Position numbers and translations under genes: made by a program. DNA of 64,000 nucleotides from an uncultured Clostridia bacterium (GTDB taxonomy: Bacteria; Bacillota; Clostridia; Oscillospirales; Acutalibacteraceae), in contig CANQDR010000004.1 of the NCBI GenBank assembly GCA_947593615.1, forward strand, positions 1 to 64,000, given 5' to 3'. Below, in pieces: positions 1 to 64,000 of this stretch (positions are counted from its first letter, which is position 1; each line of letters begins with the position of its first letter). The notes below the pieces were generated by a model. It worked only from the letters and a program-made list of their open reading frames with translations. It was not told the origin of the DNA and searched no databases.

Positions 1-19
1 AAAATCGTCAAACAGTAAG

Positions 20-139
20 TCAAAAAACCGCGAAAGTCCGATTAAATGCGGATTTTCGCGGTGATAAAGCAGAAGTAGCTTACTTGAGGAAAAATTTTAG
101 CGATTTTTCAGTTTATTTTATATATATAATTTTATTATG
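20..139 (-). ncRNA. Candidate small RNA A (paralogue of the unit at 362-483)
   Basis: Predicted minus-strand transcript of about 120 nt. It would start near 139, downstream of the promoter at 146-174, and end at a strong intrinsic terminator: a 14-bp stem (27-40 with 49-62, one G-U) with an 8-nt loop followed by a T tract at 26-22. The body shares with copy B the core ACTGAAAAATNGCTAAAATT followed by TTTCCTCAA; within it GAAAAAT and ATTTTTC can pair. No start codon with a ribosome binding site was seen. The exposed CCTC could pair with Shine-Dalgarno sequences, which is inference. No known RNA family was recognised. Confidence 0.55.
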
Positions 140-145
140 TGATAT

Positions 146-174
146 ATTGTAACATAGAGTTCTTGTAATGTCAA
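146..174 (-). promoter_or_regulatory. Sigma-A-like promoter of candidate sRNA A
   Basis: Read on the minus strand: TTGACA (174-169), a 17-nt spacer, TACAAT (151-146). This is a consensus -35 with a one-mismatch -10 at ideal spacing. No protein gene lies downstream on this strand within the window, which supports an RNA product. Confidence 0.6.
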
Positions 175-198
175 CAAAATATTATAGATATCAAAAAA

Positions 199-275
199 GC
201 GACATGATGTCGCTTACAATTCGGGCAGAAAGATTCAACAAATTGAAATGAGCCGCAGAATATTACTACAGCTCC
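199..275. repeat. Dispersed hairpin repeat, single copy
   Basis: A 15-nt perfect hairpin GCGACA-TGA-TGTCGC is followed by TTACAATTCGGGCAGA and a stretch similar to the three tandem units at 21496-21770 (shared ACAATTCG, GCAGA, ACAAATT and a final TATTAC). The stem differs from those copies by paired changes (ACA/TGT here, GCG/CGC there), so the hairpin is conserved while the sequence is not. There is no coding content. Confidence 0.6.
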
Positions 276-361
276 TTTCATCTATACCTATAAAAACTAA
301 AAAAATTGTATTATAATACACAATTTTCCAAAAATTTATATTTTTCATATCTTTTACGCAT

Positions 362-483
362 AAAAAGACACCGCGAAAATCCTTTTATATTTGGATTTTC
401 GCGGTGTAAAACTGTTATTAACATACTTTGAGGAAAAATTTTAGCAATTTTTCAGTTTATTTAATACATATAATCTTATTATG
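362..483 (-). ncRNA. Candidate small RNA B (paralogue of the unit at 20-139)
   Basis: Second minus-strand unit, about 120 nt, with the same plan as copy A. It would start near 483 and end at a perfect 15-bp hairpin (368-382 with 393-407, 10-nt loop) followed by CTTTTT. Core and terminator stem match copy A, while the linker between them has diverged. A conserved core and terminator with a free linker is what a duplicated sRNA gene would look like. There is no convincing reading frame. Confidence 0.55.
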
Positions 484-489
484 TGATAT

Positions 490-518
490 ATTATAACATT
501 ATGTTTTATAAAAATCAA
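490..518 (-). promoter_or_regulatory. Sigma-A-like promoter of candidate sRNA B
   Basis: Minus strand: TTGATT (518-513), a 17-nt spacer, TATAAT (495-490). The same TTGATT-17-TATAAT arrangement occurs before the flavodiiron gene (12884) and the zinc-ribbon gene (58188). Confidence 0.6.
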
Positions 519-521
519 GCA

Positions 522-562
522 AAAAAGCAATTAACTGAAAATTTATCTGTTAATCGCTTTTT
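522..562. terminator. Bidirectional terminator-like hairpin
   Basis: A 14-bp stem with one mismatch (522-535 with 549-562), flanked by an A run on the left and a T run on the right. It could end transcription in either direction and lies just upstream of the promoter of candidate sRNA B. Confidence 0.45.
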
Positions 563-575
563 GCGAATAGTGACG

Positions 576-594
576 TGAACCCCAAAGTTTAGAC
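576..594. mobile_element. Possible solitary IS3/IS150-type terminal sequence
   Basis: TGAACCCCAAAGTTTAGAC resembles, from memory, the CCCCAAA-GTTNGACA type termini of IS150-group elements. No transposase, second end or target duplication was found nearby, so at most it is a remnant. Confidence 0.2.
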
Positions 595-658
595 AAAAAT
601 AAATATTATGACATTATGTTGATTTCTCAGCATTTTAGTCATTTAAAATTTAAAAAAG

Positions 659-841
659 TTATTTCATAAGACCGTCTTCATCATAATAGTCTTTGTCAGA
701 AAATTCTTCCTTTTCTTCAAGATTATCCTCACTGCTTTTAAACATTCCGGAGCCAATACGGTAATTATGGTTTGCTCCCCGACGAAATGCAATACCCATT
801 ATGACTACTACAACTAAAAGCCAAAATAAAAGCCAGCCCAT
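659..841 (-). CDS. Small membrane protein, unknown function
   Basis: A 60-residue protein starting at ATG 841, chosen because an AAGGAG-type ribosome binding site sits just upstream; a longer in-frame start at 880 has none. One hydrophobic segment of about 16 residues (MGWLLFWLLVVVVIMG) at the N-terminus is followed by a short basic stretch and an acidic, Glu/Asp/Lys-rich tail, so it is probably a single-pass protein with a cytoplasmic tail. I do not recognise a family. It is transcribed divergently from the LytTR gene. Confidence 0.6.
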   Translation of the reverse strand: MGWLLFWLLVVVVIMGIAFRRGANHNYRIGSGMFKSSEDNLEEKEEFSDKDYYDEDGLMK

Positions 842-1070
842 AATATAACTCCTTGTTAATCTGAAATTATAATTAAACATTGAAATAAAAGCTGATTTAT
901 ATTAATTAGGAAAAGTATATAACTTTTGCTTATAATTGTCAATAAATAAAAATTATTATTTATTTTATTAATGGCATTTTACATAGCAAAAAATGCAACT
1001 TGAATTTATTATATTTATTATTATGTATAATTGTGATATAATCGTATTATCAAAAACGGAGGTCAGACGG

Positions 1071-1511
1071 ATGTTTAAAATTACAATTAAACAAACAGGC
1101 AAAGACGATGAAGAAGAAATCATTATAAAATGTCATGAAATAAATGATGAAGTGTTAAGTATTGTTAATCGTCTGAAAAAGAATGAAACAATTCTTTTGG
1201 GAAGCAAAAATAATGAGGTTTTCAGACTTTCATTAAAAGATGTTTTCTATATAGAATCCGTTGATAACAAAACCTTTATTTGCTTACAGAAAAATGTGTA
1301 TGAATCAAAGCTCAAATTATATGAAATTGAAGAACAAATTCAAAATACAAAATTTTTCAGATGTTCAAAATCTATGATACTGAATATTGCAAAAATACGG
1401 TCTGTATCACCGGCAATCAACGGTCGGTTTGAAGCAAAACTCATAAACGGAGAAACCGTTATAATTTCGCGTCAGTATGTTCCCCAATTAAAAAAACGTC
1501 TTGGGATGTGA
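1071..1511 (+). CDS. LytTR-family DNA-binding transcriptional regulator
   Basis: A 146-residue protein whose C-terminal two thirds (about 40-144) match a LytTR DNA-binding domain: DVFYIESVDNKTFI, then FFRCSKSMILNIAKI and a final RQYVPQLKKRL. There is no receiver domain, so this is a stand-alone LytTR regulator. The start at ATG 1071 follows GGAGG at 1058-1062; the frame is open further upstream but without a binding site. TATAAT at 1026-1031 and again at 1037-1042 are candidate -10 elements. The stop is 10 nt before the DUF3021 gene, a pairing common in Firmicutes, where the membrane protein is thought to modulate the regulator. Its target is not shown; the adjacent ABC exporter is the obvious guess. 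Confidence 0.85.
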   Translation: MFKITIKQTGKDDEEEIIIKCHEINDEVLSIVNRLKKNETILLGSKNNEVFRLSLKDVFYIESVDNKTFICLQKNVYESKLKLYEIEEQIQNTKFFRCSKSMILNIAKIRSVSPAINGRFEAKLINGETVIISRQYVPQLKKRLGM

Positions 1512-1521
1512 GGTATTAATA

Positions 1522-1947
1522 ATGAAAGAAGCTATACGAATTGTTATTATGCACTTCTTTATAATAACGGTCGGGGTGCTATTTTTTACAGGTCTTATAA
1601 ATACTTTTGACGGAAACACCATGTTCTCTCCCCAATATCCATGGGAAGTTATTTTAACAGGTGTTATCGGCTCAGTTCCGTCGTTCCTGTTTTATTCAAA
1701 AAAAGAACCTACAAAAAAGCAATTTACTGTCAGAGTAATAATACATTTTATAGTTATTACGGCTCTTATTATGGGTGAAGGAGCTTTGCTTGGCTGGTAT
1801 GGATCACTTATTGATGTAATTGTAATATTTTTTATAATACTTGCAATTTATGCATTTGTTTGGTTTTATATGTATAGAACAAATTTGAAGACTGCTAATA
1901 AAATAAACTCTGTTTTAAAACAAATGAATAAAGATGAAATTGACTAA
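1522..1947 (+). CDS. DUF3021 family membrane protein
   Basis: A 141-residue protein with four predicted membrane segments (roughly 5-24, 40-58, 70-90, 96-118) and a charged C-terminal tail, matching the DUF3021 plan. The start at ATG 1522 is preceded by GTGAGG. It is co-transcribed with the LytTR gene and closed by a strong terminator. DUF3021 proteins typically neighbour LytTR regulators; a role as membrane-bound partner or sensor is inferred from that linkage only. Confidence 0.75.
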   Translation: MKEAIRIVIMHFFIITVGVLFFTGLINTFDGNTMFSPQYPWEVILTGVIGSVPSFLFYSKKEPTKKQFTVRVIIHFIVITALIMGEGALLGWYGSLIDVIVIFFIILAIYAFVWFYMYRTNLKTANKINSVLKQMNKDEID

Positions 1948-1972
1948 TAAATGTAATTTACATCTAAAAATC

Positions 1973-2024
1973 GACATCTTACCTTGGGTTTAAAACCTCT
2001 TGATGTAAGATGTCTTTTTATTTT
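1973..2024 (+). terminator. Intrinsic terminator after the LytTR-DUF3021 operon
   Basis: Perfect 10-bp stem GACATCTTAC / GTAAGATGTC (1973-1982 with 2005-2014) followed by a T-rich run. It separates the regulator pair from the ABC genes, which therefore need their own promoter. Confidence 0.8.
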
Positions 2025-2068
2025 GTATTATAAATGTTACAATTTTGACAACTTAGGGAGGCAAGAAA

Positions 2069-2980
2069 ATGAATAAGATAATTGAAGTAAAAAATCTTGT
2101 AAAGAATTATAATGATGTTCATGCAGTAAAGGACATATCTTTTAGCGTTGATGAGGGTTCGTTTTTTGCTTTTCTCGGAATTAACGGCGCCGGTAAATCA
2201 ACAACAATAAATATTTTGTGTACAGTTCTTGAAAAGACCTCCGGAAATATAAAAATAGGAGGTTACGATCTTGATACACAGAAAGCAAAGATCAAGGATC
2301 TAATTGGAATTGTTTTTCAGGGTTCGGTACTTGACAAACAGCTGACGGTTTTAGAGAATCTTGTATCAAGAGCCTCTTTTTACGGATTTGATAAAAAGAA
2401 AACAAAAGAGAGAATTAATGAGCTGACAAAAATATTTGAGCTGGATGCAATATTAAACAGACGCTACGGAAAGCTCAGCGGCGGTCAGCGCAGACGAGTA
2501 GATATCGCACGGGCACTTATAAACCGTCCGAAAATCCTTTTTCTTGATGAACCTACAACAGGTCTTGACCCAAAGACGAGAATTCAGGTGTGGAATATAA
2601 TACATAACCTCAGAAAAGAAACGGGTCTGACGGTATTCCTTACAACTCACTATATGGAAGAAACGATTGACTGCGATAATGTTGTAATCATAGATTCAGG
2701 TGCTATTGTAGCAAATGACACTCCCCATAATCTTAAAAAAGCATATGCCCACAACAGACTTGTCTGGTACACGCATAAATCAGAACAGGCTGAAAATCTT
2801 CTTGATTCTGAAAAACTTAAATATGAATACATCGGCGACGCATACAGAATTAAAATAGAAGATATAGCCAAGGCTACTGAGCTTATCAGAAATTATGATA
2901 TAATAAACGATTATGAGGTTATCAAGGGAAATATGGATGATGTATTTCTTACAGTAACAGGAAAAAGGCTTGGTGAATAA
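2069..2980 (+). CDS. ABC transporter ATP-binding protein (DrrA-like exporter)
   Basis: A 303-residue ABC ATPase: Walker A GINGAGKST at 37-45, Q-loop in IGIVFQG, signature LSGGQRRR near 137, Walker B ILFLDEPTTGLDP and the switch His in TTHYMEE. A C-terminal extension of about 80 residues beyond the ATPase fold resembles the DrrA/CcmA drug-export subfamily. The start follows GGGAGG. It runs directly into its permease gene. Substrate unknown; drug or peptide export is typical, and proximity to LytTR-DUF3021 suggests stress- or antibiotic-responsive export. Confidence 0.88.
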   Translation: MNKIIEVKNLVKNYNDVHAVKDISFSVDEGSFFAFLGINGAGKSTTINILCTVLEKTSGNIKIGGYDLDTQKAKIKDLIGIVFQGSVLDKQLTVLENLVSRASFYGFDKKKTKERINELTKIFELDAILNRRYGKLSGGQRRRVDIARALINRPKILFLDEPTTGLDPKTRIQVWNIIHNLRKETGLTVFLTTHYMEETIDCDNVVIIDSGAIVANDTPHNLKKAYAHNRLVWYTHKSEQAENLLDSEKLKYEYIGDAYRIKIEDIAKATELIRNYDIINDYEVIKGNMDDVFLTVTGKRLGE

Positions 2981-2981
2981 T

Positions 2982-3917
2982 ATGAATGGAATAAAAAGCA
3001 CATTATGCTCATACAAGGGTATGACTTCAAGAAATATTAAGGTTTATCTAAAGGATAAAATGGTAATACTTCTCTCAATGCTTACTCAGATTATTGTACT
3101 TGGTCTTTATCTGCTTTTCTTAAAGGATAACTATATGGATTCCGTAAAGAGTTTCCTTACCGATTTTGGATCATTGGTTACGGATAAATATATTGAAACA
3201 CTTGTAAATTCGTGGCTTGTTTCGGGCGTAATCGGAACATCGGTAGTTACAGTAGCCCTCAACTCACTTTCGGTTATGGTATCGGATAAGCAGGAGAGAA
3301 TAGATTATGATTATAATGCTGCTCCAATAAAAAGCCGAATAATTGTAATGTCATACTTTTCGGGCGCAGTTTTAAATACATTTTTGGTAAGTTCAATTCT
3401 TCTCACAGCAGGACTCGTATTTCTTGGTTGCAGCGGAGCATTTTTATATACAGTAACCGATATAATTCTTATATACGGAATTGTGTTGTTCGGCTCAATA
3501 TCCGCATCTGTTATCCTAATGTTTTTTGCTTCGTTTTTTAAGAAAAATTCTACGCTTTCTTCTTTTGGTGTTATGGTATCGGCGGCAATAGGTTTTATCA
3601 TTGGTGCATATATTCCTGTTTCACAGTTCAGCGAGGGAGTACAGACCGCAGTAAATTTGGTTCCCGGTTCACAGATTGCAGGAATGATGAGAAATGTACT
3701 TATGACGCCGGCAATTGATAATATCAGCAATGCGATCGGCAAAGCTAACAGCAGTTATTTCGTTGAAGAAATGAAAGAAACTTTTGCTATTAAAATGAAT
3801 GTGTTCGGAAATGATATAGACGTTAATTTTATGCTTATTTATTCTCTTATTGCAATTGCTGTATTCCTGGTTTTAAATTTGATTTCATATAAAATCAGTT
3901 CAAAGCGTAAATCCTGA
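2982..3917 (+). CDS. ABC-2 type transporter permease
   Basis: A 311-residue integral membrane protein with six predicted helices in the ABC-2 arrangement (two before about residue 100, a cluster at about 125-225, one at the C-terminus). Start taken as ATG 2982, one base after the ATPase stop, with GGTGA 5 nt upstream; TTG 2970 and GTG 2973 are alternatives overlapping the ATPase. It forms the membrane half of the exporter with the preceding ATPase. Confidence 0.82.
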   Translation: MNGIKSTLCSYKGMTSRNIKVYLKDKMVILLSMLTQIIVLGLYLLFLKDNYMDSVKSFLTDFGSLVTDKYIETLVNSWLVSGVIGTSVVTVALNSLSVMVSDKQERIDYDYNAAPIKSRIIVMSYFSGAVLNTFLVSSILLTAGLVFLGCSGAFLYTVTDIILIYGIVLFGSISASVILMFFASFFKKNSTLSSFGVMVSAAIGFIIGAYIPVSQFSEGVQTAVNLVPGSQIAGMMRNVLMTPAIDNISNAIGKANSSYFVEEMKETFAIKMNVFGNDIDVNFMLIYSLIAIAVFLVLNLISYKISSKRKS

Positions 3918-3954
3918 TATAAGAATAATTCTGTTAAAAAATCCTACCAAAACG

Positions 3955-4001
3955 AAAAACTCTCGAAATTTAGCTTTCAAGCGGCTCTTTCGAGAGTTTT
4001 T
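3955..4001 (+). terminator. Intrinsic terminator after the ABC operon
   Basis: 14-bp stem (3955-3968 with 3988-4001) with the T run inside the 3' arm. The symmetric A run on the left means it could also work on the minus strand. Confidence 0.75.
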
Positions 4002-4425
4002 TGTCGTTTGCAAGAAATATATGTATGCTTATATCAAGAAAGAGCTTTTATAAATAACAATGAGTAAAGTATTTTGTTTTTCAGAGTATATCCTTTTTGA
4101 GTGTCGGTATTACTATGTTATTGAGTTTATCTTGCATAAATTCTGTTTAATAATTTTTGAAGAATTCCTGCTATTGTTCAGCACAAAAGGAGTGAGTATT
4201 AGTTGCACACCGAATGTAACGCCGCATAATATAAAGATATAAAAAGATATAAAAGCATACCGGACAGCAGACATATTGCATTTTAATTTACGGTTTGCTT
4301 ATATCTTTCTGTAAGTTTGTACAAGACTTCAAACTCAAATCGTTTTGTTCAGACTGGCAGAAAATTAATATGTAATGCCCTAAAATGCGGCATTTTATAA
4401 GAATATTTCAGTTTGGGTGTTATAA
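4002..4425. other. Non-coding stretch before the dipicolinate operon
   Basis: No gene is supported. An open frame at 4060-4242 has no ribosome binding site and an implausible Phe/Leu/Cys-rich composition. The region holds the candidate sporulation promoter at 4207-4233 and a small hairpin around 4374-4394. Confidence 0.5.
4207..4233 (+). promoter_or_regulatory. Candidate sigma-K-type promoter for spoVFAB
   Basis: AC at 4207-4208, a 16-nt spacer, then CATAATATA (4225-4233), matching the sigma-K pattern AC-N16-CATANNNTA. SpoVF genes are mother-cell sigma-K genes in Bacillus, so the match is biologically apt, but the 190-nt leader and short motif make it uncertain. Confidence 0.35.
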
Positions 4426-5301
4426 ATGAAAAAGAGCGATATTAGAACATTTGGTATAGTAGGCGGAGATAAACGCCAGCTTTTTCTGGCTAAATCAATT
4501 TCAGACAGTTGTTATGATGTTATTCTGGGCGGATTCGATAAGCTCCAGAGTATGGGAGCTCTTGTGCTGGCTGATGTAAAAACAGCAATACTTGAAAGCG
4601 ACGCTGTAATATTTCCGCTTCCGTCGGTTAGGTCTGACACCAGCATAAACACACCTTTTTCCGACAGGAATGTAATTTTAGACAAAGAAGAAACAGATGC
4701 CTTGATGGGTAAGCCTATATTTGTTGCAATGCGTGACAAATTTTTAAAAGCATATCCCGCGCTAAAGGATGCCAGAGTATTTGATTATGCGTCAAAAGAT
4801 GAATTTTCTATTCTTAACGCGCTACCGACCGCTGAGGGAGCCATTGAATGTGCAATGAGCAGATATGAGGGCACAATATCGGGCAGCAAATGTATGATTG
4901 TGGGCTTTGGCAGAATCGGAAAAATTCTTGCAAAAAAGCTTAAGGCGCTTGATGCGGACGTAACAGTCTGCGCGCGCAGGAAAAGTGATTTTGCATATAT
5001 CTCTGCACTCGGATACAATTCGCGCAACACAGACAGCTTAAAAAGCGTAAGGGGCTATGACATTGTATTCAATACTGTTCCGGCAATGATTTTTGATAAA
5101 ACTCTTCTTATGAACACAGACAGAAACACCCTTATAATTGACCTTGCGTCTTTACCGGGAGGCGTAGATTTTGAGGCTGCACACAAATTTAATACAGACG
5201 CCGTAAGGGCGCTGTCGTTACCGGGCAAGTGTGCTCCGAAAGCAGCAGGAGAAATTATAAAGACAACTGTTTTTAACATTATTGAGGAGGTTTACAGGTG
5301 A
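4426..5301 (+). CDS. spoVFA: Dipicolinate synthase subunit A (DpaA/SpoVFA)
   Basis: A 291-residue protein of usual family length. The N-terminal part (FGIVGGDKRQLFLAKSI) is the DpaA-specific domain and the middle carries a Rossmann dinucleotide fold with IVGFGRIGKILAKKL near 160-174. With subunit B it oxidises a dihydrodipicolinate-pathway intermediate to dipicolinic acid, the calcium-chelating core solute of endospores, in the mother cell. The gene overlaps spoVFB by 4 nt, the usual gene order. It is strong evidence that the organism makes endospores. Confidence 0.92.
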   Translation: MKKSDIRTFGIVGGDKRQLFLAKSISDSCYDVILGGFDKLQSMGALVLADVKTAILESDAVIFPLPSVRSDTSINTPFSDRNVILDKEETDALMGKPIFVAMRDKFLKAYPALKDARVFDYASKDEFSILNALPTAEGAIECAMSRYEGTISGSKCMIVGFGRIGKILAKKLKALDADVTVCARRKSDFAYISALGYNSRNTDSLKSVRGYDIVFNTVPAMIFDKTLLMNTDRNTLIIDLASLPGGVDFEAAHKFNTDAVRALSLPGKCAPKAAGEIIKTTVFNIIEEVYR

Positions 5302-5870
5302 CAAAAGCAACCATAGGTTTTGCAATGTGCGGTTCCTTTTGCACCTTTTCAAAAGCATTGCCGCAAATGCAAAAGATGGTTGATTTGGGCTACAGGGTTC
5401 TGCCGATAATGTCGCAGAATGCCTATTCAACTGACACACGTTTCGGCAAAGCAGAGGAAATGGTAAAAAGGGCAGAAGAAATAACCGGAGAAAAAGTTCT
5501 GCATACGACCGTGCAAACCGAGCCGATAGGACCAAAAAAAATGTGTGATTTGCTTATAATAGCGCCTTGTACGGGCAACACATTAGCCAAGCTGTCACTC
5601 GGAGTTACGGACACATCGGTAACAATGGCGGCTAAATCGCATTTAAGGATTCTTCGTCCCGTATTATTGTGCGTGGCTACAAACGATGCTCTCGGAGCGT
5701 CGGCACAGAATATCGGCAGATTACTGAACACAAAAAATATCTTTTTTGTGCCAATGAAGCAGGATGACTATATAAAAAAGCCTAATTCACTCGTTTCGGA
5801 TTTTGAAAAAATTCCGATATGTGCAGAGTATGCTCTCAGAAAAGAGCAGTTCCAGCCTGTTTTTGAGTAG
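5298..5870 (+). CDS. spoVFB: Dipicolinate synthase subunit B (flavoprotein, SpoVFB)
   Basis: A 190-residue flavoprotein-fold protein: GFAMCGSFCTFSKALPQM at the N-terminus and the LLIIAPCTGNTLAKLSLGVTD segment typical of the UbiX/DFP-like flavoprotein superfamily. The GTG start at 5298 overlaps the spoVFA stop and follows GAGGAGG, so translation is coupled. It partners with subunit A to make dipicolinate. A terminator follows directly, giving a two-gene operon. Confidence 0.92.
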   Translation: MTKATIGFAMCGSFCTFSKALPQMQKMVDLGYRVLPIMSQNAYSTDTRFGKAEEMVKRAEEITGEKVLHTTVQTEPIGPKKMCDLLIIAPCTGNTLAKLSLGVTDTSVTMAAKSHLRILRPVLLCVATNDALGASAQNIGRLLNTKNIFFVPMKQDDYIKKPNSLVSDFEKIPICAEYALRKEQFQPVFE

Positions 5871-5894
5871 ATATAAATAGAATTAATTTAAATT

Positions 5895-5924
5895 GCGGTG
5901 AGGTATTGCCCCCACCGCTTTTTT
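5895..5924 (+). terminator. Intrinsic terminator of spoVFAB
   Basis: GCGGTG (5895-5900) pairs with CACCGC (5913-5918), followed by a T6 run. Confidence 0.75.
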
Positions 5925-5988
5925 GTGTTAAAATTATACTATAAGAAAAATTCGGCAAAATTTTTGTTGTCAATGAAAGGCTGTAATA

Positions 5989-6504
5989 ATGAAATATTGT
6001 AAAAAATGCAGACACATACATAACGACAGCGAAGTAAAATGTTCTGTATGCGGAAAATCACTTTTTAAAATCACCGATGATAACACGCCAGTTTATATTA
6101 TATCTGCGTCGGGATTTGAACTTCAAAGAATAAAAACCGCACTTGAAGACAGCGGAATTCCGTGCGACAATATTTCACAGAAGCGAAACTTTTCTGCTGA
6201 GGCAGTCACGGGCTATGACACATCCGAATATGACTTGCTCGTACCTTATGCCGCCTATGAAAAAGCATATGATATATGTGTGGGTATCGGTGCAATCAAA
6301 GAGGGAGAAGAGCAGATTATTGAGGATGATGATATTACTGTTGACAGCAGTGCAGAATCGCTTGATGAAAAATTTGAGCAAATGAGCGGAGTTAAGCGCA
6401 CGACTGTCAGAGTGATATCAGCGATTCTGCTGCTTATAGTTATAGCATTTGTTGTTTACGGCACAGATTTTATTACTGGATTTATAAAAAATCTCTTTGG
6501 CTGA
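5989..6504 (+). CDS. Zinc-ribbon protein with DUF2007-like domain and C-terminal membrane anchor
   Basis: 171 residues. An N-terminal zinc ribbon (CKKC at 4-7 and CSVC near 19-22) is followed by a domain resembling DUF2007 (VYIISASGFELQRIKTALE ... LLVPYAAYEKAYDIC), an acidic linker, and a single membrane helix near the C-terminus, suggesting a tail-anchored protein. It lies 25 nt before metY and may be co-transcribed. DUF2007 proteins are putative signal transducers; function here unknown. Confidence 0.7.
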   Translation: MKYCKKCRHIHNDSEVKCSVCGKSLFKITDDNTPVYIISASGFELQRIKTALEDSGIPCDNISQKRNFSAEAVTGYDTSEYDLLVPYAAYEKAYDICVGIGAIKEGEEQIIEDDDITVDSSAESLDEKFEQMSGVKRTTVRVISAILLLIVIAFVVYGTDFITGFIKNLFG

Positions 6505-6529
6505 CGATTATTCAAAGGAGCAATAGTAT

Positions 6530-7801
6530 ATGAAAACAGAAACCAAATGCCTGCATTCGGGTTATGAGCCAAAAAACGGAGAACCAAGACAACTGCCTGT
6601 TTATCAGAGCACTACCTTTAAATATGATTCAAGCGATGAAATGGGAAAGCTTTTTGACCTTGAGGCAAACGGATATTTTTATACAAGACTGCAAAATCCT
6701 ACAAATGATGCAGTTGCCGCAAAAATTGCGGAGCTTGAGGGCGGCGTTGCAGGAATGCTTACATCAAGCGGACAGGCGGCTAACTTCTTTGCACTTTTTA
6801 ATATATGCGAAACGGGCAGTCATATAGTAGCTTCATCATCAATTTACGGAGGCACATTCAATCTTCTTGGAGTAACAATGAAGAAAATGGGAATAGACTG
6901 TACTTTTGTTGACCAAAATCTTTCGGAAGAGGAGCTTGCAAAGGCATTTAAACCAAACACAAGAGCCGTTTTCGGTGAAACAATAACCAATCCCACAGTT
7001 TCTGTTTTGGATATTGAAAAGTTTGCACGTCTTGCACATTCTCACGGCGTACCGCTTATTGTAGATAATACATTTGCCACACCTATAAACTGTCAGCCGA
7101 TAAAATGGGGAGCAGATATAGTAACTCATTCTACAACAAAATATATGGACGGTCACGCAATAGGCGTGGGCGGAGCTATAGTTGACAGCGGAAACTTTGA
7201 CTGGAACGCTTATGCAGATAAATATCCGGGACTTACAACACCTGACGAATCATATCACGGTATTGTATATACGGAGAAATTCGGCAAACTCGCTTATATA
7301 ACAAAAGCTACGTCACAGCTAATGCGCGATTTAGGTTCAATCCAATCTCCTCAGAACGCTTTTTATCTTATGAACGGACTTGAAACACTGCACATAAGAA
7401 TGCAAAGACATTGTCAAAATGCACTTGCAATTGCAAAGTATCTGAGCGAAAATGAAAAGGTTGCGTGGGTAGATTATCCTGATCTGCCAAACGATAAATA
7501 CAACAGCCTTGCGAAAAAGTATCTTCCAAACGGTTCCTGCGGTGTTCTTGCATTCGGAATTAAGGGCGGAAGGGAAAAATCAATTGAATTTATGGACAGC
7601 TTAAAGCTTGCGACTATTGCTACTCACGTGGCAGACGCAAAAACCTGTCTGCTTCATCCGGCAAGCCATACTCACAGACAGATGACCGAAGAACAGCTTA
7701 TTGAAGCAGGCGTAGCGCCTGACCTTATCCGTCTGTCTGTCGGTCTTGAAAATGTTGATGATTTAATTGATGATTTGAAGCAGGCCTTTGATAAAATCTG
7801 A
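6530..7801 (+). CDS. metY: O-acetylhomoserine aminocarboxypropyltransferase (O-acetylhomoserine sulfhydrylase)
   Basis: A 423-residue PLP enzyme of the Cys/Met metabolism family. It shows YTRLQNPTNDAVAAKIAELE, TSSGQAANFFAL, the VDNTFATP strand and the PLP lysine in THSTTKYMDGHA. Length and the C-terminal RLSVGLENVDDLIDDL fit MetY rather than the shorter MetB/MetC enzymes. It makes homocysteine from O-acetylhomoserine and sulfide in the cytoplasm. The start follows AAAGGAG. No SAM riboswitch or T-box was seen upstream. Confidence 0.93.
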   Translation: MKTETKCLHSGYEPKNGEPRQLPVYQSTTFKYDSSDEMGKLFDLEANGYFYTRLQNPTNDAVAAKIAELEGGVAGMLTSSGQAANFFALFNICETGSHIVASSSIYGGTFNLLGVTMKKMGIDCTFVDQNLSEEELAKAFKPNTRAVFGETITNPTVSVLDIEKFARLAHSHGVPLIVDNTFATPINCQPIKWGADIVTHSTTKYMDGHAIGVGGAIVDSGNFDWNAYADKYPGLTTPDESYHGIVYTEKFGKLAYITKATSQLMRDLGSIQSPQNAFYLMNGLETLHIRMQRHCQNALAIAKYLSENEKVAWVDYPDLPNDKYNSLAKKYLPNGSCGVLAFGIKGGREKSIEFMDSLKLATIATHVADAKTCLLHPASHTHRQMTEEQLIEAGVAPDLIRLSVGLENVDDLIDDLKQAFDKI

Positions 7802-7895
7802 TTTACAAACTGCACATTAAAAAATCTATACGCACCATATTTACAATATATATACTAAATAGCATCAAACACGCCAAATACTACGGAGGGTAATT

Positions 7896-8597
7896 ATGTC
7901 AGCTTATGTATCTGCGGTAATTGTAGCGGCAGGCGGTTCTGTAAGAATGGGAATTGCTGACAGCAAACAGTTTATTCCGCTTTTATCACATCCTGCAATT
8001 GAATATACTCTTAACGCGTTTCAAAAATGTTACTTAATAAAGGAAATTATCGTAGTATGCCGAGAACAGGATAAAGAGCGTATTCAGAGCATTGTTGATG
8101 AAAACGGATTATCTAAAGTCAGCCGTCTTGTGCTCGGAGGTGCTTCCCGCGCGGAAAGTGTTCGCAACGGAATTGAAGCAACAAATAAAAAAGCAAAGTA
8201 TTTTGCCATACATGACGGAGCTCGTCCGTTGATAACGGTCGAGGAAATTGGACGTGTTATAGAAGCTGCATTTGAAACAGGAGCGGCAACGCTTGGAACG
8301 TCCGTAACCGATACAATCAAAATTGTAGACGGCTTTAATAAAATCGAAAGCACGCCCTTGCGCTCTCAGCTCAGGGCGGTGCAGACTCCGCAGGTCTTTG
8401 AAAAGGATTTGTACAAGTTTGCACTTGAAAATGCAGGAGATAATGCTATAAACTTTACTGACGACTGCGCGCTTATTGAGAGTATGGGCGGAGAAGTTGA
8501 AGTGGTAAAAGGCAGCAAGGAGAACATCAAACTGACCACACCGATTGATGTAATCATTGCCGAGAGCATTTTAAAGTCAAGAAATTTAAAGCCTTGA
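7896..8597 (+). CDS. ispD: 2-C-methyl-D-erythritol 4-phosphate cytidylyltransferase
   Basis: A 233-residue nucleotidyltransferase. The N-terminal AAGGSVRMGIADSKQF is the CTP-binding loop with its Lys, HDGARP is the conserved substrate strand, and TPQVF and ALIESMGG follow. It joins CTP to MEP in the non-mevalonate isoprenoid pathway. It stands 63 nt before ispF, the usual pairing, and is preceded by ACGGAGGG. Other genes of the route (ispA, dxs) lie at 44.7-47.5 kb. Confidence 0.94.
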   Translation: MSAYVSAVIVAAGGSVRMGIADSKQFIPLLSHPAIEYTLNAFQKCYLIKEIIVVCREQDKERIQSIVDENGLSKVSRLVLGGASRAESVRNGIEATNKKAKYFAIHDGARPLITVEEIGRVIEAAFETGAATLGTSVTDTIKIVDGFNKIESTPLRSQLRAVQTPQVFEKDLYKFALENAGDNAINFTDDCALIESMGGEVEVVKGSKENIKLTTPIDVIIAESILKSRNLKP

Positions 8598-8660
8598 TAT
8601 GAATTGCACAAATAATAAATTATATTAATATTTTATTTTGCAAAATTTTGGAGAAACATT

Positions 8661-9128
8661 ATGCGTATAGGTCACGGATATGACGTACATAAATTTGATA
8701 AAAACCGAAAGCTGATACTTGGTGGAGTCGAGGTTCCGTATGAACTCGGATTGCTCGGTCATTCTGACGCCGATGTGCTTGTTCACGCAATAATGGATTC
8801 GCTTCTCGGTGCGGCGGCTCTCGGAGATATAGGCAAACTGTTCCCCGATACAGATGAAACCTACAAAGGCGCAGACAGCATACTGCTTTTAAAAGAGGTA
8901 TGCCGTGTGCTTGCCGAAAAGGGATACAAAGTTTTAAATATTGACTCTACTGTCATTGCACAGAAACCGAAATTAAAGGATTATATTGATGAAATGCGCA
9001 AAAACATCTCTTTGGCGTGCGGAATTGACATATCCTGCGTAAGCGTAAAAGCTACAACAGAGGAGAAACTCGGTTTTACAGGAAGACTTGAGGGAATATC
9101 GGCTCACTCGGTTTGTCTTATAGACTGA
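8661..9128 (+). CDS. ispF: 2-C-methyl-D-erythritol 2,4-cyclodiphosphate synthase
   Basis: A 155-residue protein of canonical length. The metal-binding GHGYDVHKF and [18 protein letters not shown] are present, as is the C-terminal [19 protein letters not shown]. It cyclises CDP-ME 2-phosphate with loss of CMP in the MEP pathway and normally acts as a trimer. It is probably co-transcribed with ispD. Confidence 0.95.
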
Positions 9129-9191
9129 TTTAATTTAGTTTAATATATTTTATTATAAATATATTTAAAAAATTATACTGGAGGTTATAAA

Positions 9192-9719
9192 ATGAAAACT
9201 TGTCCAAAATGCAACACAGTACATAACGATGACGCTATGTTCTGCCCAAACTGCGGTACTTCTTTCCAAGGTGAGGCAAATCAGCCGAATAACAATCAAA
9301 TGCCGAATAATTCTGCATATACCCAGACGCCGCAATATGGTCAGCCCGCGGCAGCTCCTGTTATGAACCCGTATGACCATACTGCTGAATTTGATGTTAA
9401 TGATGTTAAAGACAACAAGCTTTTTGCATTGCTTGTATATGCTACAAGTATTTTAGGCGTCGTTATTGCATTGATTGCAAATATTTCTAAGAAGTCAGCA
9501 TATCTTTCTTTTCATATTAATCAGGCATTAAAAATTGTAATTACTGAAATTATTGTATCAGTCATTACAGCAGTTCTTTTCTGGACCTGCATTGTTCCTA
9601 TAGCTGGCGGTGTAGCAAGTGTAATTATATTAGTAGTTACGATTATTTGCTTCTTCAAGACCTGCGCAAACAAGTCTATCGAGGTTCCGATTATACGCAG
9701 TCTGCCGTTTTTAAAATAA
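9192..9719 (+). CDS. Zinc-ribbon, DUF4870-like membrane protein
   Basis: 175 residues: a zinc ribbon (CPKC at 4-7 and CPNC near 19-22), a Pro/Asn/Gln-rich linker, and two to four membrane segments in the second half (ALLVYATSILGVVIALIA, then hydrophobic stretches with SFHINQALKI between). The FHINQAL motif and spacing resemble DUF4870-type proteins. It follows a GGAGG site and ends before a strong hairpin. Function unknown. Confidence 0.65.
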   Translation: MKTCPKCNTVHNDDAMFCPNCGTSFQGEANQPNNNQMPNNSAYTQTPQYGQPAAAPVMNPYDHTAEFDVNDVKDNKLFALLVYATSILGVVIALIANISKKSAYLSFHINQALKIVITEIIVSVITAVLFWTCIVPIAGGVASVIILVVTIICFFKTCANKSIEVPIIRSLPFLK

Positions 9720-9738
9720 TTGATAATTCATACAAAAG

Positions 9739-9774
9739 ACACCTTGTTCATATTAATGAACGAGGTGTTTTATT
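9739..9774 (+). promoter_or_regulatory. Terminator-like hairpin that contains the dacF ribosome binding site
   Basis: A 13-bp stem with one G-U and an ATTA loop (9739-9751 with 9756-9768), followed by TTTTATT. It looks like the terminator of the preceding gene, yet its 3' arm contains GAGGTG (9762-9767), the only plausible Shine-Dalgarno site for the ATG at 9775. Any transcript reading through would have that site paired. Confidence 0.6.
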
Positions 9775-10923
9775 ATGTTCAGAAAGGTTATATTATCTTC
9801 AGCGATTTGTTTTGCACTGCTGCTTACTGTTTTGTTCCCCGTAAAGGTAAATGCGCTTTCGCAGGACAGCATAACTGCTCCGTCTGCCGTGCTTATGGAA
9901 GCGTCAACGGGAAAGATTCTTTTTGAGAAAAATCCACACGAGCAAAGACCCTGTGCATCCGTAACAAAAGTAATGACGCTTTTGCTTGTTTTTGAAGCAA
10001 TAGACAGCGGCAAACTCAGCCTTGACGATACAATCACGGCGTCAGAGCATGCCGCGTCAATGGGCGGAAGCGACATATGGCTTGAGAACGGTGAAACTAT
10101 GAGTGCTGATGATATGATAAAGGCAACAGTCGTAGCATCTGCAAATGACGCGGCAGTTGCGCTTGCCGAGCATATCAGCGGCAGTGAGGACGCTTTTGTT
10201 GAGCAGATGAATAATCGAGCAAAGGAACTGAAAATGAATGATACCGTATTCAAAAACTGTAACGGACTTGATGAGGAGGGACACGTTACCTCTGCAAATG
10301 ATGTTGCCGTAATGTCAAGAGAGCTAATGAAGCATGAGAAAATTTTTGACTATACTTCAATATGGCTTGACAATCTCCGCGGCGGTAAAACGCAGATAGT
10401 AAATACAAATAAACTTCTTAAAACATACAACGGAATAACGGGACTGAAAACAGGAACAACGAATGATGCAGGATGCTGTATGGCAGCCTCCGCAACGAGG
10501 GGGAATGTATCGCTTGTTGCGGTAGTGTTAGGATGCAAGACAGGGAAGGAGCGTTTTTCCGATGCAGCGGCGCTTCTTGATTACGGATTTGCAAATATTT
10601 CCGTAAAAGAATTAACTTTGCCTGACGATATGCCAAAGCAGATGAAGATAAACGGAGGAATGAAAGAAAGCGTAAAGCTTAAATGTGATGTGTCGTCAAG
10701 TATTGTAATTGATAAAAGCAGTACAGCGGAGATCAAAACAAAAATAGATTTGCCTGAAAGCATTGACGCGCCTGTAAGCGAAAATCAAAAAATAGGAACA
10801 CTTACATACAGCGTGAATAATAAGGATGTAAAAGTCTGCGATATTACAGCAACGGAGAGCGTAGATGAAACGTCTTTCGGAGCAGTATTCAGCGTGCTTT
10901 TTAATTCTCTAATTGCATTATAA
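9775..10923 (+). CDS. dacF: D-alanyl-D-alanine carboxypeptidase, PBP5/DacF type
   Basis: A 382-residue S11 peptidase. Signal peptide at about 1-27 (cleavage after VNA), catalytic SVTK at 62-65, SAN at 122-124, KTG at 225-227, then a C-terminal beta domain as in PBP5. It trims the terminal D-Ala of peptidoglycan stem peptides outside the membrane. DacF and DacB are the sporulation members of this family; which one this is cannot be told from sequence. Translation may be limited by the hairpin covering its ribosome binding site. Confidence 0.88.
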   Translation: MFRKVILSSAICFALLLTVLFPVKVNALSQDSITAPSAVLMEASTGKILFEKNPHEQRPCASVTKVMTLLLVFEAIDSGKLSLDDTITASEHAASMGGSDIWLENGETMSADDMIKATVVASANDAAVALAEHISGSEDAFVEQMNNRAKELKMNDTVFKNCNGLDEEGHVTSANDVAVMSRELMKHEKIFDYTSIWLDNLRGGKTQIVNTNKLLKTYNGITGLKTGTTNDAGCCMAASATRGNVSLVAVVLGCKTGKERFSDAAALLDYGFANISVKELTLPDDMPKQMKINGGMKESVKLKCDVSSSIVIDKSSTAEIKTKIDLPESIDAPVSENQKIGTLTYSVNNKDVKVCDITATESVDETSFGAVFSVLFNSLIAL

Positions 10924-10940
10924 AATTTGACAAATTGACC

Positions 10941-10969
10941 TTGCAAAAATACTCATATTATAGTATAAT
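10941..10969 (+). promoter_or_regulatory. Sigma-A-like promoter of pgi
   Basis: TTGCAA (10941-10946), a 17-nt spacer, TATAAT (10964-10969), 56 nt before the pgi start. Two further TTGAC motifs lie just upstream but at longer spacing. Confidence 0.55.
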
Positions 10970-11025
10970 AAAACAACAAAGATACTCTTGGTTTCACTTC
11001 AGGAGAGTTTTGGAGGAATTTTTAA

Positions 11026-12363
11026 ATGGCAACAAAACTTACAGACAAGTATTTAAAAAGCTTTATCAGCGAGCACGAGTATGACGGTGTTGCGGCAGAG
11101 GTCAAAGCTGCTCACAAGGTACTTCACGAGGGTTCGGGACTGGGCAACGATTTTCTCGGATGGCTCAATCTTCCGACTGACTACGACAAGGAAGAGTTTT
11201 CCCGAATTAAGGCAGCTGCTGAAAAAATAAAGAAAAATTCGGATGTATTTATTGTAATCGGAATCGGCGGTTCATATCTTGGAGCGCGTGCTGCAATAGA
11301 ATTTTTAACATCACAGAATTATAACCTTACCTGCAAGGACACACCACAGATTTTCTTTACAGGTAATTCAATCAGCTCATCTTCACTTGCAGAGATTATG
11401 GAACTCTGCGAGGGCAAAGATGTATCTGTTAATATGATCTCAAAATCCGGCACAACAACCGAACCGGCAATTGCATTCCGTGTATTCCGTGAAATGCTTG
11501 AGAAAAAGTACGGAAAAGACGGCGCAAGAGAGCGTATATTCTGCACAACAGACAAGGCAAAGGGAACACTAAAGGCTCTTGCCGACGAAGAGGGCTATGA
11601 AACATTTGTAGTACCCGATGATGTAGGCGGACGTTTTTCAGTTCTCACAGCAGTCGGACTTTTGCCCATTGCCGTATCGGGCGCTGACATTGACGCTCTT
11701 ATGCAGGGTGCCGCAAAAGCTCAGAAGGACTTTGACAATGATGATTTAAAGACAAATGATTGTTATAAATACGCTGCTATAAGAAACATTCTTTACCGCA
11801 AGGGCAAAACAATGGAGGTTATGGTATCATACGAGCCTGCATACACAATGATGTCGGAATGGTTTAAGCAGCTTTATGCAGAGAGTGAGGGCAAAGACAA
11901 CAAGGGTATTTTCCCTGCAAGCGTAATATTCTCAACAGACCTTCACTCACTTGGTCAGTACATTCAGGACGGCAGACGCAATATGTTTGAAACTGTTGTT
12001 CTATTTGATAAATGTAAAAAAGAAGTTACTCTTGGCACAGAGCCGGCAGATATTGATGGTCTTAACTTCCTTTCGGGCAAAACGATGGGATTTGTTAACC
12101 AGAAGGCATTTGAAGGAACTGTTCTTGCACACAATGACGGAGGCGTACCGAACATTGTTTTGAATGTTCCCGAAATGAATGAATCTGAACTTGGCTATCT
12201 CATCTATTTCTTTGAAAAGGCTTGTGCAATTTCAGGCTATATGCTCGGAGTTAATCCGTTTAATCAGCCTGGCGTTGAAAGCTACAAAAAGAATATGTTT
12301 GCGCTTCTCGGAAAACCGGGATACGAAGACCAAAAAGCTGCGCTTGAGGCAAGACTCAAATAA
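11026..12363 (+). CDS. pgi: Glucose-6-phosphate isomerase
   Basis: A 445-residue enzyme of the compact Firmicute Pgi type. It has the sugar-phosphate-binding SISs: [17 protein letters not shown] and [15 protein letters not shown], then [14 protein letters not shown] and catalytic Glu and Lys regions ([29 protein letters not shown]). It interconverts glucose 6-phosphate and fructose 6-phosphate in the cytoplasm. The start follows GGAGG and a sigma-A-like promoter. The P-loop gene 37 nt downstream is likely co-transcribed. Confidence 0.96.
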
Positions 12364-12400
12364 TTTCTTTTAAAAGTTTAATATTCTGGAGGAACTGATT

Positions 12401-12817
12401 ATGGTTACTTTACTTATCGGAAAAAAAGGTACAGGAAAAACAAAAAAACTCATTGCTCTTGCAAATGAGGCAGTTGCAGCATCTTCGGGTAATGTTGTTG
12501 TAATAGAAAAAGGTTCAAAGCTTACTTACGATGTAACTCATAAGGCAAGACTTATTGATACCGACCAGTATCTTATTGCAGGTTATGATATGCTATACGG
12601 ATTTATCAGCGGAATCTGTGCAGGCAATTATGATGTTACAGATATTCTTGTTGATTCAACATTCAAGATCTGCCCCGAATCAATTGACGGACTTGAGGCA
12701 TTCACTAAGAAGCTTCAGGATCTTTCCGAAACTGCTTCAACAAACATCGTTCTTCTTATTTCAGCTTCTGAGGAAGATATTCCCGAATCAATTAATGTTG
12801 TTTGCCAGAAGATATAA
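12401..12817 (+). CDS. Small P-loop protein of unknown function
   Basis: 138 residues with an N-terminal Walker A (LLIGKKGTGKTKKLI, 5-19) and a possible Walker B strand (DVTDILVDST, about 79-88). Too short for a full ATPase of a known motor. Homologues are sometimes named PilT-like, which seems unjustified since none of the PilT Asp or His boxes is present. It stands between pgi and a strong terminator with a GGAGG start site. Nucleotide binding is likely; role unknown. Confidence 0.7.
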   Translation: MVTLLIGKKGTGKTKKLIALANEAVAASSGNVVVIEKGSKLTYDVTHKARLIDTDQYLIAGYDMLYGFISGICAGNYDVTDILVDSTFKICPESIDGLEAFTKKLQDLSETASTNIVLLISASEEDIPESINVVCQKI

Positions 12818-12843
12818 TTCATAATTTGAATTAATTTATTTTG

Positions 12844-12869
12844 CCCTCCCGAACAACGGGAGGGTTTTT
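12844..12869 (+). terminator. Intrinsic terminator of the pgi operon
   Basis: Perfect 8-bp GC-rich stem CCCTCCCG / CGGGAGGG (12844-12851 with 12857-12864), 5-nt loop, T5 run. Confidence 0.9.
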
Positions 12870-12883
12870 CCAATTGTATTGTA

Positions 12884-12912
12884 TTGATTTATTTTGGAAA
12901 ATATAGTATAAT
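12884..12912 (+). promoter_or_regulatory. Sigma-A-like promoter of the flavodiiron gene
   Basis: TTGATT (12884-12889), a 17-nt spacer, TATAAT (12907-12912), 35 nt before the start codon. Confidence 0.65.
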
Positions 12913-12947
12913 AAATCGGTAATAAATATAAAACAGAGGAGCGATAA

Positions 12948-14111
12948 ATGATGAATATTAATATTTCAGACGCTGTGAAGTATATAGGAACAGATGATAA
13001 GGACATAGACTTGTTTGAAAGTCAGTATGTTGTTCCGAATGGAATATCTTACAATTCTTACGTTATACTTGATGAAAAAATAACGGTTATGGATACCGTA
13101 GATAAAAGAAAAACAGAGGAATGGCTTGCAAATCTTGAAAAAGTGCTTGACGGAAAGACTCCCGACTATCTTGTAATCAGTCATCTTGAGCCTGACCATG
13201 CTTCTAATATTCAGGTTCTTGCAGATAAATATCCTGAAATGAAGCTTGTCGGCAATGTTAAAACCTTTAATATGATGAAACAGTTTTTTACCTTTGACAC
13301 GAGCAACAGAACAGTTACCGTAAAAGAGGGCGACACACTTGATATCGGCACTCACAAGCTTACCTTTGTTATGGCGCCTATGGTTCATTGGCCCGAGGTT
13401 ATGGTGACATACGAGAGCACTGAGAAAATCCTTTTTTCAGCAGACGGATTCGGAAAATTCGGAGCGCTTGATACTGATGAGGACTGGGCTTGTGAGGCAA
13501 GAAGATACTACTTTAACATCTGCGGCAAGTATGGCGTTCAGGTTCAGAATCTTCTGAAAAAAGCGGCAGATTTGGACATAGAAACAATTTGTCCTCTGCA
13601 CGGACCTATTCTCACAGAAAATCTTTCATATTACATTAATCTTTACGATATCTGGAGTAAGTATGAGGCTGAAACAGACGGTGTATTTATTGCTTATGCT
13701 TCAATACACGGCAACACTAAAAACGCAGCGTTAAAGCTTTATGATATTCTCAAAGAGAAGACTGACAAAAAGATTTCAATTGCCGACCTGTCAAGAAGCG
13801 ACCTTGCAGAAGACATTGAAGACGCTTTCCGTTACAGTAAGATGATCGTTGCCGCTCCCAGCTATGACGGCGGAGTATTTCCGATTGTAAATGATTTCTT
13901 GCATCACCTAAATATAAAAGCGTATCAGAACAGAAAAGTTGGTTTAATTGAAAACGGTTCGTGGGCGCCGTCGGCAGGCAGAGTAATGAGAGGTTACTTT
14001 GAGTCAATGAAAAATATTGAGATTGCCGAAACATCTGTTACAATTCGTTCTGTGATGACAGATGAGAATATTGCTCAAATGGAAAAGCTCGCTGATGAAA
14101 TTTTAGCTTAA
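12948..14111 (+). CDS. fprA: Flavodiiron protein (FprA, A-type flavoprotein)
   Basis: 387 residues, two domains. The N-terminal metallo-beta-lactamase-like part carries the diiron ligands H79, E81, D83 and H84 (HLEPDHASN), H147, D166 and H218 (CPLHGP). The C-terminal flavodoxin domain (from about 246) has the FMN phosphate loop ASIHGNTKNAA. Such proteins reduce oxygen to water, or NO to nitrous oxide, and protect anaerobes. It is monocistronic: promoter directly upstream, terminator downstream. No rubredoxin fusion is present. Confidence 0.94.
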   Translation: MMNINISDAVKYIGTDDKDIDLFESQYVVPNGISYNSYVILDEKITVMDTVDKRKTEEWLANLEKVLDGKTPDYLVISHLEPDHASNIQVLADKYPEMKLVGNVKTFNMMKQFFTFDTSNRTVTVKEGDTLDIGTHKLTFVMAPMVHWPEVMVTYESTEKILFSADGFGKFGALDTDEDWACEARRYYFNICGKYGVQVQNLLKKAADLDIETICPLHGPILTENLSYYINLYDIWSKYEAETDGVFIAYASIHGNTKNAALKLYDILKEKTDKKISIADLSRSDLAEDIEDAFRYSKMIVAAPSYDGGVFPIVNDFLHHLNIKAYQNRKVGLIENGSWAPSAGRVMRGYFESMKNIEIAETSVTIRSVMTDENIAQMEKLADEILA

Positions 14112-14136
14112 AAAACTTTATATTAAAAGATAAAAA

Positions 14137-14174
14137 TGTCCGTGTATATATGATTTACACGGACATTTTATTTT
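14137..14174 (+). terminator. Intrinsic terminator of fprA
   Basis: 10-bp stem TGTCCGTGTA / TACACGGACA (14137-14146 with 14156-14165), extended by A-T pairs and followed by a T-rich run. Confidence 0.85.
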
Positions 14175-14472
14175 GGATGCAAAAGAGTGAAAGACGAATT
14201 TTTTGTAATATATTCATAAAAAATTCAAACGACATTTTATATTGGGAATTTAGCTTCGTTGCAAATGCAATTGTTTATAGCAATGAATTATTGTAAAATA
14301 TAGATGCTAAAAACATTACGAAATAAGCATTGGTTTATATTTGTGTTTTTAGGTAATTTATTTTGGAGTTTTGAAATTCAACGTGATACATAGAAAGTGT
14401 TTTTGCTGCCAATGCTTATTTCGTTAAAATTAATAAAGAGATATATTCCTTCTATAACCCAATAACCCCCTG
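14175..14472. other. Non-coding interval between fprA and the Nudix gene
   Basis: No gene is supported on either strand. AT-rich sequence with one notable structure, the long-range inverted repeat at 14318-14424. It ends at the hairpin at 14473-14512, a terminator with no gene in front of it on the plus strand. Confidence 0.5.
14318..14424. repeat. Perfect 16-bp inverted repeat with 75-nt spacer
   Basis: ACGAAATAAGCATTGG (14318-14333) and its exact reverse complement (14409-14424) enclose 75 nt of AT-rich DNA. It could fold into a long stem-loop or be the ends of a very small decayed element. No target-site duplication was seen. Confidence 0.55.
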
Positions 14473-14512
14473 AAAACAGTCGATGCTAAACAAGCATCGG
14501 CTGTTTTTTTGA
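14473..14512. terminator. Bidirectional terminator-like hairpin
   Basis: A 15-nt arm (14473-14487) pairs with 14493-14507 (one G-U or mismatch), followed by a T run on the plus strand; the minus strand also ends in TTTT. It most likely terminates the Nudix gene on the minus strand, or an unrecognised plus-strand transcript. Confidence 0.6.
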
Positions 14513-14553
14513 GAGGAAACTCACCTGAGGTTTTACATACCTCAATTTTCATA

Positions 14554-15027
14554 TTACTCATCAATGGTTACAATATGTTTAATATTATCTGAACAGTTTA
14601 AAAGCTCCTCTTTAAAAAATTCGGGAAATACTTTAAAATCATGTTCTTTGTCAATTTCAATCCATTGAAGGTATTCGCCGTCAGGACCTTCATTTGTAAG
14701 ATGACCGTTTTTTATTTTGAGCAGTTCATCTGTTACTTTTATATAGAAATATATCGATATTTCATGATAACGTTGACCTTCTTCATTTGTAAAAAAACAT
14801 TCATGAATAAATCCCATTCTGTCAATTTCTGTACTAACGCTTGTTTCTTCTTTAACTTCGCGCAGCACCGCGTTCTCAAGAGTTTCATTCAGCATAACGC
14901 GTCCGCCAACAGAATAAAAAGAACTGTATTTAGGGTTGCGTGCCATAAGTACCTTATTTCCGTTCCGGATAATTGCGCCAACTCTGAAATTAAACTTTCC
15001 TTCATTTGTTACAAAAGTACAATCCAC
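14554..15027 (-). CDS. Nudix hydrolase
   Basis: 157 residues. The Nudix box is present from about residue 42: G-x5-E-x7-REVKEETSV, with Ser replacing the usual Gly near the end of the box. These enzymes cleave nucleoside diphosphates linked to another group; the substrate cannot be assigned. Transcribed towards the hairpin at 14473-14512 and separated from thiC by 137 nt containing a long palindrome, so it is probably its own unit. Confidence 0.85.
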   Translation of the reverse strand: MDCTFVTNEGKFNFRVGAIIRNGNKVLMARNPKYSSFYSVGGRVMLNETLENAVLREVKEETSVSTEIDRMGFIHECFFTNEEGQRYHEISIYFYIKVTDELLKIKNGHLTNEGPDGEYLQWIEIDKEHDFKVFPEFFKEELLNCSDNIKHIVTIDE

Positions 15028-15074
15028 GTTTTCACCTTTTCAAAATGTCAAAAAATAAATATAATATATAGACT

Positions 15075-15105
15075 CCTCATTTATCGGTTAAACCAATAAA
15101 TGAGG
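15075..15105 (-). terminator. Long palindrome downstream of thiC
   Basis: Near-perfect 31-bp palindrome (arms 15075-15089 and 15091-15105, one G-U). It lies 60 nt beyond the thiC stop and is followed on the minus strand by an AT-rich run with a late T6. Probably ends the thiamine operon; an operator for the Nudix gene is the alternative. Confidence 0.45.
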
Positions 15106-15164
15106 ATTAAAGTTTAATATAATGATAATCTCAAATTCAGATAAAAGTTATATTCATATAAAAT

Positions 15165-16469
15165 TTACAGAATATCAATATGCTCGCCGTTTAAGGCTTT
15201 GTTCATACTTCTTACGGCACAGAACTTTCCGCACATTGAGCAGGTATCCTCGTGCTCTGGCTTTCTGTCGTCTCTGATTTTTTTGGCAGTTTCTGGGTCT
15301 ATGGCACATTCCCACTGAGCTTCCCAGTCAAGCTTTCTTCTCGCGTCAGCCATTTTGTCATCAATATCTCTTGCGCCTCTTACGCCCTTTGCAATATCAG
15401 CGGCGTGAGCGGCAATTTTTGAAGCAATGATTCCCTGCTTAACATCCTCAACATTCGGAAGAGCAAGATGCTCCGCTGGAGTAACATAGCACAGGAATGC
15501 CGCACCCGATGCGGCGGCGATTGCTCCGCCGATAGCTGATGTAATGTGGTCATATCCCGGGGCAATATCGGTAACAAGAGGACCCAGAACATAGAACGGC
15601 GCACCGTTGCAAATGGTGCTCTGAATTTTCATATTAGCCGCAATTTGATCCATAGGCATATGACCGGGGCCTTCAACCATAACCTGTACATCTTTAGCCC
15701 ACGCGCGTTTTGTAAGCTCACCGAGCCTTACAAGCTCCTCAATTTGGCAAACATCGCTTGCGTCGGCAAGACATCCCGGACGGCAAGCGTCGCCAAGTGA
15801 GATTGTTACGTCATATTCACGGCAAATGTCAAGAATTTCATCGTAATATTCATAAAACGGATTTTCGTTTCCTGTCATACACATCCATGCAAACACAAGC
15901 GAGCCGCCTCGCGAAACGATATTCATTTTTCTTTTGTGCTTTCTAATCTGTTCAATAGTCTTTCGTGTGATTCCGCAGTGAAGCGTAACAAAATCGACTC
16001 CGTCCTCTGCGTGCAGTCTTACAACATCAATAAAATCCTGAGCTGTAAGAGTATCAAGATCGCGCTGATAATGGATTACCGAATCATAAACAGGAACAGT
16101 ACCAATCATTGCAGGACATTCACTTGTGAGCTTTCTGCGAAACGGAATTGTGTTTCCGTGAGAAGAAAGGTCCATAATAGCGTGAGCACCCATATTTACG
16201 GCTTCCATAACCTTTTGCATTTCAATGTCATAATCTTTGCAGTCACGCGAAACACCGAGATTTACATTGATTTTTGTGCTGAGCATTGAGCCGACTCCCT
16301 GAGGGTCAATACATTTGTGATTTTTATTTGCGCATATTGCAACCTTGCCCTGAGCAACAAGCGGCATAAGCTCATCGACAGTCATTTTTTCTTTTTCTGC
16401 AACGGATTCAAGTTCTTTTGTTACGATTCCTTTTTTAGCAGCTTCCATCTGCGTAGCATATTCTCTCAT
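15165..16469 (-). CDS. thiC: Phosphomethylpyrimidine synthase ThiC
   Basis: 434 residues from ATG 16469, chosen for the GAAAGG site within the end of thiD. It carries the barrel motifs [40 protein letters not shown] and DIAPGYDHI. The C-terminal CSMCGKFC (Cys-x2-Cys-x4-Cys) binds the 4Fe-4S cluster of this unusual radical SAM enzyme. It rearranges aminoimidazole ribotide into HMP phosphate, the pyrimidine half of thiamine. Last gene of the riboswitch-controlled operon. Confidence 0.96.
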
Positions 16470-16470
16470 A

Positions 16471-17286
16471 TTATTCAGACCTTTCATTAAGTATTTTAAA
16501 GTTGTGTGCCAGCGGTCCGCTTCCTTTACCAAGATTAAGACCTGCGCTTAAAGCGCCGTTAATGTATTCTTTTGCAAGCTTTACGGCATTTTCAAGATTT
16601 TCTCCAAGTGCAATGTAACTTGTTATGGCGCTTGACAGCGTACATCCTGTTCCGTGTGTGTTTGAATTATTTATTCTTTTTCCATCATAACTTATTATAT
16701 TTCCATTGTGGAATAAAACATCGGTTGAGTTCTCAGTAAGATGTCCGCCCTTGCAAAGCACGGAACAGCCGTACAAAATTCCGATTTTCTCGGCTGCCTT
16801 TTTCATATCTTTTTTATTTATAATTTTCATATCCGACAGAATTTCGGCTTCGGGTATATTGGGAGTTATAACCGTTGCAAGCGGAAATAGTAATTCTTTA
16901 ATAGAATTAACTGCTCCGTCGTTCATAAGCTTTGAACCGCTTGTTGATACCATAACAGGGTCAACTACAAGGTTTTTGACATTGTATTCTTTAATTTTTT
17001 CAGATATAACTGCTATCAGCTTATCATTTGAAACCATTCCGGTTTTTACGGCGTCCGGGAAAATATCGGTAAATATACAGTCGAGCTGTTTGGCAAGAAA
17101 TTCGGGAGTTGATTCCATAATATCTGCAACTCCTGTTGTGTTCTGAGCCGTTAGGGCAGTAACAGCGCTCATAGCATATACACCAAGACTGCACATTGTC
17201 TTTATATCAGCCTGAATCCCTGCTCCGCCGCTTGAATCGCTCCCTGCAATTGTAAGAGCGGTTTTCATTTTAAGATTAATTTCCAT
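16471..17286 (-). CDS. thiD: Hydroxymethylpyrimidine/phosphomethylpyrimidine kinase
   Basis: 271 residues, ribokinase-like fold: [18 protein letters not shown] at the N-terminus, [21 protein letters not shown], and the [13 protein letters not shown] anion hole with the catalytic Asp position altered to Cys-neighbouring G-T-G-C as usual in ThiD. It phosphorylates HMP-P to HMP-PP, the substrate of ThiE. The start at 17286 follows GAGGAG and overlaps the tenI-thiE stop by 11 nt, so translation is coupled. Confidence 0.95.
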
Positions 17287-18529
17287 TTATAATCTCCTCA
17301 ATCTTGGTTTTTAATACCTTAGCAGAATTAAGAATATCTTTTTCTGCGAATATTCCGCTTACAACAGCAATTCCGCTTATATGAGTACCGCTAAGCTCCA
17401 ATACATTCTCTTTGGTAATTCCGCCTATTGCGGTTACGGGGATTTTTACAGCCTTGCAGATGTTATCAAGCGTTTCTAAACTCATTTTTATAGCGTCTTT
17501 TTTTGTACTTGTACCGAAAACAGCACCGCTGCCGATATAATCTGCACCGTCCTGTTCCGCTTTTATTGCCTGTTCAACGCTTCTTGCCGTAACACCTATA
17601 ATTTTATTTGCGCCGAGAATTTTTCTTGCCTCAACAGGTGATAGATCTCCTTGACCAAGATGTACTCCCTCAGCGTTTACCGCTTTCGCAACATCGACCC
17701 TGTCGTTGATTATAAGCGGAACACCATAGCTTTTGCAAAGCCTGTGCATTTCTTCCGCCTCCGCACAGAATGAGTCAAAATCGAGTTCTTTTTCTCTCAA
17801 CTGAACAAGAGTTACACCGCCCTGCAAAGCCTTTTCAACGTCGTCTTTCAATTTTCTTCCGCCAAGCCAATGGTTATCGGTCACGGCATAGAGCAGATAT
17901 TTGTTCCTGTCGTTTTTTTTCATACTGAAATAATTTTCCTTAATTCTGTCAACAAGTCCGACAGGATTTTTGCTTTTCATCAGTTCCGACATAACGCATA
18001 CACCGCAAAAGTTATTGCAGTCAGTTTCAGACAGAAGTTTTACGATGTTTTCATCTATTCCGCCTATTGCATAGACGGGAATATCAACGCTTTTGCAAAT
18101 TTCATTCAGAAACTCGGTGCCTCTGGGTGCAAGACCTTTTTTGCAGTCTGTTGCAAAAATATGACCTGCCGTAATGTAATCGGCACCGTTATTCTGAGCA
18201 TAAACCGCGTCTTTAACGCTGTGTACTGATGTGCCGATTTTTTCAAAAAAGTCGTGGACATCTTTGCATTCACAAAACACCGAAAACGGCAGATGAATTT
18301 GCTTAATTTTGAGTTTTTTAGCAACTGAAATAAAATTATGTATTATAAGGTTTTTATTATATCTCCTGCAAATTTTCCGAACCTTTTCTGCAAGTATGAA
18401 ATATTCATCTTCCGTTAAATCCTTTTCACGCAGAACAATTGAGCTTACACTGCTTTTTGCAATATTTTCAATTGAGGTCATAAAATCCGTACTGCAATTT
18501 CTTGCAGTCACACAAATTACATCAAACAT
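17276..18529 (-). CDS. TenI-ThiE fusion: thiazole tautomerase and thiamine phosphate synthase
   Basis: 417 residues with two related barrel domains. The N-terminal half (about 1-200) matches TenI: VLREKDLTEDEY, GTSVHSVKDA and GHIFATDCKKGLAPRG, the hallmark of the thiazole tautomerase. The C-terminal half (about 210-417) is a full ThiE: LVQLREKELDFDSF, INDRVDVAKA, GVHLGQGDLSP, GVTARSVEQA, GAVFGTSTKKD and VTAIGGI. Together they would isomerise the ThiG thiazole product and couple it with HMP-PP to thiamine phosphate. ATG 18529 gives the family N-terminus; GTG 18541 is possible. Confidence 0.88.
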   Translation of the reverse strand: MFDVICVTARNCSTDFMTSIENIAKSSVSSIVLREKDLTEDEYFILAEKVRKICRRYNKNLIIHNFISVAKKLKIKQIHLPFSVFCECKDVHDFFEKIGTSVHSVKDAVYAQNNGADYITAGHIFATDCKKGLAPRGTEFLNEICKSVDIPVYAIGGIDENIVKLLSETDCNNFCGVCVMSELMKSKNPVGLVDRIKENYFSMKKNDRNKYLLYAVTDNHWLGGRKLKDDVEKALQGGVTLVQLREKELDFDSFCAEAEEMHRLCKSYGVPLIINDRVDVAKAVNAEGVHLGQGDLSPVEARKILGANKIIGVTARSVEQAIKAEQDGADYIGSGAVFGTSTKKDAIKMSLETLDNICKAVKIPVTAIGGITKENVLELSGTHISGIAVVSGIFAEKDILNSAKVLKTKIEEIINGN

Positions 18530-19676
18530 AGATATAATCACTCATTACGGGCTGTAATCCGTTTTCGCAAAGTGCGTCATACACCTGTTTCACATTCCTG
18601 CCGTCCGAAATCTCAAACTGCTCGTCGCCTTTCTTTTCACCGCCGCTGTGACCTCCTATTCCCACGTCAACGCCTGCTGAAATTTTAGTAGCGGCAATTT
18701 TAACAATGTTATCTCTGAATCTCTGACACTCACGCGTGGAAATAGTAATGCTTGCAAACGGCATAAACAATCTGTAAGCACAGATAACCTGTAAAAGCTG
18801 AGGTTCGTGAACATCCCTGGGATTTATTTTGTCGTTATTTATTATCGGACGAAGTCTTGGGCATGAAAAAGCAATTTCAGCGTGCGGATATTTGCGCTGG
18901 ATATGATATGCGTGAATACCTGTGGCAAAGGCATCTTTTCTGAAATCTGAAAGTCCGAGCAAAGCCGCAAAGCCGACTCCTCTCATACCGCCCATAAGCG
19001 CGCGCTCCTGTGTTTCAAGACGGTAAGGAAATATCCTTTTATGACCTGCAAGGTGCAGTGTTTCATACTTGTCAGAATCGTAGGTTTCCTGAAAAACTGT
19101 AACGTAGTCTGCACCGCACTCGTGAATGTATCGGTATTCATCGCTGTTCATCGGATAAACCTCAAGACCGACAACCTTAAAATATTTTCTTGCAATTTTG
19201 CACGCTTCGCCAATGTATTTTACATCACTCATTTTTTTGCTTTCACCTGTCAGTAAAAGTATCTCCTGCAAGCCTGTTTTTGCAATTGCCTGCATTTCCT
19301 TTTCAATTTCTTCTGCGTTAAGCTTTGCGCGGTGGATCTTGTTGTGACAGTTAAATCCGCAGTAAATGCAGTAATTTTCGCAGTAATTTGAAATATAGAG
19401 CGGAGTAAACATATTAATTGAATTTCCGAAATGCTTTCTGGTTTCAGCCTGAGCCTGTTTCGCAATTTCTTCAAGAAACGGCAAAGCGGCAGGTGACAGC
19501 AGTGCGCCGAAATCCTCAATTGTTTTTGTTTCGTGTTCAAGAGCTGTTCTGACATCATTTTCAGTGTATTTTTCAGCGTCATATCTGTTCATTTCCGAAA
19601 TTACTATGGCTGCAATGTCAGAATCAATCTGCTCCATATCGGGCAGAAATTTCATATGGTCAATTCTTTCATTCAT
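18522..19676 (-). CDS. thiH: 2-iminoacetate synthase ThiH
   Basis: 384 residues from ATG 19676, preceded by GAGGCG; the frame continues upstream but into thiG. Radical SAM cluster motif CENYCIYCGF (Cys-x3-Cys-x2-Cys), followed by LLLTGESKKMS and the C-terminal region SAGVDVGIGGHSG. It cleaves tyrosine to dehydroglycine and p-cresol, the oxygen-independent route to the thiazole precursor expected of an anaerobe. It overlaps the tenI-thiE gene by 8 nt. Confidence 0.95.
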   Translation of the reverse strand: MNERIDHMKFLPDMEQIDSDIAAIVISEMNRYDAEKYTENDVRTALEHETKTIEDFGALLSPAALPFLEEIAKQAQAETRKHFGNSINMFTPLYISNYCENYCIYCGFNCHNKIHRAKLNAEEIEKEMQAIAKTGLQEILLLTGESKKMSDVKYIGEACKIARKYFKVVGLEVYPMNSDEYRYIHECGADYVTVFQETYDSDKYETLHLAGHKRIFPYRLETQERALMGGMRGVGFAALLGLSDFRKDAFATGIHAYHIQRKYPHAEIAFSCPRLRPIINNDKINPRDVHEPQLLQVICAYRLFMPFASITISTRECQRFRDNIVKIAATKISAGVDVGIGGHSGGEKKGDEQFEISDGRNVKQVYDALCENGLQPVMSDYIYV

Positions 19677-19686
19677 AAAAAACGCC

Positions 19687-20457
19687 TCAATTCTCAAGAA
19701 ATCCCGTAAGGGGAGATGAAGCCGACGCTCCCTTTTCAATCACTCTGCCAAGACCTGAAAGATACGCCTGTCTGCCTGCTTCAATGGCTTTTTTAAACGC
19801 TTCCGCCATCTGAGGAATGTTGCCAGCGGTTGCAATTGCGGTGTTAGCCATAACAGCGGCGGCGCCCATCTCCATTGCCTCGCAAGCCTGAGAAGGTCTT
19901 CCTATTCCTGCATCGACAATTATCGGCAAATCAATTTCATCTATGAGAATTTTAATAAACTCCTTTGTGCATATGCCCTTGTTTGAACCTATCGGCGCTC
20001 CCAGAGGCATAATTGAAGCGGCTCCTGCATCTCTCAGACTTCTTGCAACATTTAAATCGGGGTACATATACGGCATAACAACAAAGCCCTCTTTTGCGAG
20101 AATTTCTGTAGCCTTGATAGTTTCGTAGTTGTCGGGAAGCAGATATTTTGAATCTCTTATAACCTCAATTTTAATAAAATCTCCGCATCCAACTTCTCTT
20201 GCAAGTCTTGCAATTCTTACGGCTTCATCGGCATTTCTTGCCCCCGATGTATTCGGAAGAAGCGTTACATTTTCTGGAATGTAGTCAAGAATATTGGCGA
20301 CATTTCCTGTTGCGGCTCTGCGCAGAGCAAGTGTAATAATCTGAGCGCCTGCGTTTTCTACAGCGGCTTTAATTAAATCGAGCGAATATTTGCCCGAACC
20401 GAGAATAAAGCGTGAGTCAAACTGATGACCTCCGATAATAAGCTTATCATTTTCCAT
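19687..20457 (-). CDS. thiG: Thiazole synthase ThiG
   Basis: 256 residues. ATG 20457 is chosen because AAAGGAAG precedes it. Motifs [52 protein letters not shown] (the Schiff-base Lys region), [13 protein letters not shown] and [11 protein letters not shown] are intact. It builds the thiazole phosphate ring from DXP, dehydroglycine and ThiS thiocarboxylate. The DXP supply (dxs) is encoded at 45.6 kb. Confidence 0.96.
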
Positions 20458-20470
20458 TTTATTACTTCCT

Positions 20471-21280
20471 TTAAACATCAAATTCTTTCAGAATTATTCT
20501 TAAAACGGCGTTAGCCTGATGTGCAGCGCAGATGGTGACTCTCGGCGACATCAAGCCTCTGCCTTGTTTTGCTTCGTTTGTACCGTCTCCGCAGACGTAA
20601 AATCTGTCGGTAATTTTTTTTGTTGTAATGCTGTTTGATTTTTCGTATCCTGCCATTCCCGAAGAGGCAACGATGAAAACGTCGCTTCTGTTTTCAAGAA
20701 GGTTGTTTACAAGCAATGCCTTTGCCTCGGGATTGTCAAATGCTTCACATACGATTTCATCATCTTTAAAAAGCTCTGTACAATTTTTTTCTTCAACTTT
20801 TTCACAGTCGCAAATAACATTCACATACGGATTGATTTGCATAATCTGTTCTTTTAAAGCGTCTGTTTTGTACAGACCCAGATGACTAATCATATATTGC
20901 TGACGGTTAAGATTGCTCGGCTCAACAACGTCAAAGTCAATAAGATGTAGCGTGCCTATACCTGTTCTTGCAAGCATAAGTGCAATGTTTGAACCTAATC
21001 CGCCAAGTCCTGCAACAGCGACCCTTGAATTTTTTGCCGCTTCATATACTCTGGGCGTATGCCTTGCGCTGAGCATAGCTTCAAATTCATCTTTATCAGG
21101 AATTTTTCCTTTTTCAATAAACACTATTTCATCGTTTTCTTTAATATCAACATCTTTGCTTGTCTGAAATCCGTTTATTATTGTAACAGTATTCTGCGTT
21201 TTACAGCCAAACTCTGCTGCAGCTGAAAACAGAGTGCTTTGATTTGTTTCAGCCTTTTTTCCGTTGATTTTAATTTTCAA
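20471..21280 (-). CDS. thiF: ThiS adenylyltransferase ThiF, with N-terminal ThiS-like domain
   Basis: 269 residues from TTG 21280, positioned 8 nt after GGGAGG at the end of thiS. The first 60 residues form a ThiS-like ubiquitin fold ([10 protein letters not shown] ... [15 protein letters not shown]) that lacks the terminal Gly-Gly. An E1-like domain follows: [19 protein letters not shown] and [16 protein letters not shown]. It adenylates the C-terminus of ThiS. This two-domain form is the clostridial family 2 type and lacks the zinc Cys pairs of E. coli ThiF. Confidence 0.93.
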
Positions 21281-21281
21281 A

Positions 21282-21476
21282 TCAGCCGCCTCCCACAAAG
21301 TTTACAACTTCAACAACGTCACCATCTTTAAGCATGGTTTCATCGTATTTGGATTTCGGAAGGATCTCTCCGTTCAGTTCAACAGCAATTCGTGAAGCAG
21401 AAAGATTGTTTTCACTCAGATATTCGCTGAGTTTAATTGAAGTTTTTTCAATTTTAACACCGTTAATGCAAATCAT
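21282..21476 (-). CDS. thiS: Sulfur carrier protein ThiS
   Basis: 64 residues, beta-grasp fold, ending in VNFVGGG; the last Gly is thiocarboxylated to deliver sulfur to ThiG. GGGAGGG precedes the start. First gene of the thiamine operon, about 300 nt downstream of the riboswitch terminator. Confidence 0.95.
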   Translation of the reverse strand: MICINGVKIEKTSIKLSEYLSENNLSASRIAVELNGEILPKSKYDETMLKDGDVVEVVNFVGGG

Positions 21477-21495
21477 TATATCCCTCCCAACTAAT

Positions 21496-21770
21496 GCGGC
21501 GTGACGCCGCTCACAATTCGAGCAGACAGGTTTGACAAATTAGAAGTCTTTTTTTGCCCGAGTATTACGATGCAATTTCTTAAACTGCAAAAGAGGCGTG
21601 ACGCCGCTCACAATTCGAGCAGATAGGTTTGACAAATTAGAAGTCTTTTTTGCCCGAGTACTACTACGGTAAATTTCTTAAACTACAAAAGAGGCGTGAC
21701 GCCGCTCACAATTTGAACAGATAGGTTTGACAAATTAGAAGTCTTTTTTGCCCAAGTATCGCCGAGCTTT
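21496..21770. repeat. Three tandem 97-98-bp hairpin repeats in the thi leader
   Basis: Units start with GCGTGACGCCGC at 21499, 21596 and 21694. Each has the hairpin GCGTGACGC, then TCACAATT, AGGTTTGACAAATTAGAAG, a T6-7 run and TTGCCC, then a less conserved AT-rich joint. The third is cut short. They lie within the transcribed leader of thiS, between the riboswitch terminator and the gene. A diverged single copy is at 199-275. There is no coding content, and the units are too long and too alike for CRISPR. Confidence 0.8.
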
Positions 21771-21781
21771 TTCCTACACAA

Positions 21782-21814
21782 TAAAAAGCGAAGTATGCCG
21801 GTGACACACTTCGC
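21782..21814 (-). terminator. Riboswitch-controlled intrinsic terminator
   Basis: Minus strand: GCGAAGTGTG pairs with CATACTTCGC (21814-21805 with 21797-21788, one G-U), followed by TTTTTAT. It sits 18 nt past the TPP aptamer, as expected of an expression platform that stops transcription when TPP is bound. Confidence 0.85.
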
Positions 21815-21832
21815 AAAAATCAAATAAAGATG

Positions 21833-21910
21833 TCCCTACGTTGGCATTATCCAAATCAGGTTTACGGTCGAAATGTAATTTCATTTCCTCTCAGCCTATT
21901 TTAGCTCCCG
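21833..21910 (-). promoter_or_regulatory. TPP riboswitch (THI element)
   Basis: On the minus strand the aptamer core is complete: GGGAGC, then GGCTGAGAGG, then a variable P3 arm, ACCTGATTTGGATAATGCC and GTAGGGA. These are the conserved pyrimidine- and pyrophosphate-sensing parts of THI elements. Bound TPP should favour the terminator next to it and shut the thi operon. Confidence 0.97.
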
Positions 21911-21928
21911 TTTTATTATATTATATAT

Positions 21929-21957
21929 AGTATAGCCTTGTTTGCACTAAATGTAAA
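21929..21957 (-). promoter_or_regulatory. Sigma-A-like promoter of the thiamine operon
   Basis: Minus strand: TTTACA (21957-21952), a 17-nt spacer, TATACT (21934-21929). The start site would fall near 21922, immediately before the aptamer. Confidence 0.65.
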
Positions 21958-22011
21958 GCCCTTTTATTTTATTTAATAGGATAAAAACTTCGTGCAATTT
22001 TTATAGCTATG

Positions 22012-22279
22012 TGTTATAATAACCTCACGCCGTAACCAAAATCAAAGATTTTGACGGCTGAGAGAACATTGAAACATAATTTACTGTTTGCTTGCGCAAA
22101 CGGCGGCTTTGCCGCTTCCTTCGGCTATCGCCGAAGAATTATGTTATAATAACCTCACGCCGTTACCAAAATCAAAGATTTTGACGGCTGAGAAAACATT
22201 GAAACATAATCATTGTTTGCTTGCGCAAACGGCGGCCTTGCCACTTCCTTCGGCTATCGCCGAAGAATTATGTTATAAT
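22012..22279. repeat. Tandem 130-bp repeat with extended -10 promoters and four hairpins, upstream of tex
   Basis: Two full units (22012-22141 and 22142-22270) and the start of a third. Each begins TGTTATAAT, an extended -10 element, and carries perfect hairpins CAAAATC-AAA-GATTTTG, GTTTGC-TTGC-GCAAAC and CTTCGGC-TATC-GCCGAAG, plus GCGGC-TTT-GCCGC in unit 1 only. The third TGTTATAAT (22271-22279) is the likely tex promoter, 26 nt before the start codon. An open frame through the block is repeat-derived and has no binding site. Confidence 0.8.
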
Positions 22280-22304
22280 TTTCTTTAAATAATTGGAGGA
22301 AACA

Positions 22305-24452
22305 ATGGAATATTCACAAGTTCTTGCACAGCAGTTTAACATAAAAGAGGAGTACGCATCAAACATTATTTCTTTGCTTGATGACGGAAACACAATTCCC
22401 TTTATTGCCCGATACAGAAAGGAAATGCACGGCTCAATGGATGACCAGCTTATCCGTGAGTTCAGTGAAAAGCTTGAGTATCTGCGCGGCCTTGACAAAC
22501 GCAGAGAAGAGATTCGCACGCTTATCGACGCTCAGGAAAAGCTAACTGCCGAAATTTCAGCTTCACTTGATAAAGCCGTAACACTCAGCGAGCTTGAGGA
22601 TATTTACCGTCCCTTCAGACCAAAGAGAAAGACAAGAGCGTCTGTAGCAAAAGAAAGGGGCTTGGAACCTCTGGCACTTGAAATAATAAAGCAGGAAAGT
22701 GATTTTGACCCCACGCAGGCGGCTAAAAGCTATGTAAGTGAAGAAAAGGAAGTATTAACCGCTGAAGAGGCCATTCAGGGTGCAATGGATATAATAGCGG
22801 AGCAGGTGTCAGACAGCGCAGAAATCAGAAAGAGAATACGAAATCTTACTAATATTCACGGAGTATTATCATCAGTTGCCACAGATTCGGAAAAGGACAG
22901 CGTTTATAGAATATACTACGATTTTAAAGAGCCTGTTAAAAAAATAGCAGGTCATAGAGTTCTTGCCGTAAACAGGGGAGAAAAAGAAGGCTTTCTGAAA
23001 GTATCAGTTGAAATGGACGGCGAAAGACCGCTCAATACAATTATCAGGCTGTTAGATAAAGATACCAATCCTTTGTGTTCAGATATTATCAGGGAAGCGT
23101 GTGCAGATTCCTATCAAAGACTGATTTTCCCATCAATTGAGCGTGAAGTGCGCAGCGATTTGACTGATTCTGCCTCGGAAAATGCAATGAAGGTGTTTGC
23201 GGTAAATCTCAAACAGCTTTTAATGCAGCCTCCAGTAAAGGGAAAGACTGTTATCGGACTTGACCCCGGTTATCGCACAGGTTGTAAGGTAGCCGTTGTA
23301 GATGATACAGGAAAAGTGCTTGATACTGCTGTAATTTATCCCACTCATTCCGACAAAAAAGTTCAAGAGTCAAAGAAAACGCTATTACAGCTTATAAAAA
23401 ATCATAATGTAGATATAATTTCAATCGGCAACGGTACAGCGAGCAAGGAAACAGAGATGTTTACTGCTGAAACCATAAAAGAGGCAGACCACAGTGTTTA
23501 TTATATGGTAGTCAGCGAGGCAGGAGCGTCGGTTTATTCTGCCTCAAAACTTGCAGCATCCGAACTGCCGGAGCTTGATCTTACGCTCAGAAGCGCAGTT
23601 TCAATAGCACGCCGTTTGCAGGATCCTCTTGCAGAGCTTGTTAAAATAGAGCCTAAAGCAATAGGCGTGGGGCAGTATCAGCACGATATGCCGCAGAAAA
23701 GACTCGGAGAAACTCTTGACGGAGTTGTTGAGGACTGCGTAAACTCAGTCGGAGCAGACTTAAATACGGCATCTCCTGCGCTCTTGCTCAGAGTATCGGG
23801 ACTTAACTCGACCGTCTGCAAAAATATTGTTGCTTACCGAGAAGAAAACGGAGCTTTTTCTTCTCGTGCGGAGCTAAAAAAAGTTCCTAAGCTCGGACCA
23901 AAGGCATTTGAGCAGTGCGCGGGATTTTTGCGAGTTCCCGAAAGCAAAAATCCGCTTGATAATACAGGTGTTCATCCTGAAAGCTACAAGAGCGCAAATG
24001 AGCTTCTTTCATTGCTTGATTATTCAGATAAAGAAATAAAATCAGGAGATTTTTTAGATTTACAGGCAAGAGTAAAAAATGTCGGCACAAAAACTCTTGC
24101 TGATAAACTTGAAATCGGCTTGCCTACGCTTGACGATATTGTAAAAGAGCTTTCAAAGCCGGGACGTGACCCGCGTGATGAGATGCCTGCTCCAATGCTG
24201 AGAACGGATATTCTTGATATTAAGGATTTAAAAGAGGGAATGGAGCTTAAAGGAACTGTACGCAACGTAATTGACTTTGGTGCGTTTATTGATATTGGAG
24301 TACATCAGGACGGACTTGTTCATATTTCTCAGATTTGCGAAAAATATATAAAACATCCCAGCGAGGTACTGAAAGTCGGCGACGTGGTAAACGTAAAAAT
24401 CCTTTCGGTTGACGCAGATAAAAACAAAATATCGCTTACAATGAAGTTTTAA
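22305..24452 (+). CDS. tex: Tex family RNA-binding transcription accessory protein
   Basis: 715 residues, full length. The N-terminal Tex domain holds TIPFIARYRKE and LEDIYRPFRPKRKTRA. The YqgF/RNase H-like domain starts at VIGLDPGYRTGCKVAVVD. The helix-hairpin-helix region includes LLRVSGLNSTVCKNIVAYR and FRVP-type repeats, and the C-terminal S1 domain runs from GMELKGTVRNVIDFGAFIDI to KISLTMKF. It binds RNA and associates with the transcription or translation machinery; precise role unsettled. The start at ATG 22305 follows GGAGG. Confidence 0.94.
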   Translation: MEYSQVLAQQFNIKEEYASNIISLLDDGNTIPFIARYRKEMHGSMDDQLIREFSEKLEYLRGLDKRREEIRTLIDAQEKLTAEISASLDKAVTLSELEDIYRPFRPKRKTRASVAKERGLEPLALEIIKQESDFDPTQAAKSYVSEEKEVLTAEEAIQGAMDIIAEQVSDSAEIRKRIRNLTNIHGVLSSVATDSEKDSVYRIYYDFKEPVKKIAGHRVLAVNRGEKEGFLKVSVEMDGERPLNTIIRLLDKDTNPLCSDIIREACADSYQRLIFPSIEREVRSDLTDSASENAMKVFAVNLKQLLMQPPVKGKTVIGLDPGYRTGCKVAVVDDTGKVLDTAVIYPTHSDKKVQESKKTLLQLIKNHNVDIISIGNGTASKETEMFTAETIKEADHSVYYMVVSEAGASVYSASKLAASELPELDLTLRSAVSIARRLQDPLAELVKIEPKAIGVGQYQHDMPQKRLGETLDGVVEDCVNSVGADLNTASPALLLRVSGLNSTVCKNIVAYREENGAFSSRAELKKVPKLGPKAFEQCAGFLRVPESKNPLDNTGVHPESYKSANELLSLLDYSDKEIKSGDFLDLQARVKNVGTKTLADKLEIGLPTLDDIVKELSKPGRDPRDEMPAPMLRTDILDIKDLKEGMELKGTVRNVIDFGAFIDIGVHQDGLVHISQICEKYIKHPSEVLKVGDVVNVKILSVDADKNKISLTMKF

Positions 24453-24467
24453 TCATACTATATTCAA

Positions 24468-24503
24468 AAGAGGCTGTCTTGCTTTTGGGCAAGACAGCCT
24501 CTT
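24468..24503. terminator. Shared terminator between tex and the convergent yqxD gene
   Basis: Perfect 15-bp stem (24468-24482 with 24489-24503) and 6-nt loop, with moderately T-rich flanks in both directions. Confidence 0.75.
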
Positions 24504-24535
24504 GTTTGTGTTATTCGAATGTTTCCGAATACGTC

Positions 24536-24985
24536 CTATTGTTGCATTACAAATATAATGAGTTTCTCAAATTCGGTTTCAAATATTTTATTATCCTCAT
24601 CGGTACGTTTTTTAGGACCCTTGAGATGGCTTTTATTGTGTGACATTCTTGCTTTTTTGGCAAGATGTCTGTCCATAAGCAGACCGCCTATGTTATCATC
24701 AGTGAAGATTTTACCTGACTGGTGAATACAATATCCGCCTTTTGTCAGCACCATTGCGGCAACTCCGTAATCCTGAGTAACCGCAACATCACCCTTTTGG
24801 CACATATTCACAAGCGCAAAGTCAACAGCGTCAGCACCACTCCCTATAATTTTTACTTCGCTGTAATCTGTATTAATAACGTGGTTTGTGTCGCACAGCA
24901 AAACAACAGGAATATTGTGAGTTTTTGCAATCTTTTCAATCTGTTTTACAACAGGACAAGCGTCTGCGTCAACAAGAATTTTCAT
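24536..24985 (-). CDS. yqxD: YaiI/YqxD family protein (DUF188, UPF0178)
   Basis: 149 residues. The N-terminal ILVDADACPVV and the internal SGADAVDFALVN and VTQDYGVAAM motifs are diagnostic. The fold resembles PIN-type nucleases, but activity is not established. It lies 3 nt downstream of the cyclophilin gene on the same strand, so the two are likely one transcript. Confidence 0.9.
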   Translation of the reverse strand: MKILVDADACPVVKQIEKIAKTHNIPVVLLCDTNHVINTDYSEVKIIGSGADAVDFALVNMCQKGDVAVTQDYGVAAMVLTKGGYCIHQSGKIFTDDNIGGLLMDRHLAKKARMSHNKSHLKGPKKRTDEDNKIFETEFEKLIIFVMQQ

Positions 24986-24988
24986 TAA

Positions 24989-25612
24989 TCATTCGTTAAT
25001 TTTAATTGAATTAATAATCGGCTGATTTTCCTTTTCAACAGTGCCGTTGTTGTCGGTAACAGGAGTGTTTTCGCAGATTTTATCAACTATGTCCATACCG
25101 TCAGTTACATATCCGAAAGCGGCATAGTCGCCGTCAAGGAAAGTGCTGTCCTGATGGACAATAAAGAACTGTGAGCTTGCGCTGTCATAGGCCTGAGAAC
25201 GCGCCATGGAAATTGCTCCTCTTGTGTGCGAAAGATTGTTTTTAACGCCGTTATTTGAAAATTCACCTTTAATTTCTTCGTCACTTCCGCCCATACCTGT
25301 TCCCAGAGGGTCGCCGCCCTGCATCATAAAACCTTTGATAATTCTGTGGAATGTCAGACCGTCATAAAATCCCTCTTTTGCCAGCTTAACAAAGTTTGCA
25401 ACGGTAATGGGAGCAGCGTCGGCGTTAAGTTCAACGGTGATTTTGCCGTAATCTTTGATGTCAATAACAGCAGTAGTTTTACCGCTTGATGCTGATGACT
25501 CTTCGTCGTTGCCTGAGCATCCGCCGAGAACAGCACAGGAAGCAACTGCAATCATAACGCATAACAAACTCAATAATTTAATTGATACTGTTTTAATTTT
25601 AGAATTTTTCAT
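24989..25612 (-). CDS. Cyclophilin-type peptidyl-prolyl isomerase, lipoprotein
   Basis: 207 residues. A signal peptide ends in the lipobox VLGGC, with the lipidated Cys near residue 32, followed by an acidic/Ser linker and a cyclophilin domain: LTFHRIIKGFMMQGGDP, GAISMARS, SSQFFIVHQDS and YAAFGYVTDGMDIVD. It would fold exported proteins at the outer face of the membrane. An AGAAAGGA site precedes the start. Confidence 0.92.
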   Translation of the reverse strand: MKNSKIKTVSIKLLSLLCVMIAVASCAVLGGCSGNDEESSASSGKTTAVIDIKDYGKITVELNADAAPITVANFVKLAKEGFYDGLTFHRIIKGFMMQGGDPLGTGMGGSDEEIKGEFSNNGVKNNLSHTRGAISMARSQAYDSASSQFFIVHQDSTFLDGDYAAFGYVTDGMDIVDKICENTPVTDNNGTVEKENQPIINSIKINE

Positions 25613-25727
25613 ATTTTGTATTCCTTTCTGTTTAAAAACATAATTATTATATCAAAAAATATTTTATCATTATTTATCAGACAAATCAACCTTAATTGAC
25701 ACTAAAACATTAATATGATAAAATTTA

Positions 25728-25763
25728 TTACGTATTATTTTACGTAATACATAAAATAATACG
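25728..25763. promoter_or_regulatory. Overlapping alternative hairpins upstream of the glycan exporter
   Basis: ATTACGTA/TACGTAAT (25728-25735 with 25741-25748) and CGTATTATTTT/AAAATAATACG (25731-25741 with 25753-25763) share bases, so only one can form at a time. It lies 63 nt before the permease start. Possible operator or RNA switch. Confidence 0.35.
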
Positions 25764-25825
25764 TTTAAAATGATGAATGGTATAAAACTTATATTTATAA
25801 ACCAAAAATAAAAGTGGGTGAGGGA

Positions 25826-26668
25826 ATGAAGAACGACAGCATAACAATAATTAGCTCAAAGCGAAAGATATTAAACATTAATCTTAAAGAAATCTGGCAA
25901 TACCGCGACCTTGTTATGCTTTTTGTAAAGCGTGACCTCAAGAATTCCTACAAGCAGACGATTCTCGGACCCCTGTGGATAATTATAAACCCGTTTCTCA
26001 CTACATTGGTATTTACGGTGATTTTTGGAGTGATAGCAAACATATCGACAGACGGAATACCTCAGTTTTTGTTTTATATGTCAGGCAATATTCTGTGGTC
26101 GTTTTTTTCAAGCTGTCTTAACCGCAGTTCGTCAACTTTTCTGAGCAACGCAAGGCTTTTCGGTAAAGTGTACTTTCCGCGCCTTGTAATGCCGATTTCG
26201 GGAATTATCTACAATGCAATTACTTTTCTTGTTCAGTTTGGGGTATTTTTAATTCTTGTACTTATATATATGTTTTCGGGATTTAACGTACATCCGAACC
26301 TGCTGATACTTTTGTTTCCCGCGCTAATGCTTCAGGCGTCGTTACTCGGAACGGGATTCGGACTGATAATATCCTCAGTCACAACAAAATACCGCGACCT
26401 TAACGTGCTTGTATCGTTTGGAGTAACGTTATGGATGTATCTTACCCCTGTAGTGTATCCGACGTCGCAGGTACCCGAGAGTATCAGGACGTTAATTATG
26501 CTTAATCCTGTTGCGCCGATTGTCGAAACATTCCGTTATGCGTTTCTTGGAAGCGGAACATTCGAGTGGTTTTATCTGTTGATCAGCCTATTTGTAACAG
26601 CGGCGGTGCTGATTTTCGGAATAATAGTATTCAAGTATGTTGAAAAAGATTTTATAGATACGGTTTGA
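25826..26668 (+). CDS. ABC-2 permease for polysaccharide or teichoic acid export (TagG/Wzm type)
   Basis: 280 residues with six predicted helices and a cytoplasmic N-terminus. RDLVMLFVKRDLKNSYKQT followed by GPLWIIINP is the amphipathic N-terminal signature of TagG/Wzm/RfbA permeases. The start at ATG 25826 lies after GGGTGAGGG; GTG 25814 is an alternative. It pairs with the ATPase downstream to export an undecaprenyl-linked glycan. No glycosyltransferase genes are adjacent, so the substrate is unknown. Confidence 0.9.
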   Translation: MKNDSITIISSKRKILNINLKEIWQYRDLVMLFVKRDLKNSYKQTILGPLWIIINPFLTTLVFTVIFGVIANISTDGIPQFLFYMSGNILWSFFSSCLNRSSSTFLSNARLFGKVYFPRLVMPISGIIYNAITFLVQFGVFLILVLIYMFSGFNVHPNLLILLFPALMLQASLLGTGFGLIISSVTTKYRDLNVLVSFGVTLWMYLTPVVYPTSQVPESIRTLIMLNPVAPIVETFRYAFLGSGTFEWFYLLISLFVTAAVLIFGIIVFKYVEKDFIDTV

Positions 26669-27942
26669 TGAATATGAATGACAACTGCGTTATAAAAACA
26701 GAGAATCTCACAAAAGAATATCGATTAGGAGCAATCGGAACCGGAACGCTTCGCCATGATTTACAGAGCTGGTATGCGAAGAAGCGAGGAAAACAAGACC
26801 CCAACGTCCGCATAGGAGCAAAAACATACGAAAAAGGCGACAGATTTCTGGCGCTTGACGGACTCAGCATAGAAATCAATCGAGGAGAGCGCGTTGGAAT
26901 AATCGGAGCGAACGGAGCAGGAAAGTCAACATTTCTGAAACTGCTTTCGCGAATAACCTCTCCGACGGACGGAAATATAATGTTCAAAGGAAGAATAGCA
27001 AGTATGCTTGAAGTCGGCACAGGCTTTCACGGCGAGCTGACGGGACGGGAGAATATATACCTTAACGGGGCTATTCTCGGTATGAGCAAAACGGAGGTTG
27101 CTTCAAAAATAGATAAAATTATTGAGTTTTCCGAATGTGAGAAATTTATCGACACCCCCGTAAAGCGATATTCTTCAGGAATGTTCGTAAAACTTGCGTT
27201 TTCAGTAGCGGCGCACCTTGACGCAGAGATAATGATAATGGACGAGGTGCTTGCAGTCGGCGATATGCAATTCCAGAAAAAGTGTATCAAAAAAATGCGT
27301 GACCTCGCGCTTAATGATAACAGAACGGTGCTTTACGTATCGCATAATATGAACACGATTCGTGAATTGTGCAGCCGGTGTATAGTTTTGCAGCACGGCA
27401 AAATGATTTATGACGGCGATGTTGACGAGGCAATTAAGGTGTATCTCGGCGGAGAGCAGGGGGACTTTTTGAGCCATGATTACAGTGACTCAAAGCACAA
27501 AGAGCCGTCAGAGAGAAATGAAATCAATCTTAAATCTGTAAAATATTACGGAAAGACAGACAATATATTTAATGATAATGAAAAAATACCGCTTGAGCTA
27601 ACCTGGCAGAACAAGGAGGACATAAAAAACCTTTGTCTGCGAGTTGAGGTAAGCGATTACCGCCGTTTTCCTGTAACGGCTTTTGTAATAGAGAATTTTT
27701 ATTCAGGCAAAAAGGGAGAAGAACACACTCAGCGTTTTAATATTGATATTTCGCGCATAGCACGCGGAGGATACTATACGCGATATGTATTTTATAACAG
27801 AAAAAGCGAAGTCCTCCCTTTTGAAACTCTTGAAGCAGCGGCAGGATTAAGATTTCGCAAGCGTATGACAGACAAGAATGAAAACCGCTGGCAAAAATCA
27901 TGGGGAAGTGTCATAATGGATGAAATTGAACTGGCAGAATAA
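26668..27942 (+). CDS. ABC ATPase for polysaccharide or teichoic acid export (TagH/Wzt type)
   Basis: 424 residues. The ATPase domain (about 1-265) has a long loop before Walker A IIGANGAGKSTFLKLL, typical for this subfamily. Signature YSSGMFVKLAFSVA and Walker B IMIMDEVLAVGD are present. The C-terminal 150 residues form a Wzt_C-like beta domain that in Wzt recognises the glycan end. The ATG overlaps the permease stop (TGATG), implying coupling. A GC-rich terminator follows. Confidence 0.92.
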   Translation: MNMNDNCVIKTENLTKEYRLGAIGTGTLRHDLQSWYAKKRGKQDPNVRIGAKTYEKGDRFLALDGLSIEINRGERVGIIGANGAGKSTFLKLLSRITSPTDGNIMFKGRIASMLEVGTGFHGELTGRENIYLNGAILGMSKTEVASKIDKIIEFSECEKFIDTPVKRYSSGMFVKLAFSVAAHLDAEIMIMDEVLAVGDMQFQKKCIKKMRDLALNDNRTVLYVSHNMNTIRELCSRCIVLQHGKMIYDGDVDEAIKVYLGGEQGDFLSHDYSDSKHKEPSERNEINLKSVKYYGKTDNIFNDNEKIPLELTWQNKEDIKNLCLRVEVSDYRRFPVTAFVIENFYSGKKGEEHTQRFNIDISRIARGGYYTRYVFYNRKSEVLPFETLEAAAGLRFRKRMTDKNENRWQKSWGSVIMDEIELAE

Positions 27943-27988
27943 TGCATTCCATGAACAAAACGATTTGTAATAACAAAATAACAAAAGT

Positions 27989-28018
27989 TTTCGCCCGCCT
28001 TTTACAAAAGGCGGGCGA
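27989..28018. terminator. Strong hairpin after the glycan exporter operon
   Basis: About 14 bp of GC-rich stem (TTTCGCCCGCCTTTT and its complement) with a tiny ACA loop. T runs are weak on the plus strand and better on the minus strand. Confidence 0.65.
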
Positions 28019-28234
28019 AATTAATTGCTTTATAAAACACTGCATTGGTGAATTAATTGGTGAATTATTATTAATATGAATAATACAGTAAGAATATATT
28101 TTATTAAACTTACCCATAAAACTGCAAAATACGACAGAATTCCATAAAATTCTTGATATTTGCATAAAATTTTATTAATTCAATTGTGCAATTCGACAAA
28201 AATCTAAATATTCTAAGAAAATTCTACATAAATC
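28019..28234. other. AT-rich non-coding stretch upstream of the giant surface protein gene
   Basis: Very AT-rich, many short A/T runs, no ribosome binding sites with usable frames. It leads into the promoters at 28235 and 28424; nothing else was recognised. Confidence 0.5.
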
Positions 28235-28263
28235 TTGAAAATCTATTAAAATTATGATACAAT
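28235..28263 (+). promoter_or_regulatory. Candidate promoter P1 of the giant secreted protein
   Basis: TTGAAA (28235-28240), a 17-nt spacer, TACAAT (28258-28263). It would give a 5' leader of about 360 nt. Confidence 0.5.
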
Positions 28264-28423
28264 AATACCAAATTAAATAGTTGCGTGCAAAACTAATTGT
28301 GCAGAATTGTTATTGATTTTATGGTAATGTCAATAAAGTTACGTCAAGTTGCAATGTAATTATAACATAATAACACAATATTTCATTATATTATACAAAT
28401 ATAATGAAATTTCTTAAATCCCA

Positions 28424-28452
28424 TTGCAAAAATCTTGAAATAATATTATATT
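28424..28452 (+). promoter_or_regulatory. Candidate promoter P2 of the giant secreted protein
   Basis: TTGCAA (28424-28429), a 17-nt spacer, TATATT (28447-28452). Its start site near 28459 would fall just before the two-hairpin element. Confidence 0.4.
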
Positions 28453-28473
28453 ATATTAATGTTTTAATTTACA

Positions 28474-28540
28474 GATGAAATTTAAAAATTTCATCCATCA
28501 GCAACTAAGTAACTAACATTGTGGTCAGACAATGTTTTTA
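28474..28540 (+). terminator. Two-hairpin leader element ending in a terminator-like T run
   Basis: Hairpin 1 is GATGAAATTT/AAATTTCATC (28474-28483 with 28486-28495). A 19-nt single-stranded link follows, then hairpin 2 AACATTGT/ACAATGTT (28515-28522 with 28529-28536) running into TTTTTA. It sits about 90 nt before the start codon, where it could act as an attenuator or release a short RNA. Confidence 0.45.
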
Positions 28541-28631
28541 TATAAAATATTCATTAAATTCAGATGTGCCGTCAAATTATTTGAGCGTTTTACAGATGGT
28601 ACGTCTTAAATTGAGTTATGGAGGTAATTAA

Positions 28632-31600
28632 ATGAAACAATTGAAATTTAATTCTGGTTATGGAGGTAAATCGGTGAAAACGTCAATTAAGCGCGTCAGT
28701 AAGCGAACATTGTCTATTGTTTTGACAATACTTATTGCAATGTCAACAATGCTTATTGGTATGGTTAGTACGAGTGCTGCTATTGATAACAGCGGTTATA
28801 TCTACTTTGTAAAACCGAGTAGCTGGACAGATTCTAAAGTAGAATTTATGGTTGGTCATTCATCATATTCATGCGGTTATGATATGACGCTTGTTCCTCA
28901 TACAGATAACTTATATGTTTGTCAAACCAGTAACTGGGGAGATGCAACAGAGTTTGCATTCTTTAATACCAGTTCTAATTGGGAGGGTGAGAATAGCACA
29001 ATCGCTCACAGAGCGCAATATGCTACCCATTACACAGCTACTAAGAGTAATTACAGTCTGACAAATGGACAGTACTATCTTGCTACTCCTGCTTCAGGTA
29101 CAAATAATGCTACTGTTACTATGTCTTATTTTGGTACATCTGTATCCACCCTTAATAATACTCAAACTTTTGCTGTACGAACAGCCGAAAATGGCAGTAG
29201 TTCATATACTGCTCCGTCTACTTCGCCGGCAACAGTGTCGTTATCAGGTTATTATTTTAGCAGTTCTTATAATTCAACTACATCAAGAACAGCTTCTATA
29301 AGTAAGAATTCTTCAACTATCAGCAGCACTGCTTCTATTGGTTATTTAGCAAGTGTTACTCTTTCATATTCAAATCTTGATTCAAATTACAAATTTGTTG
29401 GCTGGTATAATTCTAGCGGCTCACAGTTAAGTGCAAGTTCTAGCTATACTTATTACCCAACTTCTGAAACTACAGTTTATGCACGCTTCCAAAAAGCAGG
29501 TCACACAGTTTCTGCGGTAGCAAAATATCAGACTTATGATCCTGATACTGACAGCTACAGCACGATAGCTAATGCTCCAACTACTGTAGGTACTGCGACT
29601 GCAAATCCAACTTCGGTACCGCAAAACTCATCTACAACTTTAACTGCAAAAGTTGTAAATACGAATTATACCTTTGAAGGTTGGTACACTAATTCTTCCT
29701 GTACAGGCAATAGTATATCTAGTGATCTTACATATAAGGTAACACCAACTGCAAATACAACATATTATGCATTATTTAAGGAAAAAGCATCCGAAAAGCA
29801 TACTTTGACAGTTCAAAGTGCTGACACGGTAACGGTTACTGCAAAATATCACAACACAAATGTTTTAGAGGGAAGCAGTACACAGGTACCTGCCGGCGGA
29901 GCTGTTACAGTAAATATTAATGGCATTCCTACAAATAAAAAATGTAACGTATCAGTAACCTCAACTGAAAATGTAACTGTTTCAGGCTCCGGAAGCTCCT
30001 ACACATTTAAAATGCCGGACGCTGATGCTACCGTAGTTGTTACTCTTACAGACAAAGTACAATATACAGTTACTGCAAAATCAAATAATAATTCATATGG
30101 TACAGTATCGCCAACAACAAAGACTGTTTATGAAGGTGATTCGGTAACTATTACTGCAACCGCAAAAGAAGGTTATTCTTTCCAAAAGTGGACTGGCTCG
30201 GGTGTTTCGCTTTCATCATCTCAACAAACAAACAAGACGCTTACTCTTACAAATATTAAGAATGATATTTCATTAACGGCTAACTTTACTGAAGAAACCG
30301 GTACACTGGTAAGTAACTTTCATTTAATATATGGTGAAGGTAACAATAACCCTACAACTTTGACAAAGAACCTTCCTGTTTACAAATTAAGTGACGGAAG
30401 ATATGTTGCAAGATTTACAAATGTTTCTTTAAAAACGAATACAAATTACTACTTTGCTGTATCAGGTTCAACTTCTTACACTGGTATGTATTGGCAGGGA
30501 GAAAGCTATAAGAATGATGTGTATGTTGTAAGTAAGGATACCGCCAACGTAAATGCTCAATACCAGAACTATACTTTGAATAATACAGAATATAACTTTG
30601 CTTATTTCAGCATTAAATCTGACGATGTAATAGGAATTACCATCGTTGTTGGTGTTGATGATGGACAGGGACATATCAAAGAACCTCATTATGAAGTAAT
30701 TCCAACAATTGAGACTGTTCCCGAAGGTACGGTGTCTATTTATGCAAAAGACGGAACAATTGGTTCAAATGCTAAGACTACATCAGCTTATGGTACAACA
30801 ACTGTAAAAACAACTGGTGATGTTACATTAAAACATACTTATACAGGATATAAGGAATATTATGCACCCGAGGGTTCTGTTATTGATGTAACTACAACAA
30901 TTAACAGTACATATAGCAAGGATTATTTTATTTACGCCTTTGTTGTTGACGGAGATTCCTACTATATGGCAGAGAAAGGTTTAAATAACCAATATACAGC
31001 AGAAATACCCATTGAAAAAGGTAAAAATGACATAGTGGAAATTACTCCAATATATTATACAAACGCATGTAAAACAGAGGGTCAATATATTACTATATAT
31101 GTTGATCTTAAGGACACAGATGAAGATGATTGGGATGAAACATTAGCGGGTTATTCATATTATTATCTGAATCCTGATGATGCGAGTACTGACTCTAAAC
31201 ATGGAGACGGTGACTGGCCGGGACAGCCGTTGCTTTATAATGAGGCTCTTGATAAATATTTTTGCCGTATACCCAGATATATGGAAAGTTACATTGTATC
31301 CGGTATTACATTTAATAATTATAATAATGATACCGTACATTCCAGTCTCTTCCCACAAAGTGGTAACGAACAAACTTATGACTATGCAGCATTTAAAAAT
31401 ATTTACAGGCTTGGTGCTGAAGTTATAGAGTTTGAAATTCATCCAAGATCAGGCAGCAAAACAAACAGAAGTATAGTTGATAGCGGTGCAGCTTTTAATT
31501 ATGAAACATATGCTAAAAACAATGGTTGGAATGTTTATACAACTCTTAGTGGAGAACAATCAGACCCGCTTGGAAATCCTGTTACTCCAGTAACAAGAGC

Positions 31601-33596
31601 TGCCACTGCTGGCAAAAAAGCATATATTGTATGTGTTCAAGGTGATAATAAGGCTGCTCAGGGCCTTGGTGAATATCCTATCGTTAGATATATTTATGAC
31701 CAAGATGGCAAAGTGATTACCTACGGCGACCCGGGTGACTTTGTTCCAAGATCTGATCCGAGTCAAAATACAGCTCAGTACAAAGCTGTACAGACCGCAG
31801 GCTTAGAGGGTGCTTATACTGAAATAACATATGAAAGCGAGTATAACGGTCGTGTTGATGGTCGTTGGTACTATCAAATGGAAACCACAATTACAGCAGA
31901 TGTTAAATATCAGACAAGTGATAATGGCTCTGATTGGTCAACACCTCAAGAAGACAAGGCTGTTGCTACAATCAATGGAGAAACATCTGTAACTTTTGAT
32001 TCTGATGGTCAGAATGCATCACTTGTTGCAAGAACGCTTAAGGGATACATATTTGCAGGCTGGGCAACTGTAGATGACAGCGGTATCTATCGTGAACTTG
32101 CATCAAATCTGGGAAGTTCTTTTACAACCGCAGTTGATACCGATGTCCACTATGTTGCAAGGTATGTTAAGGCTACAACAGGACAGCTCGTTTTGACCCA
32201 CGGAAAATTTGTTGGAACAGATGCAAAAGGTGGTGCTGGTTATTATACAATTTCGGCAAGAATACTTCGCCAAGGTGGTACATATTCAGATGTTGTATCC
32301 GGTACAGGCTCTGGTGCCTCAGGTCAGACCATAACTTTGAAAGATGTTTCAGAAGCTGACCAAAGTGTTGAAATAACATTGACAACAACTCCGTCAGGCG
32401 ATAATACTTTCCGCTATTGGTATAAAGATGATGGTGACGAATATGTAATCCTCAACGGTTCTGCTTTTGGCAAAACCGGAAAACAAACCTACACATTTAC
32501 AGTTCCTGTATCTGACCTCTTCACAGATGGTCAACAAACTGTAAACCAGTTGGATTATTATTCGGATATATCACCTGTTTCAAGAGAATACGTACTTACC
32601 TACAAGTATGTTGACCGTTTTGGCACCCAAAAATCGTATGTAGTTAGCGGTGAACATGATGACCAGTACTATATTAATAATCATAACTCATGGGCACCTA
32701 CTGAGGAACTCATCTATGAAAATGCTCCTGCAATTGATGACCTTTACAAAGATTGTAAATGGGTTGTAACAGAAACATCCATTGACGGTGCTTCTGCAAC
32801 TCTTGAAGCAGTTCAGAATGAGAAAACATACACGGTAAAAATTAAACAATCACCGGATAGCGTAGCTGATACATATAGTCTTTCTCTGAATAGTTATGTG
32901 CTGAATGGTGATAGTTACTACGTTGCTGATGAAACGTATGAAGGTCAAAATTTTGCTTATTGGAAAGTTACAGAAGACGGCAAAGAAGTTGCAAGACATT
33001 ATAGCAGATACTTTACTCTCTTAGTTGCAGGTGATTATGAAATTGAGCCTGTATACGGCGAGAATGTAGAAGATAATTTGTATATTTCTGATGCACAGTA
33101 CTCACGTGAACAATATACCGACAGTACCGGTGATCATGATTATGTTTATGCAGACTTCATTATTTCATTCTTGTCTTCAAATGGTACTCTTTTAAATGAA
33201 AACCCAGATTATCAGACAGGTATTCTTGTTGAGGTAGATAGAAGTACTGTTCTTACTGATGATGATATAGCACAGGGAGCTGATTATAGCAATAAATCAT
33301 TTGATAGTACTGATTCTGAGTTGAAACGTATTGCACAGGGTTCAGATTCAAAGACTACCTATAACTACAGCAGTTCGAATGTAAGAACTGTATTTAACTT
33401 CAAAGCTGATAATTCTAATTATAATAATATGAACAGACTTGATTACTTTATAAAATTCAGTAATACTGAGAATAACCGTAAGTTAGTTTTGAAAGCATAT
33501 TATTATGTAATTAAAGATGGAGAAGTTACTTTGAGTGATCCTGTTTATTTCAATTTCTATGATATTGGTACTCAATCTGCTAATACAGGAGAATAA
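28632..33596 (+). CDS. Giant secreted protein with InlB-type beta repeats
   Basis: 1654 residues. A basic N-terminus and hydrophobic core (about 25-47) form a signal peptide ending near STSAA. The mature part is rich in Thr, Ser, Tyr and Asn and contains at least five Flg_new/InlB-B-like repeats marked by aromatic-x-GW and ARF/ALF/ANF ends: YKFVGWYNSSG, YTFEGWYTNSS, YSFQKWTGSG, YIFAGWATVDD and FAYWKVTEDG. There is no LPXTG, no C-terminal membrane helix and no dockerin, so retention is unclear. ATG 28632 follows GGAGG; a second GGAGG-GTG pair occurs 42 nt later in frame. A surface or matrix role is inferred. Confidence 0.82.
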   Translation: MKQLKFNSGYGGKSVKTSIKRVSKRTLSIVLTILIAMSTMLIGMVSTSAAIDNSGYIYFVKPSSWTDSKVEFMVGHSSYSCGYDMTLVPHTDNLYVCQTSNWGDATEFAFFNTSSNWEGENSTIAHRAQYATHYTATKSNYSLTNGQYYLATPASGTNNATVTMSYFGTSVSTLNNTQTFAVRTAENGSSSYTAPSTSPATVSLSGYYFSSSYNSTTSRTASISKNSSTISSTASIGYLASVTLSYSNLDSNYKFVGWYNSSGSQLSASSSYTYYPTSETTVYARFQKAGHTVSAVAKYQTYDPDTDSYSTIANAPTTVGTATANPTSVPQNSSTTLTAKVVNTNYTFEGWYTNSSCTGNSISSDLTYKVTPTANTTYYALFKEKASEKHTLTVQSADTVTVTAKYHNTNVLEGSSTQVPAGGAVTVNINGIPTNKKCNVSVTSTENVTVSGSGSSYTFKMPDADATVVVTLTDKVQYTVTAKSNNNSYGTVSPTTKTVYEGDSVTITATAKEGYSFQKWTGSGVSLSSSQQTNKTLTLTNIKNDISLTANFTEETGTLVSNFHLIYGEGNNNPTTLTKNLPVYKLSDGRYVARFTNVSLKTNTNYYFAVSGSTSYTGMYWQGESYKNDVYVVSKDTANVNAQYQNYTLNNTEYNFAYFSIKSDDVIGITIVVGVDDGQGHIKEPHYEVIPTIETVPEGTVSIYAKDGTIGSNAKTTSAYGTTTVKTTGDVTLKHTYTGYKEYYAPEGSVIDVTTTINSTYSKDYFIYAFVVDGDSYYMAEKGLNNQYTAEIPIEKGKNDIVEITPIYYTNACKTEGQYITIYVDLKDTDEDDWDETLAGYSYYYLNPDDASTDSKHGDGDWPGQPLLYNEALDKYFCRIPRYMESYIVSGITFNNYNNDTVHSSLFPQSGNEQTYDYAAFKNIYRLGAEVIEFEIHPRSGSKTNRSIVDSGAAFNYETYAKNNGWNVYTTLSGEQSDPLGNPVTPVTRAATAGKKAYIVCVQGDNKAAQGLGEYPIVRYIYDQDGKVITYGDPGDFVPRSDPSQNTAQYKAVQTAGLEGAYTEITYESEYNGRVDGRWYYQMETTITADVKYQTSDNGSDWSTPQEDKAVATINGETSVTFDSDGQNASLVARTLKGYIFAGWATVDDSGIYRELASNLGSSFTTAVDTDVHYVARYVKATTGQLVLTHGKFVGTDAKGGAGYYTISARILRQGGTYSDVVSGTGSGASGQTITLKDVSEADQSVEITLTTTPSGDNTFRYWYKDDGDEYVILNGSAFGKTGKQTYTFTVPVSDLFTDGQQTVNQLDYYSDISPVSREYVLTYKYVDRFGTQKSYVVSGEHDDQYYINNHNSWAPTEELIYENAPAIDDLYKDCKWVVTETSIDGASATLEAVQNEKTYTVKIKQSPDSVADTYSLSLNSYVLNGDSYYVADETYEGQNFAYWKVTEDGKEVARHYSRYFTLLVAGDYEIEPVYGENVEDNLYISDAQYSREQYTDSTGDHDYVYADFIISFLSSNGTLLNENPDYQTGILVEVDRSTVLTDDDIAQGADYSNKSFDSTDSELKRIAQGSDSKTTYNYSSSNVRTVFNFKADNSNYNNMNRLDYFIKFSNTENNRKLVLKAYYYVIKDGEVTLSDPVYFNFYDIGTQSANTGE

Positions 33597-33686
33597 TACT
33601 GATTATTATATTTGCCCAATTATTTTCTTAATTTATTATATAAGGTCTATAATATGAGTAAATAATTTACATTTGTAAAAAAACAC

Positions 33687-33715
33687 TTGAATTATCATTC
33701 CTTTTATGATATTAT
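33687..33715 (+). promoter_or_regulatory. Candidate promoter of the acidic peptide gene
   Basis: TTGAAT (33687-33692), a 17-nt spacer, TATTAT (33710-33715), 56 nt before the ATG. The peptide could thus be expressed apart from the giant gene, after which no terminator was seen. Confidence 0.4.
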
Positions 33716-33770
33716 ATTTTAGAAATAGGATTTAATATTGTGATCAAGTATTGGGTAAAGGAGTTATAAT

Positions 33771-33917
33771 ATGAAAAAAACATATTTTGAACCGGATATT
33801 GAGATTCAGAAATTTTCTTTTGAAGAAATACTCGCTGGAAATCTGCCTGAAAGCGCCGGCGAACCTGAGGAACAAATTGGAACAGAAGGCGGAGATGCCG
33901 GAGAAGGAGATATCTAA
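33771..33917 (+). CDS. 48-residue acidic peptide, possible modified-peptide precursor
   Basis: Short gene with a near-ideal AAAGGAG site 7 nt before ATG. The product starts MKKTYFEPDIEIQKFSFEEI, continues through LAGNLPES to a Gly/Glu/Asp-rich tail ending GEGDI; net charge is about -10, with no Cys and no membrane segment. A conserved-looking leader-like half and a low-complexity tail recall precursor peptides. The hairpin at 33935-33966 follows. An HPr-kinase-like gene 1 kb downstream is the reason to suspect modification at Ser16, Ser28 or Thr38; that is inference. Confidence 0.65.
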   Translation: MKKTYFEPDIEIQKFSFEEILAGNLPESAGEPEEQIGTEGGDAGEGDI

Positions 33918-33934
33918 TATCTTAATTTTCATTG

Positions 33935-33966
33935 GTTATGGGGCAAACTTTGATTTGCCCCATAAC
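33935..33966 (+). terminator. Strong hairpin after the peptide gene
   Basis: Perfect 13-bp stem GTTATGGGGCAAA / TTTGCCCCATAAC (33935-33947 with 33954-33966). No T run follows directly, so it may stabilise the 3' end of the peptide mRNA or mark a processing site rather than terminate. Confidence 0.5.
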
Positions 33967-33986
33967 GGGTTTAATGAGGTTTTATT

Positions 33987-34835
33987 ATGGTAAAAAAATT
34001 TACTTTAATTTTTATTTCAGCAATTACTTTATTTTCTATTGCAACTTTTCAAACATTTGCAGAAACATATTTTGTATATGATCACTTTACTTTTTCAAGA
34101 AATGGTACAGATACAATTTCTATAGCTGAATATGATAATTATAATAAGAATATGGTGATACCTTCATCTATTTTAGGCGATACAGTTACTGCTATTGGCT
34201 TTGGCGCATTTATGGATAATACATTTATTGAAACCGCATTATTGCCCGACACAGTAACTTCTATCGGTGAATCAGCTTTTAACAGGGCTTATAATTTGAT
34301 TTCTGTTAATGTTCCTGTTAATTGTCAAATTGTTGAAGAAGGTGCATTTCAAAATTGCAAATCTTTGAAAATCGTGGATTTTCAAAGTCCTCTAAAATCT
34401 ATTAGTGTTCAGTTGTTCTATAATTGTACATCACTTGAAACGGTAGCGCTTCCTTCCACGGTCGAAACAATAAATAATTTCGCTTTTTCTGATTGTACCT
34501 CTCTTAAATCAGTTACAATTCCGAGAGCTACAACATCTATAGCATCAAATGCTTTCAGAAATTGTCCTAATTTAACAATTTACGGATACGCTGATTCTTA
34601 CGCTCAGCAATATGCAAATGAACACAACATTCCGTTTATTGCAATAAATGAATATGAGCTTGGCGATGTTGACCTTGACGGGTATGTAAATATTAAAGAC
34701 GCTACTACAATTCAGCGCTACATTGCAAGCATAGATACTTTAAGTCCCGAGGCATTTGCTGTTGCAGATTTTAACGCTGACGGTACCGTCAATGTAATGG
34801 ATGCAACTGCTATACAAATAATGCTTGTAAGTTAA
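33987..34835 (+). CDS. Secreted BspA-type leucine-rich repeat protein with C-terminal dockerin
   Basis: 282 residues. Signal peptide about 1-25. Residues about 60-205 are LRR_5/BspA-like repeats (VTAIGFGAFMDN, VTSIGESAFNRA, VETINNFAFSDC, TTSIASNAFRNC). The C-terminus is a type I dockerin with two calcium loops, GDVDLDGYVNIKDATTIQRY and ADFNADGTVNVMDATAIQIM. A dockerin binds a cohesin on a scaffoldin, so the protein is probably displayed on a cellulosome- or amylosome-like complex. No cohesin gene is in this window. BspA-type repeats often mediate adhesion. Confidence 0.9.
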   Translation: MVKKFTLIFISAITLFSIATFQTFAETYFVYDHFTFSRNGTDTISIAEYDNYNKNMVIPSSILGDTVTAIGFGAFMDNTFIETALLPDTVTSIGESAFNRAYNLISVNVPVNCQIVEEGAFQNCKSLKIVDFQSPLKSISVQLFYNCTSLETVALPSTVETINNFAFSDCTSLKSVTIPRATTSIASNAFRNCPNLTIYGYADSYAQQYANEHNIPFIAINEYELGDVDLDGYVNIKDATTIQRYIASIDTLSPEAFAVADFNADGTVNVMDATAIQIMLVS

Positions 34836-34850
34836 GTTAAATTTACTTAA

Positions 34851-34881
34851 ACAGGCTCACTTATGTGAGCCTGTTATTTTT
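34851..34881 (+). terminator. Intrinsic terminator between the dockerin protein and the kinase-like gene
   Basis: Perfect 10-bp stem ACAGGCTCAC / GTGAGCCTGT (34851-34860 with 34865-34874), TTAT loop, then TATTTTT. It ends just before the GGAGG site of the next gene, so that gene depends on read-through or an unseen promoter. Confidence 0.75.
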
Positions 34882-34892
34882 CGGAGGATAGT

Positions 34893-35597
34893 ATGAAATA
34901 TCTGATTGCTGATTTTGTAACTGAGTTTAAGCCTCGGTTCAGTCATCTTTCAAACCTCGTAAAACCTTTTGAATATTTGGGAAGTCGGCAGACGGATATT
35001 TTTCTTGATGTAAAATCTGATTACATTGAAAAACTCTGTTCTAAAATGGCAAAAGGAACAACGCTGGCTCAGGCTGAGGAGTTTGCATATGCAACAGCAT
35101 TTAATAAAAAAATAATTAAGCTTAACGCAATGTTAGTTCATTCTTCTGCTGTGGTTTATGAAGGCAGAGCATATCTTTTTTCCGCAGGAACGGGAGTAGG
35201 AAAATCCACTCATACCAAACTGTGGCAAAAGGCATTTGAAGATAAAGTGAGCATAATTAATGACGATAAGCCTGTTGTTAAAATTTACAAAGATAAATGT
35301 ATCGCATACGGCACGCCGTTTGACGGCGGAAGCGGCATTGCAAACAATGCTTCCGCTCCTTTGCAGGCAATAGTGTTTTTGGAAAGAGGAGAATGTAATT
35401 CAATCCGCAAAGCGGAAACTTCTGAAATTTTAAAAAATTTGTATTTTTCTACAGTCCATTTTGTAACCGGAGAGATTGCAGATTCAATGCTTAAAAATTT
35501 TGAAATGCTGATAAATCACGCTGATTTTTATATTCTCACCTGTAACACTGACATTTCAGCAGCATATATTGCCAAAGATGCAATTGTGCCGAGTTAA
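34893..35597 (+). CDS. HPr-kinase-like P-loop protein
   Basis: 234 residues. Shared with HPr kinase: a His before the P-loop (LVHSSAVVYEG, His83), Walker A SAGTGVGKSTHTKLW (97-111), the acidic INDDKP (122-127) and AYGTPFDG (138-145). The N-terminal HPr kinase domain and its C-terminal signature are absent, so it is not the carbon-repression enzyme; a canonical hprK is at 39988. Shortened HPrK-like proteins with NDDKP and YGTP occur in lasso-peptide and other RiPP loci, where some phosphorylate the peptide. The nearby acidic peptide is the candidate substrate; this is inference. Confidence 0.78.
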   Translation: MKYLIADFVTEFKPRFSHLSNLVKPFEYLGSRQTDIFLDVKSDYIEKLCSKMAKGTTLAQAEEFAYATAFNKKIIKLNAMLVHSSAVVYEGRAYLFSAGTGVGKSTHTKLWQKAFEDKVSIINDDKPVVKIYKDKCIAYGTPFDGGSGIANNASAPLQAIVFLERGECNSIRKAETSEILKNLYFSTVHFVTGEIADSMLKNFEMLINHADFYILTCNTDISAAYIAKDAIVPS

Positions 35598-35607
35598 AAT
35601 AACATAA

Positions 35608-35988
35608 CTATAATAGGTTTTCTATATATGGGAACTCACTTTCTTTTAGGGAGGTGAGTTCTTTTTTTACGCCTGCACTTGCGGCAAAGTACAAATCTGT
35701 GCTTGAGTTTTCAGCATATGAGCGCATTTTTGAAATATTAATTCCTATACTGTCAACATAGTCGTGAATGAGCAGCATATTAATGCTTTCAGCGCTCTCA
35801 TCCCATTCTTTTTCAATATTTTTGCAAAGCTCAATTGCTTTTTTATAATCTTTTTTTACCATAAGCTCGTTTGATTCTTCTATTTTTGAAACAATTAAAT
35901 CTGTTTTTGCGCTTACATACCCCAATTCAATTCCTGAAATAACTGCGGCAAAAAGCAGAAAAATCACGGCAATATAAATTCTTTTCAT
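35608..35988 (-). CDS. DUF4363 family protein
   Basis: 126 residues with an N-terminal membrane anchor (about 4-24) and a mostly helical extracytoplasmic part containing KIEESNELMVKKDYKKAIEL, matching the DUF4363 family. It starts 3 nt after the DUF421 gene, the usual partner in clostridial genomes. Probably an exported helical partner of the DUF421 membrane protein; function unknown. Confidence 0.78.
   Translation of the reverse strand: MKRIYIAVIFLLFAAVISGIELGYVSAKTDLIVSKIEESNELMVKKDYKKAIELCKNIEKEWDESAESINMLLIHDYVDSIGINISKMRSYAENSSTDLYFAASAGVKKELTSLKESEFPYIENLL
35632..35668 (+). terminator. Plus-strand terminator lying inside the antisense DUF4363 gene
   Basis: Stem 35632-35641 with 35652-35661 (GAACTCAC/GTGAGTTC core) followed by T7 at 35662-35668. 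It terminates the kinase-like gene but overlaps the last codons of the convergent DUF4363 gene. Confidence 0.75.
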
Positions 35989-35991
35989 ACT

Positions 35992-36663
35992 CTATTTTTC
36001 TTTCCTCACAATATTATATTTTCCGAGTGCGTCAAGCGTCATAAGAAATACGTCTGAAATATTTGTGCTTTCTTTTTTTAATATGGAAAATACATCTTCT
36101 GTTTTTTTGCCGCACAGCTCAAGCGAATTATCAAGAATTTTTCCGTCGCTTACAACTACGGTTTCAATTTTATTGTCACATATTTTTATGCCGAAATCCT
36201 GCGCGTTCGGCTTTCTGTTCTGTGGCTTTTCAAGAACACTCACATTTCCGTTAGTCTCAACAATACAGTATTGAACCTCCTCAATGGAAAAAACATTCTG
36301 CTGTCTTAGCTGAACGCACAAATCCTCTGTTGTAAGTCTTAGTCTTTTCATCTCTTTTTGCAGTATCTGACCGTCGCGTATAACAACAATCGGACTTCCG
36401 CATAACAACTTTCTGAATTTTACGCTCTTCATCATAAATACGCTTGCCGCTATTTCAAGCGACACCAATATTAGCACGGGTATTATTCCGCTTAAAAGAG
36501 GCTGTGATGTATTTTGCATTGGAATTGCGGCAATATCTGATATTACAAGTGTAATAACAAGCTCGCTTGGCTGCATATCACTTATCTGTCTTTTTCCCAT
36601 CAGTCTTACCGCAAGAATAATAAATGCATAAAGCAAAACAGTACGAATTATAGAAATTAACAT
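35992..36663 (-). CDS. DUF421 membrane protein (YetF/YrbG type)
   Basis: 223 residues from ATG 36663, preceded by GGTGATAA; the frame extends upstream without support. Three N-terminal membrane helices include VRLMGKRQISDMQPSELVIT, the DUF421 hallmark, followed by the paired soluble domain (GSPIVVIRDGQIL, RLTTEDLCVQLRQQNVFSIE). Family members have been tied to spore membrane and heat-resistance properties in Bacillus. It is transcribed divergently from the germination operon across 91 bp. Confidence 0.88.
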   Translation of the reverse strand: MLISIIRTVLLYAFIILAVRLMGKRQISDMQPSELVITLVISDIAAIPMQNTSQPLLSGIIPVLILVSLEIAASVFMMKSVKFRKLLCGSPIVVIRDGQILQKEMKRLRLTTEDLCVQLRQQNVFSIEEVQYCIVETNGNVSVLEKPQNRKPNAQDFGIKICDNKIETVVVSDGKILDNSLELCGKKTEDVFSILKKESTNISDVFLMTLDALGKYNIVRKEK

Positions 36664-36677
36664 TTTATCACCAATTT

Positions 36678-36706
36678 TAATATTTGCATAAATTGTGTGC
36701 ATATTC
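36678..36706 (-). promoter_or_regulatory. Candidate sigma-G-type promoter of the DUF421 operon
   Basis: Minus strand GAATA (36706-36702), a 17-nt spacer, AATATTA (36684-36678), one base off the sigma-G -10. The divergent ger operon would be expected in the same regulon, but no clear match was found on the plus strand. Confidence 0.25.
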
Positions 36707-36754
36707 TGCGGAATAATTAAAACTGACGTGTAAATGCTAATTATTGGTGATATA

Positions 36755-38209
36755 ATGTATAATTCTTTATCAGAAAATATAAAAACTTTAAAAAAGCTGT
36801 TTGCGAATTCTGCGGATTTTACCGTAAGAGAAATGGTGTTGAACGGAACAAGCACTGTAAATGCGGCGATAATTACAATTGAGGGAATGTGCAGCAAAGA
36901 AGTAATTGCACTGTCCGTAATTAATCCCCTCTTATCGTTTGATTTTGGAGTGAAAACTCCTGATGAGATAATTGATGAAGTAAAACGTTCCGTACTGACA
37001 TCAAGCGAGATAGTTGAATTTGAAACGCTGAAAGAGGCAGTAACGTTTTCAACTTCGGGTTTTGCGGTACTCGCGGTTGACGGAACAGACAGAATGCTCG
37101 CAATAGGCGTTCAGGGATTTTCTTTCAGAGGAGTAAGCGAGCCCGAGAGTGAAGTAGTTCAGAGAGGTTCGAGAGAAGGTTTTACCGAGCCGCTCAGAAT
37201 TAATATGACTCTTATACGCCGCCGAATAAAAAGTCCCGACCTTGTGTTTGAAACCGTAACAGTGGGTTCAAACTCTAACACTCAGTTAATGCTTTGTTAT
37301 CTTCAAAAGAGTGTTTCGCCCGAATTGCTCAATAAAATAAGAAAACGGCTTGACGAATGTAACCTTAATACTGTGCTTGCTTCGGGATATTTGTCTGAAT
37401 ATCTTGAGGACAGCAATTCAAAATCAATTTTTTCGGGAGTCGGAATATCTGAACGACCAGATACTGTCTGCGGAAAGCTGACGGAGGGGAGAGTAGCAAT
37501 ACTTGTTGACGGAACACCTGCCGTAATAATCGTTCCGCACCTGTTTGTTGAGGAATTTCAAAGTGTAGATGACTACTCAAACCGTCCGTATTATGCGACT
37601 TTTATCAGAATACTAAAATATCTATCGTTTTTTATAGCGGTATTCCTGCCGGGTATATATACTGCATTTGCACAGTTTCATCCCGAATATTTTCCGACAG
37701 GTCTTTTAATTAAAACCTCTGAATCAATATCTCAAACGCCTCTGCCGGTATTGCTCGAAGTTATTTTAATAACCTTTGTATATGAGATAATGAGAGAAGC
37801 AGGTCTAAGAATACCAAAACCGCTCGGACACGCAGTCAGCATAGTCGGCGCGCTTGTAATAGGAGAAAGCGCCGTAAGCGCTGGGATAATTAGCTCGTCA
37901 ACACTTATGGTTGTGGCAACTGCGGCAATATGCAGTTATGTTACGTCTGCTCTTTATCCGCCGATAATGATACTCAGATTCATATTTGTAATAATAGGCG
38001 GCATTTTCGGCTTATGGGGAATAGTGCTTACAACCTGTATTGTTCTCATAAATATGTGCTCAAAAACATCAATCGGCGTTCCGTATATGTCGTCGCTTGC
38101 ACCTTTTTCACTCAGAAGTATGCGAGATGTTTTCATCAGAGCCGACTGGAAAAGCCTTGCAAAACGTACTATTAAGGTGCAGAAATTCCCCGAAACGGAG
38201 GATGTATAA
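36755..38209 (+). CDS. Spore germination receptor subunit A (GerA family)
   Basis: 484 residues from ATG 36755, preceded by GGTGA. The N-terminal soluble domain contains ADFTVREMVLNG and VRGSREGFTEPLRINMTLIRRRIKSPDL (in two parts), the GerAA signature. The C-terminal half has four to five helices with FLPGIYTAF and GLRIPKPLGHAVSIVGALVI in separate segments. It forms the nutrient-sensing germinant receptor with the B and C subunits in the spore inner membrane. It overlaps the B gene by 1 nt. Confidence 0.94.
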   Translation: MYNSLSENIKTLKKLFANSADFTVREMVLNGTSTVNAAIITIEGMCSKEVIALSVINPLLSFDFGVKTPDEIIDEVKRSVLTSSEIVEFETLKEAVTFSTSGFAVLAVDGTDRMLAIGVQGFSFRGVSEPESEVVQRGSREGFTEPLRINMTLIRRRIKSPDLVFETVTVGSNSNTQLMLCYLQKSVSPELLNKIRKRLDECNLNTVLASGYLSEYLEDSNSKSIFSGVGISERPDTVCGKLTEGRVAILVDGTPAVIIVPHLFVEEFQSVDDYSNRPYYATFIRILKYLSFFIAVFLPGIYTAFAQFHPEYFPTGLLIKTSESISQTPLPVLLEVILITFVYEIMREAGLRIPKPLGHAVSIVGALVIGESAVSAGIISSSTLMVVATAAICSYVTSALYPPIMILRFIFVIIGGIFGLWGIVLTTCIVLINMCSKTSIGVPYMSSLAPFSLRSMRDVFIRADWKSLAKRTIKVQKFPETEDV

Positions 38210-39267
38210 TGCATACAAAAATAAAATTTCCGTCAAAAAGACTTATGCTGTCGCTTTTTATATGCAGCAGCTTAGTAATACTTTTGCTTAATTTTAATGA
38301 AGCTTCAAATATATCATTTACTTTCAATGTTTTTTGTATTTTATCGGGATTGGCAATAACATTTCTGTTTTTTGTGCCGTCAGCAATCATAAAAAAGCGC
38401 ACAAACCTTGATTTTATGTCGTTTGCACATTTGAAAACACCTTCAGCCATAGTTTTTATCTCTGCGTTTTATTCCATATATTTTGTCTGGACTGCTGAAT
38501 ATTTTCTTCTCGGCTATACCGATATGTTCGTAAAGAAACTCAATTCAGAAGCCAATATCTATGTTGTAGCGTTAATTCTGCTGGCTGTTTGCTCTTATGC
38601 GGCGCATAAAGGCTTAAATGCAGTTACAAGGTGCGGAATATTTATATTTGCATTTTCACTTATAGCTTTTATACTGATATTTTCGGGCAACATTTCAAAT
38701 CTTGATTTTAAGCACTATGGATTTGAATTTTCGGGAAATTATAATAATTTTATAGAGAACACGTCATATTTTATGACTACGTCATTCATAGCGGTAATTT
38801 TCGCGTGTGTTTCAGTATATATTAAAGATTTCAAAACAAAGCACACGGCTGTCACGCTCGGATTTATTGCTCTTCTTTTTATAATCACAATGCTTTTTGT
38901 GTGGTTTGCTCTCGGCTCGTACGGGAACAGTCAGGAATACAGCTTTTTCACTCTTTCGAAGTCATCCCATCTCGGTGTAGTAAACGGAATAGATTGCTTT
39001 TATCTTTCCGTTTCAACGCTGTCAGTATTTTTAATATTATCTATTATTCTGTGCTGTATAAGCAAATCGACAGGTAAAAGCGGTTCTCTGAATATTATTT
39101 TGCTTTTCTCGCTTATTATCTTCATACTCTATATTTGCTCAAATCAATTTAATTTTGTTAAGGAAATTATGACCAATCATTACTATTTTAATGCCTTTTC
39201 TTTCGCTGCGGCCGTACTTGTTCCTACAGTATATCTTTTTGTATTCGGGAGGAAATCATATGTTTAA
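38209..39267 (+). CDS. Spore germination receptor subunit B (GerAB-type permease)
   Basis: 352 residues with about ten predicted membrane helices, the APC-superfamily plan of GerAB proteins. Conserved features are weak but position, length and topology fit. The start shares TAATG with the end of the A gene. It is thought to bind the germinant within the membrane. The sequence is more diverged than the A subunit. Confidence 0.88.
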   Translation: MHTKIKFPSKRLMLSLFICSSLVILLLNFNEASNISFTFNVFCILSGLAITFLFFVPSAIIKKRTNLDFMSFAHLKTPSAIVFISAFYSIYFVWTAEYFLLGYTDMFVKKLNSEANIYVVALILLAVCSYAAHKGLNAVTRCGIFIFAFSLIAFILIFSGNISNLDFKHYGFEFSGNYNNFIENTSYFMTTSFIAVIFACVSVYIKDFKTKHTAVTLGFIALLFIITMLFVWFALGSYGNSQEYSFFTLSKSSHLGVVNGIDCFYLSVSTLSVFLILSIILCCISKSTGKSGSLNIILLFSLIIFILYICSNQFNFVKEIMTNHYYFNAFSFAAAVLVPTVYLFVFGRKSYV

Positions 39268-39844
39268 AAAACTGTTTTGCGCCGTGCTTTGTTTATCAAT
39301 GATATTTGTATGCGGATGTACAAATTCAAAGCAAATTGATAAAGCCGCTCTTGCAGAAACCGTAACTGTCAGTGAAGCAAATGGAAAGCTGATTTACACA
39401 TTTTATTTGCTTTCAGGCGAGGATAAGCCTCAGGGAGTGTCGGTGACTGCCAATTCATTTCGCGAGGCATGCACTCTTGCAAAAGAAAAATATATTCCCG
39501 ATTTGAGGCTTGAAAAGTTTGAACTTCTTGTCGTAAATGAAAAAATATACAGCCGCGTTCTTAAAAATGATTTAAAATATATGTCAGAGGAATCATTTTT
39601 TTCTCCGCTTTCGTATGTGACCTTATGCGATGAAAATACAATAAAAATATTTGAAGAGGATAAGAATGCGCCTGAACAGATAGAAGAATATATATTGCTG
39701 TTAAAGAATAAAAATGACGCGGTGAATATAAATTCTTTATCTGTATATAACAGTTTTGCTGAAAATAAAGATGATGAAATCTACATTTCATATTTTAATT
39801 CCGATGAAGAACTAAAGGTTTCTTATATTAAAATTATTTTATAA
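39260..39844 (+). CDS. Short GerAC-like germination lipoprotein
   Basis: 194 residues from ATG 39260, behind GGGAGGAAA and overlapping gene B by 8 nt. The signal peptide ends in the lipobox FVCGC (Cys near 18). The rest has TANSFREACTLAKEKYIPDL, LEKFELLVVNEK and a region like the N-terminal part of GerAC, but the protein is about half the usual 350-400 residues and lacks the C-terminal domains. The stop is followed by non-coding DNA with no obvious remnant, so it may be a naturally short form. Confidence 0.78.
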   Translation: MFKKLFCAVLCLSMIFVCGCTNSKQIDKAALAETVTVSEANGKLIYTFYLLSGEDKPQGVSVTANSFREACTLAKEKYIPDLRLEKFELLVVNEKIYSRVLKNDLKYMSEESFFSPLSYVTLCDENTIKIFEEDKNAPEQIEEYILLLKNKNDAVNINSLSVYNSFAENKDDEIYISYFNSDEELKVSYIKIIL

Positions 39845-39987
39845 ATAAGATAACAATAAAATTATGAAAAATAATTCAAAAAAATTTAAAAATATTTCAT
39901 AAAAGGACTTTATCACAACCTTGTTATGGTGTATAATAGAATTGATTTATAATATCCAAAAACCAAATTTACAAGGGCGGTGAGCAT

Positions 39988-40956
39988 ATGCCTGTCGAAT
40001 TTTCGGTACCTTTGTCAAGCATAGTTGATGATTTGCACCTAAACAAGGTCTATATAGCGGAAAATTATGAAGATATAAAAATCACAACTGTTGAAATTAA
40101 CAGACCGGGACTTGAACTTACAGGTTACTATGAATTTTTTGATAACAAGAGAATACAGGTGCTCGGAAATACCGAATTTTCATATCTCGGACGTTTTGGA
40201 ACAGAGGCGCAGCGAATGGTTATTGATTCCATTTTCAGCTTCGGACCTCCTGCGGTTATAATATGCCGAGATATTGAGCCGTCAAATGCTATTATGGAAA
40301 GCGCCAAGCTTCACAAGGTATCTATTTTCAGTACAAACGACAATACCTCAGACCTCACGGCTTTGCTGGTACAGTATCTTAACCGAGAGCTTGCTCCCAG
40401 AATAACCCGTCACGGAGTACTTGTTGAGGTTTACGGCGAAGGCTGTTTGCTTATAGGCGACAGCGGCGTAGGTAAAAGTGAAACGGCAATGGAGCTTATA
40501 AAGCGCGGACACAGACTTGTGGCAGATGACGCTGTTGAAATACGCAGAACATCAGCAACGACTCTTATCGGTCAGTCACCGGCGAATATCCGACATTTTA
40601 TTGAGCTTCGCGGCATAGGTATAATAAATGCAAGACAGCTTTTCGGTATGGGTGCGGTAAAAACTCAGGAAAAGATTGATATGGTAATCAATCTTGAATT
40701 ATGGGACAACGCAAAGGTATATGATAGAATGGGCCTTGATAATGAATATATGGATATCCTCGGTGTTGAGGTGCCTACACTGACAATTCCCGTAAAGCCC
40801 GGACGTAACCTTGCTGTCATTATTGAAGTTGCCGCAATGAACAACAGACAGAAGAAAATGGGATATAATGCCGCTCAGGATTTGCTCAAAAGTCTGGGTA
40901 TGGAGATAGACGAAATGACATCTTCACCTAAAGTTGTTATTGATAAATGGGAATAA
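39988..40956 (+). CDS. hprK: HPr kinase/phosphorylase
   Basis: 322 residues, canonical. Catalytic His142 in RHGVLVEVYG, Walker A GDSGVGKS (157-164), ADDAVEI, and the signature IELRGIGIIN with FGMGAVK. It phosphorylates Ser46 of HPr in response to glycolytic intermediates, controlling catabolite repression. It heads a conserved cluster with the PHP, murB, rapZ and whiA genes. GGCGGTGAG precedes the start and TATAAT at 39932-39937 is a likely -10. Confidence 0.97.
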   Translation: MPVEFSVPLSSIVDDLHLNKVYIAENYEDIKITTVEINRPGLELTGYYEFFDNKRIQVLGNTEFSYLGRFGTEAQRMVIDSIFSFGPPAVIICRDIEPSNAIMESAKLHKVSIFSTNDNTSDLTALLVQYLNRELAPRITRHGVLVEVYGEGCLLIGDSGVGKSETAMELIKRGHRLVADDAVEIRRTSATTLIGQSPANIRHFIELRGIGIINARQLFGMGAVKTQEKIDMVINLELWDNAKVYDRMGLDNEYMDILGVEVPTLTIPVKPGRNLAVIIEVAAMNNRQKKMGYNAAQDLLKSLGMEIDEMTSSPKVVIDKWE

Positions 40957-40967
40957 AGGAGAATTAT

Positions 40968-41687
40968 ATGAAGTTGGTTGCAGACCTTCATACTCATACA
41001 ATAGCTTCAACGCACGCATATGCAACTGTTACGGAAATGACAGAAGAAGCAAGTAAACTTGGTCTTTTTGCGCTTGCAATAACAGACCATGCTCGAACAA
41101 TGCCAGGCGCACCCGGACCGTATTATTTTGAATCGCTTTCAATTTTGCCTAAATATTTCAAAGGAGTTCGTCTGCTTACAGGCATAGAAGCAAATATTTG
41201 TGACTACGACGGAAACCTTGACGTAGAGCAGAGACTTCAGAACTCTCTTGACTGGATAGTAGCCTCAATGCATATGCCGACGCTTAAAGGAAAGCCAAGC
41301 GTTGAAAAATGTACAAACGCATATTTAAAGCTTGCTGAAAATCCCAATGTAAATGTAATCGGACACAGCGGTTCGGAATATTATAAATACGATTACGATA
41401 CAGTAATTCCTAAGTTTGCCAAAGAGGGAAAGCTGATTGAAATTAACGATTCGGCATTCAGATACCAAAAGGACTGCCTTGAAAACTGTGTTAATATTGC
41501 AAAGCTGTGCAAAAAATACGGAGCAAGAATATGTGTTGATACCGATTCTCATTTTACACACACTCTCGGCAGAGCATATAAAACACTTGAAATCCTCAAA
41601 GATATTGACTTTCCCGAAAAACTCATTGTCAATACAAACGTGGATAATCTAAAATCATATTTTGACGAAAAGAATATTTCGTATTAA
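40968..41687 (+). CDS. PHP-domain phosphatase (YcdX-like)
   Basis: 239 residues. The metal-binding DLHTHTIASTHAYATVTEM, ITDHARTMPGAP, EANICDYDG, VIGHSGSEYY and DTDSHFTH motifs of the PHP family are all present. The start at ATG 40968 follows AAAGGAG. It probably hydrolyses phosphate esters with a trinuclear metal site; substrate unknown. Co-transcribed between hprK and murB. Confidence 0.9.
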   Translation: MKLVADLHTHTIASTHAYATVTEMTEEASKLGLFALAITDHARTMPGAPGPYYFESLSILPKYFKGVRLLTGIEANICDYDGNLDVEQRLQNSLDWIVASMHMPTLKGKPSVEKCTNAYLKLAENPNVNVIGHSGSEYYKYDYDTVIPKFAKEGKLIEINDSAFRYQKDCLENCVNIAKLCKKYGARICVDTDSHFTHTLGRAYKTLEILKDIDFPEKLIVNTNVDNLKSYFDEKNISY

Positions 41688-41714
41688 AAATTAAAAACTT
41701 TGGGGGTAAATTTT

Positions 41715-42620
41715 ATGGATAGAACAGACATCATCTATAATCTTGCAAAGATTCTCGGCTGCGATGCAAGAAAAGATGAGCCTATGAGCAAGCATACTAC
41801 ATTTAAAATCGGCGGAAATGCCGATTCATACATAAAAGTAAACACTCTCAGCAAGCTCAGTACAATTTTAAAGGAATGTAAAGACTCTGAGGTAGATTAT
41901 ATGCTGCTTGGCAACGGCAGTAATGTGCTTGTGAGCGACGATGGAATAAGAGGCGTAGTACTCTGCCTTGACGGAGAATTCAGAAGAATCACTCTAATTG
42001 ACGATACAACAATTTTTTGCGGAGCAGGAGCTTCATTGGCGTATCTATGCAAATTTGCGCTTAAATGCGGGCTTACAGGACTTGAATTTGCGTGGGGAAT
42101 ACCGGGAACGGTAGGCGGAGCCGTATTTATGAATGCAGGAGCTTATGACGGAGAAATGAAAGATGTAGTTTACAGTGTTGCTCATATGAGTTCTGACGGA
42201 AAAATCGGACGAATTGAAAGGGATGATTTACAGTTCGGCTACAGAACAAGCGTTTACCGCAAAAACGGAATGATTATTACAGGCGTAACACTCAAGCTGA
42301 AAAAGGGCAATACGGAAGAAATAAGAAATAAAATGGATGATTACCTTGGACGCCGCAGCAGCAAACAGCCGTTGGAATATCCCAGTGCAGGCAGTGTGTT
42401 CAAGCGGCCCAAAGGCAATTATGCAGGCGCTCTCATTGAGCAGTGCGGTTTAAAGGGACATCTGCACGGCGGCGCACAGGTGTCGGAAAAACACGCAGGA
42501 TTTATTATAAACAAATCAAATGCCACCGCAAAGGATATAAGAGAATTAATAGGGGAGATTCAAAATACTGTTTTTGATAAAACAGGATATAATCTTGAAT
42601 GTGAATTAATAATTCTGTAA
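41715..42620 (+). CDS. murB: UDP-N-acetylenolpyruvoylglucosamine reductase
   Basis: 301 residues, type II MurB. FAD-binding LGNGSNVLVSDDGIRGVV, GLEFAWGIPGTVGGAVFMNAGAY, FGYRTSVY and SAGSVFKRP with LIEQCGLKG are intact. It reduces the enolpyruvyl group to lactyl, giving UDP-MurNAc for peptidoglycan. ATG 41715 lies behind TTGGGGGTAA. Usual neighbour of rapZ in Clostridia. Confidence 0.96.
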   Translation: MDRTDIIYNLAKILGCDARKDEPMSKHTTFKIGGNADSYIKVNTLSKLSTILKECKDSEVDYMLLGNGSNVLVSDDGIRGVVLCLDGEFRRITLIDDTTIFCGAGASLAYLCKFALKCGLTGLEFAWGIPGTVGGAVFMNAGAYDGEMKDVVYSVAHMSSDGKIGRIERDDLQFGYRTSVYRKNGMIITGVTLKLKKGNTEEIRNKMDDYLGRRSSKQPLEYPSAGSVFKRPKGNYAGALIEQCGLKGHLHGGAQVSEKHAGFIINKSNATAKDIRELIGEIQNTVFDKTGYNLECELIIL

Positions 42621-42639
42621 TTAAATCAGGGGGGATTAT

Positions 42640-43503
42640 ATGGAATTTTTAATCATAACGGGAATGTCGGGCGCAGGAAAAACCAGCGCGCTCCATGTTC
42701 TTGAGGATATAGGATACTATTGTGTAGATAACCTGCCGTTGAGTATGCTTTCTGATTTATACACATTATGCTCAAAATCCGAGGATAATATGATGAAGCG
42801 TGTTGCTGTTGTTGTAGATGTAAGAGGCAGTAAAAAGCTTGAAACAATGTATTCCGAATTTGAAAAATTAAAAAACAGCCACAATGACGTCAGCATACTG
42901 TTTTTGGACGCAAAAGTTGACTGCCTTGTTGTCAGATATAAGGAAACCCGCCGAAAACATCCGCTTGCAGAGCGTCTTAAGGACAGTCCTGTGGGTGAGG
43001 CGGTAGAATTTGAAAAGGCGTTGTTTATTCCCATAAAGAGAATTGCAGATTATAAAATCGACACTACATATATGTCAAACAAACAGCTCAGGGAACGAGT
43101 AATGTCTGTATTTATGGAGGATACTTCCCAAAGCCTGACCCTGACTTTTATGTCGTTCGGTTTCAAATACGGAATACCTCTTGAAGCAGATATAATTATT
43201 GATGTACGCTGTCTGCCTAATCCCTTCTACATTCCTGAGCTAAAGCCGCTCACAGGATATGATAAAGAAGTAAGAGATTACGTTTTGAAAAATGAAGATA
43301 CTAAGGAATTTATTAAACGAACATTGAGTTTGCTTGATTTTTCAGTACCGCTTTATCTTAAAGAGGGAAAGAGCGAGCTTGTTGTGGGAATAGGCTGTAC
43401 AGGAGGAAAACACAGAAGCGTAACAATAGCAATGCAGCTTGATGAACACTTTTTGCAAAAGGGATATAAGTGCGTAATTCAGCACAGGGATGTAAGCAAA
43501 TAA
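42640..43503 (+). CDS. rapZ: RapZ/YvcJ family nucleotide-binding protein
   Basis: 287 residues. Walker A ITGMSGAGKTSAL at 5-17, LPLSMLSDL, FLDAKVDCLVVRYKETRR, and the C-terminal FKYGIPLEADIIIDVRCLPNP and GCTGGKHRSV. In E. coli RapZ is the RNase adaptor for glmZ; in Firmicutes YvcJ is a GTPase affecting competence. Standard clusters are rapZ-yvcK-whiA; here yvcK is missing. Confidence 0.95.
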   Translation: MEFLIITGMSGAGKTSALHVLEDIGYYCVDNLPLSMLSDLYTLCSKSEDNMMKRVAVVVDVRGSKKLETMYSEFEKLKNSHNDVSILFLDAKVDCLVVRYKETRRKHPLAERLKDSPVGEAVEFEKALFIPIKRIADYKIDTTYMSNKQLRERVMSVFMEDTSQSLTLTFMSFGFKYGIPLEADIIIDVRCLPNPFYIPELKPLTGYDKEVRDYVLKNEDTKEFIKRTLSLLDFSVPLYLKEGKSELVVGIGCTGGKHRSVTIAMQLDEHFLQKGYKCVIQHRDVSK

Positions 43504-43516
43504 GGGGGACATAAGT

Positions 43517-44440
43517 GTGTCTTTTTCTTCTGAAATAAAAAAAGAGCTCTGCTCAGCCGAAGCTTTTGACAGAGATACGCTCAAGGCAGAGCTTTACGGA
43601 ATGTTGTTGTTCGGAAAGTCGTTTTCCGAAGATAAAATTTCATTTAAAACCGAAAACACATATGCGTGCAAGCGGATAACCTTTCTTCTACAAAATCTGT
43701 ATATGCCGATTATTGAAAAGCAGACTGCGCTTCGCACTAAGTCAAACGACAGTCATCTATATAAGATTATTATAGTTGATTCAAATGACTGCAAGCGGAT
43801 TTTTGAAGATTTCGGCCATTCAAAATCACAGATAACTCTCAGAGTAAACCGGGCAAATTTAGGAAGTGACGAGCTTTCATCAGCTTTTATCAGAGGTGTT
43901 TTTCTCGGCTGCGGTTCTGTATCCGACCCGATGAAAGGCTATCACGCTGAATTTTGTGTTCCACACAAAAATCTTTCTTTAGACTTATGCAAGCTTTTAT
44001 CAGAGGTAACCGAATGTGATTTTACTCCGAAAACAATAGTGAGAAACGGAAGCTATGTTGTGTATTTTAAGGGAAGCGAGCAGATTTGCGATTTGTTGAC
44101 ATATATCGGAGCGCCGATAAGCGCAATGGAAATAATGGGGACAAAAGCCGTCAAGCAGGTCAGGAACAATGTAAACAGGCGCATAAACGGAGAGGTTGCC
44201 AATATCGGAAAAATAGCGTCTGCTTCCGCAAAACAGCTTGAAGCAATTGAATACATAAGAAAAACAAGAGGCCTTGATACTTTGCCTGATGATTTGCGTG
44301 AAATTGCTTATCTCAGGCTTGAAAATCCTGAAATGTCGCTGCGTGATTTAGGGCAGAATTTATCTCCGCCAATCAGCAGAAGCGGAGCAAACCATCGAAT
44401 ACAGCGGTTGCTTGAATACGCACAAAATACGGAGGTATAA
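43517..44440 (+). CDS. whiA: DNA-binding protein WhiA
   Basis: 307 residues: an N-terminal LAGLIDADG-like domain (SAFIRGVFLGCGSVSDP) and a C-terminal helix-turn-helix (LREIAYLRLENPEMSLRDLG, NHRIQRL). The GTG start at 43517 follows AAGGGGGA. WhiA governs sporulation septation in Streptomyces and supports division and chromosome segregation in Bacillus. Directly follows rapZ. Confidence 0.95.
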   Translation: MSFSSEIKKELCSAEAFDRDTLKAELYGMLLFGKSFSEDKISFKTENTYACKRITFLLQNLYMPIIEKQTALRTKSNDSHLYKIIIVDSNDCKRIFEDFGHSKSQITLRVNRANLGSDELSSAFIRGVFLGCGSVSDPMKGYHAEFCVPHKNLSLDLCKLLSEVTECDFTPKTIVRNGSYVVYFKGSEQICDLLTYIGAPISAMEIMGTKAVKQVRNNVNRRINGEVANIGKIASASAKQLEAIEYIRKTRGLDTLPDDLREIAYLRLENPEMSLRDLGQNLSPPISRSGANHRIQRLLEYAQNTEV

Positions 44441-44445
44441 TCATA

Positions 44446-44676
44446 ATGACAAAGAAAATGACATTTGAAGAAGCCAATGCAAAGCTTGAGCAAACGGTTA
44501 AAAATATGGAAAACAATAGTCTTACGTTGCAGGAAAGTGTTGAACAGTATGCTCAGGCTTGTGAGCTTTTGGCCTACTGTATGAATGAGCTTGAAACCTG
44601 CAAAGGACAGATTGAAGATATTAATGAGAGAATTCAGAAGTTAAAAAACGGAGAGGATGAATTTGTTGAAAGCTGA
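44446..44676 (+). CDS. xseB: Exodeoxyribonuclease VII small subunit
   Basis: 76 residues, helical. The N-terminal MTFEEANAKLEQTVKNMEN and LTLQESVEQYAQACELLAYC are characteristic. It partners with XseA to degrade single-stranded DNA; xseA is not adjacent, unlike in most relatives. It overlaps the start region of ispA by about 20 nt. Confidence 0.93.
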   Translation: MTKKMTFEEANAKLEQTVKNMENNSLTLQESVEQYAQACELLAYCMNELETCKGQIEDINERIQKLKNGEDEFVES

Positions 44677-45541
44677 TTATTTAAGCATTATCGAACAGGC
44701 ATTGTCAGAATTCATGCCCGATAAAAATTGCAGAGAAAAAATGCTTATTGAATCAATGCAGTACAGCCTTGAGGCAGGCGGAAAGCGTGTTCGTCCCAGA
44801 CTTGTATTTGAGTTTTGCACTCTTTGCGGAGGCCATGCAGAAAGTGCAGTACCGTTTGCCTGCGCCGTAGAAATGATTCACACATATTCTCTCATTCACG
44901 ATGATTTGCCTTGTATGGACAACGATGATTTACGTCGCGGAAAACCCTCTAACCACAAGGTTTATGGAGAAGATATTGCACTGCTTGCAGGAGACGCTCT
45001 GCTGACCCTTGCCTTTGAAACCATAACAAGCGACAAGGCAGTTGCACTTTCCGGTGACAGCGCGTGCAGAAAGGGTGCAAATACGCTTGCAAAATACGCA
45101 GGAGCACTCGGAATGGTGGGCGGACAGGTTATTGACCTGATCAGCGAAAACACCAATGCCCCGATTGAGGTGCTTCGTGAAATGGATTATAAAAAAACCG
45201 CATGCCTGATAAAGGCGGCGTGTGAGCTTGGATGTATTTCTGCCGGTGCGGATGATGACCTTATAAATGCGGCGTCAGAATTCGGCGAGTGCATAGGAAT
45301 TGCATTTCAGATTAAAGATGACATTCTTGACGTTGTTTCCTCGGACGAGGAGCTTGGCAAGCCTGTTGGAAGCGATACGGAGAACAGCAAATCAACCTAT
45401 GCTTCGCTTCTTGGAATTGAGAAATGCACAGCGCTTGTAAATGAGCTGACCGAAAAAGCAATAAATGCTTTGTCTGCTTTTGACGGAGATACTACAGAAC
45501 TCAAGAATTTTGCGATGCAGCTTGCGGGCAGAAATAAATGA
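44657..45541 (+). CDS. ispA: Polyprenyl synthetase (farnesyl/geranylgeranyl diphosphate synthase)
   Basis: 294 residues. First Asp-rich motif DDLPCMDNDD, second DDILD, with GGKRVRPRL and HTYSLIHDD. It condenses IPP with allylic diphosphates to farnesyl-type products that feed undecaprenyl phosphate and quinone synthesis. The exact start is uncertain: ATG 44657 touches the GGAGAGG site, whereas TTG 44663 or 44666 are better spaced. It precedes dxs, the conserved order. Confidence 0.93.
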   Translation: MNLLKADYLSIIEQALSEFMPDKNCREKMLIESMQYSLEAGGKRVRPRLVFEFCTLCGGHAESAVPFACAVEMIHTYSLIHDDLPCMDNDDLRRGKPSNHKVYGEDIALLAGDALLTLAFETITSDKAVALSGDSACRKGANTLAKYAGALGMVGGQVIDLISENTNAPIEVLREMDYKKTACLIKAACELGCISAGADDDLINAASEFGECIGIAFQIKDDILDVVSSDEELGKPVGSDTENSKSTYASLLGIEKCTALVNELTEKAINALSAFDGDTTELKNFAMQLAGRNK

Positions 45542-45591
45542 TAATTTTATAAATTATTATGTTTTAGATTTAAACGGGAAATGGTATTTTT

Positions 45592-47463
45592 ATGGGTGAA
45601 TATAAAATTCTTTCAAAAATCAAATCACCTAATGACGTGAAACGTGTTAATGATAAGGATATTCCTGCGCTTTGTACAGAAATCAGGGAAAAACTTGTTG
45701 AAACCGTGTCTGTAAACGGCGGTCATCTTTCGCCTAATCTCGGTGTTGTCGAGCTTACGGTTGCGCTTCACCGCAGTTTTAATTTTCCAAAGGACAGCAT
45801 TGTGTGGGACGTTGGACATCAAAGCTACACGCACAAGCTGCTTACGGGAAGATTTGATGATTTTGATACGCTCAGACTGAAAGACGGAATTTCAGGTTTT
45901 CCTAAGAGAACAGAAAGCAAATATGACGATTTTAATACAGGACACAGCAGCACATCTATATCAGCCGCTTACGGAATAGCCAACGCCAAAGTGCTCAGCG
46001 GCGACCAGAGCTATACCGTAGCCGTAATAGGCGACGGCTCTTTTACGGGCGGACTTGCCTTTGAGGCAATGAATAATGCAGGCAGGTTCAATAAAAATTT
46101 TATTGTGGTTTTAAATGACAACAAAATGTCAATATCAAAAAATGTGGGTGCATTTCCGCGTTATCTCACTACCGTACGTATTCAGCCGTGGTATATTCGT
46201 GTAAAACGCGTTACCGAAAAGGTAATATCAAAAATTCCCTTAATCGGCAAACCAATCAAGAGTTTTTTACAGCACGGAAAATCAAGGCTTAAAAATATGA
46301 TATATAAAAATACTCTATTTGACTGCTTCGGCTTTACTTATCTCGGACCGATTGACGGACATAATGTTGAGGAGCTTGAAAATGCGTTTGCAGCGGCAAA
46401 AAAGGTAAATTCACCTGTTATTGTTCACGTAGTCACAAAAAAGGGAAAGGGTTATCAGCCTGCCGAGGAAAATCCGGGAGAATTTCACGGAATCGGAAAA
46501 TTTGACATTGATTCGGGCGAACCTATCTCAAGTCATACGGGATTTTCAGCGGCTTTCGGTGAAACATTATGCGAGTTTGCAGAAAAAGATAAAAAAATAT
46601 GTGCAATTACAGCTGCTATGGCTGACGGAACTGGTCTTAACAGATTTGCAAAGCTGTATAAGGAAAGATTTTTCGACGTCGGAATTGCAGAAGAACATGC
46701 GGTTACTTTCGGGTGCGGACTCGCGCTAAAGGGAATGCGTCCGGTGTTTGCAGTATATTCCACGTTCTTACAGCGTTCATACGACCAGCTTATACACGAC
46801 GCGGCTCTCGGAAAGCTTCATCTTGTGCTTGCCGTTGACCGTGCAGGAATTGTCGGAAGCGACGGTGAAACTCATCAGGGTGTGTTTGATGTGTCAATGC
46901 TGAATTCAATTCCCAACACGACAATATATTCACCGTCATATTTTGAGGGATTAAAAAAATCCCTTGCAACTGCATTATATATATGTGACAGCCTTGCGGT
47001 AGTGCGCTATCCACGCGGAGGGGAACTGTACAAACCCGACGATTTCGGCGAAGAAAGCATAGATTACAACATTTACGGCAATAAGAATTGTAAAAATCTT
47101 TTAATAACCTACGGCAGACTGTTTTCATACGCCTGCAAAGCTGCGGAAATGTTAGCAGAAAAGGGAATTGAGGTTTGTATTCTAAAATTATGCAGGATTA
47201 AGCCGATTGACAGTGAAGCCGTGAATTTTGCGGCAAATTTTAAAAACGTATGGTTTTTTGAAGAGGGCATAAAAAACGGCTCAATTGCCCGCAATTTTTC
47301 CGATTTGCTTGTTGTTACCAATTTTAAAGGCAATTATCACATCAAGGCAATTAATGATAAATTTGTAAAGCAGATGTCGGTTTCCGAGGCACTTGAAATG
47401 CTAAAGCTTGACAGTCAGGGAATGACAGATGTAATTACAAAAGATTTAAAGGATAGTAAATAA
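45592..47463 (+). CDS. dxs: 1-deoxy-D-xylulose-5-phosphate synthase
   Basis: 623 residues, full length. VWDVGHQSYTHKLLTGR, the TPP motif GDGSFTGGLAFEAMN, IGPIDGHN-like LGPIDGHNVEEL, DVGIAEEHAVTFGCGLA and DRAGIVGSDGETHQG. It makes DXP from pyruvate and glyceraldehyde 3-phosphate, entering both the MEP pathway (ispD, ispF here) and the thiazole branch of thiamine (thiG here). TPP is also its cofactor. Confidence 0.97.
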   Translation: MGEYKILSKIKSPNDVKRVNDKDIPALCTEIREKLVETVSVNGGHLSPNLGVVELTVALHRSFNFPKDSIVWDVGHQSYTHKLLTGRFDDFDTLRLKDGISGFPKRTESKYDDFNTGHSSTSISAAYGIANAKVLSGDQSYTVAVIGDGSFTGGLAFEAMNNAGRFNKNFIVVLNDNKMSISKNVGAFPRYLTTVRIQPWYIRVKRVTEKVISKIPLIGKPIKSFLQHGKSRLKNMIYKNTLFDCFGFTYLGPIDGHNVEELENAFAAAKKVNSPVIVHVVTKKGKGYQPAEENPGEFHGIGKFDIDSGEPISSHTGFSAAFGETLCEFAEKDKKICAITAAMADGTGLNRFAKLYKERFFDVGIAEEHAVTFGCGLALKGMRPVFAVYSTFLQRSYDQLIHDAALGKLHLVLAVDRAGIVGSDGETHQGVFDVSMLNSIPNTTIYSPSYFEGLKKSLATALYICDSLAVVRYPRGGELYKPDDFGEESIDYNIYGNKNCKNLLITYGRLFSYACKAAEMLAEKGIEVCILKLCRIKPIDSEAVNFAANFKNVWFFEEGIKNGSIARNFSDLLVVTNFKGNYHIKAINDKFVKQMSVSEALEMLKLDSQGMTDVITKDLKDSK

Positions 47464-47469
47464 CATATT

Positions 47470-48273
47470 ATGAAAAAGCGACTTGATATACTTGTTTATG
47501 AAAAGGGCTTTACAGACAGCCGAGAAAAGGCAAAAGCCATAATTATGGCAGGACAGGTTTATGTAGATAACCAAAAGGCTGACAAATGCGGAACTTCTTA
47601 TGATGAAAATGTAAAGATCGAGGTCAGAGGAAGCGTGCAGAAATATGTAAGCAGGGGTGGATTGAAGCTTGAAAAGGCGATAAATAACTTTAATTTTGAT
47701 TTAAAAGATAAAATTACAATGGATATAGGAGCTTCAACAGGCGGATTTACGGACTGTATGCTTCAAAACGGCGCAAAGAAGGTCTATTCAATTGATGTCG
47801 GATACGGTCAGCTCGCGTGGAAGCTCCGCAATGACGAGCGGGTCGTCAATCTTGAACGCACCAATATGCGCAAGGTCACACGGGAACAGGTACCCGATGA
47901 AATTGACTTTTTCTCGGTAGATGTGTCATTTATTTCTCTCAAGCTGATTTTGCCTGTTGCACGTCAGCTTATGTCAGAAAACGCGCAGGCAGTATGTCTT
48001 ATAAAGCCTCAGTTTGAGGCAGGACGGGAAAAAGTCGGGAAAAAAGGAGTAGTGCGCGACCCTGCGGTACACGCGGAGGTTGTAGAGAATATCTTTAACT
48101 TTTGCCTTGAAAACGGATTTGATGTACTTAATTTTGATTTTTCACCGATAAAAGGGCCTGAGGGCAACATAGAATATCTGATTCACATTCAGAAAAGCGA
48201 CAATCCAAAATCATACACAGAAATCACACCTCATCAGTTGGTGGAAAAATCACACAGCATACTCGACAAATAA
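47470..48273 (+). CDS. tlyA: TlyA family rRNA methyltransferase
   Basis: 267 residues. N-terminal S4 domain (KKRLDILVYEKGFTDSREKA), then an FtsJ-like methyltransferase: YVSRGGLKLEKAI, MDIGASTGGFTDCMLQNGA and LIKPQFEAGREKVGKKG. It methylates 2'-hydroxyls of rRNA; homologues were once named haemolysins. It starts 7 nt after dxs, without a clear ribosome binding site, so coupling is likely. Confidence 0.94.
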   Translation: MKKRLDILVYEKGFTDSREKAKAIIMAGQVYVDNQKADKCGTSYDENVKIEVRGSVQKYVSRGGLKLEKAINNFNFDLKDKITMDIGASTGGFTDCMLQNGAKKVYSIDVGYGQLAWKLRNDERVVNLERTNMRKVTREQVPDEIDFFSVDVSFISLKLILPVARQLMSENAQAVCLIKPQFEAGREKVGKKGVVRDPAVHAEVVENIFNFCLENGFDVLNFDFSPIKGPEGNIEYLIHIQKSDNPKSYTEITPHQLVEKSHSILDK

Positions 48274-48283
48274 GGTGATATAA

Positions 48284-49141
48284 ATGAAAACAGCCGTAGT
48301 AGTAAACCTTTCAAAAGAAAAAGCAATATCATGTGCAGGAGAAATCTCTCTGCTGATGCTTTCAAACAATGCAGAAGTTTATATGCTCACGGAATGTATG
48401 CCGTTTTTTAAGGGATATAAAATCTCGTTTGTCGATACAATAGAAGAACTTTTTAAAGAATGCGACGCGGCCGTAACTGTAGGCGGCGACGGAACAATAA
48501 TTCATGCGGCAAAATTCGCTGCCAAAAGCAATAAACCTCTTGTAGGCGTTAATGTAGGCAGATTAGGCTTTGCAGCTGATATTGAACCCGATGAAATTAA
48601 CGAACTGACCCGTATTATCAAAGGCGATTATTCAATTGACAAAAGAATTATGCTTGATGTTGAGGTGATCAAAAAAGGAAGCTCAGCGCACTATTTTGCC
48701 GTTAATGACGCAGTTATAGCAAGGGGACAGCTTTCAAAAATCATAGATTTGCAGTTATCCCTCGACGGCGAGGAAATTTCAAAATACCGCGCAGACGGTC
48801 TGCTGTTTTCAACGCCGACAGGCTCAACAGCTTATTCGCTTTCAGCAGGAGGGCCTATACTTGCTCCGCAGATGGAATGTATTCTTATGACTCCTGTCTG
48901 TCCTCATTCTCTGTTTTCGCGTTCCGTGCTTTTCAGCGGAGCTTCAAAGCTGTCGGTTTCGGTAAAAATCCCGTCTGAGTGCTGCTGCGTACTTACAATT
49001 GACGGAGAAAAAAATGTCGATATTCTTGCAGAGGATAAGGTAATAATAAGAAAATCCGAGCTTGCTTTGAAACTTATTTCACTGCGAAAGCGTAATTTCT
49101 ACAAAAGACTGAATGAAAAACTGAAAGAGAGGGAAATATGA
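48284..49141 (+). CDS. nadK: NAD kinase
   Basis: 285 residues. The GGDGT motif (AVTVGGDGTIIHAAK), NVGRLGFAADIEPDE, and YRADGLLFSTPTGSTAYSLS with GGPILAP. It phosphorylates NAD to NADP. It overlaps argR by 4 nt within the conserved tlyA-nadK-argR-recN series. Confidence 0.96.
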   Translation: MKTAVVVNLSKEKAISCAGEISLLMLSNNAEVYMLTECMPFFKGYKISFVDTIEELFKECDAAVTVGGDGTIIHAAKFAAKSNKPLVGVNVGRLGFAADIEPDEINELTRIIKGDYSIDKRIMLDVEVIKKGSSAHYFAVNDAVIARGQLSKIIDLQLSLDGEEISKYRADGLLFSTPTGSTAYSLSAGGPILAPQMECILMTPVCPHSLFSRSVLFSGASKLSVSVKIPSECCCVLTIDGEKNVDILAEDKVIIRKSELALKLISLRKRNFYKRLNEKLKEREI

Positions 49142-49587
49142 TGAAATCAAGACGACATGCCAAAATCCTTGACATAATCGGCGAATATCCTATTGAAACA
49201 CAGGATGAACTGCTCAACCGTCTGAAAGCTGACGGCTTTAAAGCAACACAGGCAACTATTTCCCGCGACATAAAGGATTTGCGCCTTGTAAAAACGCTTG
49301 GAAGCGACGGAAAATACCGTTATGTTTCCGCCTCCAAAAATTCAACGGACATGCGTACAAACTTTTCTTCTCTATTCAGTTCATCGGTAAACTCCATTGA
49401 TTTTGCTCAGAACATTGTGGTAATAAAAACGCTCAGCGGTATGGCTCAGGCAGTTTGCGCAGCTCTCGATTCAATAGATTATCAGGCGGTTGTAGGTACA
49501 ATTGCAGGTGACGACACAATTTTTATTGCCTGTCGCTCAGCAGAGCTTGCATTAAGTCTTACCGAGGATCTCAAAAAGCTTGTTTAA
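49138..49587 (+). CDS. argR: Arginine repressor ArgR
   Basis: 149 residues. N-terminal winged helix with TQDELLNRLKADGFKATQAT followed by SRDIKDLRLVK, and a C-terminal arginine-binding domain with GTIAGDDTIFIACRS. It represses arginine synthesis as a hexamer with arginine. Position before recN is conserved in Firmicutes. ATG 49138 or 49141 may be used. Confidence 0.95.
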   Translation: MMKSRRHAKILDIIGEYPIETQDELLNRLKADGFKATQATISRDIKDLRLVKTLGSDGKYRYVSASKNSTDMRTNFSSLFSSSVNSIDFAQNIVVIKTLSGMAQAVCAALDSIDYQAVVGTIAGDDTIFIACRSAELALSLTEDLKKLV

Positions 49588-49605
49588 CAGGGATGATTAT
49601 TGTAT

Positions 49606-51270
49606 ATGTTACAGACATTATATATCGAAAATATAGCGGTAATTGAAAAAACATCAATTGATTTTAACAGCGGACTGAATGTGCTTACGGGTGAAACGGG
49701 CGCAGGAAAAAGTATTATAATTGATGCGATAAACGCAATTATGGGACAGCGCACGTCAAAAGATATTATCCGAACAGGCGAACAGTCTGCTTTTGTAAGC
49801 GCGCAGTTTGAAAATATCAATGACGAAGTAATAGGCAAGCTTAAAGAGCTCGGCTTTTCTGACGATGACGGCACACTTATATTGCAGAGGACATTGAACA
49901 TAAACGGAAAAAGCACATGTAAAATTAACGGCAGACCTGCAACCGTTTCAATGTTAAAAGAGCTTTCGGGAAATCTAATAAATATTCACGGTCAGCACGA
50001 AAGCTATGAACTTTTTTCGCCCGAAACTCATATTGATTACATAGACAGATTCGGGGGATGTGAAGAACTTCTTGAAGATTATCGCAAAAAATACAGGGAA
50101 TATAAAATTCTGAAGAAGAAATTAAATGAAGCAAATGCAGATGAAAGCGAGCGTTTAAGAGAAATAGACTTGCTTTCCTTTCAGTCAAATGAGCTTTTTC
50201 AGGCTGATGTTCAGATTGGCGAAGAAGAAGCCCTTGAAACCGAAAGAACCTCGCTTATGAGCTTTGAAAAAATTTTTTCGCTTCTTAATCAGGCAAAAAT
50301 ACTTTTAAACGATGACAATTCCGAGGGAGGAGTTGAAGCAGTCGGTTCTGCGGCTTCCGCCGTGCAGAAGGCGGCGTCTTATAATCCTGAATATGAGCAG
50401 ATAAGCGATACTCTTACAGATGTGTATTACGATCTCAAAGATTGCAGCGACAGCATATCAGACGCTATTGAAAATCTTGAGAGCGACCCTCAGCGACTTG
50501 AAGAAATAGAAGAGAGGCTCGATTTGCTCAACAGGCTTTCTCGTAAATATAACTGCCCTTGCGATGAGCTTCCCTCTCTTGCCGAGTCTGTTCAGTCAAG
50601 ACTTGACGAGCTTATTAATTTTGACAAAAACCGAGACGAGCTTACAGAGGCGTGTGAAAAAGCAGAAAAAATAACTATGCTTGCGGCTGAAAAGCTGAGC
50701 GAACACCGCAGAAAAACTGCGGAAGAATTTTCCTCAAAGGTAAAAAAGGAAATGAGTTTTCTGAATATGCCCAACGTTGAGCTTGTGCCTCATTTTGATA
50801 TAACAGATTTCAGTTCGAAGGGCATCGACAAGGTTGAGCTTCTAATTTCTGCCAATCCCGGCGAAACTCCCCGTCCCGTTGCAAAAATTGCGTCAGGAGG
50901 CGAGCTTTCACGTATGATGCTCGCGATTAAAACGGTATTGTCGGGAACAGACACAGTTGACACGCTGATATTTGATGAAGTTGATACGGGAATTTCAGGC
51001 TCAGCGTCTGAAAAGGTAGGCTTAAAGCTTAAAGAGGTTTCCGAAAACTCTCAGGTTCTCTGCGTAACTCATCAGGCGCAGATTGCCGCGCTTGCGGACT
51101 ATCATTATCTTATACGCAAGCAGGTTGATGACGGCAGGACCTATACGGATGTTTCACAGCTCGACCATAACGGAAGAAAAAACGAGCTTGCGCGCATTAT
51201 AGGCGGCGTAAATATAACCGAAGCCGCGCTTATTCATGCAGAGTCAATGCTTAACGAATATAACAACTAA
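49606..51270 (+). CDS. recN: DNA repair protein RecN
   Basis: 554 residues, SMC-like. Walker A VLTGETGAGKSIIIDAI, RTGEQSAFVSAQF, INIHGQHESYELF, a coiled-coil middle (about 150-370), signature IASGGELSRMMLAIK and Walker B LIFDEVDTGISG. It holds DNA ends during double-strand break repair. ATG 49606 is chosen; TTG 49600 is in frame upstream. Confidence 0.96.
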   Translation: MLQTLYIENIAVIEKTSIDFNSGLNVLTGETGAGKSIIIDAINAIMGQRTSKDIIRTGEQSAFVSAQFENINDEVIGKLKELGFSDDDGTLILQRTLNINGKSTCKINGRPATVSMLKELSGNLINIHGQHESYELFSPETHIDYIDRFGGCEELLEDYRKKYREYKILKKKLNEANADESERLREIDLLSFQSNELFQADVQIGEEEALETERTSLMSFEKIFSLLNQAKILLNDDNSEGGVEAVGSAASAVQKAASYNPEYEQISDTLTDVYYDLKDCSDSISDAIENLESDPQRLEEIEERLDLLNRLSRKYNCPCDELPSLAESVQSRLDELINFDKNRDELTEACEKAEKITMLAAEKLSEHRRKTAEEFSSKVKKEMSFLNMPNVELVPHFDITDFSSKGIDKVELLISANPGETPRPVAKIASGGELSRMMLAIKTVLSGTDTVDTLIFDEVDTGISGSASEKVGLKLKEVSENSQVLCVTHQAQIAALADYHYLIRKQVDDGRTYTDVSQLDHNGRKNELARIIGGVNITEAALIHAESMLNEYNN

Positions 51271-51288
51271 CGAAAGGAAGCGGCATTA

Positions 51289-53334
51289 TTGAAGCTGTGG
51301 ACAGTTGCTCCGCTTGATAAAAATGAAGCGGCTGAAATTCAAAAAAAATATGAGCTGCCTGCAATAATAGCAATGCTGCTCCAGATAAGAAATATAAAAA
51401 CAAAAGAAGAAATAGAAGATTTTCTGTATAACGATTCAGAGATTGAATCTCCGTACGAAATTAAAGATATGGATAAGGCTGTAAGCCGCATAAAAAGCTC
51501 GCTTGACAATTGCGAGCTGATTTGCGTTTACGGAGATTATGACGCTGACGGAGTTACCTCAACAGCTTTGCTGTACTCTTATCTTGAAACCGTCGGAGCA
51601 AATGCAATGTACTACATTCCGTCCCGTGAAACCGAGGGATACGGAATGAACAAATCGGCGGTTGACCGCCTGAAAGAAAAAGGCGTAAAGCTGATTGTTA
51701 CCGTTGACAACGGTATTGCCGCCAATGAAGAAATTGCCTATGCAAAATCTCTCGGTATTGATACGGTTGTAACAGACCACCATATGCCGCAGGAAACTTT
51801 GCCCGACGCGTGTGCGGTTGTTGATTTGCACAGAGAGGATTGCAACAGTAAGTTTAAAAATCTTTCGGGAGTAGGCGTAGCCTTTAAGCTGATTATGGCT
51901 TTGGAGGGCAAATACTGCGACGTGAATTCTCTGCTTGATAATTATGCCGATTTGCTCTGCATAGGAACAATAGGAGATATTGTTGAGCTTAAAGGGGAAA
52001 ACCGAGTGTTTGTAAAGCGCGGACTGCAAAGCATTATGAACAGCGACAGGGTAGGCATTAATTCATTGGTAAAGAATTCAGGACTTTTCGGAAGAAATAT
52101 TTCAGCAGGCAACGTATCCTTTACGCTTGTACCGCGTATAAATGCAGTAGGCAGACTCGGACTTTCGCAAAAATCAGTTACGCTGTTGCTGACTGAAAAC
52201 CCCGAAGAAGCCGAAGAAATTTCATCTCAGCTTTGTGAAGATAATTCGGAGCGGCAGGATATTGAAAAACAAATCATTAAAAAAATAGATGAACAAGTTA
52301 AGCGTAATCCTGCTGTTGTTTTAGATAAAATAATCGTAATTGACGGCGAGGACTGGCATCAGGGAGTAATAGGAATTGTTGCATCACGAATTAAAGAGAT
52401 ATACGGAAAGCCTGTCATTATAATTTCACGCAGCGGAGAGAGCGCACAAGCTTCAGGCAGAAGCGTGCAGGGATTTCCGCTTAGCGAGGCTGTTTTTGCC
52501 TGTTCGGATTTGCTTACAAAATACGGCGGTCATCCAATGGCGGTTGGACTCGGACTTGAGAGCAAAAACATTGAATTATTCCGAAAAAGAATTAATGAGT
52601 TTGCAGACAGCTATACCGATATGCCTTTTGACAGGCGTAATATTGAGTGCAAGCTCAATCCTGCTTATCTGAGCGTTGATTTGGTAAATTCATTATCGTA
52701 TTTACAGCCTTTCGGAGCAGGAAATCTTACGCCTGTTTTTGGTCTGTATAATATGACGCTTGTAAATATTATTCCATTATCAAATAATAAACATCTTAAA
52801 CTTGTTTTCACAAGGAACAGCGCAACAGTAAATGCAATGAAATTTTTCACTTCAAGCGAGGAATTTCCCTATGTCAAGGGCGATATTCTCGACCTTGCAG
52901 TAACGCTTGATACAAATGAGTATAACGGCAGCGTCAGCGTATCGGTAATAATTAATGATATAAAATCCTCGTCAGACGATTCAGAAGCAATTCTTACAAG
53001 CCTGCGTTCATTTGAGGATTTCTGCTGCGGAAATATGCTTACAAAACAGCAGATTGACGGCTTGTTGCCCGACCGAAATGATTTTGCATTATTGTACAGA
53101 TATTTAAAACAAAACGGAGGATATAATTTTCCTGCCGAAACTCTTGTACATAAGCTTGACAATAAGCTGTCATTTGGTAAAATTAGAGTTATACTTGAAG
53201 CAATGAGCGATCTCGGACTTATCGAGATTTGTGAAGGGCTTAGATCAAATCATATAAAATTATTGGAGGTTGCGGGCAAAGTTGACCTTGAATCTGCCCG
53301 CATAATCAAAAAATTGAGAGAGGTGTCACAGTGA
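51289..53334 (+). CDS. recJ: Single-stranded-DNA-specific exonuclease RecJ
   Basis: 681 residues. DHH phosphoesterase motifs YGDYDADGVTSTALLY, VTVDNGIAANEE and VVTDHHMPQE, then the DHHA1 part with RSGESAQASGRSVQGF and YGGHPMAVGLGL. The TTG start at 51289 follows GAAAGGAAG. It degrades single-stranded DNA 5' to 3' in recombination and mismatch repair. The stop overlaps relA by 4 nt; apt, often found between them, is absent. Confidence 0.95.
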   Translation: MKLWTVAPLDKNEAAEIQKKYELPAIIAMLLQIRNIKTKEEIEDFLYNDSEIESPYEIKDMDKAVSRIKSSLDNCELICVYGDYDADGVTSTALLYSYLETVGANAMYYIPSRETEGYGMNKSAVDRLKEKGVKLIVTVDNGIAANEEIAYAKSLGIDTVVTDHHMPQETLPDACAVVDLHREDCNSKFKNLSGVGVAFKLIMALEGKYCDVNSLLDNYADLLCIGTIGDIVELKGENRVFVKRGLQSIMNSDRVGINSLVKNSGLFGRNISAGNVSFTLVPRINAVGRLGLSQKSVTLLLTENPEEAEEISSQLCEDNSERQDIEKQIIKKIDEQVKRNPAVVLDKIIVIDGEDWHQGVIGIVASRIKEIYGKPVIIISRSGESAQASGRSVQGFPLSEAVFACSDLLTKYGGHPMAVGLGLESKNIELFRKRINEFADSYTDMPFDRRNIECKLNPAYLSVDLVNSLSYLQPFGAGNLTPVFGLYNMTLVNIIPLSNNKHLKLVFTRNSATVNAMKFFTSSEEFPYVKGDILDLAVTLDTNEYNGSVSVSVIINDIKSSSDDSEAILTSLRSFEDFCCGNMLTKQQIDGLLPDRNDFALLYRYLKQNGGYNFPAETLVHKLDNKLSFGKIRVILEAMSDLGLIEICEGLRSNHIKLLEVAGKVDLESARIIKKLREVSQ

Positions 53335-55526
53335 GTAAATATTCAAATGTTGCTCATTATCAAGATTTTACCGAACTTGAAAATATTCTTGCATTGTCAA
53401 ACAACACATATGATATTGATAAAATAAAAAAAGCGTATAAATATGCAGAAAAATCCCACGGCGACCAGCGCAGAGTTTCTGGAATTCCCTATATACTCCA
53501 TCCCACATCAGTTGCGTGTATTATAGCAGAGCTCGGAATGGATACCGACACAATCTGCGGTGCGCTTCTTCACGATGTTGTAGAAGATACTCCCATAACG
53601 CTTGATGATGTCAGAAAAACATTTGGAGCAGACGTAGCAAAGCTTATAGACGGAGTGACCAAAATCTCAAAAATCCCGTATTCTACCCGTGAACAGCAGC
53701 AGGCTGAGAATATCAGAAAAATGCTTATTGCAATGGCTGACGACATCAGGGTAATAATTATAAAGCTCGGCGACAGACTTCACAATATGCGCACAATGGA
53801 CTGTATGCCTGAGCAGAAGCGCAGAGATAAATCGCTTGAAAATATGCAGGTTTTTGCGCCTATTGCACACAGGCTCGGTATCAAAACCATAAAGGATGAG
53901 CTTGAGGACCGTTCTCTGCAATATTTAGACCCTATCGGATATAAAGAAATAGAGGACGCTCTGTTGCTTTCCGAAGACGGAAGAGATAAGTTTATTGAAT
54001 CAATAAAAAAACAGATTCTTGACAAGACAGAAGATTCGATTGAAAATGTATATATCAGCGGCAGGGTTAAGAGCATAAACAGCATATACCGCAAAACCTT
54101 TATGCAGGGCAGAACGATTGACCAGATTTTTGATGTTTTTGCCGTTCGCGTAATAGTTGACACAGTTCCTGACTGCTACAATGTACTCGGAGTAGTTCAT
54201 GATATTTTTAAACCTATTCCAAATCGTTTCAAGGACTATATTTCAATGCCTAAGCCGAATATGTATCAGTCGCTTCATACAACGGTTTTGGATAATAATG
54301 CCATTCCGTTTGAAGTTCAGATACGCACATGGGATATGCACTACACAGCCGAATACGGAATTGCCGCGCATTGGAAATATAAGCTCGGTATGGGAGCAGA
54401 TAAAAGCGGTGACGACAGACTCAGCGAGAATATTCAGCGCGTCAAAAAAATGATTTTAGACCAGCTTGAAACTGAAGATGTAACCGATATTGCAAAGAAT
54501 ATCAGAAATGATTTTGCAGAAAATGCCGTATATATCTTCACTCCAAAAGGAGATGTTTTCAGTCTACCGCAGGGTTCAACGCCAATTGATATGGCTTACC
54601 TAATTCACACACAGGTAGGTCACAGAATGGTGGGCGCAAAGGTCAACGGAAAAATAGTTTCAATTGATTACAAACTGAGAACCGGTGATATATGCGAAAT
54701 TATAACTCAAAAGGAAGAACATCCGAATAAAGCGTGGATAGACATATGTAAAACTGCTTCGGCAAAATCAAAAATACGCCAATGGTACAAGCACGAAAAG
54801 CGTGATGAAAACATTGTTGAGGGTAAACAAATGCTTGAGCGTGAGTTCAAGCGTCATGGAATAAATCTTACAGAGGAAGAGTATGAGGAATTTTTCCGTA
54901 AAATGCTGTTAAAAAAGCAGTATAATACTATAGACGACTTTTATGCAGCCATAGGATACGGCGGTATCCAGCTTTGGAAGATTATGCCCAGACTGAAAGA
55001 GGAATATCAGAAAGCATTTGCTTCAAATATTGAGAATATCAATGTTCCGCAGGCTCCTGTAAAACGCAACAAGGCAACGTCGGGCGTAGTTATAGAAGGT
55101 GCTGACGATGTGCTTGTAAAATTCTCTAATTGCTGTAATCCTCTGCCCGGTGATGATATAATCGGTTACATCACAAGGGGATACGGTGTTTCAATACACA
55201 AGCGTGAATGTTCAAATGTGCCTAAGGATATTTCATTATGCGAAGAACCGGAACGGTGGATTACCTGTTATTGGGAGGATGAGATAGGCGAAGCGTTCAG
55301 AAGCACGCTTCAGATTACTGCGACCGACCGCACAGGACTTCTTGCTGATGTTACAATAAAACTTTCTAATATGCACATTTTTATTCATTCATTAAATTCC
55401 AGAGAGCTTGGCAACGGCAAGGCTGTTGTAACAGCAACCATAGATGTTATGGGCAAAAATCACCTTAGAGGAGTTATTTCAAAGTTATCTGATATTAACG
55501 GAATAGAAGAAATAAAAAGAGTTTAG
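53331..55526 (+). CDS. relA: Bifunctional (p)ppGpp synthetase/hydrolase RelA/SpoT
   Basis: 731 residues: HD hydrolase domain with HPTSVACIIAELGMD and ALLHDVVEDT, and KLGDRLHNMRTM; synthetase domain with GRVKSINSIYRK and MPKPNMYQSLHTTV; TGS domain (IYIFTPKGDVFSLPQGSTPI in part); a conserved Cys-rich segment FSNCCNPLPGD; and a C-terminal ACT domain. The intact HD residues imply hydrolase activity. GTG start overlapping the recJ stop. It sets the stringent-response alarmone level. Confidence 0.96.
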   Translation: MSKYSNVAHYQDFTELENILALSNNTYDIDKIKKAYKYAEKSHGDQRRVSGIPYILHPTSVACIIAELGMDTDTICGALLHDVVEDTPITLDDVRKTFGADVAKLIDGVTKISKIPYSTREQQQAENIRKMLIAMADDIRVIIIKLGDRLHNMRTMDCMPEQKRRDKSLENMQVFAPIAHRLGIKTIKDELEDRSLQYLDPIGYKEIEDALLLSEDGRDKFIESIKKQILDKTEDSIENVYISGRVKSINSIYRKTFMQGRTIDQIFDVFAVRVIVDTVPDCYNVLGVVHDIFKPIPNRFKDYISMPKPNMYQSLHTTVLDNNAIPFEVQIRTWDMHYTAEYGIAAHWKYKLGMGADKSGDDRLSENIQRVKKMILDQLETEDVTDIAKNIRNDFAENAVYIFTPKGDVFSLPQGSTPIDMAYLIHTQVGHRMVGAKVNGKIVSIDYKLRTGDICEIITQKEEHPNKAWIDICKTASAKSKIRQWYKHEKRDENIVEGKQMLEREFKRHGINLTEEEYEEFFRKMLLKKQYNTIDDFYAAIGYGGIQLWKIMPRLKEEYQKAFASNIENINVPQAPVKRNKATSGVVIEGADDVLVKFSNCCNPLPGDDIIGYITRGYGVSIHKRECSNVPKDISLCEEPERWITCYWEDEIGEAFRSTLQITATDRTGLLADVTIKLSNMHIFIHSLNSRELGNGKAVVTATIDVMGKNHLRGVISKLSDINGIEEIKRV

Positions 55527-55590
55527 TATTTTCGAATACAAAAGCCGTTTTGGTTTCTTGTTCCGATATTATATCGTATGGAGATTTGTT

Positions 55591-56046
55591 ATGAAAGCAA
55601 TTTTACAAAGGGTATCATCTGCTAAGGTGGATGTTGACGGCGAAACAGTCGGAAAAATTGAAAAAGGATTTCTCATTCTGCTCGGTGTTGAAAACGGTGA
55701 TGAAAAGCGTGATGCCGAAGTACTGGCAAATAAAATATCTGGTCTTCGCATATTTACGGATGAAAATGACAAAATGAATTTGTCGCTTTCGGATGTCGGA
55801 GGAGAAGCACTTGTTATTTCAAATTTCACTCTCTGCGCTGATTGCTCTCACGGCAGACGACCAAGCTTTATTAAGGCTGCCCGACCCGAAACAGCAGAGC
55901 CGTTATACGAGTATTTCTGTCAAATAATGCTTGATAACGGAGTTTCAAAAGTTGAAAAGGGAATTTTCGGCGCAGATATGAAGGTTTCGCTCATAAATGA
56001 CGGACCGGTGACAATTGACATTAACTCAAAGGATTTGAAAAAATGA
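55591..56046 (+). CDS. dtd: D-aminoacyl-tRNA deacylase
   Basis: 151 residues from ATG 55591, preceded by TGGAGA. Contains SNFTLCADCSHGRRPSF, the active-site pair of this family (usually SQFTL), and the C-terminal NDGPVTI. It hydrolyses D-amino acids from mischarged tRNA. It overlaps the next gene by 4 nt. Confidence 0.94.
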   Translation: MKAILQRVSSAKVDVDGETVGKIEKGFLILLGVENGDEKRDAEVLANKISGLRIFTDENDKMNLSLSDVGGEALVISNFTLCADCSHGRRPSFIKAARPETAEPLYEYFCQIMLDNGVSKVEKGIFGADMKVSLINDGPVTIDINSKDLKK

Positions 56047-56669
56047 TAATTATTCAAATATATAACGTATCGCATCTTTCTACAAATTGTTGCTATCTTG
56101 TTGATGAAGTCTCAGGAAAATCGGCTGTAGTTGACCCGGGCGACAAATCCGAAGATCTTGTTTCGCAAATTGAGAAAGACGGCGGAAAACTTGAATATGT
56201 AATGCTTACACACGGACATTATGACCATATAAGTTATGCCCGCGAACTTGCGGATAAATTCGGCGCAAAAATTATAACAGGCGAAAAGAATAATGAATTT
56301 TTAAGTAAGCCCGAATATAATCTCAGTATTTATCAAGGAAAGGCTTTGCCTGAATTTTCCGCAGACATACTGCTCAAAGACGGCGATACGTTTATGCTCG
56401 GAGAAACCGAAATTAAGTATATTTCCACTCCGGGACATACAAGCGGATGCGGAGTGTATATTTTTGATAATACTATACTCAGCGGCGATACGCTGTTTTG
56501 CGAATCATACGGCAGAACGGATTTACCGACAGGTGATGACAGCGTTATGCTTGCTTCTCTTAAAAAACTTAAGGAAATTGACGGTAATTATAATGTAATC
56601 CCGGGACACGGAGAGCTTACAACGCTTGACCACGAAAGAAAATACAATCCGCTTATGAGCAGGCTTTAA
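56043..56669 (+). CDS. Metallo-beta-lactamase-fold hydrolase (glyoxalase II-like)
   Basis: 208 residues. Zinc ligands in LTHGHYDHISYA, STPGHTSGCGVYIF, SGDTLFCESYGRTDLPTGD and PGHGELTTL. The compact length is that of YcbL/YqgX-type hydrolases rather than a full glyoxalase II. Co-transcribed with dtd, a common clostridial neighbour. Substrate unknown. Confidence 0.9.
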   Translation: MIIIQIYNVSHLSTNCCYLVDEVSGKSAVVDPGDKSEDLVSQIEKDGGKLEYVMLTHGHYDHISYARELADKFGAKIITGEKNNEFLSKPEYNLSIYQGKALPEFSADILLKDGDTFMLGETEIKYISTPGHTSGCGVYIFDNTILSGDTLFCESYGRTDLPTGDDSVMLASLKKLKEIDGNYNVIPGHGELTTLDHERKYNPLMSRL

Positions 56670-56702
56670 TACTGACATCAGTTCAAAGAAAGGAACAATA
56701 CC

Positions 56703-56741
56703 GTGAATAAAGGTTTTTCACGGTATCTTGTATATTTGTAA
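56703..56741 (+). CDS. Putative 12-residue leader peptide of hemZ
   Basis: GTG at 56703 follows AAAGGAAC with 8-nt spacing and encodes MNKGFSRYLVYL. Its TAA ends one base before the hemZ ATG, in another frame. hemZ itself has no Shine-Dalgarno site, so its translation probably depends on ribosomes finishing this mini-gene. The start lies in a perfect 10-bp hairpin, ATACCGTGAA/TTCACGGTAT (56698-56707 with 56717-56726). Confidence 0.45.
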   Translation: MNKGFSRYLVYL

Positions 56742-56742
56742 A

Positions 56743-58191
56743 ATGAATTTATATATAAAAAATCACACGTTCTGGTTTGAACTTGAAAATCTGACAAGAT
56801 TGTTTTTCCCGAATGAAAAAATATCGGTTTTTAAAGAGTTTGATACAAACGAAGCTCCGTATATTTATACCGAGCTGTCCGATAAAATACTTGTAAAAGT
56901 AGAAGTAAACGTCTTTAAAATGGAGCTGACGGCAGAAAAGACCGAGAATGATGATGAAAACGAGCTTATTACCGCTCAGCTCTTATATAAAATTCTGCAA
57001 AAATTTACGGGAATAACCCAACCGTGGGGAGTGCTTACCGGAGTGCGACCCGTAAAGCTTTTGCGAAAGCTCGGTGAAGAAGTCGGAGAAGAAAATGCAC
57101 GAAAGAAGTTTCGTGAGGATTTTTTTGTAAGTAATCAAAAACTTCTGCTTGCAGAAGAAACCGAAAAAAATGAAAAGCAGATTTTAAGCCTTTCAAGGCC
57201 TGATTCTTTCAGCCTTTATGTAGGAATACCATTTTGCCCGTCAAGGTGCAGTTACTGCTCGTTTGTAATGTCGTCAATAGAGCGTGCCGAAAAACTCATT
57301 GATCCCTATGTCAATTTATTATGCGATGAAATTAAGGCTACCGCCGAAATCGCATCATCGCTCGGACTACGACTTGAAACAGTATATTTCGGCGGAGGAA
57401 CTCCCACTACGCTCAACGCAGAACAGCTTAACAGTGTGCTTGGTACGGTAAATAAATATTTTGATATGAAAACCTGCAGAGAATTTACCGTAGAGGCAGG
57501 CAGACCGGACACAATAGATTCCGAACGTCTTTTTGCCTTAAAAGAAAATAAAGTGGACAGAATAAGCATAAATCCTCAAACTACTAACAATGATGTTTTA
57601 AAAAACATCGGAAGAAAACACACCGCAGAACAGTTTTTTTCTGCGTTTGAGCTTGCACGAAAATGCGGATTTGGCAATATAAACACCGACCTCATTGCAG
57701 GCTTGCCGTCAGACAGTTATGACAGCTTTAAAAATTCTCTCAACTCAATTAGGAAGTTGTCGCCTGAATGTATAACGGTACATACGCTGTGTATGAAACG
57801 CGCTTCGACCCTTACAACTCAGGGAGTTACAATGAATAAATTTGATGCGGAGCAAACGGAAAAAATGCTTGATTATACGCAGAAAGAGCTTGTTAATGAC
57901 GGATATATTCCATACTATATGTACCGTCAGAGCAGAATGGTAGGCAATCTTGAAAACGTAGGCTGGTCTAAAAAAGGATTTGAAAGCCTGTACAATGTCT
58001 ATGTAATGGATGAAACACATACAATACTTGCGTGCGGTTCGGGTGGAGTAACAAAGCTTAAAAACAACAGAACAGATTATCTTGAAAGAATCTTCAATTT
58101 TAAATATCCATATGAATATATAGACCGATTTGATGAAATTATAAAGAGGAAGTCGGCAATAAACAAATTTTATGCCCAGAAATACTGTTGA
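56743..58191 (+). CDS. hemZ: Oxygen-independent coproporphyrinogen dehydrogenase-like protein HemZ
   Basis: 482 residues. An N-terminal domain of about 150 residues specific to HemZ (ITQPWGVLTGVRPVKLLRKL) precedes a radical SAM domain with GIPFCPSRCSYCSFVM (Cys-x3-Cys-x2-Cys), VYFGGGTPTTL and TVEAGRPDTI. It is homologous to HemN, but heme-pathway activity in a Clostridium-like anaerobe is not assured. The start has no ribosome binding site; see the leader peptide at 56703. Confidence 0.9.
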   Translation: MNLYIKNHTFWFELENLTRLFFPNEKISVFKEFDTNEAPYIYTELSDKILVKVEVNVFKMELTAEKTENDDENELITAQLLYKILQKFTGITQPWGVLTGVRPVKLLRKLGEEVGEENARKKFREDFFVSNQKLLLAEETEKNEKQILSLSRPDSFSLYVGIPFCPSRCSYCSFVMSSIERAEKLIDPYVNLLCDEIKATAEIASSLGLRLETVYFGGGTPTTLNAEQLNSVLGTVNKYFDMKTCREFTVEAGRPDTIDSERLFALKENKVDRISINPQTTNNDVLKNIGRKHTAEQFFSAFELARKCGFGNINTDLIAGLPSDSYDSFKNSLNSIRKLSPECITVHTLCMKRASTLTTQGVTMNKFDAEQTEKMLDYTQKELVNDGYIPYYMYRQSRMVGNLENVGWSKKGFESLYNVYVMDETHTILACGSGGVTKLKNNRTDYLERIFNFKYPYEYIDRFDEIIKRKSAINKFYAQKYC

Positions 58192-58216
58192 TTATTATGT
58201 CAAACAGTGCTATAAT
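58188..58216 (+). promoter_or_regulatory. Sigma-A-like promoter of the zinc-ribbon gene
   Basis: TTGATT (58188-58193), a 17-nt spacer, TATAAT (58211-58216). The -35 overlaps the hemZ stop codon. Confidence 0.65.
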
Positions 58217-58250
58217 ACACAAATAATATAAATTGAAAGGTTGGTATATT

Positions 58251-58667
58251 ATGGGAAAATTTGATGATATTTTTGATGATGTAGTTGTAAATGCAAAGGC
58301 AGCAGCTTCGGCGGTTTCTAAGAAGGCTACAGATGTTTATGACACTTCAAAGCATAAAATCACTGCTGCTGAAATCAGAAGCGATATTAATAAAAAGCTT
58401 CGTGACCTTGGTGCGCTTACTTATAAATCAAAAATTCACGGAACCGATTATTCGGAGAAGATGGAGAATATTATAACTGAAATAACGGATTTAAAGGATA
58501 ATCTCAATGTAATTAACGAGCATATTTCCGCTGCCAAAAATCAGAAAAGATGTCCGCATTGCGGCGCAGGAATTCCGAAGAATTCTGTTTTTTGCAATAT
58601 CTGCGGTGAGAAACTCTCCGACTGTGAAAAATCGGATGATAATTTTGAAAATATTGATGAATTATAA
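58251..58667 (+). CDS. Coiled-coil zinc-ribbon protein, unknown function
   Basis: 138 residues from ATG 58251, behind GAAAGG. An N-terminal helical region (about 1-95, with Ala/Lys/Asp-rich heptads) is followed by a zinc ribbon (CPHC near 103-106, CNIC near 118-121) and an acidic tail. No membrane segment, unlike the other two zinc-ribbon proteins in the window. Function unknown. Confidence 0.72.
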   Translation: MGKFDDIFDDVVVNAKAAASAVSKKATDVYDTSKHKITAAEIRSDINKKLRDLGALTYKSKIHGTDYSEKMENIITEITDLKDNLNVINEHISAAKNQKRCPHCGAGIPKNSVFCNICGEKLSDCEKSDDNFENIDEL

Positions 58668-58700
58668 GTTATATAAAATTTCATATATAGGTGATTTGAT

Positions 58701-60512
58701 TTGTCAAAAAAATATAATGCGGTAGCAAATTCCGATAAAGATATTTCGCAGTCCTTTTTAAAAGGTGCCGCAATACTAACCTTAAGTATGGTTGTCGTCA
58801 AGGTTTTCGGACTTCTGGATAAAGTTATCCTTACGGATATTTATTCTATGTTCGGCGAAAACGTTGCCTCAATGGGCATGGGACTTTACAGCAATGCCTT
58901 TGAGATTTTTGTCGTTATATTTACTGTTGCAACCGGCGGTCTGCCGATTGCAATTTCACGTCTTGTATCCGAGAGTATGGCACAAAAACGCTACAAGGAT
59001 GTCAGACTGATACATAAAATATCCGTGCCGTTCTTTGTAATTGTAGGTATCGTTTGTTTGATTATAATGCTTACAGGCAGTTTTTTTTATGTACAGATAA
59101 TCCATTCTCCTTATTCAATCTACGCAATGGTATGCCTTGCACCGACAATATTTTTCGGTTGCCTTGTTTCAATATACAGAGGATACTTTGAGGGTCAGCG
59201 CAATATGACTCCGACTGCGATTTCAGAGATAATTGAGGCAGCAGTCAAACTGATAATCGGCGCTTTGCTTGCGTATCTCATTATGAAATTCGGAATAGAT
59301 TCCTACAATCAGTCGCAGACCTTTTTATGGTTTACATTCAATTCAGAGGTTGAAGCTCAGAATACTATTCTTGCGTTTTCAGTTGCAGGGGCAATATGCG
59401 GAATCACATTAGGCAGCTTTGCGTCTTTTGCATTTTTGCTGCTTCGATATAAAATCAGCGGCGATGGAATTCCCGAGGAATATTATCGTAATTCTGTTGA
59501 CGCGAGAGCAAAAAGAGAAACCTTTATCATAATTTGCAAAACAGCGGTTCCGATTGCAACAGGAGCACTTGTAATGAGCCTTGGTTCGCTGATTGACCAG
59601 ATTATAATTCAGAATGTGCTCTCAAATCTTGCAGTTTCAAATTTCGAGGCCCTTTATTCACAGTACAGCAAATTCTATTCCAATGAGGTTTTCTTCGGAG
59701 AACCAAGCACCGGCGTTCCTATTACGATTCATACACGCCTGTGGGGTTGTTATTCCTCAGCGCTTACTCTTATGCAGCTTGTTACCGCTGTTACACAGGT
59801 GTTTGGCTCAAGTGCAATGCCAAATGTAACAAGCGCGTGGACAAAGGGTAACAGAGAGGAACTGAAAAAGTCAATTGAAACGGTAATCAGAATGACCATG
59901 ATGTTTACTCTGCCTATGTCATTGGGACTTTGCGTTCTGTCACATCCTATAATGTCATTTGTTTACTCAGACGCGGCAATAGACGAAATAGGCGGCAATG
60001 TTCTTACTCTTATGGGCATAACCACCATCTTTACAGCGGCGGTAACTCCAGTGTGCAGTATGCTTCAGGGAATAGGCAAGGTAAAGCTTCCCATGAAGCT
60101 GTATACCGTTTGTATGCTGATTAAGATTGCAATTACATGGATGTTTGTCAGCATACCTGAAATCAATATTCAGGGTGCAACTGCGGGCTCGCTTATTGCT
60201 TATGCAATAATTCTTATAATCGGTATGTATCTGCTTGTAAAACACTCAAAGGTTTCGCCCAATTTCTTTACTACAACCATAAAACCGCTTATAGGAGCAG
60301 TATTAAGCTCGGCTGCGGCATTTTTTGCGAATATGTTATTTTCTTCATTTTTGCCGCAGAGAATATCGACTGTAATTGCAATTCTTTGTGCAATAATTAT
60401 ATACCTTGTCGCATTGCTTCTTATGCGTACATTTACAGCTACTGAAATAAAATTTTTGCCAAAAGGAGAAAAAATTTCAAAAGTACTTGAAAAATGGCAA
60501 TTAATAGGGTAA
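58701..60512 (+). CDS. SpoVB/YabM family polysaccharide flippase
   Basis: 603 residues with about fourteen predicted helices of the MATE/MOP flippase fold: GLLDKVILTDIYSMFG, ATGGLPIAISRLVSE, YRGYFEGQRNMTPTAISEI and SAMPNVTSAW. TTG start at 58701 behind AGGTGAT. Its place before mazG matches yabM in Bacillus, suggesting lipid-linked glycan flipping, possibly in spore cortex or wall synthesis. Somewhat longer than SpoVB (about 520). Confidence 0.87.
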   Translation: MSKKYNAVANSDKDISQSFLKGAAILTLSMVVVKVFGLLDKVILTDIYSMFGENVASMGMGLYSNAFEIFVVIFTVATGGLPIAISRLVSESMAQKRYKDVRLIHKISVPFFVIVGIVCLIIMLTGSFFYVQIIHSPYSIYAMVCLAPTIFFGCLVSIYRGYFEGQRNMTPTAISEIIEAAVKLIIGALLAYLIMKFGIDSYNQSQTFLWFTFNSEVEAQNTILAFSVAGAICGITLGSFASFAFLLLRYKISGDGIPEEYYRNSVDARAKRETFIIICKTAVPIATGALVMSLGSLIDQIIIQNVLSNLAVSNFEALYSQYSKFYSNEVFFGEPSTGVPITIHTRLWGCYSSALTLMQLVTAVTQVFGSSAMPNVTSAWTKGNREELKKSIETVIRMTMMFTLPMSLGLCVLSHPIMSFVYSDAAIDEIGGNVLTLMGITTIFTAAVTPVCSMLQGIGKVKLPMKLYTVCMLIKIAITWMFVSIPEINIQGATAGSLIAYAIILIIGMYLLVKHSKVSPNFFTTTIKPLIGAVLSSAAAFFANMLFSSFLPQRISTVIAILCAIIIYLVALLLMRTFTATEIKFLPKGEKISKVLEKWQLIG

Positions 60513-60583
60513 AATAAGTAACTGAGATTATAAATAAGAAAAAATTGCTTATCTTAGTTATAATGAATTCGGAGATGTAGCAG

Positions 60584-61384
60584 ATGAATTTTAAAGAGAA
60601 GTCAGAATATAATTTTAACGACCTTGTTGAAATAGTAAAAATTCTGCGTTCGCCGAACGGATGTCCGTGGGACAGAGAACAAACTCATAAATCAATCCGC
60701 TCCAATTTTATTGAAGAAACCTATGAAGCTGTCGAAGCAATAGATACAGATGATACCGAGCTTTTAAAAGAAGAACTTGGCGATGTACTTTTGCAGGTAG
60801 CTTTACATTCCGAAATAGAAAGTGAAAAGAACACTTTTACAATTGATGATGTATGCGATGGAATTTGCAAAAAGCTTATTGTTCGTCATCCGCACGTTTT
60901 CGGTAATGTAAATGCTGAGACGACTGATCAGGTTCTTAAAAACTGGGATGCAATAAAAATGCAGACAAAATCTCAAAAAACTCAAACGCAGGCAATGCAA
61001 AGTGTATCAAAAGCACTGCCTTCGCTTATGAGAAGCACTAAAATCCAGCAAAAGGCTGCTAAGGTAGGTTTTGACTGGGACAATGTTGATGGGGCTCTCA
61101 ATAAGCTTTTTGAGGAATGCGGCGAGCTTAAAGCTGTGGTAAACAGTAGCGACAGGGATAATCAGCGTGAAGAACTCGGAGACGTTTTGTTTTCTGTAGT
61201 TAATGTTGCAAGATTTCTCGACATAGACAGTGAACATGCGCTGTATGATGCCTGTGAAAAATTCACAAACCGTTTTTCATTAGTTGAAAGCCTTGCCAAA
61301 GAGCGGGATATAGATTTGAAAACGGCTTCACTTTCGATACTTGATTCCCTTTGGGAAGAAGTAAAAATATTACAAAAAATGTAA
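60584..61384 (+). CDS. mazG: Nucleoside triphosphate pyrophosphohydrolase MazG (YabN)
   Basis: 266 residues, two MazG repeats: RSPNGCPWDREQTHKSIRSN with EETYEAVEAID and EELGDVLLQVALH, then KVGFDWDNVDGALNKLFEE with REELGDVLFSVVNVAR. It hydrolyses NTPs to NMP and diphosphate, cleaning the nucleotide pool. The N-terminal methylase-like domain of Bacillus YabN is absent, as in most MazG. Confidence 0.95.
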   Translation: MNFKEKSEYNFNDLVEIVKILRSPNGCPWDREQTHKSIRSNFIEETYEAVEAIDTDDTELLKEELGDVLLQVALHSEIESEKNTFTIDDVCDGICKKLIVRHPHVFGNVNAETTDQVLKNWDAIKMQTKSQKTQTQAMQSVSKALPSLMRSTKIQQKAAKVGFDWDNVDGALNKLFEECGELKAVVNSSDRDNQREELGDVLFSVVNVARFLDIDSEHALYDACEKFTNRFSLVESLAKERDIDLKTASLSILDSLWEEVKILQKM

Positions 61385-61398
61385 TGGAGGCTTAAAAA

Positions 61399-61674
61399 AT
61401 GAAAAAGACAGAACTTATTGCTGCTATTGCAGAGCAGAGCGGCCTTACAAAGAAGGATGCAGAAAAGGCCCTTGCAGCTACAATTGATACAATCATCAAG
61501 GCAGTTGCAGAGGGCGACAAGATTCAGCTCACAGGCTTCGGTACATTTGAGCAGCGTCAGAGAAACGCAAGAACAGGATGCGACCCAAGAACCGGAAAAA
61601 CAATTGAAATTCCTGCATCTAAAGTACCTGCATTCAAGGCAGGCAAGGGCTTTAAGGATATTGTAAATAAGTAA
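61399..61674 (+). CDS. hup: DNA-binding protein HU
   Basis: 91 residues: MKKTELIAAIAEQSGLTKKD, GDKIQLTGFGTFEQRQR and the DNA-arm NPRTG replaced by CDPRTGKTIEIPA. A nucleoid protein binding bent DNA as a dimer. Between mazG and rqcP, typical for Clostridia. Confidence 0.97.
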   Translation: MKKTELIAAIAEQSGLTKKDAEKALAATIDTIIKAVAEGDKIQLTGFGTFEQRQRNARTGCDPRTGKTIEIPASKVPAFKAGKGFKDIVNK

Positions 61675-61729
61675 TAATGTTTACATGAGGGTCGGTTTTA
61701 TACCGGCTCTTTTGTTTTGGAGGGAAATT

Positions 61730-61972
61730 ATGCGGCTTGATAAATACTTAAAGGTATCTCGTCTTATAAAAAGAAGAACAGTTGCAAACGAGGCATGTGA
61801 CGCAGGCAAAATTACGGTAAACGGAAAGGTTGCGCGAGCTTCTTACGATGTAAAAGAAGGCGATGTAATAGAAATAACACTCGGTGCGCGTTGTGTTAAG
61901 GTCAAAGTTACGGCTGTTAAGGAGGTCGTTCGCAAGGAAGAAGCGGCGTCTATGTATGAGGCTGTACTTTGA
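61730..61972 (+). CDS. rqcP: S4-domain RNA-binding protein RqcP (YabO)
   Basis: 80 residues from ATG 61730, behind TTGGAGGG. S4 motif MRLDKYLKVSRLIKRRTVAN with GKITVNGKVARASYDV. RqcP binds stalled 50S subunits and helps RqcH add Ala tails in ribosome quality control. Its place before yabP is conserved. The following 216 nt hold a small hairpin (GATTAA/TTAATC) but no gene. Confidence 0.94.
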   Translation: MRLDKYLKVSRLIKRRTVANEACDAGKITVNGKVARASYDVKEGDVIEITLGARCVKVKVTAVKEVVRKEEAASMYEAVL

Positions 61973-62188
61973 TGTATATTTTTAAACTTATCCCCGTATA
62001 AATTATTATATAACTATATACTAATCTAAATCTGAGCAATAAAAAACTTTTAAGCATATCTTGGCAGTATTGATTAATTTTTATTAATCGGCGCAAGCCA
62101 TCTGAATTTTTGTTTCAATACAGAACAAAACCTGCCAAAAAATCTATGCCGATATTCTGAATTGGATTAGTATTACGGGGGTATTTTT

Positions 62189-62461
62189 ATGAATGAAATG
62201 CCGAAGGCAAAAAATCACACACTTATGCTTGATAACCGGGGCAAGCTCGTAATGACTGGTGCCGAAGATGTAAGCGGATTTAATGAGGAAACCGTGTCGG
62301 TAAAAACGACCTGCGGAACGCTTATAATCAAGGGAGAAGGACTGCACATTGATAAACTCAATCTTGAAACGGGCGACGTTTCAATAGACGGAAAAATTAA
62401 TGCGATGCAGTACATAGGTGCTGACGGTTCACGCTCAAAATTATCAAGATTATTCAGATAA
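62189..62461 (+). CDS. yabP: Sporulation protein YabP
   Basis: 90 residues: NHTLMLDNRGKLVMTGAEDV, TCGTLIIKGEGLHIDKLNLE and VSIDGKINAMQY, the YabP/YqfC pattern. In Bacillus it is a mother-cell sigma-E protein needed for sporulation. ATG 62189 is preceded by GGGGGTA. Directly upstream of yabQ, as in Bacillus. Confidence 0.94.
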   Translation: MNEMPKAKNHTLMLDNRGKLVMTGAEDVSGFNEETVSVKTTCGTLIIKGEGLHIDKLNLETGDVSIDGKINAMQYIGADGSRSKLSRLFR

Positions 62462-62474
62462 TGCAGGTGGGATT

Positions 62475-63035
62475 TTGGAGCTTACATTTATTCAGCAGTC
62501 AACGGCTTTTTTGTATTCAATTGTACTTGGCATTGCTTTAGGTGTACTTTACGGACCGTTTAAAATATTTCGTTTGGCATTTTGCAGAAGCCGCGCAGCG
62601 ATAATTACTGCCGATATTATCTATATGCTTATAGCTACATTATCCGTGTTTTTGTTTTCGCTTGCATTTTTGCTTGGATATATAAGAATTTATGTATTTG
62701 CAGGATGCTTATTAGGTTTTTTTGCATACAGGCTTACACTCGGAAAGTTATTTTCAAAAATATACTGTCCGTTAATTTCGCTTGTCGTTAAAATATTTCA
62801 CAAAATTTGCGATGTATTAAAAAAAGTTGCAAAAAAACTATTGAAAATTGCATACAAGATAATGTATAATATTAATAATGTAAAGAGTATATACAAAAAC
62901 AAGCTGACAAAAACAGTTTCGGATAAAAGGGTTTTTGCAAGAGATGAAAAAAGAAAAGCTAAAAGCAAAAAAAAATCAGACAGAGCAAGCTCTGAAAGAA
63001 AACACAATAAAAGAAATAACGCCGAAAAGGCTTAA
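62475..63035 (+). CDS. yabQ: Spore cortex biosynthesis protein YabQ
   Basis: 186 residues from TTG 62475, behind CAGGTGGG; the N-terminus LELTFIQQSTAFLYSIVLGI fits the family and excludes the longer frame. Two to three membrane helices, then a long basic tail (Lys/Arg-rich from about 120). In Bacillus it is required for spore cortex formation. The last 92 nt also encode the start of divIC in another frame. Confidence 0.9.
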   Translation: MELTFIQQSTAFLYSIVLGIALGVLYGPFKIFRLAFCRSRAAIITADIIYMLIATLSVFLFSLAFLLGYIRIYVFAGCLLGFFAYRLTLGKLFSKIYCPLISLVVKIFHKICDVLKKVAKKLLKIAYKIMYNINNVKSIYKNKLTKTVSDKRVFARDEKRKAKSKKKSDRASSERKHNKRNNAEKA

Positions 63036-63315
63036 AAAGAAAAGATACATTGTGCTTTATCTTGCAATAATAGGATTTGCATTTTATGCAATAATTACTA
63101 TAATAAATCAAAATGTTCGTATTGCAGATAAAAAAGCGGAGCTTAAAGATTTGCAGCAGCAGATTAATGTTGTTGAAATTCAGACACAGTACCTTGAAAA
63201 GGTGCAGGGTTATACGGGGGATAAACTTTCCGAGTATATAGAAAAAATCGCAAAGGAAGATCTCGGGTACGTCAGCGAAGGCGAGAGGATATTTATAAAC
63301 GTTGCGGGCGACTGA
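62944..63315 (+). CDS. divIC: Cell division protein DivIC (FtsB-like septum initiator)
   Basis: 123 residues: a basic cytoplasmic N-terminus, one membrane helix (about 36-55) and an extracytoplasmic coiled coil (KKAELKDLQQQINVVEIQTQ). The C-terminal IAKEDLGYVSEGERIF is diagnostic. It joins FtsL and DivIB in the divisome. ATG 62944 or TTG 62935 are the only starts ahead of the helix, so the gene must overlap yabQ. Confidence 0.92.
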   Translation: MKKEKLKAKKNQTEQALKENTIKEITPKRLKKKRYIVLYLAIIGFAFYAIITIINQNVRIADKKAELKDLQQQINVVEIQTQYLEKVQGYTGDKLSEYIEKIAKEDLGYVSEGERIFINVAGD

Positions 63316-63371
63316 TTAACTAAAAAAATCTATTATAAAGGTAGAATAAATTTAAGGGGTAATAATTTTTT

Positions 63372-63842
63372 ATGGCTATTGAAGTCGGAATGATTTTAGA
63401 AGGTAAGGTTTCGGGCATTACAAAATTCGGCGCATTTGTCGATTTACCCGATTCTCAAACGGGAATGGTACATATTTCGGAGGTTGCACCAACTTTTATT
63501 AATGAAATTACAGATTATGTAAAGCTGGGACAAACCGTTACAGTAAAGGTAATGTCATTAAACGACGGAAAAATCAGTCTTTCAATGAAACAGGCTCTTC
63601 CTAAAGAACAACAGAAAAAGCCTCAAAAACAAAGCAGACCAAAACAGCCATATAAACCTGCTCCGCCCGTGACTTCTCCGGGCAGTTATGAATGGCAGAG
63701 TTCGCGAAAAAATTCTCCGTCATCATTTGAGGATATGATGTCAAAATTCAAGCAGACCAGTGAAGATAAGATGTCAGATCTCAAGCGAGGCGGTGAAAGC
63801 CGCGGCTATAGCCGCAGAGGCAATGGCAACGGCAGAAAATAA
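63372..63842 (+). CDS. yabR: S1-domain RNA-binding protein (YabR)
   Basis: 156 residues. An S1 domain (about 1-72: GMILEGKVSGITKFGAFVDL, TGMVHISEVA, VKVMSLNDGKISLSMKQ) is followed by a low-complexity tail rich in Lys, Gln, Pro, Ser and Arg that ends in a Gly/Arg-rich RGG-like segment. Conserved position after divIC. Binds RNA, presumably on the ribosome. Confidence 0.93.
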   Translation: MAIEVGMILEGKVSGITKFGAFVDLPDSQTGMVHISEVAPTFINEITDYVKLGQTVTVKVMSLNDGKISLSMKQALPKEQQKKPQKQSRPKQPYKPAPPVTSPGSYEWQSSRKNSPSSFEDMMSKFKQTSEDKMSDLKRGGESRGYSRRGNGNGRK

Positions 63843-63867
63843 AATTTAATATAGGGAGTTAAGCGTA

Positions 63868-64000
63868 TGAAGATTACCTACACAGCCAGGAAAGTAAACC
63901 TCAGAGAGAATTTCAAAGAAAGAACAGAGAAAAAACTGCTTAAATTTGGAAAACTGTTTTCAGAGGATGCAGCTGTAAATGTAGTTGTAACTCTCGAAAA
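63868..64000 (+). CDS. hpf: Ribosome hibernation promoting factor, N-terminal part
   Basis: Cut by the window end after 44 codons. MKITYTARKVNLRENFKERT then EKKLLKFGKLFSEDA matches the start of HPF/YvyD/RaiA proteins. AGGGAG precedes the ATG. Long HPF dimerises 70S ribosomes into inactive 100S particles in stationary phase; whether this is the long form lies outside the window. Confidence 0.85.

Follow-up and report, generated by a model that had tools for sequence, protein, structure and literature searches.

In the 64,000-nucleotide stretch of DNA analysed here (the window), from a gut-type bacterium, the gene of a 48-residue, leader-bearing peptide lies directly behind that of a large secreted protein, and tight pairing of such peptide genes with long, mostly secreted-protein genes recurs in related bacteria. 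The pairing is new relative to the LPP class of RiPPs and may be undescribed. We give about even weight to the view that the locus encodes a surface protein and a peptide that belong together, along with a kinase of their own, and that the peptide would be modified and would then serve the large protein.

The four-gene cassette

The cassette consists of four plus-strand ORFs, each with an ATG start and a TAA stop, as a sequence-only reading of this DNA had described. The first (28632..33596) encodes a 1654-residue protein with a signal-peptide-like N-terminus, InlB-type Flg_new_2/Flg_new repeats (PF18998, PF09479), and a C-terminal domain (residues 1465-1654; 33024..33593); the second (33771..33917) encodes the 48-residue peptide; the third (33987..34835) encodes a secreted, 282-residue LRR_5 protein with a type I dockerin; and the fourth (34893..35597) encodes a 234-residue kinase-like protein. 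The order large secreted protein, peptide, LRR-dockerin protein, kinase, whose conservation the same reading had named as a check, is found at seven loci, namely the window and, in six further genomes, L032, L034, L035, L036, L037, and L040; each orthologous locus has its large ORF at the corresponding place.

Hairpins or terminators had been claimed at every junction but one, and this holds. On the plus strand, (i) the peptide-LRR gap carries a hairpin with a 12-bp stem and no T run (33936..33965); (ii) the LRR-kinase gap carries a terminator-like hairpin with an 11-bp stem and a T-rich tail, immediately 5' of the kinase ribosome-binding site (34850..34875); and (iii) a terminator-like hairpin lies 3' of the kinase gene (35630..35663). 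In the gap that separates the large gene from the peptide gene, the terminator scan detected nothing terminator-like; overall, it returned 9 sites against 5.8 expected, so one single site is weak evidence. A strong LRR-kinase hairpin is present in 7/7 window-type cassettes, with a different stem sequence in L034, L035, and L036, and it fits the graded expression proposed earlier for the cassette. The peptide-LRR hairpin is strong in 3/7 cassettes (the window, L032, and L035). A promoter-like site at 28235 is a consensus match only (68 found against 42.9 expected).

In a Pfam scan, the third protein matched LRR_5 (9e-32) and Dockerin_1 (4e-11); the dockerin of L032 was identified by eye. Among the four cohesin matches in G000, the genome of the window, two are above the cut-off, which places a dockerin and candidate cohesin partners in one genome, as expected of a cellulosome-type system. 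The LRR-dockerin protein may be part of the same surface complex as the large protein; that the cassette products are surface-attached, as suggested before, is what we infer.

Peptide genes and the long genes upstream of them

A peptide profile search gave 105 matches in 59 genomes. The window peptide (4.8e-19, being itself a row of the profile) is the sole match in G000, and some species encode several such peptides per genome, paired with large secreted proteins. After exclusion of 6/105 matches with <600 bp of upstream DNA, a long ORF lies immediately 5' of the peptide in 79/99 matches, with a median gap of 16 bp and with gaps that are mostly short and same-strand. Among control genes, the corresponding figure is 119/803 (p=8e-40, a value that ignores genome kinship); the gene calls and the controls both come from a simple, purpose-made caller. 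By a crude signal-peptide rule, which membrane proteins such as the ABC transporter of G051:C19 also pass, 45 of the 79 long ORFs score yes, 4 score no, and 30 are unscored, and at least three of the 79 (in G022, G051:C19, and G021:C34) do not look like surface proteins. We viewed the contexts of 21/61 class-level matches (13/15 in G075, 5/5 in G100, and one in G143, plus those of G000 and G053). Outside the genus, the peptide follows a long ORF in 12/13 cases in G075, 4/5 in G100, and 1/1 in G143, all counted without the 390-aa rule, under which the G075 figure is 9/13.

The C-terminal domain of the large protein, which is predicted to consist mainly of beta strands (pLDDT 80.6), was found in 31/86 peptide-linked C-termini and in 2/304 controls, and both of these controls also precede a peptide gene. 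Genes encoding the domain have a peptide gene immediately downstream in 37/39 genomic matches, and in 12/14 domain matches outside the peptide profile (6/14 of these come from G007, which is also a source of profile rows). Since the peptide genes lie directly behind a recognisable domain, this position provides a rule for finding such peptides.

These distributions bear on whether the peptide is instead a free-standing, LPP-like secreted product (a signal, an antimicrobial, or a matrix component), the surface protein being only a regulon mate that is adjacent for co-expression. Such a product would resemble the LPPs and paeninodins of Bacilli, which, in the available text of the LPP study, are often found in capsule loci and have roles stated as unknown (PMC13381572), and it would be compatible with the ABC transporter gene behind the kinase in L042 and L063 (a similar ORF was recognised by eye in L043, L045, and L222). 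Yet for 78/105 peptides there is no kinase and no PqqD gene within a distance of 4 kb, while most peptides directly follow a long ORF, and the C-terminal domain predicts the peptide beyond the profile; we therefore regard a free product as unlikely.

We favour a peptide that serves the large protein. The finished acidic core would serve the protein encoded directly upstream, most likely by binding to it or being joined to it near the C-terminal domain, and might thereby aid its assembly or its attachment at the cell envelope. A general form of this proposal, which we advance tentatively, is a surface-protein-dedicated, RiPP-like pathway, in which each large protein would have its own downstream leader peptide, the kinase, RRE, and peptidase would be shared in trans, and the modified peptide would be an obligate ligand, linker, or anchor of the C-terminal domain.

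The peptide leader, the kinase, and enzymes encoded elsewhere

The window peptide contains 13 D/E and 3 K/R, with an acidic tail, and its conserved leader part, MKKTYFEPDIEIQKFSFEEIL (33771..33833), includes a YxxPxI motif. This stretch, YFEPDI (residues 5-10), agrees with the RRE-binding motif [Y/W]xxPx[L/V/I/A/F/Y]; in our alignment (A1), P8 is invariant and Y5 is nearly so. In the available LPP text, the RREs of LPP and lasso systems are described as binding YxxPxI (PMC13381572). Further along, Ser occupies Y+19 in 70/105 profile matches, close to the LPP site (counted as Y+18), and a Ser is present somewhere in Y+17 to Y+21 in 93/105, leaving 12/105 without one. The window peptide, which reads YFEPDIEIQKFSFEEILAG and lacks the full LPP motif YxxPxVLxHQxIxFETxxS, carries an Asn at Y+19 and is devoid of Ser across Y+17 to Y+21; the first Ser after that is residue 28 (Y+23). 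Peptides without Ser in this interval include those of 4/6 window-type cassettes in the 105-match set, plus that of L032, bringing the total to 5/7. The missing canonical Ser counts against phosphorylation of the window peptide, which we put forward, like the role of the peptide, as a proposal.

In the pathway that we propose, the peptide would be a RiPP-type precursor with a leader bound by a PqqD-type RRE, the HprK-like kinase would phosphorylate a core serine, a signal-peptidase-like enzyme would cut off the leader, and the RRE, peptidase, and nucleotidyltransferase would be supplied in trans by genes at another site in the genome, G000:C15. In the Pfam scan, an RRE, an SpI-like peptidase, and an NTP transferase were absent from the four window genes. 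At C15 (~27,000-28,600), an RRE and NTP_transf_5 are clustered with an SpI match that stays under the cut-off. The trio lies behind a probable groEL gene (groEL and rpoB were identified by eye), and G002, G029, G032, G034, and G030 show the same arrangement. At 29.9 bits, the SpI-like gene of G000 falls short of the 51.85 cut-off, and it matches no Pfam family. In L042 and L045, the four genes are followed by PqqD, an ABC-type ORF (ABC domain scan: L042), and NTP_transf_5; in L043, PqqD and NTP_transf_5 lie behind the kinase, and the peptide gene is upstream of the large protein.

Peptide and kinase co-occur at the genome level, as the sequence-only reading had anticipated. Among the 59 genomes (G000 included), 40 contain both, 4 the kinase only, 1 the peptide only, and 14 neither. 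In a class sample of 196 genomes, the peptide is present in 18/58 kinase-positive and 0/138 kinase-negative genomes (p=3.5e-11, again ignoring kinship), so that all 18 peptide-positive genomes have the kinase, and 40/58 have the kinase without a detected peptide. The kinase gene is within 4 kb of only 19/105 peptides.

If the peptide stayed unmodified in the cytoplasm and acted as a helper or timing factor, such as a secretion chaperone or a translation-coupled regulator, the kinase would have other substrates. While the Asn at Y+19 in the window peptide, the short same-strand gaps of most pairs, and the lack of an MsbA-like exporter among the four window genes and in the C15 trio would suit such a helper, the confinement of class-sample peptides to kinase-bearing genomes (likewise 40/41 peptide-positive genomes of the 59), the RRE-type motif, and the prevalence of Ser at Y+19 make it improbable in our view.

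The kinase-like protein had been called truncated, which is wrong: its confident 234-residue model (pLDDT 91.4) matches the HprK/PEPCK fold by Foldseek and VIA, and PEPCK aligns with it end to end. On this predicted whole-chain fold with a P-loop, it belongs to the HprK/PEP-carboxykinase superfamily as a complete and diverged protein. Its sequence matches no Pfam family at E<=0.01, and hence has no Hpr_kinase_C match above the cut-off. The true HprK of the window is a separate gene (39988-40956) with both Hpr_kinase domains, to which BLASTP of the kinase-like protein showed no significant similarity. In a tree, the window kinase clade joins the L042/L045 kinases (support 95/85). That kinase activity has been lost or changed and the peptide is a relic, leaving the surface and LRR-dockerin proteins as the functional part, would suit the 5/7 cassettes lacking the canonical Ser, but is highly improbable given the dN/dS values against the nearest relative, L032 (kinase, 0.14; peptide, 0.24, from a small sample of 48 codons), and the invariance of H83, K104, N123, D125, K126, and P127 across 18 diverse kinase rows, with D124 also invariant in 62 closer rows.

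Relation to known systems

The window kinase shares its predicted fold and phosphate-binding loop with HPr kinase/phosphorylase, but differs from it in having no Hpr_kinase domain match. SynChlorMet cassettes include radical-SAM partners, none of which was seen among the four window genes; the profile of the kinase-like ScmC matches the window kinase weakly (17.6 bits against a cut-off of 125), and ScmD, which is PqqD-like, weakly matches the PqqD of L042 and L063, with scores far under NCBI cut-offs. Paeninodin, a phosphorylated lasso peptide, resembles the present system in its HprK-like kinase, RRE, NTP transferase, and leader-bearing precursor, as far as the available text goes (PMC13381572), whereas the macrolactam synthetase and B2 protease domains of lasso systems are absent from the four window genes and the window leader has a Tyr in place of the Trp typical of paeninodins.

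The LPP cluster, as given in the available text of its 2026 description, comprises lppA-K-B-S-D-N; phosphorylation of the peptide by its kinase, RRE binding, and cleavage have been demonstrated (PMC13381572). This agrees with the earlier assignment of the window kinase to a type seen in peptide-modification loci. Likenesses to the LPPs include the short precursor with a conserved N-terminal YxxP leader and a variable C-terminus, the HprK-like kinase near the precursor gene (in the window, one gene further on), and, in relatives such as L063, a PqqD-type RRE, a weak SpI-like match, an ABC transporter, and NTP_transf_5. The differences are that (i) the leader of the window family mostly continues ExxxFxxEDVITTS, whereas that of the LPPs reads LxHQxIxFETxxS; (ii) the window holds peptide and kinase only, with the other enzymes in trans and no exporter seen; and (iii) window-family peptides come as partners of large secreted proteins. 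The word 'surface' is absent from the main text of the LPP paper (PMC13381572). The earlier remark that no such system had been described thus stands, in the literature searched, for the pairing with surface proteins, but fails for the peptide-plus-kinase half, which matches the LPPs. The pairing offers LPP/paeninodin-like peptides a concrete role, in the envelope proteins of Ruminococcus-related anaerobes, and suggests that one small enzyme set serves many precursors.

Pairing of the peptide with a large secreted protein

A profile built from 18 peptides gave 105 matches in 41 of the 59 genomes searched, with a single one in G000, the window's own genome. When only matches with at least 600 bp of upstream DNA are counted, a same-strand ORF of at least 390 aa lies within 250 bp 5' of the peptide in 79 of 99 (median gap 16 bp), compared with 119 of 803 control genes (other genes of at least 60 aa in the same loci). 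By a crude signal-peptide rule, 45 of these 79 ORFs pass, 4 fail, and 30 lack an N-terminus in the available DNA; at least three (G022, G051:C19, and G021:C34) do not read as surface-protein-like. Outside the genus, the peptide stands directly behind an ORF in 12 of 13 examined cases in G075, 4 of 5 in G100, and 1 of 1 in G143; these ORFs encode 315-1889 aa and end 9-84 bp from the peptide, and 9, 4, and 1 of them, respectively, reach 390 aa. This tight pairing of peptides resembling linear polyphosphorylated peptides (LPPs) with large, mostly secreted proteins is the stronger result, and apparently a new one. On the 3' side, a dockerin-like C-terminus (by pattern) is found in the next ORF in 22 of 98 matches with downstream DNA.

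Duplicated units at L128 and L133 retain the secreted protein and peptide together, and at L128 the dockerin-type ORF as well. At L111 (G037:C48), a single ORF that runs off the contig is followed by two different family peptides in tandem.

A profile grown from the last 200 residues of the window's large protein matched 31 of 86 peptide-linked C-termini versus 2 of 304 controls, and both control matches turned out to have a peptide behind them; the first profile had overlooked one of these peptides, and the other had been excluded for its longer gap. Genome-wide, 30 of 39 domain matches precede an 18-peptide-profile match (in G009 at about 400 bp); inspection of the other nine revealed a peptide behind seven and none behind two (G007:C94 and G007:C197). 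Without the 25 profile rows, a peptide follows the domain in 12 of 14 matches, six of these 14 being from G007. The domain is modelled as mostly beta strands, and structure comparison of the model gave no clear match. Our preferred guess is that the peptide acts as a C-terminal ligand, linker, or anchor of the large protein. G007 also carries a family of near-identical surface-protein C-termini (L146, L178, L224-L229), some on short contigs, with near-identical peptides behind most of them, L227 and L229 excepted.

Conservation of the four genes and their surroundings

The window, on contig C4 of the 2.2 Mb draft genome, carries four consecutive plus-strand genes. The first (28632-33596) encodes a secreted InlB-repeat protein of 1654 aa and the second (33771-33917) the 48-aa peptide; genes for a secreted LRR protein of 282 aa that bears a type I dockerin (33987-34835) and for a kinase-like protein of 234 aa (34893-35597) follow. 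The sequence-only reading took them for one cassette, and they do form a real unit, whose order is kept elsewhere: the same three genes precede the kinase orthologues of G029, G001, G002, G032, and G034 (51-57% identity) and that of L032, from a MAG titled 'Lapin-014' (88% identical). A strong hairpin lies immediately 5' of the kinase gene in 7 of 7 four-gene sets. The L035 peptide, outside the 14 seeds of a peptide profile, was recovered by it (E 1.1e-7). Orthologue loci L033, L038, and L039 are without the set, and L041 is interrupted by a contig end. Among the 120 kinase relatives listed, two are labelled 'Ruminococcus sp.' MAG protein and one 'hypothetical protein'.

ABC-2 permease and ABC ATPase genes (25814-27942) lie just 5' of the large gene; none were seen there in L034, L036, or L037. 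The intervening AT-rich leader (28265-28640) folds better than shuffles (z -3.56) and contains an 8-bp hairpin with a T run (about 28515-28536); the leader scored nothing above the Rfam gathering score, and the hairpin has no counterpart near that place in four related loci. A canonical HPr kinase (Hpr_kinase_N and _C; 39988-40956) is encoded 4.4 kb from the kinase-like gene, and BLASTP found no significant similarity between the two proteins.

Genome-level association with the kinase

The peptide and kinase genes do co-occur in other genomes: of the 59, 40 have both, 4 the kinase only, 1 the peptide only, and 14 neither (p=3e-9), and in a class sample of 196 genomes all 18 peptide-positive ones fall within the 58 kinase-positive (p=3.5e-11; 4e-10 without two genomes that fed the profiles), although these p-values overstate independence because the genomes are related. 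In the remaining 40 of those 58, the profile found no peptide match. Locally, the kinase lies within 4 kb of only 19 of 105 peptides, and 78 of 105 have neither kinase nor PqqD nearby; the link of the peptide to the secreted protein is therefore positional, and that to the kinase is at the level of the genome.

Relation to LPPs and the phosphorylation site

The peptides share a leader consensus, MKKxYxxPEIEIxKF, and a variable, frequently acidic tail. As described in PMC13381572, LPPs combine a YxxP leader with an HprK-like kinase, an RRE (PqqD-type leader-binding protein), a peptidase resembling SpI, an NTP transferase, and an exporter; the kinase was demonstrated to phosphorylate core Ser3. 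The window has the leader and kinase, whereas an RRE, NTP_transf_5, and a sub-cut-off SpI match are grouped as a trio at the separate locus G000:C15, beside which no exporter was found. Among relatives, kinases of the window family adjoin PqqD, ABC transporter, and NTP_transf_5 genes at L042 and L063, the latter with a weakly matched SpI gene near its kinase too; at L042 and L045, the same four genes as in the window are followed by PqqD, ABC-type, and NTP_transf_5 genes. At L043, the large-protein gene has a peptide gene upstream of it. Moreover, the window clade joins the L042/L045 kinases in the kinase tree (support 95/85). We infer that the window cassette is a split LPP-like system. A short-form kinase locus in G075 has PqqD-like and SpI-like neighbours, and no peptide profile match beside it.

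The earlier suggestion that the short peptide is phosphorylated is plausible in view of the relationship with LPPs. With positions counted from the leader Tyr, a Ser lies somewhere in Y+17 to Y+21 in 93 of the 105 peptides, exactly at Y+19 in 70; the Ser fraction beyond this region is 0.067. The window peptide has no Ser there, its first later Ser being residue 28; at least one Ser falls in the span Y+19 to Y+23 in all 7 window-type cassettes, read by eye. Thr was not accepted by the LPP kinase at its site (PMC13381572). In the window peptide, phosphorylation may therefore fall on a shifted Ser, or not occur at all.

A peptide-like ORF at L067 (8225-8473; MKKTYEKPMVYFEEL...) adjoins a kinase, a PqqD match, and a large ORF; it scores below the profile threshold, and its genome, G048, is counted among the 4 kinase-only genomes. 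G000 has a second kinase-like gene, L051 (G000:C29:20569-21243; 34% identical), with no peptide profile match nearby; in relatives, the members of its clade share a downstream neighbour of about 285 aa, and the other flank in G000 and G002 is a gene reading as rpoB. A weak PqqD match (G000:C7:35494-35667) lies within a 488-aa open frame, and the pattern is repeated across many relatives, where the frames measure about 457-495 aa.
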